Of a stretch of DNA of 43,071 bases, positions 1 to 43,071 are shown piece by piece. Numbering within the stretch: the stretch's first letter is position 1; the number at the start of each line of letters is the position of its first letter. The position numbers and the translations under genes were made by a program. The stretch is from Candidatus Omnitrophota bacterium. Its GTDB lineage: Bacteria; Omnitrophota; Gorgyraeia; JABMRN01; RBG-13-46-9. The stretch lies in the NCBI GenBank assembly GCA_016782445.1, contig JADHYM010000009.1, forward strand, positions 1-43,071, written 5' to 3'. The notes beneath the pieces are model-generated. The model was given only the letters and a program-made list of their open reading frames with translations. It ran no database searches and was not told where the DNA came from.

Positions 1-120
1 CGGAGGATAGGCGCCTCCTCGGTCGCTGGCGTGAAAAAGCGCTCATGACCTACTGCATAAAAAATTACGCAACTAAATGGCGCCAATTGAATGAGCACTT
101 TTTCAAGCTTCGCTACAGCA
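1..120 (+). repeat. Palindromic repeat family A, copy 1 (cut by window edge)
   Basis: This copy has an inner inverted repeat: GAAAAAGCGCTCAT at 33-46 answers ATGAGCACTTTTTC at 91-104. A palindromic TGGCGCCA lies between the arms. The GGAGGATAGGCGCCTCC block at 2-18 forms a further small hairpin. The same order of blocks recurs near 14.5 kb in reverse orientation and near 27.6 kb. No coding sequence is plausible here. The outer left arm lies beyond the window start. It looks like a MITE or a large REP-type element. Confidence 0.8.
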
Positions 121-261
121 CCACCCGGAACCTTCTTTTTTTAGTTAGCGCCTCTAGGATGCCCGCCCGCCTTGCCGAGCAAGGCGAGGCAGGCTTGCAG
201 CCTTATGTAAAGTTTTTAAGGTACGTCTGTCTGTCGGCAGGCAGGCAGCCTTATAAAATAC

Positions 262-289
262 TTGAATAATAATATTTGCGTGTTATAAT
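262..289 (+). promoter_or_regulatory. Sigma70-type promoter of galT operon
   Basis: TTGAAT and TATAAT are separated by 16 bp, and a TGT just before the -10 adds an extended -10 feature. Transcription should begin near 296. That leaves a leader of under 20 nt, which consists almost entirely of the AAGGAG ribosome site at 301-306 before the ATG at 313. The downstream genes are co-oriented and tightly spaced, so this is probably the main promoter of the operon. Confidence 0.75.
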
Positions 290-312
290 TACGTAATAAT
301 AAGGAGATAAGC

Positions 313-1359
313 ATGCCGGAACTACGCAGAGATCCGATAATAGGACGATGGGTGATCATAGCCACGGAAAGGGCGAAACGGCCCTCGGATTTCTCGTTTG
401 CGCAAGAACCCGGCGCTAAAAAAGAAAAAAAGCCTCCTTCAGAATGCCCTTTCTGCGAGGGCAACGAGTCAATGACCCTCCCTGAAATATATGCTCTACG
501 TAATAAGACAAGCAAGCCGAATGCGCCGGGCTGGGAAGTCAGGGTTATTCCCTCTATATCCCCGTTTCTCGATGTAAAAGGCGACCTTGACCGTCACGGC
601 AAGGGAATGTATGACCTCATGAACGGGATTGGCGCGCATGAAATTATAATACCTACGCCAAAACACGACGAAAGAACATTTATTGCTGACCTCCCGCAGC
701 TAGAAAAGCTTACCGGGGTAATTATAAAAAGAATGCAAGAGCTGAAAAAAGATACTCGTTTTAAGTACGCGCTTTTTTTTAAAAATCATGGCAGGCCGGC
801 CGGCGGAGGTAAAACAAAGCATCAGCATACACAGCTTATAGCAACTCCTGTAACGCCGAAGAGGGTAAAAGAAGAGCTTGTCGGCGCTAAATCTTATTTT
901 GATTATAAGGACAGGTGCATATTCTGCGACATGATACGTCAGGAGCTTAGCGATAAAAAAAGGGTTTTTCTCGAAATTGACAATTTTTTGGCGATTAACC
1001 CGTACTGTTCACGGTTTCCTTTCGAGACCTGGATCCTGCCGAAGAAACACTCATGTGATTTTGATACAATGAACGAGAGGGACATAAAGGCCTATTCCAA
1101 AATTTTCCAGTTTACCCTTAAAAAACTTACGAATACGTTAGGAGATTTTCCGTATAATATTATTCTGCATACGGCTCCGTTCAGGCGCAGGAAGAAAAAA
1201 GGCTACTGGGAGACGATAGAAGAAGATTACCATTGGCACGTAGAGATAATGCCGCGCCTTACGCAGGTGGCCGGTTTCGAGTGGGGCAGCGGATTTTATA
1301 TAAATTCCGTGCCGCCCGAAGACGCATGTAAATATTTAAAGGAAACGAACGGTATATAA
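313..1359 (+). CDS. Galactose-1-phosphate uridylyltransferase family protein, divergent copy
   Basis: This 348-residue protein belongs to the GalT branch of the HIT superfamily, which transfers UMP between UDP-glucose and galactose-1-phosphate through a uridylyl-histidine intermediate. A CPFC zinc-type pair (C45, C48) and H109 are present, as is the family C-terminal block YHWHVEIMPRL followed by AGFEWGSGFY. A second C-x-x-C lies in the middle (RCIFCDM). The active-site segment reads KHQHTQ (nucleophile expected at H172) instead of the usual HPHxQ. The serine that normally precedes it is replaced in AGGGKTK. The next gene is a paralogue with a canonical site. This copy may therefore use another sugar phosphate or nucleotide; that is inference. 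AAGGAG lies 6 bases before the ATG. Confidence 0.85.
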   Translation: MPELRRDPIIGRWVIIATERAKRPSDFSFAQEPGAKKEKKPPSECPFCEGNESMTLPEIYALRNKTSKPNAPGWEVRVIPSISPFLDVKGDLDRHGKGMYDLMNGIGAHEIIIPTPKHDERTFIADLPQLEKLTGVIIKRMQELKKDTRFKYALFFKNHGRPAGGGKTKHQHTQLIATPVTPKRVKEELVGAKSYFDYKDRCIFCDMIRQELSDKKRVFLEIDNFLAINPYCSRFPFETWILPKKHSCDFDTMNERDIKAYSKIFQFTLKKLTNTLGDFPYNIILHTAPFRRRKKKGYWETIEEDYHWHVEIMPRLTQVAGFEWGSGFYINSVPPEDACKYLKETNGI

Positions 1360-1364
1360 TAATC

Positions 1365-2360
1365 ATGTCGCAATTACGACGAGATCCTATAACAGGGCGC
1401 TGGATAATTGTTAATTACGAAAAAGCAGCCGAGCCTGAATCATTTAGGTTTGAAAAACCCGTTAAAACAATGCCTTTTGAGAAGTGCCCTTTTTGCTACG
1501 GCAACGAACGCATGACACCGCCTGAAATCGTCGCGCATAGAGAGACAGGCAAACCAAACACTCCGGACTGGACCATACGGGTCGTACCGAATAAATACCC
1601 GGCGCTTACTACAAAGGGCAAGCTTGAGAAGGGCGGGTTTGGCGTATTTGACCGCATGAACGGCATCGGGGACCACGAAGTCATAATCGACATACCGGAG
1701 CATTCTCTGGATATAGCGGACATATCAGACAATCAGGCAGAGGAGGTTATCTGGTCCTATCACGGCCGGAGCACTGACCTTCGGAAGGACCCGAGGTTCA
1801 AGTATATTCTTATTTTCCGCAATTACGGAAAAGCAGCGGGTGCGTCACTTGAGCATCCGCATTCGCAGCTCATAGCGTTGCCGATAGTTCCGAAAAGGGT
1901 TAATGAAGAGCTTCATTCCGCGCATAAATATTATAACTACAAGGACAGGTGCGTTTTTTGCGATATATTGAGCCAGGAACTTGCAGACAAAGAGCGTATC
2001 GTCGACGTAAACGAGCACTTCATCGCTTTTTGTCCTTTTGTCTCGCGCTTTCCTTACGAAATGTGGATAATGCCCAAAAAGCACGAGTCGCATTTCGTAA
2101 GCATAAAAAAAGACGAGGTAAGGCCGCTCGGGATCATACTGCGCAATACGATGAAAAAATTAAAAAAATTGTTGAATGATCCGCCTTACAATTATATAAT
2201 CCATACGTCACCGATAAACGGTTTTGAAAAAGAGTACTATCACTGGCACATAGAGATAATGCCGAAGCTCGTGAATGTAGCGGGCTTTGAATGGGGCAGC
2301 GGATTTTACGTAAACCCTGTCCCTCCCGAAGTAGCAGCGAGGAATCTGGTAAGTGTATAA
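1365..2360 (+). CDS. galT: Galactose-1-phosphate uridylyltransferase
   Basis: This 331-residue GalT-family enzyme of the Leloir pathway interconverts UDP-glucose/galactose-1-P and UDP-galactose/glucose-1-P. Zinc ligands C41 and C44 (CPFC), H104 and H164 are visible. The catalytic HPHSQ has H166 as nucleophile, preceded by the canonical AAGASLE segment. The C-terminus carries YHWHIEIMPKL and AGFEWGSGFY. It starts 5 nt after the preceding paralogue, with no clear ribosome site of its own, so translation is probably coupled. Of the tandem pair this one keeps the textbook active site and is the better galT candidate. An ADP-glucose or other hexose-1-P specificity cannot be excluded from sequence. 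Confidence 0.88.
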   Translation: MSQLRRDPITGRWIIVNYEKAAEPESFRFEKPVKTMPFEKCPFCYGNERMTPPEIVAHRETGKPNTPDWTIRVVPNKYPALTTKGKLEKGGFGVFDRMNGIGDHEVIIDIPEHSLDIADISDNQAEEVIWSYHGRSTDLRKDPRFKYILIFRNYGKAAGASLEHPHSQLIALPIVPKRVNEELHSAHKYYNYKDRCVFCDILSQELADKERIVDVNEHFIAFCPFVSRFPYEMWIMPKKHESHFVSIKKDEVRPLGIILRNTMKKLKKLLNDPPYNYIIHTSPINGFEKEYYHWHIEIMPKLVNVAGFEWGSGFYVNPVPPEVAARNLVSV

Positions 2361-2363
2361 TGG

Positions 2364-3455
<1,092 letters not shown>

Positions 3456-3469
3456 AGTTGATATAAAAA

Positions 3470-3556
3470 TTCAGAAATCAGAAGTCAGAAGTCAGAGGGG
3501 GAAGTCGGGAAAATGAAAATATCCGGACATCTGATTTCTGACTTCTGTTTTCTGAA
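3470..3556 (+). repeat. TCAGAAGTCAGAA-type hairpin repeat (family D), copy 2
   Basis: TTCAGAAATCAGAAGTCAGA on the left is answered by TCTGATTTCTGACTTCTG on the right, with an unrelated loop of about 35 bases. The hairpin is bordered by an 8-base direct repeat GAAGTAAA at 3449-3456 and 3554-3561. The first of these contains the gapA stop codon, which fits a target-site duplication. The moxR ribosome site follows at once. Confidence 0.8.
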
Positions 3557-3576
3557 GTAAACGAAAGGAGCCAAAA

Positions 3577-4572
3577 ATGGCAAACGCTAGCATCACGGCA
3601 ATAAATGAGAAGATAAAAAAAGAGAGCACGTTCGTAACTGAGCTCATGCGCGAGATCGAAAAGGTAATTGTTGGGCAGAAGTATCTGATTGAGCGCCTGC
3701 TCGTAGGGCTTCTCGCAAACGGCCATATCCTTGTAGAAGGGGTGCCGGGCCTGGCGAAGACGCTCTCCATAACCACGCTTTCGCAGGCGATAAAAACAAA
3801 GTTCCAGCGTCTTCAGTTCACACCTGACCTTTTACCCGCGGATCTTGTCGGGACGCTTGTCTACAACCCGAAGGAAGGGGTATTCACGACAAAAAAAGGG
3901 CCGATATTTGCGAACATTATTCTCGCTGACGAAATAAACCGCGCCCCGGCCAAGGTCCAAAGCGCGTTATTAGAGGCGATGCAGGAGCGGCAGGTGACGA
4001 TAGGGGAGAACACCTTCAAACTTGATGAACCTTTTCTTGTCATGGCTACGCAGAACCCGATAGAGCATGAGGGGACCTACCCGCTTCCGGAAGCGCAGAT
4101 AGATCGTTTTATGCTCAAGATAAACATAACATATCCTTCCAAAGAAGAAGAGCATAAAATCCTTCAGCGCATGGCCTACACAGAAAAAAAACTGAGTGCG
4201 TCGTCTGTCGCGGGCCCGAAGGACATCATGCGGGCGCGGGCCGTTGTAGACGAGGTATACATGGACGAGAAGATAGAAAAATACATACTCGATATTGTAT
4301 TCGCGACACGCGAGCCGAAAAAATACAACCTCGATGACATAGCAAACCTTATACAATACGGCGCTTCGCCCAGAGCCAGTATTTATCTTACTGTGGCGGC
4401 CAAGGCCTACGCCTTTGTGCAGGGCCGCGGTTATGTGACCCCGCAGGATATAAAATCAATAGGCCCTGATGTATTGCGTCACCGCGTCATTGTTACGTAC
4501 GAGGCAGAGGCCGAGGAAAAGACTTCGGACGACATTATTAAGAGAATATTCGAAGAGATCGAAGTACCGTAA
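3577..4572 (+). CDS. MoxR-family AAA+ ATPase
   Basis: This 331-residue MoxR AAA+ protein is the usual chaperone-like partner of vWA and DUF58 proteins. Walker A is GVPGLAKT (55-62) and Walker B is LADEINRAP. The MoxR signature QNPIEHEGTYPLPEAQ and sensor arginines follow, and the C-terminal lid domain is complete. GGAG stands in front of the ATG. It heads a gene order (moxR, DUF58, vWA, vWA, TPR, BatD, BatE) that matches Bat aerotolerance operons. It probably remodels or activates the vWA membrane proteins encoded downstream; direct evidence for that partnership is from other bacteria. Confidence 0.93.
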   Translation: MANASITAINEKIKKESTFVTELMREIEKVIVGQKYLIERLLVGLLANGHILVEGVPGLAKTLSITTLSQAIKTKFQRLQFTPDLLPADLVGTLVYNPKEGVFTTKKGPIFANIILADEINRAPAKVQSALLEAMQERQVTIGENTFKLDEPFLVMATQNPIEHEGTYPLPEAQIDRFMLKINITYPSKEEEHKILQRMAYTEKKLSASSVAGPKDIMRARAVVDEVYMDEKIEKYILDIVFATREPKKYNLDDIANLIQYGASPRASIYLTVAAKAYAFVQGRGYVTPQDIKSIGPDVLRHRVIVTYEAEAEEKTSDDIIKRIFEEIEVP

Positions 4573-4607
4573 CAGTTTTCAGTAATCAGTTTTCAGTAAT
4601 CAGTTTT
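4573..4607 (+). repeat. Left inverted-repeat arm of four-helix-bundle cassette
   Basis: The unit CAGTTTTCAGTAAT is present twice in tandem, followed by CAGTTTTT. Its reverse complement recurs directly after the enclosed gene. The arm begins at the moxR stop codon and runs to the ATG of the small gene. Confidence 0.8.
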
Positions 4608-4611
4608 TATA

Positions 4612-4977
4612 ATGCAGGATGAAAAGAAGCTAAAAGTACAACAAAAAGCCCTGGACTATGTTGAGGAAGTTTATAGATTTTCGCTTATGTTGCCGGATAG
4701 CGAAAAATATAATCTGATTTCTCAGATTAGAAGAGCAGCTACATCAATACCTTTAAATATATCAGAAGGTGCCGCATCCAATAGCAAAAAAGAATTCAAA
4801 CAATTTTTAAGCATTGCCTATAGATCAGCTAAAGAAGTTTTAACTTGTTTTGAACTGATTGAGAGACTTCACTCGCATAAACATTTAGCTTCTAAAATAA
4901 ATGAATTAAAAATAAAAGGAGACGAAATTTGCAAAATGACCCATTCTCTAAGAATGAAACTGACAACTGAAAACTGA
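4612..4977 (+). CDS. Four-helix-bundle protein (23S rRNA intervening-sequence type)
   Basis: This 121-residue, largely helical protein has the signature of the S23/IVS four-helix-bundle family, with the blocks SLMLPDSEKYNLISQIRRA and SIPLNISEGAASNSKKEF. Members are commonly encoded in intervening sequences of 23S rRNA and resemble Avd of diversity-generating retroelements. Their biochemical function is not settled. Here the gene sits inside a protein operon between moxR and the DUF58 gene, enclosed by inverted repeats, and is more AT-rich than its neighbours. That points to insertion of a mobile cassette. The last codons (TEN then stop) are supplied by the right repeat arm. No ribosome site is visible. 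Confidence 0.85.
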   Translation: MQDEKKLKVQQKALDYVEEVYRFSLMLPDSEKYNLISQIRRAATSIPLNISEGAASNSKKEFKQFLSIAYRSAKEVLTCFELIERLHSHKHLASKINELKIKGDEICKMTHSLRMKLTTEN

Positions 4978-4993
4978 AAACTAATAACTGATA
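4959..4993 (+). repeat. Right inverted-repeat arm of four-helix-bundle cassette
   Basis: ACTGAAAACTGAAAACTAAT followed by AACTGAT is the reverse complement, with few changes, of the arm left of the small gene. It overlaps the end of that gene and stops one base before the next ATG. The same ACTGAAAACTGA unit appears twice, without a gene, after otsB. Confidence 0.8.
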
Positions 4994-4994
4994 A

Positions 4995-5873
4995 ATGATA
5001 CCAAAAGAAATCTTAAAAAAGATTCGGCGCATAGAGATAACCACCTCGCGCATGGTGACCGACGTCTTTGCCGGGCAGTACAAGAGTGTCTTCAAGGGCC
5101 GCGGCATGGAGTTCGACGAGGTGCGCGAGTATCTGCCGGGAGACGAGATACGCGCGATAGACTGGAACGTAACAGCGCGCATGGGGCACCCTTTCATAAA
5201 GCAATTCGTGGAAGAGAGAGAACTCACCATAATGCTTCTTATCGACAAATCCCCTTCCTCTTATTTTGGCACCACAAACGAGCTTAAAAGTCAGCTTGCT
5301 GCGGAGGTCGCGTCATTACTCGCGTTTTCCGCGATAAAGAATAACGACAAGGTGGGCCTCATTATTTTTACGGACAAGGTGGAGAAGTTTATTCCCCCGC
5401 GAAAGGGCTCGCGGCACGTTCTTCGCGTAATACGCGAGGCGCTTTATTATAAACCCGATGGCAAGGGCACTGACATAGAGGGGGCTGTTTCGTTCCTCAA
5501 CAGGGTGACCAAAAGAAAAACCGTTTCGTTTGTCATTTCTGATTTCTACGCGTCTAATTTTAGAAAATCACTTCTCGTGGCCAACAAGCGTCACGACCTG
5601 ATCGCCGTTACCATTACGGATCCGCGCGAGCTCGAGATGCCGAACGTCGATATAGTAGAACTCAAGGACCCCGAGACAAATGAGGAATTTCTCATCGATA
5701 CCTCGAGCCATGCCGTGCGAAATCAATACGCTCGTAACGCGAAGCGCCTCTTTAGCGAGCGCGAAAAGCTTTTCCGCTCCATAGGCGTGGACATGGTCGA
5801 TATACGCACTGACAGCCCTTATTCTAAGACGCTTTACAGGTTTTTCAGAATGCGGGAGCGAAGATTTAGATAA
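4995..5873 (+). CDS. DUF58 domain protein, vWA-like
   Basis: This 292-residue DUF58 protein has the family block GDEIRAIDWNVTARMG, followed by a vWA-like fold with a MIDAS-type DKSPS (DxSxS) near residue 81 and a later VISDFY strand. It has no signal peptide or membrane segment, so it should be a cytosolic peripheral partner of the vWA membrane proteins. In Bat operons this gene follows moxR directly. Here the four-helix-bundle cassette separates them and leaves the ATG without a good ribosome site. The stop codon lies one base before the next ATG. Function is inferred from conserved gene order only. Confidence 0.9.
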   Translation: MIPKEILKKIRRIEITTSRMVTDVFAGQYKSVFKGRGMEFDEVREYLPGDEIRAIDWNVTARMGHPFIKQFVEERELTIMLLIDKSPSSYFGTTNELKSQLAAEVASLLAFSAIKNNDKVGLIIFTDKVEKFIPPRKGSRHVLRVIREALYYKPDGKGTDIEGAVSFLNRVTKRKTVSFVISDFYASNFRKSLLVANKRHDLIAVTITDPRELEMPNVDIVELKDPETNEEFLIDTSSHAVRNQYARNAKRLFSEREKLFRSIGVDMVDIRTDSPYSKTLYRFFRMRERRFR

Positions 5874-5874
5874 T

Positions 5875-6816
5875 ATGAAGAAGACAGGCCTTTTTCTTCT
5901 ATGTTTTTTAGTTCTATTTCCGGGTATTTCCCGTTCGGAAAGTCGCACAGAAATCACGGCCGAGGCGCGTGTTGACCAAGAATCGTTCAGGATAGGTGAC
6001 AGTATACGCTATTCTGTTAAGGTCGTTGCGAATCCGGATCTCGAAATCGAGTATCCTGCAATAGGTAAAGAGATAGGTGATTTTGAGATTAAGGACGCCG
6101 GCCGCAGCGATAAGGAAGCCAAGGGCAAGCGGTATATCGAGACGTGGTATATCTTAAGGACATTCAAGACAGGCGCTCGAACCATACCGCTTGTTACGAT
6201 TAAATACAAGACCCCGGGCGAGACGGGTTTAAGGTCAATCGATACGAATCCGGTTACTGTAAACGTCGAAAGCGTTTATGAGAAAAGCCCTGACAAATCC
6301 GATATACGCGACATAAAAGGCATTTTTTATGTTACAAGGCGCCTTGTTATCCCTCTTGGTTTAATAATTGCCCTTATCGTGATCGCGCTTCTTGTGGGGG
6401 GCATTTATCTTAAAAAAAGGCTCACTTCGCTCATGATCCCGGAGGTAATAAAACTCCCGCACGAGATAGCTTTTAAAAGGCTGGAAGAGCTGAAAAATAA
6501 GGGCCTTGTTGAAAAAGGGCTCGTGAAGGAATTCTACTTTGAGCTCTCGGATATACTAAGGCGCTACATAGAGGACAGGTTTAATCTTCGCGCGCCCGAG
6601 ATGACAACAGAAGAATTTCTTATCTTTCTTAAGAGCTCGAAGTCTTTATCAGTGGATCACAAGTATCTTCTTCGAGAGTTTTTGTCGCATTGTGACCTCG
6701 TGAAGTTCGCGAAATACGGACCGAGTCCTAAGGAAATAGAAAAGAGCCTCCTTTCAGCAGAGAGTTTCGTGGACCAGACAAAGGAAGAAAAAGAAGAAAA
6801 GAAAAATGGAATTTAA
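5875..6816 (+). CDS. Exported membrane-anchored protein, short BatD-like / DUF4381-like
   Basis: This 313-residue protein starts with a signal peptide ending near SRSES. A beta-rich extracytoplasmic domain of about 130 residues resembles the first repeat of BatD (VDQESFRIGDSIRYSVKV). A transmembrane helix follows near 157-178, then a cytosolic helical domain (IAFKRLEELKNKGLVEKG...DILRRYIEDRF) of the kind found at the C-terminus of BatD and DUF4381 proteins. It overlaps the next vWA gene by 11 nt. It probably acts with the vWA proteins as a receptor or scaffold spanning the membrane. The exact family name is uncertain. Confidence 0.75.
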   Translation: MKKTGLFLLCFLVLFPGISRSESRTEITAEARVDQESFRIGDSIRYSVKVVANPDLEIEYPAIGKEIGDFEIKDAGRSDKEAKGKRYIETWYILRTFKTGARTIPLVTIKYKTPGETGLRSIDTNPVTVNVESVYEKSPDKSDIRDIKGIFYVTRRLVIPLGLIIALIVIALLVGGIYLKKRLTSLMIPEVIKLPHEIAFKRLEELKNKGLVEKGLVKEFYFELSDILRRYIEDRFNLRAPEMTTEEFLIFLKSSKSLSVDHKYLLREFLSHCDLVKFAKYGPSPKEIEKSLLSAESFVDQTKEEKEEKKNGI

Positions 6817-7798
6817 AGACCCGTTAGCGCTTTTATTTATTCCGCTTTTCATAGCCGTTCTTTTTTTAACGAGGCGGAAGGCCCACGCCTTCATACGCTT
6901 TCCAACGCGGGAGCTTCTGGCGGGCATAAAAGCCACCTTTAAGCTGCGCTTCATGAAGTATCTGGTTTTTTTAAGGGTAGGGGCGCTTGTGCTCCTTGTT
7001 TTTGCCTTTGCGAGGCCGCGGCTTCCCCTTAAGGAAACAGTTGTCTATACCCAGGGTATAGACATAGTCCTCGCGCTTGACGTGTCTACAAGTATGTTGG
7101 CTGAGGATTTTAAAATAGGGGGAAAGCGTCTTAACAGATTGGACGTGGTAAAGAAAGTAGTAAAGAGTTTTATAGAGAAGCGCCCCAACGACAAGATCGG
7201 GATGGTCGTCTTTGCAGGGCGCTCTTACACTATTTCACCTCTGACGCTGGACCACGGATGGCTTTTAAATAATCTCGAGAGGGTAAAAATAGGTATGCTC
7301 GAGGATGGGACCGCTATCGGATCAGGCATTGCTTCATCTCTGAACCGCCTGAAAGGCACCAAGGCAAAGGATAAGATAATAATTATTTTGACAGACGGCA
7401 TGAATAACGCCGGGAAGATAAGCCCGCTTATAGCTGCCGACGCCTCGCACGCCCTGGACATTAAGATCTATGCGATAGGCGCCGGCACAAAAGGCTTTGC
7501 GCCGTATCCTGTACAGGATGCTTTTGGCAGGACCATGTACCGGCCGGTAAAGATCGATATGGATGAGACCACCTTGAAAAAGATAGCGCAGGTTACAGGG
7601 GGCGTTTATTATAGGGCGACGGATACGGAGAGCCTAACGGATATTTATGATGAGATCGATAAGCTCGAGACGTACCCGATCGAGGAAAAAGGATACCTGG
7701 AGTACAAGGAGCTTTTCGGATATTTTCTTTATCCCGGGATTTTTCTTTTGCTTCTCGGAGCAATACTAAGCAACACTATTTTTAGGAGAGTACCGTAA
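6806..7798 (+). CDS. batA: BatA-like vWA membrane protein
   Basis: This 330-residue protein has two N-terminal membrane segments (about 7-23 and 54-72), a vWA domain and a final membrane helix (about 303-325). The MIDAS residues are intact: DVSTS, the threonine region in EDGTAIGSG, and LTDGMNNAG. The family is known from Bacteroides and Leptospira Bat aerotolerance loci, where the molecular task is still not defined. The gene overlaps its upstream neighbour. A 137-base gap with a palindromic element separates it from its paralogue batB, whereas most other junctions in the operon overlap. Confidence 0.88.
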   Translation: MEFKDPLALLFIPLFIAVLFLTRRKAHAFIRFPTRELLAGIKATFKLRFMKYLVFLRVGALVLLVFAFARPRLPLKETVVYTQGIDIVLALDVSTSMLAEDFKIGGKRLNRLDVVKKVVKSFIEKRPNDKIGMVVFAGRSYTISPLTLDHGWLLNNLERVKIGMLEDGTAIGSGIASSLNRLKGTKAKDKIIIILTDGMNNAGKISPLIAADASHALDIKIYAIGAGTKGFAPYPVQDAFGRTMYRPVKIDMDETTLKKIAQVTGGVYYRATDTESLTDIYDEIDKLETYPIEEKGYLEYKELFGYFLYPGIFLLLLGAILSNTIFRRVP

Positions 7799-7819
7799 TG
7801 TTAATGAGATCCGGTAGTT

Positions 7820-7917
7820 ACGTCGGTCGTCGGACGGTTGCGGTTGCGTTCATACTTACGCTGCCGACCGACGCAGCCGTTTCTCGCGACTCAACCACAA
7901 CCGACCAACGGAACCGG
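7820..7917 (+). repeat. GGTTGCG-type palindromic element (family C), batA-batB
   Basis: GGACGGTTGCGGTTGCGTT on the left is answered by degenerate CAACCACAACCGACC on the right, with an inner GACCGACGCAGCCG. The sequence before it, TTAATGAGATCCGGTAG (7801-7817), resembles the batB start region ATAATGCGATTCGGTGA (7933-7949), 12 of 17 positions by eye. The element may therefore be flanked by a degenerate duplication. Confidence 0.7.
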
Positions 7918-7935
7918 GTTATATAGAGGTCAATA

Positions 7936-8946
7936 ATGCGATTCGGTGACCCAAGATTAGCGTATACACTGTGGTCGGTTGCGGCGCTGGGGGCGTTCTA
8001 TTTCTGGGCGTTTAAGCGCAAAGAAAAAACCCTCCGCCGCTTCGCAGAGGATAAGCTTTTAAACGAAATATCAGCTTCGCGGGACACGGGAAAAGAAAAG
8101 CTGAAAGTTTATCTTTTGACGTGCGCCTTTTTACTTTTGATTCTGGCAGCAATGAGGCCCCAGTGGGGTTTTCACTGGGAAGAGGTAAAGCGGCAGGGCA
8201 TAGACATACTGATAGCGCTTGACACCTCCAACAGCATGCTGGCCGAGGACGTCAAGCCCTCGAGGATCGAGCGCTCAAAGCTCGCCATAAAGGACCTTGT
8301 CGGAAAACTAAAAGGGGATCGCGTAGGCCTCATAGCCTTTGCGGGAAGCGCTTTTTTGCAATGCCCCTTGACGACTGATTATAATGGCTTTATACTTTCA
8401 TTGGATAGCATGAACGTTGACACTATACCGCGGGGCGGCACGTCCATATCAAGCGCCATAAAAGAGGCGATAAAGGTTTTAAAAGACGAGCCGGAGAGCT
8501 TCCGCGTGCTCATTCTCATTACTGACGGCGAGGACCACGAGGGCAATCCCTTGGAATGGGCGAGAATAGCGGAAAAAAACAAGATACGGATATTCTGTAT
8601 AGGAATAGGCACGCCTGAAGGCGAGCTCATATACGTGCAGGACGAACACAATCGCGGCTCATTTCTGAAAGACAGAGAGGGCAATGCGATAAAGTCCAAG
8701 CTCAACGAAAGGGTGCTTGAAAAAATCGCCCTTGCAACAAAAGGGACCTACGTCCATGCCACGGGAGCGCAATTCGGGCTTGACCTTATTTATAAGGACC
8801 GGTTGTCCGTGATGGAGAAAAGGGCGCTCGAGTCGAAACTCGTCAAGCAGTATGAAGAGCGCTTTCAGATACCCTTAGGGTGCGCAATTTTACTTCTTGT
8901 AGCGGCGATGTCCGTAGGCGAGAGAAAAAAGAAAATAGATGCTTAA
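7936..8946 (+). CDS. batB: BatB-like vWA membrane protein
   Basis: This 336-residue paralogue of the preceding vWA protein has N-terminal membrane segments (about 10-26 and 55-73), MIDAS residues DTSNS and LITDGEDHEG, and a short C-terminal hydrophobic segment (about 312-328). GAGG stands 5 bases before the ATG. It overlaps the TPR gene by 8 nt. BatA and BatB proteins are thought to pair in the membrane with the TPR and BatD partners; that is known only in outline for the family. The paralogues have clearly diverged, so this is an old duplication. Confidence 0.88.
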   Translation: MRFGDPRLAYTLWSVAALGAFYFWAFKRKEKTLRRFAEDKLLNEISASRDTGKEKLKVYLLTCAFLLLILAAMRPQWGFHWEEVKRQGIDILIALDTSNSMLAEDVKPSRIERSKLAIKDLVGKLKGDRVGLIAFAGSAFLQCPLTTDYNGFILSLDSMNVDTIPRGGTSISSAIKEAIKVLKDEPESFRVLILITDGEDHEGNPLEWARIAEKNKIRIFCIGIGTPEGELIYVQDEHNRGSFLKDREGNAIKSKLNERVLEKIALATKGTYVHATGAQFGLDLIYKDRLSVMEKRALESKLVKQYEERFQIPLGCAILLLVAAMSVGERKKKIDA

Positions 8947-9871
8947 ATACGCTTTTATTCTACTCGCGTTTTTTTTAATGCCGCGTGCGGCACCTGCCGC
9001 GGATTCTGACAGGCTTGTCTCGGAAGGAAATAAGCTTTACGAGGCAGAGGACTATACGGCTGCGCTCGAGAGGTACAAGAAGGCAGAGGAGCTTTTGCCG
9101 GATTCACCTTTAATAAAGTTCGACGTCGGCGCAGCGCTCTACAAGACCAAAAGTTACAAAGAGGCAGTGTCAGCTTTTACACAGTCACTCGCCTCGGAAG
9201 ACTCGCGTCTTGAAGAGGGCGCAAACTACAACCTGGGGAACACAAAATACAGAATCGGCGCCGCGAGGCAAGAAAAAGATCCCGAGGCCGCGATGAGCGT
9301 CATGAAAGAGTCTTTAAAATATTACAAAAGAGCCATAGGGTTAAACCCTGATGACGAGGACCCTAAGTTTAACTACGAGTTTGTTGAGAAAAAACTAGAA
9401 GAGCTGAAAAAGAAACAAGAAGAACAAAAGAAAGACGAGAACAAGGAGCAAGACAAAGAGGACAAAGAGGATCAGCAAGATAAAGAGGATAAGAAAGACC
9501 AGCAAGACAAGCAGGACGAGAAAGACAAACAAGACGAGAAAGACAAGCAAGACGAGAAAGACAAGCAAGACGAGAAAGACAAACAAGACGAAAAAGACAA
9601 GCAAGACGAGAAAGACAAACAAGACGAAAAAGACAAGCAAGACGAGCAGGATAAGCAAGACGAGCAGGATAAACAAGATGAGCAAGACAAGCAAGAGCCG
9701 CAAGGCCAAGAGATGCCCCGCGAGAGCGCGTCTCAAGATTATCACGGCGGGGATATGTCTAAAGAAGAGGCTAAAATGCTTTTAGAGGGCCATGAGCATG
9801 AAGAGGAAGAAACAGGCGATAAAATGAAAAAAATCGGAGCTTCAAGCGATGATGTGCTTAAGAACTGGTAA
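8939..9871 (+). CDS. batC: BatC-like TPR protein with long charged repeat tail
   Basis: This 310-residue protein has a signal peptide ending near APAAD. Three or so TPR motifs (about 22-145, with NKLYEAEDYTAALERYKKAEELLPDSP) are followed by a charged low-complexity stretch. That stretch is built from the hexapeptide KDKQDE repeated about eight times and then a QDKQDE variant (about 155-250). The end is acidic. TPR proteins of Bat operons are presumed periplasmic scaffolds for the vWA pair. The tail should be extended and disordered. Overlaps with the genes on both sides support translational coupling. Confidence 0.85.
   Translation: MLKYAFILLAFFLMPRAAPAADSDRLVSEGNKLYEAEDYTAALERYKKAEELLPDSPLIKFDVGAALYKTKSYKEAVSAFTQSLASEDSRLEEGANYNLGNTKYRIGAARQEKDPEAAMSVMKESLKYYKRAIGLNPDDEDPKFNYEFVEKKLEELKKKQEEQKKDENKEQDKEDKEDQQDKEDKKDQQDKQDEKDKQDEKDKQDEKDKQDEKDKQDEKDKQDEKDKQDEKDKQDEQDKQDEQDKQDEQDKQEPQGQEMPRESASQDYHGGDMSKEEAKMLLEGHEHEEEETGDKMKKIGASSDDVLKNW
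9480..9690 (+). repeat. 18-base tandem repeat in batC
   Basis: An in-frame tandem of the unit AAAGACAAGCAAGACGAG, with silent A/G changes (caa/cag, aag/aaa), encodes KDKQDE. The last third switches to an AGCAGGATAAGCAAGACG variant encoding QDKQDE. Copy number is likely to vary between strains by slippage. Confidence 0.9.
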
Positions 9872-11693
9872 GACGCGAATAGTCATTTTGTTGTTTTTAT
9901 TTTGCGCCCTTATTATACCCGCAATCATTTCACATGCTGCCAGGGAAATAGGGTTTCGCGTTACAGCGGATAAGACCGTGGTCTCGCTCGGAACCAGATT
10001 CCAGATGAACATCATTTTTGACGAGATGCGCGACATACCGCCTCCTGATATACCAAGCACGGAAGAGTTTAAGATACGCTACCTCGGGCCGTCGAGCCGC
10101 GTTTCGATCGTGAACGGCCAGATGGCGAGTTCCATAACGCATATATACACGTTAATCCCGCTCAAAGAAGGTACTTTTAAGCTCGGTCCTTATTCGTTTA
10201 ATTACAGGGGTGATACGTACTCGTCAAACGCCTTTACCGTTCAAGTAATAACAGGAGCCGTTCCCCAACAGAGCGCGCAAAGAACCGATCGTTATAGAAA
10301 GAGCGGGGAATATGGCGACAGGGCATTTCTCGTAATGAAGGCGGGAAAAACAAGGGCTTATATAAACGAGCTCATACCGTTATCTGTAAAACTTTACGCG
10401 GACAGGCTTTCGATAAGGGATATACAGTACCCTGAGTTTGAGCAGCAGAGTTTTTCCGTTCAGGCGTTCGGCGATCCCACGCAGTACCGCGAATACTCAG
10501 GCGGTGTGCCGTACGGCGTAATGGAGTTTAAAACCTATATATTCGGCACGCGTGCGGGTAAATTTTTCATCGGGCCCGCGATACTTAAGGGCAACGTCAT
10601 GACACAAAAAAGAAGCCGATCGCCTTTTTCAAGGGGCGCGTATGACGACGAGGATTTATTCGAAAGCTTCTTCGGCGCCTACGATATTTTTCCGCTCGAG
10701 CTTGAATCAAACGAGGTCCCGATGGTTGTGCTGGCGCTTCCGAAAAAGGGCCGGCCCGAAAGCTTTAATGGCGCGGTGGGCAAATTCCGCTTTAATTTAA
10801 GCGCGAGTCCCCGCGAGGTAAAAGTAGGGGATCCGATTACCCTAAAGATGTTTGTTACGGGAGAGGGGAATTTTAACACAGTTCTTGCGCCGAAGCTTGA
10901 TCTAGGGGAACATTTCAAAACTTACAAGGCCGAGGTTTCAAAGCAGGAAAAAACAAAGGTCTTTGAACAGGTGCTGCTTCCCACCAGCCACTCCATTACG
11001 GAAATTCCGCCGGTTAAATTTTCATTTTTTGACCCTGTAGCGAAGAAATACAAAACCGTGACGACAAAGCCCATAAAGGTAAAGGTGGAAAAGTCTGACA
11101 GTCCCGGGCATTTAAGGATAGTGGAGGATGGAAAAGCTGCGTACATGGGATCGGTTCCACAGGAGGAGGTCCTGGGCCGTGATATAGTATATATAAAGGA
11201 GAGCCCCGGGGCCTTTAGGAAAAAGGGCCCTTATCTCTATAAAAACAAACTGTTTCTCGGAGCCAATATCTTTGTGTTTTTCATCTTTTTAGGGCTTCTT
11301 TTTATCGAAAAAAGGCAGGAGCGCTTGCGTAAGGATGTCAGGTATGCGAGGCGTCTGGTAGCGCCCAAGAACGCCAGGATGAACATAAAACGAGTCAGGA
11401 TCCATATGGAGAGGGGCCAGCTCGAAAAATTTTATGACGTCATATTCAAGACGCTGCAAGGCTATTTCGGCGATAAATTCCACCTTCCTTCAAGCGGCAT
11501 AACAGGTACCATAGTAGATGAGGTTCTCGCGCCAAAAGGCGTAAAAGAAAATATTCTTAAAAAGACACGGGCGCTTTTTGAGGATTGCGACATGGCGCGT
11601 TATGCCCCCTCAAGTCTTGACGCGAAAAAAATGGGAGAGTCGTTTCGCTCGGCCCTCGAAATAATAGATTATTTCGAAAGGAAAAGATTATGA
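9849..11693 (+). CDS. batD: BatD-like protein
   Basis: This 614-residue protein has a signal peptide (hydrophobic core around 11-25), several BatD-type beta domains (first with VTADKTVVSLGTRFQMNI, later SPREVKVGDPITLKMFVTG) and a transmembrane helix near 475-491. A cytosolic helical C-terminal domain ends in FERKRL. The start lies inside the end of batC (two adjacent ATGs; either could serve). The stop overlaps the next gene as ATGA. BatD proteins are large envelope components of aerotolerance operons. The short BatD-like gene upstream shares the same fold order, so the operon carries two such proteins. Confidence 0.88.
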   Translation: MMCLRTGKTRIVILLFLFCALIIPAIISHAAREIGFRVTADKTVVSLGTRFQMNIIFDEMRDIPPPDIPSTEEFKIRYLGPSSRVSIVNGQMASSITHIYTLIPLKEGTFKLGPYSFNYRGDTYSSNAFTVQVITGAVPQQSAQRTDRYRKSGEYGDRAFLVMKAGKTRAYINELIPLSVKLYADRLSIRDIQYPEFEQQSFSVQAFGDPTQYREYSGGVPYGVMEFKTYIFGTRAGKFFIGPAILKGNVMTQKRSRSPFSRGAYDDEDLFESFFGAYDIFPLELESNEVPMVVLALPKKGRPESFNGAVGKFRFNLSASPREVKVGDPITLKMFVTGEGNFNTVLAPKLDLGEHFKTYKAEVSKQEKTKVFEQVLLPTSHSITEIPPVKFSFFDPVAKKYKTVTTKPIKVKVEKSDSPGHLRIVEDGKAAYMGSVPQEEVLGRDIVYIKESPGAFRKKGPYLYKNKLFLGANIFVFFIFLGLLFIEKRQERLRKDVRYARRLVAPKNARMNIKRVRIHMERGQLEKFYDVIFKTLQGYFGDKFHLPSSGITGTIVDEVLAPKGVKENILKKTRALFEDCDMARYAPSSLDAKKMGESFRSALEIIDYFERKRL

Positions 11694-12463
11694 AAACAAC
11701 TCGGGGTGCGCTTTTATTCCTCATCTTCTTTTGCATGGCAGGATTTTTTTCCGGCTGTACAAGCCAAAAAGTTCCGGGAGAACTCGAAGGGCTCTTCGAA
11801 AGCGCGGGTGAGTATTATAAAAAGGGCGACTACCCCCTGGCAATAGAAGATTATGAAAAAATACTTAACTCGGGTTACGAAACCGGCAATTTATATTACA
11901 ATGTCGGAAACAGCTACTTTAAGCAAAACATGATCGGCAAAGCGATAGTCAATTACAAAAGGGCGCTTCGTCTCCAGCCCAGAGACGGTGACGTGAGGTC
12001 CAATTACAAATTTGCATTTTCCACGGTAAAAAGAAACGTGTTCCCTAAGCAAAAGATATTTGTTTTAAAGCTTTTCGACATAGTCAACAAAAACCTGACG
12101 ACTAACGAGGTGACGATTGTCCTCTCCCTCGTAATCCTTATTTTCATGGTGAACGCGCTTCTTTATGTCTCTATTATACCCACGAGAAGGTTTTTCGTGC
12201 TTTCAAGCGTTGTGCTTATCCTTATCTTCCTGGCGAACGCGTATTTCCTCTATGCTAAGGCTTGCCTTATAGGAAAAGAGGCCGTAGTAATACAGGAAGC
12301 GCCGGATGCGAGATTCGAGCCCTTCCCGAGAGCGACAACGCACTTTACTCTTTATGAAGGGGAAGAAATCCTCGTCATCGAGCGCATGGATTCATGGTGC
12401 AAGATTAAACGCGTTGATGGGAAGATTGGGTGGGTCAAGGCTGAGGCGGTTGAGGTAATATGA
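11690..12463 (+). CDS. batE: BatE-like TPR lipoprotein with SH3-like end
   Basis: This 257-residue protein has a lipobox FSGC at the end of its signal peptide, so it is a predicted lipoprotein with Cys near residue 23. Two TPR units follow (YYKKGDYPLAIEDYEKIL and the next one). Two membrane helices lie near 143-165 and 170-190. A C-terminal SH3-like domain (EGEEILVIERMDSWCKIK...GWVKAEAVEVI) closes the protein. This is the layout of BatE proteins. It is coupled to batD by ATGA. Its own stop is again within ATGA, but the ATG opens a short reading frame through a repeat and not glgA. Confidence 0.85.
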   Translation: MKTTRGALLFLIFFCMAGFFSGCTSQKVPGELEGLFESAGEYYKKGDYPLAIEDYEKILNSGYETGNLYYNVGNSYFKQNMIGKAIVNYKRALRLQPRDGDVRSNYKFAFSTVKRNVFPKQKIFVLKLFDIVNKNLTTNEVTIVLSLVILIFMVNALLYVSIIPTRRFFVLSSVVLILIFLANAYFLYAKACLIGKEAVVIQEAPDARFEPFPRATTHFTLYEGEEILVIERMDSWCKIKRVDGKIGWVKAEAVEVI

Positions 12464-12475
12464 ATATATTTGAAT

Positions 12476-12657
12476 GGGTTGCGGTCGCGTCGGTCGGTCG
12501 CGTCCCTTGCGGTCTGCATTTTGCATTGAGGAGCTCGGGACTCCCTTCGGTCGTCGCGCGAAACGTGGGTCGTCAGCCGGTCGCGTGTATTTTATTCACG
12601 CAACCCATTGACGCAACCGTTTCTCGCGACACAACCGCAACCAATCGACGCAACCGG
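12476..12657 (+). repeat. GGTTGCG-type palindromic element (family C), batE-glgA
   Basis: This is the largest copy of the family. GGTTGCGGTCGCGTCGG on the left is answered by GACACAACCGCAACC and CGACGCAACCGG on the right, with an inner CGTGTATTTTATTCACG hairpin. AATATGAATAT occurs before the element (12457-12467) and AATATATGAATAT after it (12661-12673), consistent with a target duplication around the glgA start codon. A 69-codon frame (12460-12669) crosses it. Confidence 0.75.
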
Positions 12658-12665
12658 ATTAATAT

Positions 12666-14066
12666 ATGAATATTCTATTCGCATCCCCAGAAGTGGTCCC
12701 TTTCGCCAAAACAGGCGGTTTAGCTGACGTTGCCGGCAGCCTCCCGAAAGAGCTTGCCAGGGAAGGGCAAGCCGTAAAAGTAATACTCCCGTTCTATAAA
12801 TCCGTCAAAAACCTTGATCTTTCGCTTAAACCGAAAAAGATCGGCTCGTTCGCATTTCTTACATATGAAGATTCAGGCATTGAGTACGTATTCGTCGTGA
12901 ATGACAAATATTACGACAGAGATGCGCTCTATGGCGATAAAACAGGCGACTACCCGGATAATTACCTGCGTTTTAGCTACTACGCGAAGAGCATTGTCGA
13001 ATTTGCCCTGCATTCAGGCTTTAAGCCGGACATAATTCACTTAAACGACTGGCAAACCGGCCTCGTGCCGATTTATCTAAAAATGGAGAACAGCCCTATA
13101 AAGACGCTTTTCACCATCCATAACATTGCTTATCAGGGCCTCTTTAAAAATAGTGTTTTAAAAGACATCAGTGTCCCGCGGGATTTTTATCATATAAACG
13201 GTATAGAGTATTACAACAAGATCTCCTTCTTAAAAGCAGGCATTATTTATTCAACGGCAATTAGCACAGTAAGCAAAAAATATTCAGAAGAGATCCTAAC
13301 CACGGAATTCGGATGCGGCATGGACGGAATATTAAAAACGCGCGCACACGACCTTTACGGAATACTAAACGGCGTTGATTACAAAGACTGGGACCCTAGA
13401 AATGATAAATACATCGCGGAAAAATACGGGCCGGAAACAATAGGGGGAAAAGTCTTTTGCAAAAAAGACCTTATAAACGCCTCAGGCCTGCTCGAAGACA
13501 CTATTGAGCGGCCCCTAATCGGTGTCATCTCACGCCTTGCCGAACAAAAGGGCATAGACTTACTCGCCGAAGCTGCCAGGGATATAGTGAATGCCGGCGC
13601 AAGCATCATCATTCTCGGAACAGGCGATGAAAAATACAACAAGATCTGCGCGGATCTAGCTGATGAATTCCCGGGCCGCGTTGCAAGCCTCATAAAATTC
13701 GACAACGCACTCGCACACAAAATCGAAGCAGGAAGCGACTTTTTTGCAATGCCCTCACGATACGAGCCATGCGGCTTAAACCAACTCTACAGCCTCCGCT
13801 ACGGCACACTCCCAATCGTGCGTGCAACAGGGGGCCTCGACGACACCATAACTGACCTCTACGCTGACCCGGAAAACGGAAACGGCATCAAATTCCAAGA
13901 CGCCACAAAAGACGCGCTCATCGAAGCGGTAAAGCGCGGCATTGCGCTCTACCAAAAACGTGACACTTGGCACTCCACACTGCGGAGGATTATGGGGCTC
14001 GACTATTCTTGGCAACGATCCGCCACATTCTACCGGGAGCTTTACAGTAAATTAATCAATAAATAA
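12666..14066 (+). CDS. glgA: Glycogen/starch synthase (ADP-glucose type)
   Basis: This 466-residue GT5 enzyme extends alpha-1,4-glucan chains from ADP-glucose. The N-terminal substrate motif KTGGLADVAG (K15) is present, as are HLNDWQTGL, TIHNIAYQG and the C-terminal donor-site block RYEPCGLNQLYSLRYG, whose Glu corresponds to E377 of the E. coli enzyme. Length is normal. The ATG lies in ATGA, overlapping the end of a short frame that runs through the preceding repeat; no classical ribosome site is seen. Palindromic elements flank the gene at both ends. A degenerate second copy of its 3' end lies about 70-120 bases further on. It links sugar phosphates to storage polysaccharide. Confidence 0.96.
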   Translation: MNILFASPEVVPFAKTGGLADVAGSLPKELAREGQAVKVILPFYKSVKNLDLSLKPKKIGSFAFLTYEDSGIEYVFVVNDKYYDRDALYGDKTGDYPDNYLRFSYYAKSIVEFALHSGFKPDIIHLNDWQTGLVPIYLKMENSPIKTLFTIHNIAYQGLFKNSVLKDISVPRDFYHINGIEYYNKISFLKAGIIYSTAISTVSKKYSEEILTTEFGCGMDGILKTRAHDLYGILNGVDYKDWDPRNDKYIAEKYGPETIGGKVFCKKDLINASGLLEDTIERPLIGVISRLAEQKGIDLLAEAARDIVNAGASIIILGTGDEKYNKICADLADEFPGRVASLIKFDNALAHKIEAGSDFFAMPSRYEPCGLNQLYSLRYGTLPIVRATGGLDDTITDLYADPENGNGIKFQDATKDALIEAVKRGIALYQKRDTWHSTLRRIMGLDYSWQRSATFYRELYSKLINK

Positions 14067-14070
14067 CAAC

Positions 14071-14123
14071 ACGCAATCGCAACCGACCGACGTTTCGCGC
14101 GACACAACCGCCACCGTCCGACG
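14071..14123 (+). repeat. GGTTGCG-type element (family C), right half only
   Basis: ACCGACCGACGTTTCGCGCG followed by ACACAACCGCCACCG matches the right arm of the complete copies. The left arm is missing. It starts 4 bases after the glgA stop. Confidence 0.65.
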
Positions 14124-14137
14124 TTCCCCATACCACC

Positions 14138-14185
14138 TCCGCCTCTCATTACCGCGAACTCTACTCGAAACTAATTAAACAGTAG
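14138..14185 (+). pseudogene. Relic of a glgA 3' end
   Basis: Sixteen consecutive positions translate as SASHYRELYSKLIKQ and stop, against SATFYRELYSKLINK and stop at the real glgA end. The two copies differ mostly at synonymous positions (CGG/CGC, GAG/GAA, CTT/CTC, AGT/TCG, TTA/CTA, ATC/ATT). The relic therefore diverged while still coding, or came from a related genome, rather than being a fresh duplication. A half palindromic element separates the two copies. The relic's stop codon lies at the edge of a family B repeat. Confidence 0.75.
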
Positions 14186-14318
14186 CTTCCGAAGGGCGCC
14201 TACCTCGCTGCTCACCCCATCTATTGTGATAAAAATCTCAAAATGTCGCTGAAGAGGGTGTAACCTTAAGTGTATGGCGCAAAAGTTCGCCTCTCGGTAG
14301 ACGCCCTCCGGAAGCTAC
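14182..14318 (+). repeat. Palindromic repeat family B, copy 1
   Basis: The terminal inverted repeat GTAGCTTCCG with GGGCGCCTACC is answered by GGTAGACGCCC with TCCGGAAGCTAC. The interior includes CTCACCCCATCTATTGT and CTTAAGTGTATGGCGCAAAA, which recur almost unchanged near 32.1 kb. No reading frame is convincing, so it is MITE-like. Confidence 0.82.
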
Positions 14319-14490
14319 TGTAGCAATCGCGTTTCTTATCTTAGGTTCGCGGTAATAGGTGGCTACGGTGAGAAAGTGGGTATCGGTGGCAGTTGCGTCG
14401 ATAGTCCGAAACGCTTTCGAGTTGGCATCCTTCCTTCACCTGATCTCAATCATCAAAACACAATATAAAATCTTTTTTTCAACACAAGCA
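14319..14490. other. Gene-free stretch with a possible half repeat and a palindrome
   Basis: I see no gene here. GTGGCAGTTGCGTCG near 14390 resembles a degenerate left arm of the GGTTGCG elements. A CGAAACGCTTTCG palindrome lies at 14407-14419. The rest is AT-rich without a recognisable signal. Confidence 0.5.
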
Positions 14491-14675
14491 TTAAAGCAGG
14501 GGATTGGGGTAGTGCTGGAGCGAAGCTTGAAAAAGTGCTCATACAATTGGCGCCATTTAACTGCGCAATATTTTGTGCAGTAGGTCATGAGCGCTTTTTC
14601 ACGCCAGCGACCGAGGAGGCGCCTATCCTCCGAGGGAGCGACGAGCGGAAGCACTGCCCCAAGCCCCTGCTTTAA
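14491..14675 (-). repeat. Palindromic repeat family A, copy 2 (reverse orientation)
   Basis: The inner part is the reverse complement of the copy at the window start. The outer arms pair as TTAAAGCAGGGG...GGGG...AGTGCT with AGCACTGCCCC...CCCCTGCTTTAA. These arms differ in sequence from those of the copy near 27.6 kb, although both sets pair. A rubredoxin promoter follows 15 bases later. Confidence 0.85.
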
Positions 14676-14689
14676 AGCCAAACTAAACC

Positions 14690-14718
14690 TTGAGGCGGAT
14701 TTATTTTAGAGGTATAAT
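14690..14718 (+). promoter_or_regulatory. Sigma70-type promoter of rubredoxin gene
   Basis: TTGAGG and TATAAT are separated by 17 bp, about 40 bases before the rubredoxin ATG. Confidence 0.7.
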
Positions 14719-14758
14719 TAAGACAGGTTTATTTTCTTGAAACAATGAGGGAGAAATA

Positions 14759-14920
14759 ATGAGCGAATACAACTGCACACGCTGTTCGTACGTCTACATA
14801 CCTTCAGATGGCGACCCATCGCAAGGCATTGTGAAAGGTATAACATTTGAAAACCTGCCCGATAGTTGGGCATGTCCCATCTGTGGAGCGTCAAAAGACA
14901 CGTTTAAGAAAAAGCCTTAA
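14759..14920 (+). CDS. Rubredoxin
   Basis: This 53-residue protein begins [13 protein letters not shown] and ends with [17 protein letters not shown]. The two C-x-x-C pairs (C6/C9 and C39/C42) are the iron ligands of a one-iron rubredoxin, a cytosolic one-electron carrier. In oxygen-sensitive bacteria rubredoxin often donates to superoxide reductase, rubrerythrin or flavodiiron proteins, none of which is in this window. A GAGGGAG ribosome site lies 5 bases upstream, and the gene has its own promoter. The linker between the pairs is the usual 29 residues. Identification is secure; its redox partner is unknown. Confidence 0.95.
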
Positions 14921-14935
14921 TTTTTTCATGAACAA

Positions 14936-14960
14936 GTAGTTTCGAAACGCTTTCGAAAAG
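14936..14960. promoter_or_regulatory. LacI/cre-like palindrome
   Basis: TTTCGAAACGCTTTCGAAA is a near-perfect palindrome with a central CG, in the style of LacI-family or CcpA/cre operators. Partial copies occur near 14400 (GTCCGAAACGCTTTCGAG) and 15261 (GTCCCAAAACGCTTTCTGG). This copy lies between the rubredoxin gene and the following small membrane-protein gene. Confidence 0.45.
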
Positions 14961-14988
14961 AAGAGCCAACGAAACAATAGGAGGACAT

Positions 14989-15261
14989 ATGTCAAAGCCA
15001 AAAAAAATAAGACAAAGATTATTATGGAGTGGAGCTTTGCTTGCCGTCATTAGCTGCCTAAGCTTTATACTTTTCTGGACGTTTATAGTCGAAGATATAG
15101 AGGTATACCTCAATGATGATGGGACCTCCATTTTATCAGGTTGGTTTATAATAGCTTTTCTTGTAGGTATATTTGTGTTTTTAGTGGGAATTGCTTTGTT
15201 TTTATATCAAAAAATAAAAAAGCATTCTACCCCGGTTAAAATGGGCAGATTAGAAGGATAG
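14989..15261 (+). CDS. Small two-TM membrane protein of unknown function
   Basis: This 90-residue protein has a basic N-terminus (SKPKKIRQR), one membrane helix at about 12-34, an acidic loop (EDIEVYLNDDG) and a second helix at about 48-73, then a basic tail. A hairpin with both ends inside is expected from the positive-inside rule. AGGAGG lies 7 bases before the ATG, so it is a real gene. I do not recognise the family. Its place behind rubredoxin may mean co-transcription, but a palindromic operator-like site intervenes and base composition is lower in GC than in the large operons. Confidence 0.75.
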   Translation: MSKPKKIRQRLLWSGALLAVISCLSFILFWTFIVEDIEVYLNDDGTSILSGWFIIAFLVGIFVFLVGIALFLYQKIKKHSTPVKMGRLEG

Positions 15262-15297
15262 TCCCAAAACGCTTTCTGGTATAGATAGGACAAGAGG

Positions 15298-15452
15298 GAT
15301 GCTGGAAGCTAGGCGCTAGGTTCTGGCGGCTGGTATGGAAGCTGGAAACCAGAAGCAGGAAACCGGAAAGAAAAAATTCACATCCAGCCTCAAACCTCAA
15401 GCTTCAAGTGTCCATACTAGCAGCTAGTGCCCAGAAACCAGCTTCCAGTCCC
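15298..15452. repeat. Long imperfect hairpin (GCTGGAAGC type)
   Basis: GCTGGAAGCTAGGCGCTAGG with GCTGGTATGGA on the left is answered by TCCATACTAGCAGCTAGTGC with AACCAGCTTCCAG on the right. It fills the gap between the two-TM gene and the pgk promoter, and could terminate or insulate transcription. I found no second complete copy in the window; a shorter AAGCTTGAAGC block occurs in the guaB3 leader. Confidence 0.7.
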
Positions 15453-15489
15453 CTTGCCAAATCATTTCCAAAATCATCATTACAACCCA

Positions 15490-15518
15490 TTGACATAATC
15501 ACCAAATATAAGTATACT
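15490..15518 (+). promoter_or_regulatory. Sigma70-type promoter of pgk operon
   Basis: A perfect TTGACA and TATACT are separated by 17 bp. The ribosome site AAGGAGG at 15545-15551 precedes the ATG by 9 bases. This is the best promoter in the window and fits a highly expressed glycolytic operon. Confidence 0.85.
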
Positions 15519-15560
15519 ATATAACCTAATTCCCTTATTAGAACAAGGAGGCCATATAGT

Positions 15561-16739
15561 ATGAAAAAGACCGTAAAAGACATGGATATAAGAGGTAAGC
15601 GCGTCCTTGAGCGCGTTGATTTTAATGTTCCGCTTGACGAGAAAGGACGCATTACAGACGATACGCGTATAAGAGCCGCTCTTCCTACTATACAATATAT
15701 TCTCAAAGCACCCGCGAAGTTGATCCTGATGAGCCACCTGGGCCGCCCAAAGGGTGAGGCTATTCCTGCGATGAGCCTCGCGCCATGCGCAAAGCGCCTT
15801 TCTGAGCTTCTTCGCAGGCCCGTAAAAATGATGAAAGATTGCGTAAGCTCGGATGTGGAAAAAGAAGTCGCATCCATGAAGGACGGAGACGTAATTCTTC
15901 TTGAAAACCTAAGATTCCATAAAGAGGAAACCAAGAACAACCCTGAATTCGCGAAAAAACTCGCTTCTCTCGGGGAGGTATTCATAAACGACGCATTTGG
16001 CACCTGCCACAGGGCGCACGCCTCGACAGAAGGCGTTACGAAGTTTCTGCCGAGCGCCATGGGACTTTTAGTGGAAAAGGAAGTGGAATATTTCGATAAG
16101 ATCCTTACTTCTCCTGAAAAACCGTTTGTCCTGATACTCGGCGGCGCGAAGGTTTCCGATAAGATAGCTGTTATAGAGAACATGCTCCCTAAAATAGATT
16201 CGCTTCTTATAGGCGGGGCAATGGCGTATACGTTCCTTAAGTCACGTTTGAAAGGCGTCGGAAGCTCCAAGCTCGAAGAGGACAATGTGGAAGTAGCAGC
16301 TGAGCTTTTCTCCAAAGCGCGCGAAAGCAACGTGAGCATATTTCTTCCGGAGGATCACGTCATAGCTAAAACCATAACCCCGGATGCGAGAACAAAAGTC
16401 GCGAAAGAGCATATTCCTGATGGCTGGATAGGCCTCGACATAGGCCCGAGAACAATTAAAAAATTTAAAGAAGCCTTGAAAGACGCGAAGACTATTCTCT
16501 GGAACGGCCCACTGGGGTATTTTGAGTTTAAGCCGTTCAGAAGGGGAACCACTGAGATTGCCAAATTCATAGCGCGTCTTGACGCGGTTAAAGTAATAGG
16601 CGGGGGAGATACAGCAGCCGCGATAAATGAGCTGAAACTCGGGCCGAAGATGAGCCATATTTCAACCGGCGGCGGAGCATCGCTCGAATATCTCGAAGGA
16701 AAAGGGCTGCCGGGAATTACGGCCCTCGAGGATAAATAA
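15561..16739 (+). CDS. pgk: Phosphoglycerate kinase
   Basis: This 392-residue cytosolic enzyme makes ATP from 1,3-bisphosphoglycerate. The substrate loops RVDFNVPL and SHLGRPKG, the hinge region GGAKVSDKI and the nucleotide site WNGPLGYFE with GGGDTAAAI are all intact, and the length is standard. A strong ribosome site and consensus promoter precede it. Its last base is the first base of tpiA. It is the first gene of a run joining glycolysis, secretion (secG) and peptide import. Confidence 0.98.
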   Translation: MKKTVKDMDIRGKRVLERVDFNVPLDEKGRITDDTRIRAALPTIQYILKAPAKLILMSHLGRPKGEAIPAMSLAPCAKRLSELLRRPVKMMKDCVSSDVEKEVASMKDGDVILLENLRFHKEETKNNPEFAKKLASLGEVFINDAFGTCHRAHASTEGVTKFLPSAMGLLVEKEVEYFDKILTSPEKPFVLILGGAKVSDKIAVIENMLPKIDSLLIGGAMAYTFLKSRLKGVGSSKLEEDNVEVAAELFSKARESNVSIFLPEDHVIAKTITPDARTKVAKEHIPDGWIGLDIGPRTIKKFKEALKDAKTILWNGPLGYFEFKPFRRGTTEIAKFIARLDAVKVIGGGDTAAAINELKLGPKMSHISTGGGASLEYLEGKGLPGITALEDK

Positions 16740-17515
16740 TGTCAAGAAATCCGATAATAGCCGGTAACTGGAAAATGCACAAGACTCCCGAAGAGTCTAT
16801 CAAACTTGCCAACGAAATCAAAAGAAACACCTTTAAAATCGAAGATGTAGACATAGTGCTTTGCCCGCCCTTTACGTCACTCACTGACGTGAAAGACGTG
16901 ATACAAGATACGAATATTTTACTCGGCGCGCAGAACATGTCCTGGAAGACCGAAGGCGCTTTTACAGGAGAGATTTCTTCGCTCATGCTTAAAAGCGCGG
17001 GATGCGCCTATATAATCATAGGCCACTCGGAAAGACGAGCCTACTTCGGAGAGACAAACGAATTAGTGAATAAAAAGCTAAAAACAGCCCTTACTGAAGG
17101 GCTTTTGCCTATAATGTGCGTGGGGGAGACGCTCAAAGAGCGGGAAGCTCAAAAGACATTTGACGTTGTTTCAGAGCACGTTCATAAAGGCCTGGCCGGC
17201 ATAGAGGGGCAGGATATTATAAAAGTTGTCATTGCATATGAGCCGGTATGGGCAATAGGAACAGGAAAGACCGCAACGAAAGAACAGGCAGAAGAGGTGC
17301 ACGCCTTCATAAGAGAGAATCTCGCGAAGAAATATAATTCTGAAATTGCCGAAAAAGTGCGTATTCAGTATGGCGGAAGCGTGAAACCCGCTAATATAGA
17401 GGAGCTTATAAAAGAAAAAGATATTGACGGCGCCCTTGTCGGTGGCGCGTCTTTAGACGCTGCGTCATTTGTGGAAATAATTAAAGGAGCAAACAAATGC
17501 TATACGCCTTCGTAA
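16739..17515 (+). CDS. tpiA: Triosephosphate isomerase
   Basis: This 258-residue TIM-barrel enzyme interconverts dihydroxyacetone phosphate and glyceraldehyde-3-P. Catalytic K12 (GNWKMH), H96 (IIGHSERR) and E168 (AYEPVWAIGTG) are present, with the phosphate-gripping YGGSVKPAN and GALVGGASL near the end. It overlaps pgk by one base and secG by 19 bases. The pgk-tpiA-secG order is common in bacteria. Confidence 0.98.
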   Translation: MSRNPIIAGNWKMHKTPEESIKLANEIKRNTFKIEDVDIVLCPPFTSLTDVKDVIQDTNILLGAQNMSWKTEGAFTGEISSLMLKSAGCAYIIIGHSERRAYFGETNELVNKKLKTALTEGLLPIMCVGETLKEREAQKTFDVVSEHVHKGLAGIEGQDIIKVVIAYEPVWAIGTGKTATKEQAEEVHAFIRENLAKKYNSEIAEKVRIQYGGSVKPANIEELIKEKDIDGALVGGASLDAASFVEIIKGANKCYTPS

Positions 17516-17937
17516 TAATAGTGCATCTTACAGCTTGCCTTATGCTGATCGCTGCTATCCTGCTTCAGGCGGGGCGCGGCGGGGGATTGAGCGAAACCTT
17601 CGGAAGCGATTCGCAGAAGACGCTCTTTGGCGCGAAGGCCAACGTCTTTTTAACGCGCGCCACAGTTACGGCAGCGTGCCTTTTTCTCGTGACGAGCCTT
17701 CTTCTGGGAGTGCTTACCTCGCGAAGGGGAAAAAGCATTATCGATTTTGAGGGAAGCACGGACCCCGAGGCCCAAAGACAAACCCAAAGACAAAACCAAA
17801 CCGAAGCCGACATTCCTTATATTCCGCCGCCCGTTCCCATAGATCAGGAAAGCGTCCAGGAAAAAGCTCAGGAAACAGTAGAACCCCAACCCCAACCCAT
17901 ACCTATTGATGAGCCCGGCGGCCCGAGCATGGACTAA
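17497..17937 (+). CDS. secG: Preprotein translocase subunit SecG
   Basis: This 146-residue protein has two membrane helices (about 3-22 and 52-74) joined by the typical SecG loop GRGGGLSETFGS. It stabilises the SecYE channel during SecA-driven export. A long C-terminal tail rich in Gln, Pro and Glu (about 85-146) is not part of the family core and should be disordered. The next reading frame begins inside the tail. Confidence 0.92.
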   Translation: MLYAFVIIVHLTACLMLIAAILLQAGRGGGLSETFGSDSQKTLFGAKANVFLTRATVTAACLFLVTSLLLGVLTSRRGKSIIDFEGSTDPEAQRQTQRQNQTEADIPYIPPPVPIDQESVQEKAQETVEPQPQPIPIDEPGGPSMD

Positions 17938-19585
17938 AAAGATATTTTTTGTGCCGCTATTGTTTATAGCGGCACTTTCTTTGCTCGGCGGGGACAGGTC
18001 TCTTCCAGAGACTACACCCCATATGGAGACCTGTCCCCGCTCGAATAATGAGACCTGTCCCCGCCCAACGCGCGGTGACGCGTTTGTCGTGGGTAATATA
18101 GGTGACGCCAGAACCCTTATTCCAATTCTCGCTTCTGATAGCCCCTCTTCGTACATCGTAGCCCTTGTCTTCAGTGGCTTAGTAAAATATGATACAAACG
18201 TAGAACTTACAGGAGATCTTGCCGAGTCCTGGGACATAGAGGACGAGGGCCTCGCGATAGTTTTTCATTTACGAAAAAATGTGCGCTGGCACGACGGACA
18301 TCCGTTTACGGCCGAAGACGTAAAATTTACGTACGAAAAGCTTATTGACCCGGCTGTCCCGACCCCATACGGTGGTGATTTTAAGATGATAGACCGCCTT
18401 GAAATCCCGGACGCCTTTACAGTAAAGGTAATTTACAAAGAACCTTTTTCGCCGGGGCTCACAAGCTGGCACATGCCTATCATGCCGAAACACCTTCTTG
18501 AAAATGAAAGCTTCGTTACTACTAAGTTTGCCCGCGCGCCCGTAGGGACCGGGCCGTATAAATTCAAAAGGTGGAAATCCGGGGAAAGGATAGATCTTGT
18601 CGCGAATGAGGACTACTTCGAGCACGCGCCATACATAGACCGGTATATTTACCGCGTTATACCTGACCAGGCGACGCTTTTTCTTGAGCTTGAAACAGAG
18701 GGTATTGATTTAATGAGCCTCGAGCCGATTCAGTTTAAAAAACTTACTGACACCCGGTTTTTTAAAAAGCGTTTCAAAAAATTCAAGTACCCTTTTTTCG
18801 GCTATACGTACATGGCCTATAACCTGAAGGACGAAAAATTTAAGGATAAAAGAGTTCGTCAGGCGCTGAATTACGCCGTAAACAAACAGGAACTCATAGA
18901 GGGCGTGCTTTTTGGGCTTGGCAGGATATCTGCGGGGCAGTTCGTGCCGGAATCCTGGGCCTATAATGAAGACGTGAAACCCTATCCCTTTGACCCGGAA
19001 AAGGCGAAAACGGTTCTCGCCGAGTGCGGATGGCAGGACACTGACGGCGACGACTGGATAGATAAAGACGGAAAAAATTTTGAATTTACGATACTTACAA
19101 ACCAGGGAAACGACATGCGGCTTAAAACCGCTGAGATAATACAGCGCCGCCTCAAGGATATAGGCATCAAAGTGGATATCAGGGTCCTTGAATGGGCGGT
19201 TTTTATAAATGAGTTTGTCGACAAAAAACGTTTCGAAGCCATAATGATGGGCTGGGGCCTGGGGAGGGAACCTGATTGCTTTGACATATTCCATTCGTCA
19301 AAAACAGGGCCCGGAGAATTCAACTTCGTAAGTTACTCGAACCCCGAACTTGACGCGCTTCTCGTCGCGGGCAGGCGCACATTCGACAAAGAAAAAAGAA
19401 AACAAATTTACCATAAGGTCCAGAAAATACTTTATGACGACCAGCCATACATGTTTTTGTATGTGCCGGACTCTCTCGTAGCGGTCCATTCAAGATTCGA
19501 GAATGTAAAACCAAGCGCCATAGGAATAGGGTATAATTTTATCGACTGGTGGGTACCGAAGGCTAAACAGAGATATAGGTATTGA
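17909..19585 (+). CDS. Family 5 extracellular solute-binding protein (Dpp/Opp type)
   Basis: This protein of about 558 residues binds peptides or similar ligands for the permease genes that follow. SBP family 5 signatures are present: the start DARTLIPILASD, then LAESWDIEDEG, FHLRKNVRWHDGHPFTAEDV, VGTGPYKFKRW and VRQALNYAVNKQELI. The signal peptide is MSPAARAWTKKIFFVPLLFI with AALSLLGG after it. A lipobox cysteine would be expected there but is absent. In its place, residues about 27-52 are encoded by a GGGGACAGGTCTC palindromic repeat. The ATG at 17909 lies inside secG (a TTG precedes it). The export class (lipoprotein or released) is therefore uncertain. Confidence 0.92.
   Translation: MSPAARAWTKKIFFVPLLFIAALSLLGGDRSLPETTPHMETCPRSNNETCPRPTRGDAFVVGNIGDARTLIPILASDSPSSYIVALVFSGLVKYDTNVELTGDLAESWDIEDEGLAIVFHLRKNVRWHDGHPFTAEDVKFTYEKLIDPAVPTPYGGDFKMIDRLEIPDAFTVKVIYKEPFSPGLTSWHMPIMPKHLLENESFVTTKFARAPVGTGPYKFKRWKSGERIDLVANEDYFEHAPYIDRYIYRVIPDQATLFLELETEGIDLMSLEPIQFKKLTDTRFFKKRFKKFKYPFFGYTYMAYNLKDEKFKDKRVRQALNYAVNKQELIEGVLFGLGRISAGQFVPESWAYNEDVKPYPFDPEKAKTVLAECGWQDTDGDDWIDKDGKNFEFTILTNQGNDMRLKTAEIIQRRLKDIGIKVDIRVLEWAVFINEFVDKKRFEAIMMGWGLGREPDCFDIFHSSKTGPGEFNFVSYSNPELDALLVAGRRTFDKEKRKQIYHKVQKILYDDQPYMFLYVPDSLVAVHSRFENVKPSAIGIGYNFIDWWVPKAKQRYRY
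17951..17975 (+). terminator. Terminator-like hairpin inside the signal-peptide codons
   Basis: GTGCCGCTAT and ATAGCGGCAC form a perfect 10-bp stem with a TGTTT loop, followed by TTTCTTT. It starts 13 bases after the secG stop codon and lies within the coding start of the solute-binding protein. It could attenuate transcription between the glycolysis genes and the transporter genes. Confidence 0.5.
17987..18064 (+). repeat. GGGGACAGGTCTC palindromic repeat read in frame
   Basis: GCGGGGACAGGTCTC at the left is answered twice by GAGACCTGTCCCCGC (ends near 18039 and 18064). The segment translates without stop as part of the solute-binding protein, just after its signal peptide, encoding two ETCPR units. 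Similar GGGGACAGGTCTC repeats are known as REP-like elements in various genomes. Confidence 0.85.
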
Positions 19586-19590
19586 TCAAG

Positions 19591-19711
19591 GGTTGCGGTT
19601 GCGTTGATCGGTTGCGTCGCGAGAATCGGTTGCGTCAGACGGTTGCGTTTATTATTCACGCACCCGACCGACGACGGACGTTTCGCGCGACGCAACCGCA
19701 ACCGACCGACG
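19591..19711 (+). repeat. GGTTGCG-type palindromic element (family C), before dppB
   Basis: CGGTTGCGTCGCGAGA on the left is answered by TTTCGCGCGACGCAACCG on the right. An inner GGTTGCGTTTATTATTCACG hairpin lies between them, and the outer GGTTGCGGTTGCG pairs with CGCAACCGCAACC. The frame of the downstream permease gene is open through the element from 19604. Confidence 0.82.
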
Positions 19712-19720
19712 AAAAACAAT

Positions 19721-20695
19721 ATGTTAAAATACATAATAAAACGCTTACTAAATATGATCCCGATATTGTTCGGTATCACTCTTATTTCCTTCGCCGTGAT
19801 ACACATGGCTCCGGGCAAGCCCACTGATCTCGTAACCCAGCTCAATCCCAAGGTGAGCATGGAAGCGCGCGAGAAGCTGAATAAAATACATGGCCTCGAC
19901 AAACCGCTTTACGTTCAGTATCTTGACTGGATAAAAAAAATAGGACGGCTTGATTTCGGGAAAAGTTTTGCCGACTCAAGGCCTGTTATCGATAAGATTG
20001 CCGAAAGACTCCCCATAACTCTCCTTATAAATGTCCTCTCGATTTTTATTATTTTTATTGTTTCAATTCCCGTAGGCATAAAAAGCGCTCTCCGAAAAGG
20101 AGCGCCTTTTGACAAGATAAGTACGGTCGCGGTATTTATAGGATTTGCCATCCCGAGTTTCTGGCTGGCGCTTCTTTTAATATCGTTTTTCGGGGTACAC
20201 TTAGGTATTTTGCCCGTATCCGGGATTGTGTCGCTCGATTTTGAAAAACTAAATCTTTTACAAAAAATATTCGACCTCTCGCGGCACCTCATACTGCCTG
20301 TTTTTGTGCTTTCAATAGGCGGCATAGCGGGTTTTTCCCGCTACATGCGGCAGAGCATGTTGAGCGTGGAGCACCAGGATTATATAAGGACCGCAAGGGC
20401 CAAGGGCCTGCCGGAAAAAGAGGTAATATACCGGCACGCGCTTAAAAACGCGCTCCTTCCTATAATAACAATTCTCGGGCTTTCTATTCCGGCGCTACTT
20501 TCAGGAAGCGTTATCGTCGAGAAGGTATTCAGCATACCGGGCATGGGGCTTTTAATGTTTGAGTCGGTTTTTATGCGTGACTATAACGTGATAATGGGGA
20601 TCCTGATTGTAAGCGCATTTCTCACGCTTTTAGGAAACCTCCTTGCTGACATCGCGTACGTATACGCAGATCCGAGGATACGCTATGAAAAATAA
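19721..20695 (+). CDS. ABC peptide transporter permease (DppB type)
   Basis: This 324-residue inner-membrane permease starts [20 protein letters not shown]. It carries the DppB signatures [22 protein letters not shown] and the EAA loop ([20 protein letters not shown]), where the ATPase docks, and has about six membrane helices. I chose the ATG after the palindromic element; the frame is open further upstream through the repeat, but those residues do not fit the family. The end overlaps the next permease by 11 bases. Confidence 0.92.
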
Positions 20696-21488
20696 ATTAA
20701 TGCTGACCGGCGTAATCATAATAATCTTGCTCATACTAGCAGCGGTGTTTGCGCCGAAAATCGCCAAATATGACCCTACCTATATAAATATAAAAGAGGC
20801 GCTCCTTCCGCCTTCCGAAGAGCATCTCATGGGAACTGATATGCTGGGAAGGGATCTTTTTTCAAGGATGCTTTTTGGCTCGCGCATAGCCCTTACGATA
20901 GGTATCGTTGCTGTCGGGCTCGCCGCAGTTATCGGCGTGGCGCTCGGTTCGATAGCGGGTTATTTCGGAGGGAAAATAGATTCTGTTATAATGCGGTTCG
21001 CGGATATCATGCTTTGCTTTCCGGCTTTTTTTCTGATACTCGCGGTCATCGCAGTAGTAGGGCCGAGCATTTTTAATATAATGATAATAATAGGCTTAAC
21101 GAGCTGGATGGGCATGGCGCGTCTCATTCGGGCGGAAATACTTACCCTGAAGACAAGGGATTATGTTTTGTGTTCCAGGGTTCTCGGCGCGAGTAACTTT
21201 TTTATTATCACAAAGCACCTTATACCGAACGGCATCGGGCCGGTGCTTGTGAGTTTTGTTTTTGGAGTTGCGGGCGCGATTCTAATGGAAGCGGGCTTAA
21301 GTTTTCTCGGACTCGGTGTTCAGCCGCCTGATCCGAGCTGGGGCAACATTCTCATGGAAGGCAAGGCAGTCCTGGGCGTAGGCTGGTGGGTTATTCTTTT
21401 TCCGGGACTTGCGATACTCATAACGGTTTTGGCATTTAACTTATTGGGAGAGGGATTGAGAGACGCGCTTAATCCAAGGATAAAATAA
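20685..21488 (+). CDS. ABC peptide transporter permease (DppC type)
   Basis: This 267-residue second permease has an N-terminal membrane helix ([20 protein letters not shown]), then [23 protein letters not shown]. That is the DppC block leading into [13 protein letters not shown]. The EAA loop ([20 protein letters not shown]) is present. I set the start at the ATG overlapping the end of the upstream permease, because the extra upstream residues in this frame are the permease coding region read out of frame. It forms a heterodimeric channel with the DppB-like protein. Confidence 0.92.
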
Positions 21489-21499
21489 TGAAAGTCAGA

Positions 21500-21615
21500 C
21501 GGTTGCGTTGATCGGTTGCGTCGCGAGAAATGGTTGCGTCGGATGGTTGCGTCAGATTTACACGCAACCGACCGACGACTGACGTTTCGCCCGACGCCAC
21601 CGCAACCGACTGACG
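21500..21615 (+). repeat. GGTTGCG-type palindromic element (family C), before dppDF
   Basis: GGTTGCGTTGATCGGTTGCG with TCGCGAGAAA on the left is answered by TTTCGCCCGACGCCACCG and CAACCGACTGACG on the right. It is almost the same as the copy before the DppB gene. The reading frame of the ATPase gene is open through it from 21516. Before it, ATGAAAGTC resembles the ATPase start MLLKV only weakly. Confidence 0.82.
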
Positions 21616-21635
21616 AAAGACAAAATAAAAAATAT

Positions 21636-23144
21636 ATGCTATTAAAAGTAAAAAACTTAACTATAAACTTCAAGAATGACGACGGCCCCGTAAAAGCCGT
21701 AAAGGGAATTGACTTTGAAATAAACGAAAACGAGGTTCTTGGTCTCGTCGGAGAATCCGGAAGCGGAAAAACCGTAACCGCGCTTTCGATCATGGATCTT
21801 CTCGAGAAAAAAACATGCTGCGTAGAAGGAGAGATCAACACCTCTTTCAACCGCGTTCGCGGAAAAAATATCACCATGGTTTTTCAGGAGCCTTTTACGT
21901 CTCTCAATCCTGTTCTGCGTGTCGGGGAGCAGGTAGACGAGGTAATGCTTACGCATGAAAAGGCCTCGGCCAAAGAAGCCAGGAGTCATACACTCGAGCT
22001 TTTTAGAAAAGTAATGATAAAAGAACCCGAGCGCGTATATGATTCCTACCCGCACGCGTTATCCGGCGGCCAGAGGCAGCGCGTTATGCTTGCTATGGCT
22101 ATTTCGCTAAGGCCCAAGCTTCTTATAGCTGACGAGCCGACGACTGCCCTTGACGTCACCATACAGAAAGAAATACTCGAGCTTATTATGCGCCTTAAGG
22201 AGGAGCTCGGCATGGCTGTCTTTTTCATAACGCATGATTTTGACATCATAAAGAAAATCGCGGATAGGGTTTTAGTGATGAAAAACGGCCGGATAGTAGA
22301 GAGCGGTTTAAGAAAAAGCGTTTTATCGGATCCGAAAAACGAATATACAAAGAAACTTATAGATGCCGTTCCTTCCATAGGAGGGGCCTTTCCCGGAAAA
22401 GGGAAAAAAACAGGCGAGGTGGTACTCGAGGCAAAAGACCTAACCAAATCATTTTATCTTGAAAAAGGATTTTTCAGAAAACATTCAAGCAGGATAAGCG
22501 CCGTATCGGAGGTAAGCCTCAAGATCCATGAGGGGAGAACCCTGGGCGTTGTCGGGGAATCAGGCTGCGGCAAGACAACGCTTGCGAGACTTCTCGTGGG
22601 CCTCCTGAAAGCCGATAAGGGCGAGGTGCGCTGCCCGGAAAAAAACATCCAGATAGTTTTTCAGGACCCGGCGAGCTCTCTTGACCCCAGGATGAGGATG
22701 GGGGATATTGTTTTAGAGGGGCTTACCATTCGGGGCGCGAAAAGAAGAGAAAAAGAACTTGTTTTGCGGGAAATCCTGTTTAATGCCCGTCTTAACTACA
22801 AAGATCGCATGAAACTGCCGCACGAGTTTTCCGGCGGCGAGCGGCAGAGAATAGCCATAGCGAGGTCCCTGGCTGTCAAGCCCCGCGTACTCATTCTTGA
22901 TGAACCCGTCTCGAGCCTGGATGTTATAATACAGAAGGAAGTGCTCGGGCTTCTCAAGGATTTACAGAAAGAGCTTTTCCTGACCTACGTTTTCATTTCT
23001 CATGACCTGAGAGTGATAGAATACATGTCGGATGACGTTGCTGTTATAGAAAACGGCCGTATAGTGGAGCTTGCCTCGCGCGAGAAGTTATACGAATCGC
23101 CGCAGCACGCATACACCAAGAAGCTCCTTAGAAGTGTATTATAA
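21636..23144 (+). CDS. Double ABC ATPase of peptide transporter (DppD-DppF fusion)
   Basis: This 502-residue protein contains two complete ATPase modules. The first has GESGSGKT, LSGGQRQRV and LLIADEPTTALD. The second has GESGCGKT, FSGGERQRIA and LILDEPVSSLD. Two separate genes (dppD and dppF) are more usual; the fused form is known in other bacteria. The short oligopeptide-type C-terminal extension (ESPQHAYTKKLLRSVL) is present. It should power the two permeases encoded just upstream. The ATG after the palindromic element is preferred: the family begins with LLKVKNLTINF. Confidence 0.93.
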   Translation: MLLKVKNLTINFKNDDGPVKAVKGIDFEINENEVLGLVGESGSGKTVTALSIMDLLEKKTCCVEGEINTSFNRVRGKNITMVFQEPFTSLNPVLRVGEQVDEVMLTHEKASAKEARSHTLELFRKVMIKEPERVYDSYPHALSGGQRQRVMLAMAISLRPKLLIADEPTTALDVTIQKEILELIMRLKEELGMAVFFITHDFDIIKKIADRVLVMKNGRIVESGLRKSVLSDPKNEYTKKLIDAVPSIGGAFPGKGKKTGEVVLEAKDLTKSFYLEKGFFRKHSSRISAVSEVSLKIHEGRTLGVVGESGCGKTTLARLLVGLLKADKGEVRCPEKNIQIVFQDPASSLDPRMRMGDIVLEGLTIRGAKRREKELVLREILFNARLNYKDRMKLPHEFSGGERQRIAIARSLAVKPRVLILDEPVSSLDVIIQKEVLGLLKDLQKELFLTYVFISHDLRVIEYMSDDVAVIENGRIVELASREKLYESPQHAYTKKLLRSVL

Positions 23145-23152
23145 AGGTAAGG

Positions 23153-23181
23153 TTGCATAATGAAAGAAGCTCAAGTATACT
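23153..23181 (+). promoter_or_regulatory. Sigma70-type promoter
   Basis: TTGCAT and TATACT are separated by 17 bp, just after the transporter operon. GGAAGG precedes the next ATG at 23207. Confidence 0.6.
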
Positions 23182-23206
23182 ACATAAAACGAAAGGAAGG
23201 TAAAAC

Positions 23207-23809
23207 ATGAAAAAAACTATTTTCACGGCATTAATAGCGATCGCGGCGTGCGTCATCATAGTATCGTTTTTTCAGCCCTGGGCAGGGGTCGAGACATCTG
23301 TTACGGCCGTATCGAAGGAGCTTACGGACAAAGCCGGAGGCGAGCTTAAAGATACCCCTTTCGCCGGCAAATTCATAAAAAAACTCAGTAATATTACGGA
23401 TAAAATAGCGGACCTAGGCGACATAGAGATCAAAACACAGGTTACCGGCTACAATGTTCCGAGAATGGTAAATAGTGATACCTCCAAAGTGGCTCTTTCG
23501 CTGGCCCAGATCATGTTCAAGAGTACTGAGGGCCTTACCTGGAAAAGCTACATGGTTTACGTTCTCCCTGTTTCTGCTGTTTTATGCGTATTCCTGGTCA
23601 TTGTAGGCATGAAAAACAAAATAGCTCTTATCGTGGCGTTTCTTGTAAGCGCAGGTTTATCGCTCGTAGGCTTATATAACCTGCACACGATGGACCTCGG
23701 GACGATAGCTATAAAAGTAACTATTACTTATGGCCTTTGGAATACGCTGTACGCGTTCCTTTTTATAGCAGGCGTGACAGGCGTCTGGCTCATAACAGAT
23801 AGAAAATAG
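23207..23809 (+). CDS. Membrane protein of unknown function (about four TM)
   Basis: This 200-residue protein has one N-terminal hydrophobic segment (about 5-22), an outside loop of about 90 residues (KELTDKAGGELKDTPFAGKF and onward), and three closely spaced membrane helices in the second half (about 117-133, 137-155 and 176-196). A good ribosome site and a promoter precede it. It is followed at 4 nt by a PEGA-domain gene and then a GT2 glycosyltransferase, so it may belong to an envelope-glycan operon. I do not recognise the family. Confidence 0.8.
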   Translation: MKKTIFTALIAIAACVIIVSFFQPWAGVETSVTAVSKELTDKAGGELKDTPFAGKFIKKLSNITDKIADLGDIEIKTQVTGYNVPRMVNSDTSKVALSLAQIMFKSTEGLTWKSYMVYVLPVSAVLCVFLVIVGMKNKIALIVAFLVSAGLSLVGLYNLHTMDLGTIAIKVTITYGLWNTLYAFLFIAGVTGVWLITDRK

Positions 23810-23813
23810 TTTC

Positions 23814-24737
23814 ATGCTTTTTTTGAGGAAGCTTGTTTTTTATTGTTTTCTCATTTTTTACGCTATAGCATGCCCTCTTATAATACTCTATGCGTTCGGG
23901 TACATCTTCGAGCCCCGGAATTTGAGCCACGTAGTTAAGACAGGCGATATACATTTATCGACCGCACCGCCCGGGGCATCCGTATACCTCAACAATAAGC
24001 CCCTTAAAGAAAAAACTCCGGCCCTTATTTCGCAACTTCTTCCCGGTGACTATGATATCGCGATAAAGACCCCCGAATATAGCGACTACAATATAAATCT
24101 TTCCGTTGAAGCGGGCTCGGCTACTGTGAGGGATAATATAATCCTTATACCGGAGAAGTGGGAGTATAAGGTATGCGGGACAAGAAATTTTAGCGGCATG
24201 ATCCCCATCGAGGGTACGGATTTTTTCATAATGCAAAAACACGAATCCTCTGACCGGGCAGAGCTTTATAATTATAAGACCGACGAAAATTGTTTTTTAC
24301 AAGAAGTGCAAATCCCGGCGCAAAAGAAAGGCACTGTTCTTATAGTCGGCGTCGAGCTCGAAAGAAATTCCGTAAAGGTTCTGGTGTGGGGAAAGAAGTG
24401 TATCGGAATCATTGATCTATCGAAGCAAGAAGATGATTCGAACGGCAAAAAAACAGTCACACTTGACTGGATATTCGCCTCCGGCAAGGACATTAAAAAA
24501 GCCGTATGGGTATATAACGGCTCGCACGCCCTTTTTCTCGATGATAGCTCCATATATTTAATTGACGTGACATCACCGGATTTTCGCGATCCTGAGTTTC
24601 TTTTTAAGATAAAAGAAGAGAGCAACTTTTTCTATTCCGAAGATACAGGCACTGCATATTACGTTGATCCGAGGACCGAGAGCCTCATGTCAGTCGAGAT
24701 TGTAAGCAAAGCAATAAAGAAAACAGACAAAAAATGA
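23814..24737 (+). CDS. PEGA-domain membrane-anchored protein
   Basis: This 307-residue protein has an N-terminal membrane anchor (about 7-29). It then has a PEGA-type beta domain (about 44-105, with GDIHLSTAPPGASVYLNNKP and LLPGDYDIAIKTPEYSDY) and a C-terminal region of about 180 residues with repeated beta strands, possibly a partial propeller. PEGA domains occur in surface and cell-wall-associated proteins. No catalytic motif is visible. It overlaps the glycosyltransferase gene as ATGA, so the two are probably produced together. A sensing or scaffolding role at the envelope is inference. Confidence 0.82.
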   Translation: MLFLRKLVFYCFLIFYAIACPLIILYAFGYIFEPRNLSHVVKTGDIHLSTAPPGASVYLNNKPLKEKTPALISQLLPGDYDIAIKTPEYSDYNINLSVEAGSATVRDNIILIPEKWEYKVCGTRNFSGMIPIEGTDFFIMQKHESSDRAELYNYKTDENCFLQEVQIPAQKKGTVLIVGVELERNSVKVLVWGKKCIGIIDLSKQEDDSNGKKTVTLDWIFASGKDIKKAVWVYNGSHALFLDDSSIYLIDVTSPDFRDPEFLFKIKEESNFFYSEDTGTAYYVDPRTESLMSVEIVSKAIKKTDKK

Positions 24738-26377
24738 ATTTTGAATTTTCCCGATATAATCTAAAAGAAAGAGACGCATTTCTTCAGCGCCTGTTTGAGA
24801 TCCTTCCGGGCCTCGTGAGCTGGTCTGTAATTCTCGGGATGTTAGCGCTTTCATTTTTAAAACCCATAATAGCCGCGGTCATTATTATTGCATTTGATCT
24901 GTACTGGTTTCTAAAACTCATTTACCTCACTATATTTCTCGTGATTTCATACGGCAGGCTTTCGATCGAAAAGAATACGAACTGGATGGAAAGAGTCGGG
25001 AAGGTCGATAATGTTGATAGCTTTATCGCAGAACTTTCCAGCCGCGCCGCATCCTCTAGCTTTAAGGAAAAACTCTCGCTTCTTTTTGCAAGGAAAACCC
25101 TGGAAAAAATAAAAAGACAGGGAGCAGTGCTTCCTCCCTCGGAAAGCGTGCATCATCTTGTCATAATTCCGATCGCGACGGAGACGCAGGATATTGTAGA
25201 GCCCGGCATTCAAAGCATCAAGGACTCTACCTTTCCTTCAATGAGAATACTCATTGTCCTGGCAGTCGAGGAGCGCGCTTCGGAAGAGGTTAAAAAGGGA
25301 GTATACGCGATAAGGGATGCCTATAAAAAGGATTTCCTCGATTTAATAGTAAACGTCCACAAAGATGGCCTTCCCGGCGAGGCGCGCGTGAAAGGCGCCA
25401 ATGCTACCTCGGCTGCGAAAGTTGCAGCCGCTTACTTAAGCTCAAATGGCATATCGTTCGAGAACGTGGTCGTTTCCTGCTTTGATTCAGATACAGTCGT
25501 GCACCGCGAGTATTTTGCGTGCCTTACTTACAGTTTTATAACATGCGCGGAAAGAACACGGGCAAGCTTTCAACCGATCCCGGTTTATTACAATAATATC
25601 TGGGACGTGCCGGGGTTTGCAAGGGTCCTTGAGACAGGTTCTTCCTTTTTTCAGCTTATTGAGGCCACGAACCCGGAGAAAATGGTGACTTTTTCGAGCC
25701 ATAGCATGAGTTTCAAGGCGCTCGTAGAAGCAGGATACTGGCCCGTTGACATGATTTCCGACGATTCCGCGATATTCTGGAAATCTTACATGAGATTTGA
25801 CGGCGCGTACAAAGTAGTTCCCATGTACACGACTGTTTCCATGGATATTGTGGCTGCCAAAACGTGGTGGGAAACAATAGTAAACGAATACAAACAGAAA
25901 CGTAGGTGGGCCTGGGGAGTCGAGAATTTTCCTATCTTGATGAGAGGATTTCTTAAAAATAAGAAAATATCATTTTACAATAAGGCGAGGCTTGCCTTTA
26001 AGCTTTTTGAAGGACACATAGCCTGGGCAACATGGGCATTTCTTCTCACCATAATCGGGTGGCTGCCCGCTATTTTCGCGGGCCGAGCCTTTCAGCACAC
26101 TGTTTTATACTACAACGCGCCCCGCATCGCGGGAACCATATTCAACCTCGCGGGTTTTTCACTTCTCATAAGCATTGTTTTAAGCATATGCCTCTTGCCG
26201 AAACAAAAGGTAAAACACCCCTTTTTGCAAAGGATTGGGTTTGCTTTTCAATGGCTCCTGGTGCCGGTAATATATCTCTTTTTAAGCGCAATACCGGCTC
26301 TGGACGCGCAGACGCGCCTCATGCTCGGTAAGCGTATGGAGTTCTGGGTCGCGGAAAAAGGACACAAGCGGGTATGA
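24734..26377 (+). CDS. Membrane GT2 family glycosyltransferase
   Basis: This 547-residue protein has two N-terminal membrane helices (about 26-72). A family 2 transferase domain carries FDSDTVV (DxD-like), SDDSAIF and QKRRW (the QxxRW motif of processive synthases). Three or four C-terminal membrane helices follow (about 425-530). This layout fits an inner-membrane synthase that polymerises or transfers sugars to an envelope polymer. The donor and product cannot be told. It overlaps both neighbours by ATGA, and the gene after it encodes an exported glycosidase, a pairing common in polysaccharide synthesis. Confidence 0.87.
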   Translation: MNFEFSRYNLKERDAFLQRLFEILPGLVSWSVILGMLALSFLKPIIAAVIIIAFDLYWFLKLIYLTIFLVISYGRLSIEKNTNWMERVGKVDNVDSFIAELSSRAASSSFKEKLSLLFARKTLEKIKRQGAVLPPSESVHHLVIIPIATETQDIVEPGIQSIKDSTFPSMRILIVLAVEERASEEVKKGVYAIRDAYKKDFLDLIVNVHKDGLPGEARVKGANATSAAKVAAAYLSSNGISFENVVVSCFDSDTVVHREYFACLTYSFITCAERTRASFQPIPVYYNNIWDVPGFARVLETGSSFFQLIEATNPEKMVTFSSHSMSFKALVEAGYWPVDMISDDSAIFWKSYMRFDGAYKVVPMYTTVSMDIVAAKTWWETIVNEYKQKRRWAWGVENFPILMRGFLKNKKISFYNKARLAFKLFEGHIAWATWAFLLTIIGWLPAIFAGRAFQHTVLYYNAPRIAGTIFNLAGFSLLISIVLSICLLPKQKVKHPFLQRIGFAFQWLLVPVIYLFLSAIPALDAQTRLMLGKRMEFWVAEKGHKRV

Positions 26378-27543
26378 AGTTTTACAGTGTTACGAAAGGA
26401 CGAAAGGACGAAAGGACGAAAGGACGATTCGAATGTAGTACTAGAACTAATCGTCCATTCGTCCGAGCGGTCGAAGGCCGCGGTCGTCCCGTCGTCCATC
26501 GGAACTTTATAATTATATTTATATGTCTTTTATTTTTCGCTGCAACGTTTGCCTACGCGGATAGCGTGCTAGTCGGGACGACGTTCAGCAAAAAGCAGTG
26601 TGAATACATGGAAGAGGACTGGAAAGAGACTTACAGCGAAGTGCTTGAGATGGGTTTTGGAATAATTCGTCTCTCTGCGTATTGGGACGAGATCCAGGCC
26701 GAAGAAGGCTTGTACGATTTCAAAGTTCTTGATTACCAGATAAGAAAGGCCAAAGAAAAAGGTATTCCCATAGTACTTTGTGTTGGGATGAAGGTGCCGC
26801 GCTGGCCGGAATATTTCATACCGGAATGGGTGCTCCGCAACATGAAGATCGCTCCCTGGGATAACGTTGCCAAAAGCGACTATCTCCGGGAAAAAACCCT
26901 TGCCTTTATAAAAGAAACAGTTCTTCGTTATGCGGACGAGGATTCGATAAAGTACTGGCAAGTCGAAAATGAGCCACTTGATCGAGTGGGTACTCACGGG
27001 TGGTGGATCGGAAGCGATTTTCTCGAAGAAGAAGTGCGCCTGGTAAGAGAGCTTGATGACGCGAAGCGCCTGATAATTGTGACGCTCTCCACGCATCCGA
27101 ACAAGGTTCTAAGTTTTTTAAACCGTCTTACCACACCTACGTATCAGCTTAAGAAGGCAATACCCCTGGCAGACATAATAGGCTTGAATGTCTATCCCAC
27201 GATCGGCCAAAAAATATGGAAGTTCGACCTTGTTTTCAAAACAAACCCGAATGAGCGCATAAACTTTATTAAAAAAATCACAGATCGCGTTCGAAGATCC
27301 GGTAAAGAGGTATGGATAACAGAGCTACAGGCAGAGCCATGGGATCCCGGCATTCTCGTACACATGAAAGAAAGCCCGAGTCTCACTGCCTCTCCCGGGG
27401 CGTTACTTGAATCTTTCAACGAAGTCCGCTTTCTTGGCATCAAAACAGTCCTTATCTGGGGCGTAGAGTACTGGATTTATCGCGAAAAACGCTACAAAGA
27501 CTCCTCCTGGCTCAACGCCGTCCGCTCCATCCTCCGCGACTAA
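26374..27543 (+). CDS. Exported clan-A glycoside hydrolase-like protein
   Basis: This 389-residue protein has a TIM-barrel GH clan A pattern. The acid/base E200 is in WQVENEPLD and the nucleophile E317 is in WITELQAEPW, with IRLSAYWDEIQ and LNVYPTIG between barrel strands. The exact GH family is not clear (GH5/39/42-like). The hydrophobic signal core (IIIFICLLFFAATFAYADS) begins only at about residue 47. Residues about 7-42 are encoded by a palindromic GGACGAAA repeat read in frame. The ATG overlaps the glycosyltransferase stop, so the extended N-terminus is probably real. Co-synthesis with a GT2 suggests trimming of an exported polysaccharide. Confidence 0.85.
   Translation: MKFYSVTKGRKDERTKGRFECSTRTNRPFVRAVEGRGRPVVHRNFIIIFICLLFFAATFAYADSVLVGTTFSKKQCEYMEEDWKETYSEVLEMGFGIIRLSAYWDEIQAEEGLYDFKVLDYQIRKAKEKGIPIVLCVGMKVPRWPEYFIPEWVLRNMKIAPWDNVAKSDYLREKTLAFIKETVLRYADEDSIKYWQVENEPLDRVGTHGWWIGSDFLEEEVRLVRELDDAKRLIIVTLSTHPNKVLSFLNRLTTPTYQLKKAIPLADIIGLNVYPTIGQKIWKFDLVFKTNPNERINFIKKITDRVRRSGKEVWITELQAEPWDPGILVHMKESPSLTASPGALLESFNEVRFLGIKTVLIWGVEYWIYREKRYKDSSWLNAVRSILRD
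26394..26499 (+). repeat. GGACGAAA-type palindromic repeat read in frame
   Basis: Tandem GGACGAAA units on the left (26394-26430) are answered by AATCGTCCATTCGTCCG and CGTCCCGTCGTCC on the right. It lies within the first 42 codons of the glycosidase gene and keeps the frame open. Weak similarity of AAGTTTTACAGT before it and AACTTTATAATT after it may mark a duplicated target. Confidence 0.78.
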
Positions 27544-27554
27544 TCATTGTGTAA

Positions 27555-27753
27555 AAGCTGCCTTCGGGGCACCCCTTCCGCTCGTCGCTCCCTCGGAGGA
27601 TAGGCGCCTCCTCGGTCACTGGCGTGAAAAAGCGCTCATGACCTACTGCACAAAAAATTGCCCGCCTGACCGGACGGGCAGGCGCAGTTAAATGGCGCCA
27701 ATTGAATGAGCACTTTTTCAAGCTTCGCTACAGGGGCGCCCCAAAGGCAGCTT
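27555..27753 (+). repeat. Palindromic repeat family A, copy 3
   Basis: The outer arms AAGCTGCCTT...GGGGC...CCCC and GGGGCGCCCC...AAGGCAGCTT pair. The inner GAAAAAGCGCTCAT / ATGAGCACTTTTTC arms match the other copies. A 24-base CCCGCCTGACCGGACGGGCA hairpin is inserted in the interior relative to copies 1 and 2, a nested repeat. Confidence 0.87.
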
Positions 27754-27755
27754 AA

Positions 27756-27818
27756 GCGCAATCGCCCGACGCACGACGTTTCGCACGACGCCACCGCCAC
27801 CGTCCTACGCCCGACGGG
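27756..27818 (+). repeat. GGTTGCG-type element (family C), right half only
   Basis: GCGCAATCGCCCGACGCACG followed by ACGTTTCGCACGACGCCACC matches right arms of the complete copies. It abuts the end of a family A element, the same neighbourhood of families as after glgA. Confidence 0.6.
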
Positions 27819-27844
27819 TTGATAACCTTTTCGACACTTAGCTC

Positions 27845-27873
27845 TTGTATCATAATATTACCTATTGTATAAT
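27845..27873 (+). promoter_or_regulatory. Sigma70-type promoter of otsA operon, probably leaderless
   Basis: TTGTAT and TATAAT are separated by 17 bp. The -10 box ends 7 bases before the otsA ATG, so transcription would begin at or next to the start codon. No ribosome site is present between them. Confidence 0.7.
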
Positions 27874-27879
27874 ACTATC

Positions 27880-29349
27880 ATGCGTTGGACCAAAAGCGCC
27901 CTCAAGGCGCGAATAAGCGACATTATCGGCAACAGGCAGCTGATCATAGCTACCAACAGGGAGCCATATATACATATATATAAGGAAGGCAAGGTAGAGT
28001 ATATGCGTCCTGTGGGCGGAGCAGTTACAGCGCTTGACCCGGTAATGAGGGTGTGTAACGGGACATGGGTAGCGCACGGAAGCGGCGCAGCGGACAAGGA
28101 AGTCGTGAACAAAAAAGATGAGATTCGTGTCCCGCCGGAAGACCCGCAATATACGCTCAAACGTATATGGCTCACGAAAGAGGAAGAAAACGGCTATTAC
28201 TACGGCTATTCAAACAAGGGCCTGTGGCCCTTGTGTCACATGGCTTATACGCGGCCGGAATTCGAAGAGATAGACTGGGCCTATTACAAAATAGTAAACC
28301 AGAAATTTGCAGATACTATACTCAATCTCGCTAAACATAAGAAAACTTTTGTCTGGATACATGATTATCACCTCACGCTTCTGGGAAAGATGCTGAAAGA
28401 AAAAAATAAAAAAATTCTCACGGCAAACTTCTTTCATATACCATGGCCCAACCCCGAAGCGTTCCGCATATGCCCGCAAAGAAAAGAGATACTCGAGGGG
28501 CTCCTCGCAAACGACCTTCTGGGATTCCATATCCGTTATCACTGCGCTAACTTCATGGAGACGGTTAAACTTGACCTGGAGGCGAGGATAGACAATGAAA
28601 AGACAGCAGTCGTCTACGGCGGGCACGAAACGCTCATACGCGCCTTTCCGATAAGCGTGGACTTCGACGAGATATCCAAGATCGCTGAATCCGGAGAGAC
28701 AAAAAAAACCGTGCGCCACATAAAAGAACAATTCTCGATCAGCCCTGAAACGTTCGTCATGATAGGGCTCGACAGAATCGACTATACAAAAGGTATCATA
28801 GAAAAAATTCAGGCTGTCGACAGATTTTTCGAGAAATTCCCGGAATACAAGGAAAAAGTGGTTTTCATACAAAAAGGGGGCCTAAGCAGGATACATATTG
28901 GCGCGTACAAGGACTTGAACGAAGAAATAAACAATCTTGTTGAAAACGTTAACTGGAAGCACTCCACCAAAAAGTGGTTCCCTGTAATTTTCGTAAGAAA
29001 GCACATGGCGCGGAAGGAAATCGTTGCGCTTCACAAAATGGCAAACGCCTGTCTCGTAAGCCCGGTGCACGACGGCATGAACCTCGTTTGCAAGGAATAC
29101 GTCGCCGCGAAGAACGATCTCGACGGCACGCTTATATTGAGCCAGTTTACAGGCGCTGCCCGCGAGCTTGAAGGAGCCATATTCGTGAACCCCTATGATA
29201 GGGAGGGCTTTGCCGACGCCATAAAAGAAGCGGTTATCCTGCCGAAAGAAGAGAGAATGCGCCGGATGAAAAACTTGAGAAAAACCGTAAAGGAAAATAA
29301 TATCTACAAATGGGCAGGAACATTCCTCGAGGAGCTAAAAAAAATCTAA
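27880..29349 (+). CDS. otsA: Trehalose-6-phosphate synthase (GT20)
   Basis: This 489-residue retaining glucosyltransferase joins NDP-glucose and glucose-6-P to trehalose-6-P. GT20 signatures present are ATNREP, GGAVTALDPV, WIHDYHLTLL, GLDRIDYTKG and VSPVHDGMNLVCKEYVAAK. I chose the ATG at 27880 because the -10 hexamer covers the only alternative (a TTG at 27865). The phosphatase gene overlaps its end by 40 bases, which supports trehalose over glucosylglycerol as product. A related GT20 specificity remains possible. Confidence 0.9.
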   Translation: MRWTKSALKARISDIIGNRQLIIATNREPYIHIYKEGKVEYMRPVGGAVTALDPVMRVCNGTWVAHGSGAADKEVVNKKDEIRVPPEDPQYTLKRIWLTKEEENGYYYGYSNKGLWPLCHMAYTRPEFEEIDWAYYKIVNQKFADTILNLAKHKKTFVWIHDYHLTLLGKMLKEKNKKILTANFFHIPWPNPEAFRICPQRKEILEGLLANDLLGFHIRYHCANFMETVKLDLEARIDNEKTAVVYGGHETLIRAFPISVDFDEISKIAESGETKKTVRHIKEQFSISPETFVMIGLDRIDYTKGIIEKIQAVDRFFEKFPEYKEKVVFIQKGGLSRIHIGAYKDLNEEINNLVENVNWKHSTKKWFPVIFVRKHMARKEIVALHKMANACLVSPVHDGMNLVCKEYVAAKNDLDGTLILSQFTGAARELEGAIFVNPYDREGFADAIKEAVILPKEERMRRMKNLRKTVKENNIYKWAGTFLEELKKI

Positions 29350-30104
29350 AGCTCATTCTGGACAAGATTAAAAAGAAGAGGAAAATATTTCTTTTTCTCG
29401 ATTATGACGGCACGCTCACGCCCATAAGAAAAAAACCGCGCCTTGCGAAAATTTCAACCCGCACACGAAAGCTCTTAAACAAAATCTCCAAAAAGAAATG
29501 GGCCGGGGTTTTTATAGTCAGCGGCAGGTCAATAAAAAACCTCCGTAGCCTTATTCGGCTTAAGTCTATTTGCTACATCGGAAATCATGGCTTTGAAATG
29601 GAAGGGCCCTCTGTGCGTTACTTACACCCTGCGGGAAGAAAAGCAAAGCCTATCATGAAAAAGCTCTATGGAATTTTAAAAAAAGAAATTCTCATAAAAG
29701 GTATTGTTTTTGACGACAAAGAGTATACGCTTAGCCTTCACTACAGGATGGTAAGAAAAAGTGAGCGTTTGAAAGTAAAAGAAAAATTCAAAAAAGTCAT
29801 ATCAGGCTTTAATAAAAATTACCCGATAAAAATTACTCATGGCAAAAAAGTATTTGAAATACGGCCGCGCGTTGCATGGGATAAAGGAAAAATAGTAAAA
29901 AAGGTCATGAGAAATAAAAAAAATATCTTGCCAATCTCGATAGGCGATGATATAACTGACGAGGACATGTTCCGCGCCGTAGGAAAACGCGGAATTACCA
30001 TTATAGTATCGGCCAAAAAGAAGAAATCTTTTGCGCAGTACCGAGTTAGCTCAACTTCCGAAGTAGTAAAGTTTTTAAAGCTGTTCCTAAATACTGAAAA
30101 CTGA
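29310..30104 (+). CDS. otsB: Trehalose-6-phosphate phosphatase (HAD family)
   Basis: This 264-residue HAD phosphatase removes phosphate from trehalose-6-P. The nucleophile loop is LDYDGTLTP, motif II lies in VSGRS, and the metal-binding motif is SIGDDITDEDMF. IGNHGFEMEG matches the family cap region. It overlaps otsA by 40 bases; a later internal start is possible because the first residues are not conserved in the family. It is very lysine-rich. The final residues NTEN and the stop are encoded by an ACTGAAAACTGA repeat unit, so the natural end may have been altered. Confidence 0.88.
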   Translation: MGRNIPRGAKKNLKLILDKIKKKRKIFLFLDYDGTLTPIRKKPRLAKISTRTRKLLNKISKKKWAGVFIVSGRSIKNLRSLIRLKSICYIGNHGFEMEGPSVRYLHPAGRKAKPIMKKLYGILKKEILIKGIVFDDKEYTLSLHYRMVRKSERLKVKEKFKKVISGFNKNYPIKITHGKKVFEIRPRVAWDKGKIVKKVMRNKKNILPISIGDDITDEDMFRAVGKRGITIIVSAKKKKSFAQYRVSSTSEVVKFLKLFLNTEN

Positions 30105-30125
30105 TAACTAAATACTGAAAACTGA
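30087..30125 (+). repeat. Direct repeat pair CTAAATACTGAAAACTGA
   Basis: Two identical 18-base units are separated by 3 bases. The first carries the otsB stop codon and the second ends 3 bases before the next ATG. The ACTGAAAACTGA core matches the arms of the four-helix-bundle cassette at 4573-4993, but no gene is enclosed here. Confidence 0.85.
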
Positions 30126-30128
30126 CAT

Positions 30129-30806
30129 ATGAGCCGCTGGACGCAAAAAGCTAAAAATCCATTTCACTTCAACACCAGTGTAGCCCTTAAAGAGCTTACC
30201 GGAAAAAAAGCAAGGAACTTAAGGGAACTCGTTGGGATAATCAAAGAAGTTCCCGGCTCTGTCATCTATTATCACACGCACGGTTTTTTGCAGCGGCAGC
30301 ACTCCTTTTCTCCGGATCCGCCAAACGCCTTTGCAAATTGGGTCTCGCAGACCCTGGGCGAATATAAGCTGGGCGAAGAACTGGCAGCGATAGACATATG
30401 CGAATTCAGCACCATAAGGGAGCTAAGAGGAAAGATAGTGCAGGTTATTGAAAACCATCTTTTCGAGAGCAAAGAATCCTTAAGATATGCCCCTCCCGGC
30501 AGGGAATTTGAATTCATAAAGGCCCATAGCTTTGTTTTCCCTACGGGTTTTACGGCGCACAACCTTAAAGAATTCGAAATGATCCTCGAAAAAGTCACAA
30601 TTTACTCTATATACTTCCATATTTTCGAAGCGCGCTTAAGGCTTGAAAAAGGCGTTAACGATTTTTCGTTCTGGATGGGTACTTCTGCCAAGGCACAGGA
30701 AGTGGCCAAGAAAATAGCAGCGCTCGATCCTTACACATTTAACATGGAAAGCCTAAGGCGTAAGATCATAGATATCATACGAAAGTGGTGCAATGAAAGT
30801 AACTGA
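30129..30806 (+). CDS. DUF5752-like protein of trehalose operon
   Basis: This 225-residue soluble protein of mixed helical prediction contains YYHTHGFLQRQHSFSPDPPN and the C-terminal FEARLRLEKGVNDFSFWMGT. It resembles proteins I associate with DUF5752, often found beside trehalose or sucrose glycosyltransferase genes; the name is from memory and not checked. It has no signal peptide. It overlaps treT by 14 bases, so it is made with the trehalose synthase. Conserved His residues near its start might bind a ligand or metal. No enzymatic role is proposed. Confidence 0.65.
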   Translation: MSRWTQKAKNPFHFNTSVALKELTGKKARNLRELVGIIKEVPGSVIYYHTHGFLQRQHSFSPDPPNAFANWVSQTLGEYKLGEELAAIDICEFSTIRELRGKIVQVIENHLFESKESLRYAPPGREFEFIKAHSFVFPTGFTAHNLKEFEMILEKVTIYSIYFHIFEARLRLEKGVNDFSFWMGTSAKAQEVAKKIAALDPYTFNMESLRRKIIDIIRKWCNESN

Positions 30807-32007
30807 TTACGAGAGTATAGTCGGTAAAGATGTAGTTTACGAACTTGGCCTTATAAGCAAGAAACTCAAGAATAAAAAGGTCCAGTGCATAAATTCCACG
30901 AAGCAGGGAGGCGGCGTCGCAGAGATACTCTCGCGGGTCATACCGCTTTTGAATGACCTGGGTGTAACGACTACATGGGACGTGATTGAGGCGGAGCCGG
31001 AGTTTTACAATATCACGAAGGCCTTTCATAATGCCCTTCACGGAAGCTCTGTCACGATCACGCAGAGCATGTTTGATAAATTTATTGCTATAGGCGAAGG
31101 GATAAAAAAAAGGACCAACATATACGGCGATATTGTTTTTATCCATGACCCGCAGCCTATCATGCTTATAGATAAAAAAAGCAAAAACAAGTGGATATGG
31201 CGCTGTCATGTCGATGTCTCGAGCCCAAATATGGAAGTATGGGAATTCTTGAAGCGTTTTATAGATCGATACGACATATCCGTGTTCTCAAGCCCTAATT
31301 TTGCGCGCCAGTTAGAAATTCCGCAATTTCTCGTAACGCCATCAATAGACCCCTTCAGCGAGAAAAACCGCGAACTTACTCAGGAAGAAATAGACGGCGT
31401 ATTAGAAAAATACGAGATAGCGAAAGACAAGCCAATAATAACTCAGGTTTCGCGCTTCGACTACCTTAAGGATCCCGTCGGCGTAATTGAGGCATACCGC
31501 CTCGTCAAGAAATATGTGGACTGCCAGCTGATACTTGCCGGGAACCGCGCAGCTGATGATCCTGAGATGGACCTTGTGCTTGCTGACATAAGAGAAAAGA
31601 AGGGCAACGACCCTGATATACACGTTTTGTTGATAGAGCCCGAAAAAAATGATTTGGACATAAACGCTATCCAGCGCGCTTCCAACGTGGTAATTCAAAA
31701 GTCCATAAGGGAAGGGTTTGCCATAACCGTAACAGAGGCGCTCTGGAAGGAAAAGCCTGTAGTTGCGTCTGCGGTCGGCGGGATTCCACAACAGATACGG
31801 CACCGCCATAGCGGCCTTCTTTGCCACACAGTGGGAGGGGCAGCTTTAATGATACGAGAACTCCTCAATAACCCTGAATATGCCAAGCGCCTCGGCAGAA
31901 ACGGCAAGGAACATATCCGCCGTAACTTCCTCTCCACGCGCCACTTACGCGATTACCTCCTTCTCTTCCTCGCCATCGATAAAACCGAAGATATAATTTA
32001 CCTCTAA
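30793..32007 (+). CDS. treT: Trehalose synthase, TreT type (GT4)
   Basis: This 404-residue GT4 enzyme transfers glucose from NDP-glucose to free glucose, giving trehalose in one reversible step. The TreT N-terminal pattern INSTKQGGGVAEIL is present, as are the middle block WRCHVDVSSPN and TPSIDP. The donor site is QVSRFDYLKDPVGVIEAY with QKSIREGFAITVTEALWKEK. Length is standard. It shares an operon with otsA and otsB, so the cell has two ways to make trehalose, or uses this one to break it down. A sucrose-type specificity is less likely. Confidence 0.88.
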   Translation: MKVTDYESIVGKDVVYELGLISKKLKNKKVQCINSTKQGGGVAEILSRVIPLLNDLGVTTTWDVIEAEPEFYNITKAFHNALHGSSVTITQSMFDKFIAIGEGIKKRTNIYGDIVFIHDPQPIMLIDKKSKNKWIWRCHVDVSSPNMEVWEFLKRFIDRYDISVFSSPNFARQLEIPQFLVTPSIDPFSEKNRELTQEEIDGVLEKYEIAKDKPIITQVSRFDYLKDPVGVIEAYRLVKKYVDCQLILAGNRAADDPEMDLVLADIREKKGNDPDIHVLLIEPEKNDLDINAIQRASNVVIQKSIREGFAITVTEALWKEKPVVASAVGGIPQQIRHRHSGLLCHTVGGAALMIRELLNNPEYAKRLGRNGKEHIRRNFLSTRHLRDYLLLFLAIDKTEDIIYL

Positions 32008-32019
32008 ATCGAGTCGCAT

Positions 32020-32154
32020 AAGCTTCCGAACCGCGCCTACCTCGCTGCTCACCCCATCTATTGTTATAAAAATATCAAAAGGTCGCTGGCGAGGGTGTAA
32101 ACTTAAGTGTATGGCGCAAAAGTTCGCCGCTTGGCAGGCGCGCCTCGGAAGCTT
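32020..32154 (+). repeat. Palindromic repeat family B, copy 2
   Basis: Terminal AAGCTTCCGA and TCGGAAGCTT pair. The next blocks CGCGCCTACC and GGCAGGCGCG partly pair. The interior CTCACCCCATCTATTGT and CTTAAGTGTATGGCGCAAAA match the copy near 14.2 kb closely. It begins 13 bases after the treT stop. Confidence 0.82.
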
Positions 32155-32187
32155 TATATACGACAAGCGCTCTTAAGGCGATAACTA

Positions 32188-32445
32188 GAATAAGGAGGGT
32201 TACGGGCGTTGCTTGGGCAGATGGGTGCGGCGTGGCCTTGAAGACAGAAAATTTTGTGTGCGAACAGCGTAATTGAGTAAACCCAGCACTTATTTTGATA
32301 AAATAAGTGCTGGGGAGAAATCTTAAATACATCAATTGCCGTGTCCGCCAGAGGCGGATCAGCCTCGGGCTGAAGCCACAAAATTCGTCTGAAAGGTCGC
32401 GCCGCATCCATCCTGCCTCTATGGCAATGCCCGTAACCCTCTATT
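32188..32445. repeat. MITE-like element with terminal inverted repeats of about 65 bases
   Basis: GGAGGGTTACGGGCGTTGC on the left is answered by GGCAATGCCCGTAACCCTC on the right. Pairing continues inward with GGGTGCGGCG / CGCCGCATCC and AAAATTTTGTG / CCACAAAATT. The centre holds a perfect hairpin, CCAGCACTTATTTT with AAAATAAGTGCTGG. A smaller TCCGCCAGAGGCGGA hairpin also lies inside. There is no reading frame. Only one copy is in the window. Some stem parts could act as a terminator for treT. Confidence 0.78.
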
Positions 32446-32493
32446 AATCAAGTCGCCGGAAGGATGCTTGGCGTGCAGCCATTAACAGAAGTA

Positions 32494-32522
32494 TTGACAA
32501 AATATATATATAATAGTATTAT
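32494..32522 (+). promoter_or_regulatory. Sigma70-type promoter of guaB3-dnaE operon
   Basis: A perfect TTGACA and TATTAT are separated by 17 bp. The leader of about 65 bases contains AGCTATAAGCTTGAAGC with a partly inverted GTAAGCTATAAG. AAGGAG at 32584-32589 serves the ATG at 32597. Confidence 0.7.
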
Positions 32523-32596
32523 ATGCAGCTATAAGCTTGAAGCCGTAAGCTATAAGTGGCAATTTACCTTACTTATTAAAACACAAGGAGTTACAA

Positions 32597-33760
32597 ATGG
32601 CGCAATTTTACATTGGAGTGAACCGAAAAGCGAGGCGTTGTTACGGTTTCGATGAAATCGCGCTCGTTCCGGGCAGTGTTACTGTAAACCCGAATGAGAC
32701 AGATCCGGGCTTTCATTTTGCCGGAAAAAAATACAAAGTCCCCATATTGGCTTCCGCCATGGACGGTGTGGTAGATGTAAAATTCGCGATAGCAATGGGG
32801 AAAATGGGCGGGATAGCCGTTCTCAACCTTGAAGGTGTGCAGACCAGATACGAGAATCCGGAGGAGGTATTAGACAGGATCGCCCGCGCGACTCCGGAAG
32901 AAGCCACAAAGCTTACCCAGTCTATTTACAACGAACCCATCAAGGAAAAACTTATAGCGAAAAGAATAAAGGAGATCAAAAAGGCGAATGTGCCTGCCGT
33001 TGTGAGCTCTATACCGCAAAAAGCCGAGAAGTTCGGTAAAATTGCCGAAGAAGCGGGCTGCGATATTTTCGTGGTTCAGGCTACAGTAGTTTCTACCAAG
33101 CATGTATCGCGCGCATATAAATCCACTGACCTTAAGAAGCTCTGTAAGAGCATGAAAATTCCGGTAATACTGGGAAATTGCGTTACTTACGAAGTTGCCC
33201 TTGAGCTTATGGATACGGGCGCGGCAGGGCTTCTTGTGGGAATAGGCCCGGGAACAGCCTGCACGACGAGAGGTGTCTTAGGAATAGGAGTGCCGCAGGT
33301 TACGGCTACCACGGATTGCGCTGCGGCAAGAGATGCTTATTTTAAGAAAAAGAAAAAATACGTAGCTATAATTACAGACGGAGGCATGTCTACCGGCGGC
33401 GATGTGTGCAAGGCCTTTGCATGCGGGGCCGATGCGGTAATGCTCGGAAACGCTTTCGCTAGGGCAAAAGAAGCTCCGGGAAGAGGGTATCACTGGGGAA
33501 TGGCAACCCCGCACCCGAACCTGCCGCGCGGTACCAGAATCAGGGTCGGCACTGCGGGGTCACTTACAGAGATATTATTTGGCCCGGCCAGAACAGACGA
33601 CGGAACGCAGAACCTCGTAGGAGCTTTCATGACCAGCATGGGAAACCTGGGCGCCAGAAACATAAAAGAAATGCATAAAGTAGAGATTATAATCGCCCCT
33701 TCCATACAGACCGAGGGCAAGGTATTCCAGACAGCGCAAAGGGTAGGGATGGGAAAATAG
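32597..33760 (+). CDS. GuaB3-type IMP dehydrogenase-related protein
   Basis: This 387-residue TIM-barrel protein of the IMPDH/GMPR superfamily lacks the CBS pair. The catalytic loop GPGTACTTRGVLGIGVPQ (C222) and the phosphate site GADAVMLGNAFARAKEAPG are present. GuaB3 proteins are mostly annotated as IMP dehydrogenase family; which reaction this one performs is not settled by sequence. A strong ribosome site precedes the ATG. The stop codon shares one base with the dnaE start codon. Confidence 0.88.
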   Translation: MAQFYIGVNRKARRCYGFDEIALVPGSVTVNPNETDPGFHFAGKKYKVPILASAMDGVVDVKFAIAMGKMGGIAVLNLEGVQTRYENPEEVLDRIARATPEEATKLTQSIYNEPIKEKLIAKRIKEIKKANVPAVVSSIPQKAEKFGKIAEEAGCDIFVVQATVVSTKHVSRAYKSTDLKKLCKSMKIPVILGNCVTYEVALELMDTGAAGLLVGIGPGTACTTRGVLGIGVPQVTATTDCAAARDAYFKKKKKYVAIITDGGMSTGGDVCKAFACGADAVMLGNAFARAKEAPGRGYHWGMATPHPNLPRGTRIRVGTAGSLTEILFGPARTDDGTQNLVGAFMTSMGNLGARNIKEMHKVEIIIAPSIQTEGKVFQTAQRVGMGK

Positions 33761-36700
33761 TGAAGCATTCTGATTTTGTACATCTTCACGTACACACCCA
33801 ATACAGCTTATTAGACGGTGCTTGCCGCCTGCAGGACCTGATCGACCGGGCGCGTTTATTAAAAATGCCGGCTTGCGCCATTACTGACCACGGAAATATG
33901 TTCGGCGCGATCGAATTTTATCAGAAGGCTCAAAACGCGGGCGTGAAACCCATCATAGGAAGTGAAGTCTACATCGCTCCGGAAAGCCGCTTTGAAAAAT
34001 CAAGCCACGGAATTAAGGATGCGTCGTTTCACCTGGTGCTCCTGGCCAAGGACGAGACCGGATATAAAAACCTCATGAAGCTTATCTCGATCGGGTATCT
34101 GGAGGGTTTTTACTATCGCCCGCGCATAGACAGGGAAGTCCTGGCAAAATACAACGACGGCCTTGTCGGACTTTCAGCGTGCTTGAAGGGCGAGATTCCG
34201 CATCTTATACTTGCCGGTCAAATTGACCAGGCAAAACATATTGCGGATCAATACCGCCATATATTGGGCAAAGGAAATTTTTACCTGGAAATTCAGGATA
34301 ACCTGATCAGCGATCAGGCCAAGGTCAACAAAGAAATCATAAAAATATCGAAGGAACTTGACATCCCGCTCGTGGCGACAAACGACGTGCATTACATAAC
34401 AAAGGCCGATTCGAACGCGCACGAGGCGCTTCTGGCGATACAGACGCAGACAACGCTTGATAACCCGAACCGCATGAGAATGCAGACGGACGAATTCTAT
34501 TTTAAATCTCCGGAGATCATGAAGAGAACGCTAGAAAAAGAAGCCCCGGATTGCATAAAAAATACGGTCAAGGTAGCCGAGATGTGCAACCTGGAGCTTG
34601 ATTTTACCAAGGCGCACCTGCCTCACTACAAAGTTCCGGAAGGAACCTCGCATGATAAATACCTTGAAAAGCTCGTTAAGGCGGGGCTTGCAAAAAGGTA
34701 CCAAACCATAGACAGCGTAGTTAAGGAAAGGGTCGAGCATGAGCTCGCAATTATTAAATCCAGCGGCTATATAAGCTATTTTTTAATAGCGTGGGATTTT
34801 GTGAGTTTTGCCAAAGAGAAGGGTATCCCCGTGGGGCCGGGAAGGGGCTCTGCAGCGGGTAGCGTCGTAAGCTATGCTTTAGGGATCACGGACGTGGACC
34901 CACTAAAGTACGGATTGTATTTCGAGCGATTTCTTAATCCGGCCCGGATCACCATGCCTGACATAGACATAGATTTTTGCTACGAGCGGAGGAACGAGGT
35001 CATCGATTACGTGAAAAATAAATATTCGAAAGAGAACGTAGCGCAGATCATTACTTTTGGTACGATGATGGCCAAAGGCGTCGTCAGAGACGTGGCGAGA
35101 GTCATGGGCCTTGCATACGCGGAAGGCGATAAGATAGCGAAGCTGATTCCAAATGACCTGAACATTACTCTGGAGCACGCTCTCAAAGTCGAACCGGAAC
35201 TGGCGAATCTTTATAAGCAGGACCCCAAAATTACCAGGCTCATAGATATATCCAGGAGGCTCGAGGGTTTAACCAGGCACGCTTCTACGCACGCTGCGGG
35301 AGTGGTGATAAGCGAAAAACCGCTTAAGGAGTACGTCCCGCTTTTTGAAACAGGAGGCCAGATAACGACGGGCTTTCCCATGAATTCCCTGGAGAAAATA
35401 GGGCTTCTGAAGATGGATTTTCTGGGCCTCCGGACGCTTACCATGATAAATGAGACGGTGAAGATTATAAAACGCACCAAAGGCGCGGAGATAGAGATAG
35501 AAAAGGTGCTCCTTACTGATGAAAAAACCTTCACGCTTCTGGCTGCTGCCGAATCGATAGGATTATTCCAACTTGAGTCATCCGGCATGAGGGATTTGCT
35601 GAAAAAATTGAAACCCGAAAAATTCGAAGAAATAATAGCGCTTCTGGCGCTTTTCCGCCCAGGCCCGATCGGAAGCGGAATGCTGGATGATTTCATAAAA
35701 AGAAAGCACAAAACAACTTCTATAAAATATGACCACCCGCTTCTTGAGCCGATACTCAAGGATACCTACGGAATTATCGTTTTTCAGGAGCAGGTAATGC
35801 AGATCGTATCAGAGCTGGCAGGCTTCTCACTGGCGGAAGCCGATACCCTGCGCCGCGCCATAAGTAAAAAAACCCCCGAGATCATGGCTTCGGCGAGGCA
35901 GGACTTCCTCGAGGGGGCGCGAAAAAAAGGCATTAACGACGAAACAGCGAACAAGCTTTTTAACCAAATAGAGTTTTTCGCGGGTTATGGATTCAATAAA
36001 TGTGTAATCGGTTCGACAGAATTGACAGATGCGCATACGGGAGAGGCGGTAACCGTCGAGAGTTTGTATAAAGATAATAAGCGCATAACAACATTTAGCT
36101 GTGACGAAAAAACTTTTAAAATAATTTCCCGGAAGATTAAAGATGTCGTATGTAACGGTATTAAAAAGACGCATCTTGTAAAAACTAGCACAGGAAAAGA
36201 AATTTCAGTTACTGATAATCATCCATTTTTAACCGTGAGGGGCTGGAGAGAACTTAAGGATCTCAAGGTAGGGGACATGATAGCCGCGCCACGTCATATA
36301 CCCGTAAATGGCGCATCCAGAATGGAAGAATATAAAATTATAGCATTGGCTGATTTACTTTCAGAAGGAAACTTGTGCCATACAAGCGGACTTTATTTTT
36401 ATAATAACAGCAAAAGAGAAGTTGATGTGTTTGTAGAAAACATCGAGCAGTTTGCAGAAACAAAAGCAAGGGTTTATCAGAGAAGCGGAAAATATGAAGT
36501 ATATGCAGGAACAGGAAAAGATACCCGATTTTTCAAGGGGCAGACGGCGTGGAACAGGAAAATATTTTCTAAAGATGAAAAGAGAGGAAGCAATTTTCGT
36601 AAGTGCGGTGCGAGGCTCTGGATTGAAGAGCTTGGCTTGAATGACAAAAAAGCACCTGAAAAATTTGTACCTGCCTGTGTCTATACACTGCCTTTAAAAC

Positions 36701-38568
36701 AACTTGCCTTATTCATAGGAGTTCTCTGGTCAGGAGACGGTTTCATATTTAGCAAGAACAATACCATTCCTTTCTATGCGACATCTTCAAAACGGATGGC
36801 ATTTGCTGTTCAACATTTACTCTTAAGATTTAATATTGTATCAAAGATAAAAGAGAAAGCATTCAGGTATGCTTATAAAAACTTGAGAAAAGAAAAATTA
36901 GGATATGCGATTTATCTTACAGGACGAGATAGCATAGAGAATTTTATGGCATGGATATGTCCCTACACTATCGATAGAGAAAATCAGGTCGGAGCGCTCG
37001 AGGAACATTACAGATTTATACCAGAAAACAGGGAGTCGAAAGATGTAGTGCCGCAGGAGATAAAACTAATTATACAAAAAGAAAAGATGAGAATAAAGAA
37101 GCCCTGGCGTGAGATTGAAAAAGAAAGCGGTGTTTCCGTAAAAGAGCTTACAGGCGATATTAAGGCACACAAGAGAGGTTTTCGAAGAAAAACAATACAA
37201 CGCCTTGCGCAGTATTTTGATTCCGGTGAATTAGCAAAATATGCTGCTTCAGATATTTATTGGGATACTATTAATTCCATAGAGTACATAGGGATGAAAA
37301 ACACATATGATATTGAAATGGAAGAGGTGCATAATTTTATAGCAAACAATATAATCGTGCACAATTCACACTCAACCGCGTATGCTATGATAAGTTACAG
37401 GACGGCGTATCTCAAGGCAAATTTTCCCGTCGAATTCATGACCGCGCTTCTTACGAGTGAGCGAGATAACACCGACAAAATCGCCGTGTATATAAACGAG
37501 GCGATGCGTATGGGAATAAAAATTCTTCCGCCGGACGTAAACGAAAGCTACGCGAACTTTACCGTTGTCGAGGGCGGGGTAAGGTTTGGGCTCGCAGCGG
37601 TGAAAAACGTGGGACAAACCGCGATAGATTCAATAATAAGCTCGCGGACGAATCTCGGGAAATTCAAATCGCTATATGATTTTACCCAAAGAGTTGATTC
37701 GCGCCTCGTAAACAGAAAAGTGATAGAAAGTCTCATAAAATGCGGGGCGTTTGACTCGCTGGGCCTTAAGCGCTCGCAGGACTTTGCCATACTCGACAAG
37801 GCGCTTGACGTTGCCATGGGCGTGCAAAAGGATAAAATGCACGGGCAGTTTTCCTTTTTTGATTCTTTTGACATGCATGAGGACTTTCAGAAAAGCTTCC
37901 AGGAGGTTCCCGAGATACCCGAGTGGCCGGAAAACCAGCTTCTTTCCAATGAAAAGGAGATGCTCGGGTTTTATATAACGCGGCACCCCCTGGCTCGCTT
38001 CGAAAGGCTCCTTAAAAACTATTCTTCGGCAAGCATAGACGCGCTCGGGTCCTTGCGGGATGGTATGGACGTAAACATAGGCGGTATTATTACCAAGGCG
38101 AAAATCACCACAACCAGGAAGACGGGAGAGAAGATGGCGATAGTGAGCTTCGAGGACCTGACCGGCACCATGGGGGTTCTTGTGTTTCCGCGCACGTTCC
38201 AGCAGTATGCCAATCTCATCAAGGCCGATTCCATGGTTTTCATAAGCGGGAAGCTTACCTTAAGGGAAGAAGAACCCAAGCTTATCGCAAACCAGGTCAT
38301 ACCGCTTGAAGAAGTAAAGAAACGCCTTACAAAGGCCGTTCTCATAAAGCTTGCCACTACGGGTCTCGATGATGACGCGCTGGACAGCTTGAAAAACGCT
38401 TTGTCGCGGCACAGAGGGAAGATACCTGTTACGCTTTTTTTTCAGGACCCTTCCGGGAAAAGAATAAGCATTTCCGCGGGAAAAAAATTCGCCGTATCGC
38501 CTGATGATTTTCTCATAGAAGAAATCGAAGAGCTCTGCGGCTCGGGAAGCGTTAGACTTGAGACATGA
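33760..38568 (+). CDS. dnaE: DNA polymerase III alpha subunit with intein
   Basis: The 1602-codon frame encodes a 1147-residue DnaE after removal of a 455-residue intein. The N-terminal PHP domain has HLHVHTQYSLLDGA. The polymerase core has the catalytic pair D401/D403 in PDIDIDFC and a likely third acid, D553, in KMDFLGLRT. FAGYGFNK and SHSTAYAMISYRTAYLKANF flank the intein. An OB-fold domain (MDVNIGGIITKAKITT) lies near the C-terminus. The start is GTG, overlapping the preceding stop (TAGTG). It is the replicative polymerase. Activity requires splicing, so dnaE expression depends on the intein being functional. Confidence 0.96.
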   Translation: MKHSDFVHLHVHTQYSLLDGACRLQDLIDRARLLKMPACAITDHGNMFGAIEFYQKAQNAGVKPIIGSEVYIAPESRFEKSSHGIKDASFHLVLLAKDETGYKNLMKLISIGYLEGFYYRPRIDREVLAKYNDGLVGLSACLKGEIPHLILAGQIDQAKHIADQYRHILGKGNFYLEIQDNLISDQAKVNKEIIKISKELDIPLVATNDVHYITKADSNAHEALLAIQTQTTLDNPNRMRMQTDEFYFKSPEIMKRTLEKEAPDCIKNTVKVAEMCNLELDFTKAHLPHYKVPEGTSHDKYLEKLVKAGLAKRYQTIDSVVKERVEHELAIIKSSGYISYFLIAWDFVSFAKEKGIPVGPGRGSAAGSVVSYALGITDVDPLKYGLYFERFLNPARITMPDIDIDFCYERRNEVIDYVKNKYSKENVAQIITFGTMMAKGVVRDVARVMGLAYAEGDKIAKLIPNDLNITLEHALKVEPELANLYKQDPKITRLIDISRRLEGLTRHASTHAAGVVISEKPLKEYVPLFETGGQITTGFPMNSLEKIGLLKMDFLGLRTLTMINETVKIIKRTKGAEIEIEKVLLTDEKTFTLLAAAESIGLFQLESSGMRDLLKKLKPEKFEEIIALLALFRPGPIGSGMLDDFIKRKHKTTSIKYDHPLLEPILKDTYGIIVFQEQVMQIVSELAGFSLAEADTLRRAISKKTPEIMASARQDFLEGARKKGINDETANKLFNQIEFFAGYGFNKCVIGSTELTDAHTGEAVTVESLYKDNKRITTFSCDEKTFKIISRKIKDVVCNGIKKTHLVKTSTGKEISVTDNHPFLTVRGWRELKDLKVGDMIAAPRHIPVNGASRMEEYKIIALADLLSEGNLCHTSGLYFYNNSKREVDVFVENIEQFAETKARVYQRSGKYEVYAGTGKDTRFFKGQTAWNRKIFSKDEKRGSNFRKCGARLWIEELGLNDKKAPEKFVPACVYTLPLKQLALFIGVLWSGDGFIFSKNNTIPFYATSSKRMAFAVQHLLLRFNIVSKIKEKAFRYAYKNLRKEKLGYAIYLTGRDSIENFMAWICPYTIDRENQVGALEEHYRFIPENRESKDVVPQEIKLIIQKEKMRIKKPWREIEKESGVSVKELTGDIKAHKRGFRRKTIQRLAQYFDSGELAKYAASDIYWDTINSIEYIGMKNTYDIEMEEVHNFIANNIIVHNSHSTAYAMISYRTAYLKANFPVEFMTALLTSERDNTDKIAVYINEAMRMGIKILPPDVNESYANFTVVEGGVRFGLAAVKNVGQTAIDSIISSRTNLGKFKSLYDFTQRVDSRLVNRKVIESLIKCGAFDSLGLKRSQDFAILDKALDVAMGVQKDKMHGQFSFFDSFDMHEDFQKSFQEVPEIPEWPENQLLSNEKEMLGFYITRHPLARFERLLKNYSSASIDALGSLRDGMDVNIGGIITKAKITTTRKTGEKMAIVSFEDLTGTMGVLVFPRTFQQYANLIKADSMVFISGKLTLREEEPKLIANQVIPLEEVKKRLTKAVLIKLATTGLDDDALDSLKNALSRHRGKIPVTLFFQDPSGKRISISAGKKFAVSPDDFLIEEIEELCGSGSVRLET
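36001..37365 (+). mobile_element. DnaE intein with LAGLIDADG homing endonuclease
   Basis: This in-frame insertion encodes residues 748-1202 of the precursor. The first residue is Cys (CVIGSTELTD). Block B has T71-x-x-H74 in VTDNHPFLT. The end is TYDIEMEEVHNFIANNIIVHN in pieces, with the terminal His-Asn followed by Ser+1 of the host. LADLLSEG (116-123) and IGVLWSGDG (about 238-246) are the two endonuclease helices with acidic residues present. A helix-turn-helix-like stretch (WREIEKESGVSVKELTG) lies near 370. Base use is more AT-rich than in flanking dnaE, as expected for a horizontally acquired insertion. Confidence 0.95.
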
Positions 38569-38984
38569 CAGACAAAAAGATAGATAGGAACATAAAGAAA
38601 ACAAGGGATTTTATCGAATCCTGGAAAAGTTTCTACACTATTTTTAAAGGCGTTCTTTCGAAGAGCACGATTGACAAGAAGAAAGAAGAGGAGTTTTTAT
38701 CGACAAAAGGCTTGATAAGCGTCCGTTACGAGGATCTCATGGACGATATAGGCGTGAGGCCGTCCATGCGCGTACTTAAGAGCGACTCTATCTACAACGT
38801 TCTCTCACTCGATGAACTTTCAACTATCTCGGATGAATCGTTGCGCAACATCGGCCAACAGTGGAAAAACTCTTTCTCGCTTCTCGAGGCGCTTTTGAGC
38901 CGCCTCGAAAGGAATAAAAAAAGACTTAAGAATTTTAGCAGATTTTCTATCATTATAAAAAATAGGAAAAAGAAAGCGCGATAA
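38565..38984 (+). CDS. Small unknown protein coupled to dnaE
   Basis: This 139-residue protein of basic, mainly helical composition (ends KNRKKKAR) has no signal peptide. The start overlaps the dnaE stop as ATGA, so it is translationally coupled. The middle block LISVRYEDLMDDIGVRPSMR looks conserved-protein-like rather than random. I do not recognise a family. Nearness to dnaE and to HU may point to nucleic-acid work, but nothing in the sequence proves that. Confidence 0.75.
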   Translation: MTDKKIDRNIKKTRDFIESWKSFYTIFKGVLSKSTIDKKKEEEFLSTKGLISVRYEDLMDDIGVRPSMRVLKSDSIYNVLSLDELSTISDESLRNIGQQWKNSFSLLEALLSRLERNKKRLKNFSRFSIIIKNRKKKAR

Positions 38985-39000
38985 ACAGGAGGAAACCGTC

Positions 39001-39273
39001 ATGACGAAAAAAGAAATTGTTATAAAAATTGCGGACCAGACCGATATAAAACAGATCCACGTCAAGGAGGTCGTGCAACTCGTGCTCGATATTGTCGTTG
39101 ATGCGCTTTCAAAGGGCGAGACTGTTGAGCTTCGCAATTTCGGCATATTTAAGGTAAAGTCCCGTAAACCGCGCATAGGCAGGAATCCGAAAACAGGCGA
39201 AACAGTCGAAATCCCGGCGAAGAAGACCGTTAGCTTTAAAACCGGGCTCGTTATGAAAGATAAAGTTAAATAG
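39001..39273 (+). CDS. HU/IHF-family DNA-binding protein
   Basis: This 90-residue nucleoid protein has the DNABII signature VELRNFGIFKVKSRKPRIGR with GRNPKTGE, in which the tip proline sits in the flexible arm. It bends and compacts DNA as a dimer. AGGAGG at 38987-38992 lies 8 bases before the ATG. HU against IHF subunit cannot be decided from the sequence alone. Confidence 0.95.
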   Translation: MTKKEIVIKIADQTDIKQIHVKEVVQLVLDIVVDALSKGETVELRNFGIFKVKSRKPRIGRNPKTGETVEIPAKKTVSFKTGLVMKDKVK

Positions 39274-39300
39274 AACTTTAAGCTATAGGCAGAGGGGGTT

Positions 39301-40590
39301 ATGAAATATAAAGCTGTGAGGGGAATGGAGGATATACTACCCGGGGATATGGGGATTTGGCAATATCTTGAGCGTGTTGCCAGAAAAGACCTCGAAAGCT
39401 GGGGATATGACGAGATAAGAACGCCGATACTCGAAGATACCTCTATTTTTGTGCGAAGCATAGGTGAAAACACTGATATTGTAAAAAAAGAAATGTATAC
39501 ATTCAAGGACAGGAAAGATAGATCCCTCACGCTTAGGCCCGAGGGAACGGCTCCGATTGCAAGAGCATATATAGAGCATTCATTGGATAAAACTTCTCCT
39601 AAAGTAAAGAGGCTGTATTACATAGAGCCCATGTTTAGAAGCGAACGGCCGCAAAAAGGCAGGTCAAGACAATTTCATCAGATAGGAGTAGAGGTTATAG
39701 GATCAGGTTCTCCTTTTGCCGACGTAGAAGTAATAAGACAGCTTAACGGCATGCTAAAGCTTTTTAGACTGGAAGGGGCCACTATTAAACTAAACAGTCT
39801 CGGATGCGCTTCGGACAAAGAAAATTTCGCAGTTACGCTAAAGAAATATCTGGAAGAGAGAAAAAGTCAGCTATGCGGTGACTGCAAAGAGAGAACGAAG
39901 AAGAATGTTTTAAGGGCGCTTGACTGCAAAAGCGAAACCTGCATCCAGGTTGTACGGCAGGCACCGAGCATACTCGAGAGCTTATGCATACCGTGCAAAG
40001 CGCATTTTGAAAAAGTAAAAGAAAGACTCGCTAAAGAAGGCATTGAATTTAAGGAGACAAAAAATCTTGTAAGAGGCCTGGATTATTATACAGGGATAGT
40101 TTTTGAGATTACACACCCTGCCCTGGGCAGCCAGGATGCGATAGGCGCAGGAGGAAGATACGATAATCTGATAAAGGATTTAGGCGGGCCGGATACAAAA
40201 GCAGTAGGATACGCGCTTGGGGTAGAGCGGATTATAATAGCGCTTAAAGAGACAGAAGCGCTACCGGAACCAACCAGAATATATATAGCTACTTTAGGTG
40301 AAAAAGCGCTTCTTGAAGGCGCTGCGCTTGCAACGCACTTAAGAACATGGCTTAAGAGAGACAAGAATCACATGATCGTTAAATTTATCGAAGATATTGA
40401 CGGAGGCCTGCTAAAGGCGCAAATGAAAAGAGCTGACAAAGGCAAGGCGGCATTTACGTTAATTCTCGGGGAAGATGAAATCAAGAACAACGAAGTAACT
40501 ATTAAAGATATGGAAACCGGAGAGCAAACCGCCGTAGATAGGAGTTCTGTTGTTGCTGAACTTAAAAAAAGGCTTGGTAAACCATGTTAA
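39301..40590 (+). CDS. hisS: Histidyl-tRNA synthetase
   Basis: This 429-residue class II synthetase charges tRNA-His. Motif 2 is in LYYIEPMFRSERPQKGRSRQ, followed by FHQIGVEVIG. The histidine-specific loop is RGLDYYTGIVFE. Motif 3 is in AVGYALGVERI. A C-terminal anticodon-binding domain begins near 325 (TRIYIATLGEKA). AGAGGGGG serves as ribosome site. Codon use looks somewhat more AT-rich than in aspS, which it overlaps by 7 bases; that could be chance. Confidence 0.97.
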   Translation: MKYKAVRGMEDILPGDMGIWQYLERVARKDLESWGYDEIRTPILEDTSIFVRSIGENTDIVKKEMYTFKDRKDRSLTLRPEGTAPIARAYIEHSLDKTSPKVKRLYYIEPMFRSERPQKGRSRQFHQIGVEVIGSGSPFADVEVIRQLNGMLKLFRLEGATIKLNSLGCASDKENFAVTLKKYLEERKSQLCGDCKERTKKNVLRALDCKSETCIQVVRQAPSILESLCIPCKAHFEKVKERLAKEGIEFKETKNLVRGLDYYTGIVFEITHPALGSQDAIGAGGRYDNLIKDLGGPDTKAVGYALGVERIIIALKETEALPEPTRIYIATLGEKALLEGAALATHLRTWLKRDKNHMIVKFIEDIDGGLLKAQMKRADKGKAAFTLILGEDEIKNNEVTIKDMETGEQTAVDRSSVVAELKKRLGKPC

Positions 40591-42350
40591 GAACCCATAC
40601 CTGCGGCGAATTGAATAAAACATATATCGGCAAGCGCGTCACGCTTTGCGGCTGGGTGCATTCGAGGCGCGACCACGGAGACCTTATTTTTATCGACATA
40701 AGGGACACCTACGGGGTTTCGCAGGTAGTTTTTGACCCGAAGGAAAACCGTTCTCTCCATGACAAGGCGCACGAACTCAAAGCCGAGTATGTAATACGGG
40801 CCGAGGGCGTTGTCCGCCAGAGGCCCGATGGCACGAAAAATTCGAAGCTCGCGACCGGAGATATCGAGGTGCTGATTAACGGCTTCGAGATACTGAACGT
40901 GGCGCTTACGCCCCCGTTTGAGGTAAGCGACTCAAGTCTAGTTGCGGACGAAACCAGGTTTAAATACCGTTACATTGATTTAAGAAGGCCCGCGATGCAG
41001 AAGAATCTAAGGACAAGGCACAAAATCTATTCTGCCGCTAGAGAGGTGTTGGAAAAAGAAAATTTTGTCGAAGTGGAAACGCCGTTTTTGACGAAATCTA
41101 CGCCCGAGGGGGCGAGGGATTTTCTTGTGCCGTCCAGACTGAATGCCGGCATGTTTTACGCGCTGCCGCAGTCCCCGCAACTTTTTAAACAGATTCTCAT
41201 GGTGGCCGGACTTGACAGGTATTTTCAAATAGTGCGCTGTTTTAGGGACGAGGACCTTAGAAAGGACAGGCAGCCGGAGTTTACCCAGCTTGATATGGAG
41301 ATGAGCTTTGTGGACGAAGATGATGTGTACAAGATTTCCGAAGCCTTCATAAAAGAGGCTTTCAAAAAAGCGCTGAAAATAGAAATAAAAACCCCCTTTA
41401 AAAGAATGGCCTATCAAGAAGCGCGAGGCCGCTTTGGAACAGATAAGCCGGATACAAGATTCGGTATGGAAATAGAATTTTTAAACGATGAGCTTAAAGA
41501 CACCTCATTCAAGATATTCAAATCAAAACTCGAAGAGAATGCTTTGATAGGCGCAATAAACCTGAAGGGGAAAGGCGATTTAAGCCGTTCCGCAATAGAC
41601 GGATTAATAGAAAAGGCAAAGTCTTACGGAGCCGGTGGCATGGCATATTTTAAATGTGAAAAAGGAAGGCTTGCGTCAAATATTGACAAATTCTTCAAAC
41701 CAGAAGAATTAGAGGCCGTAAAAAATAAAACAAAAGCGGAAGATGGCGATCTTGTGCTTATTGTGGCCGAAGAAAAAGAAACGGCTCTCGACGTTCTCGG
41801 TAGCCTTAGGATTTCGCTTGCCGAGAAGCACTCTCTGATAGACAAAAAAAAGCACTCCTTTTTATGGATAACAGATTTCCCTCTTTTTAAATATAATAAA
41901 GACGAGAAAAGATGGGACTCCGAACATCACCCTTTTACTTCATGCAGGGAAGAAGACGCTTCATTTCTTGACGAAGGCAAGTTTGGAAAAATAAGGGCCC
42001 GCTCCTATGATCTTGTCATAAACGGGCAGGAAATAGCATCGGGCAGCATAAGGATACACGACAGAAAGATTCAGGAAAAGATTTTTGGCATAATCGGGCT
42101 CGGGAAAGAAGAAGCGGAAAAGCGTTTCGGGTTCCTTCTTGAAGCCTTCGCCTACGGCGCTCCGCCGCATGGTGGCATAGCCTTCGGCCTCGACAGGCTC
42201 GCTACTATTTTCACGGGGTCTACGACCATCCGGGACGTAATAGCGTTTCCTAAGACGCAAAAAGCCATTTGTCTCATGACGGGCGCGCCCTCGGACGTCG
42301 ATGACAAGCAGCTCCGGGAACTGAATATAAAGAAGATCGGGAGATTATAA
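40584..42350 (+). CDS. aspS: Aspartyl-tRNA synthetase, bacterial type, probably non-discriminating
   Basis: This 588-residue class IIb synthetase has an N-terminal OB anticodon domain (GWVHSRRDHGDLIFIDIRD), FRDEDLRKDRQPEFTQLDME (motif 2), an inserted GAD domain (about 290-410) and GIAFGLDRL (motif 3). Residues H31 and G83 match those reported for non-discriminating AspRS, where E. coli has Leu and Lys. The enzyme may thus also charge tRNA-Asn with Asp, for later amidation by GatCAB. No gat gene is in the window. It follows hisS in the usual bacterial order. Confidence 0.95.
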   Translation: MLRTHTCGELNKTYIGKRVTLCGWVHSRRDHGDLIFIDIRDTYGVSQVVFDPKENRSLHDKAHELKAEYVIRAEGVVRQRPDGTKNSKLATGDIEVLINGFEILNVALTPPFEVSDSSLVADETRFKYRYIDLRRPAMQKNLRTRHKIYSAAREVLEKENFVEVETPFLTKSTPEGARDFLVPSRLNAGMFYALPQSPQLFKQILMVAGLDRYFQIVRCFRDEDLRKDRQPEFTQLDMEMSFVDEDDVYKISEAFIKEAFKKALKIEIKTPFKRMAYQEARGRFGTDKPDTRFGMEIEFLNDELKDTSFKIFKSKLEENALIGAINLKGKGDLSRSAIDGLIEKAKSYGAGGMAYFKCEKGRLASNIDKFFKPEELEAVKNKTKAEDGDLVLIVAEEKETALDVLGSLRISLAEKHSLIDKKKHSFLWITDFPLFKYNKDEKRWDSEHHPFTSCREEDASFLDEGKFGKIRARSYDLVINGQEIASGSIRIHDRKIQEKIFGIIGLGKEEAEKRFGFLLEAFAYGAPPHGGIAFGLDRLATIFTGSTTIRDVIAFPKTQKAICLMTGAPSDVDDKQLRELNIKKIGRL

Positions 42351-42356
42351 AGTCCT

Positions 42357-43071
42357 ATGAAAAAGTATAGATTTTACAGTTTCATAAAAGTGAGAGCGAA
42401 AAAAATTTATAAAAGCCGCCTTTTCCTGCCTTTTCTTATCGTCCTAGGCTTTTTTCTCGCCGTAATGGCTGTCATTTATATAGGTACCACGCCTTTCGCA
42501 TCAAGACTCGACGAAGGAGATATAGCCCTCCGAACCATCTACGCGCCCTATGACTTTACTTACCCCACGACGGTTGACGAGGAGTCTACGGATAAGGCAC
42601 GGAAAGAATTTGAGGAAAAGATTTCCCCGGTTTATGACATCGATAACAGCATAATGGATGCGGCTCTTCTCGATATTGACGCTCCGTTCGCGGCCCTTCT
42701 TGAAAGTAAAAAATACGACGACCCCGAGGCCTTAAAAAAGATAGCGAAGGATTCGCTGGAGGGCGTTTTTATCGTAGGCATCATGGATCCGAAGGAAAAA
42801 AGCTATCTTGCCGGTAGCGGTATAAAAGAGCTGGTTTTGCGCAACCCACGGTTTAAGATCGAGAGGACCATAAGAACAAAAGACGCCCTTGATACGAAAG
42901 AGGCCGCGAAGGTACTATACGATTCTGTCGATCGCGTGCTTTCGAAGCAAAGGTCCGAGAGAAAAGTGGTTTATGATCTGGCAAGGCGAGAGATTGTAGC
43001 AAACGCATCATTCAACGAGGAAGAAACGGCAAAAAGAAAAAAAGAGGCACGCTCACAGGTTCCTGTAATAT
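42357..43071 (+). CDS. PgpH-like 7TM-HD protein, 5' part (cut by window end)
   Basis: The first 238 residues are visible. A basic start is followed by a membrane helix (about 23-44), then an extracytoplasmic region with APYDFTYPTTVDEESTDKAR and FEEKISPVYDIDNSIM, characteristic of the 7TMR-HD extracellular domain. The family continues with seven membrane helices and a cytosolic HD domain that hydrolyses c-di-AMP. Those parts lie beyond the window, so the enzymatic assignment rests on the N-terminal domain only. It begins 6 bases after aspS with a weak ribosome site. Confidence 0.82.
   Translation, partial: MKKYRFYSFIKVRAKKIYKSRLFLPFLIVLGFFLAVMAVIYIGTTPFASRLDEGDIALRTIYAPYDFTYPTTVDEESTDKARKEFEEKISPVYDIDNSIMDAALLDIDAPFAALLESKKYDDPEALKKIAKDSLEGVFIVGIMDPKEKSYLAGSGIKELVLRNPRFKIERTIRTKDALDTKEAAKVLYDSVDRVLSKQRSERKVVYDLARREIVANASFNEEETAKRKKEARSQVPVI

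Follow-up and report, generated by a model that had tools for sequence, protein, structure and literature searches.

The window, a 43,071-nt stretch of DNA, is one contig (C33) of a 1.0-Mb draft genome in 37 contigs, which is 86% complete with 2.4% contamination. It carries one intact glgA gene and, between that gene and pgk, a short relic of a second glgA 3′ end set among two kinds of palindromic repeat (A and B). The features discussed below are as follows.

2457–3455, + strand: gapdh, usually the gene upstream of glgA in this family
3577–12463, + strand: MoxR / DUF58 / BatA / VWA / BatD / TPR-SH3 block filling the gapdh–glgA interval; not found here in relatives
12470–12665, + strand: repeat B, long-form palindromic copy between the TPR/SH3 gene and glgA (54 matching stretches in its own genome)
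12666–14066, + strand: resident glgA, intact, 466 aa (Pfam Glyco_transf_5, 4e-75)
14019–14066, + strand: 3′ end of the resident glgA, SATFYRELYSKLINK and stop
14075–14125, + strand: half copy of repeat B (right arm, from the palindrome centre to the outer end), directly behind the glgA stop
14138–14185, + strand: the relic, a diverged glgA 3′ end, SASHYRELYSKLIKQ and stop; homology may begin at 14135
14184–14316, + strand: repeat A, a 133-bp imperfect palindrome with AGCTTCCG ends (12 copies in the genome)
14317–14375, − strand: decayed inverted copy of the relic zone (VATYYRE...; 12-nt exact core ATTACCGCGAAC), found by alignment
14376–14420, − strand: degenerate inverted half B that closes the outer hairpin stem, found by flank alignment
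15561–16739, + strand: pgk, the conserved downstream neighbour of glgA

The order glgA, pgk, tpiA is kept in all six same-family genomes compared, so the relic, which sits between glgA and pgk, lies at the ancestral locus. Five of these six relatives have gapdh upstream of glgA, at a distance of 0 bp (G003), 13 bp (G001), 0.6 kb (G002), 1.0 kb (G007) or 2.3 kb (G005). Here, the gapdh–glgA gap is 9.2 kb and the relic is on the other side of glgA, towards pgk, in a glgA–pgk interval of 1.5 kb that holds the relic, the repeats and a rubredoxin gene. The VWA genes of the block that fills the gap occur in G002 and G004 on contigs other than the one that carries glgA.

The gene at 12666–14066 is the genome's one full glgA; a search of the genome for a second found none, and every same-family genome that has glgA likewise has one full copy. 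By glgA, the genome's closest named relatives are Candidatus Omnitrophota MAGs. The resident gene is compositionally odd: its third-position GC skew of −0.43 is the most extreme among the 110 ORFs examined (mean −0.02, sd 0.13), its own pgk has −0.01, and the glgA genes of relatives range from −0.04 to −0.18. By codon-usage likelihood it is mildly atypical (z −2.3, rank third of 32). Protein trees of glgA, pgk, tpiA and gapdh always place this genome on its own branch inside the family, i.e., there is no discordance, so any donor of the gene would be a close relative. B repeats enclose the resident glgA on both sides. In the long B copy before the gene, a peptide resembling that of glgA (PCGLH..ALR..GLPSVVA) was rejected as chance: its score of 38 was reached by 42 of 1000 shuffles, and it had no Pfam match.

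Divergence of the two gene ends

Aligned without gaps, the relic (TCCGCC...CAGTAG, 14138–14185) and the end of the resident gene (TCCGCC...AAATAA, 14019–14066) share 31 of 48 nucleotides, and 11 of 15 residues plus the stop are identical at the protein level. Six of those 11 identical residues are written with a different codon, and the 17 nucleotide differences fall 5, 2 and 10 on codon positions 1, 2 and 3. The initial annotation had described a second, diverged glgA 3′ end beyond the real stop and had counted six silently different codons, and both descriptions hold. It had also argued against a target-site duplication, with which an identity of 65% and a strong silent bias agree.

We simulated decay by placing 17 random substitutions on either copy and counting how often at least 12 of 16 codons kept their meaning. 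This happened once in 200,000 trials when starting from the resident end and once in 50,000 when starting from the relic. Divergence this rich in silent changes requires two coding lineages, which bears out the earlier proposal that both ends evolved as coding sequence and were joined later. The relic is a truncated homologue of the neighbouring intact gene that diverged as coding sequence. When the spacer after glgA was compared with GlgA in all six frames, the relic was the best match, with a score of 54 that was reached by one in 1000 shuffles under a trimer model, a figure that ignores the match ending exactly at both stops.

In all likelihood, no protein is made from the relic. Its offset of 1472 nt puts it in a different frame from glgA, and we rejected its use as an alternative C-terminus via read-through or frameshift since, besides the frame, a stop and the half B intervene. 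Its own stop, TAG, is completed by the first bases of repeat A. A search for the relic sequence elsewhere in the genome did not find it.

The affinity of the relic was assessed against the glgA ends of the family, three of which end SALHYKELYEKL and three of which have T before SA. An extra codon, ACC (T), at 14135 may belong to the relic, as three relatives read T-S-A there and the resident reads R-S-A. The relic reads T-SASHY and the resident R-SATFY. The T before SA and the H in SASHY look ancestral; the relic has kept these residues where the resident lost them, so the relic is clearly not a copy of the resident. Of six relatives, four match the relic better than they match the resident (24 vs 21, 23 vs 19, 24 vs 20 and 20 vs 17 of 39 nt). 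The initial annotation had named as its key result a relic that would match a related genome's glgA end better than the resident one, and this was not what we found: the resident matches at 26 of 39 nt and the best relative at 24 of 39, a comparison that has little power with 15 codons and no same-genus genome among those compared.

Palindromic repeats and the nested hairpin

The initial annotation had placed one palindromic element between the two gene ends. A palindrome does lie there, as a half copy of the dispersed repeat B, and a second, different palindrome (repeat A) follows the relic. Repeat A is short, non-coding and multicopy with terminal inverted repeats, features shared with repeats of the REP/MITE type. 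Its 12 copies in this genome (G000) are 82–100% identical, and its 26-nt arms are 92% complementary; its interior is also conserved among copies. Outside its own genome, it was found once in same-family G003 (G003:C26:118255-118387), and 292 genomes of the class gave one further weak match of 32 nt. Its core was looked for in viral contigs and not found there. In six of the 12 copies, the relic's own A included, the repeat begins 0–16 nt behind a stop codon, and since this is also its position at the relic, the relic probably served as a genuine gene end in the past. One helicase-C ORF (L016:1-600), whose motifs are reminiscent of Mfd/TRCF, stops 12 nt before an A copy and is possibly shortened.

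Repeat B is a GGTTGCG-rich palindrome with approximately 40 copies in the genome, and it too occurs in G003. Its copies are often flush with gene starts or stops. One ORF called mechanically (19604–20695) begins within a B copy (19604–19714), so its start is probably placed too early. Half copies of B that start from the palindrome centre recur, which, speculatively, hints at breakage there. A further large palindrome lies at 14488–14678, with 29-nt arms that are 90% complementary, and segments of it are also present next to further copies of A and B.

From the half B onwards, positions 14082–14425 form one continuous nested hairpin of approximately 340 nt, made of half B, relic, A, inverted relic and inverted half B, with a folding energy of −146.5 kcal/mol (z −9.2). 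The inverted relic zone is identical to the relic zone in 37 of 55 aligned columns; none of 3000 shuffles reached its global score and 17 of 5000 reached its local score. Aligning the flanks alone gave a score of 60, compared with a null maximum of 40 in 1000. Arm identity is 67% in the relic zone and 90% in the A stem. At 67%, the inverted copy did not arise recently, and the junction between half B and relic must be at least as old. An Rfam search for known RNA in the hairpin gave no match up to E = 1.

The initial annotation had suggested that the ends were brought together when the palindromic element moved or recombined, and had proposed looking for the same relic pattern beside every copy. 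Movement of the element as the agent was not supported. Protein-level comparison at 54 A and B placements turned up no other convincing relic of a gene end, so transport of gene ends is not a general property of these repeats. The second-best candidate (score 54, C4:15267) was rejected as an Arg-rich, gapped match, and the third (score 46, C15:20593) as a long, weak and gapped one. A broader role can be imagined in which the A and B palindromes are breakage and joining points at gene ends, with cleavage at their centres driving whole-gene replacement by diverged alleles and the glgA relic as one case, but we regard this as doubtful.

Origin of the relic

The reading we lean towards, with some reserve, is that a diverged glgA replaced the native gene and that the relic is the 3′ stump of the earlier allele. 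An earlier glgA allele would have stood upstream of pgk with repeat A directly behind it. Incoming DNA with another, diverged glgA and its downstream half B would have displaced this native gene, and the MoxR/Bat block between gapdh and glgA possibly arrived with it. The right-hand junction would have been illegitimate and would have fallen within the last codons of the native gene, leaving its final 15–16 codons, the stop and A on the pgk side. A later template switch at the A palindrome would have produced the inverted copies of relic and half B, and with them a single long hairpin. The gene order and the atypical resident glgA point to such a swap of the whole gene. On the other side, the gapdh–glgA spacing varies in relatives (0 bp to 2.3 kb) and the 9-kb block may be a separate event. 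As far as the sequences can tell, a replacement would also sit less easily with the relic being closest to the resident and not to a relative, with codon usage that is only mildly odd, and with the result at 3456–3576, directly after gapdh, where we looked for a relic of a glgA head and found none.

The main rival holds that two glgA genes once stood side by side, as old tandem duplicates or as a single-crossover merodiploid, and that a later deletion, running from the half B up to the last 15 codons, removed most of the downstream one. It predicts the final order and the silent divergence just as replacement does; in its favour, palindromes are readily deleted, and half copies of B starting at the palindrome centre occur several times. 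However, no same-family genome has a second full glgA, nor does this one, and by itself a deletion leaves the resident's odd third-position skew unexplained, so we consider this course of events possible and on the whole unlikely. An assembly chimera that joined the differing glgA alleles of two co-existing strains has to be considered for a draft of this completeness, contig number and contamination, particularly as B repeats could mislead an assembler. The junction between half B and relic nevertheless lies outside shared sequence, and both elements have a decayed inverted copy beyond A, i.e., the junction appears old, which makes a chimera improbable.

Less probable still is a transfer in which A or B left its place next to the glgA of another strain, took the last codons along and inserted here. 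The position of A flush against the relic and its dispersed, mobile-looking character fit such a transfer, but about 50 other A/B placements gave no convincing gene-end relic, the relic sequence is found nowhere else in the genome, and a chance landing beside the very same gene is unlikely. Finally, a match of only 48 nt invites the question of chance resemblance. We give this hardly any credence: the score alone is a 1-in-1000 event before the neighbouring gene, the shared strand and the exact end at both stops are counted, and the codon-level simulation also speaks against it.

If the relic is the stump of a replaced allele, gene replacement has left a legible trace here in an uncultured phylum. 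Alleles arriving from close relatives encode nearly the same protein, which makes such exchange difficult to notice there. Silent changes are enough to identify a remnant of only 15 codons, and the same signature could be scanned for behind gene ends in other genomes.

Comparison with known systems

REP/MITE-type small palindromic repeats (e.g., PMC2817692, PMC3733652) resemble A and B, which are short, dispersed, mostly intergenic imperfect palindromes. They differ in that the glgA locus gave no Rfam match and that A is nearly confined to its own genome.

For the proposed replacement, the closest parallel is the meningococcal capsule locus, where, by the authors' explanation, illegitimate recombination left a 3′ galE2 remnant beside the incoming galE1 (PMC5349592). 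There too, an incoming block brings its own copy of the gene at the insertion site, and a diverged 3′ remnant of the native gene stays (PMC5349592). The galE2 remnant differs in being 615 nt long and in lying in an inverted duplicated region, whereas the glgA relic, known from one genome, measures 48 nt, is in direct order and forms part of a nested palindrome.

Homology-facilitated illegitimate recombination is described in PMC6382021 (citing de Vries and Wackernagel 2002) as a known route in natural transformation. This route is expected to leave 3–10 bp of microhomology at the illegitimate junction. One homologous anchor combined with one illegitimate junction would give the geometry seen at glgA.
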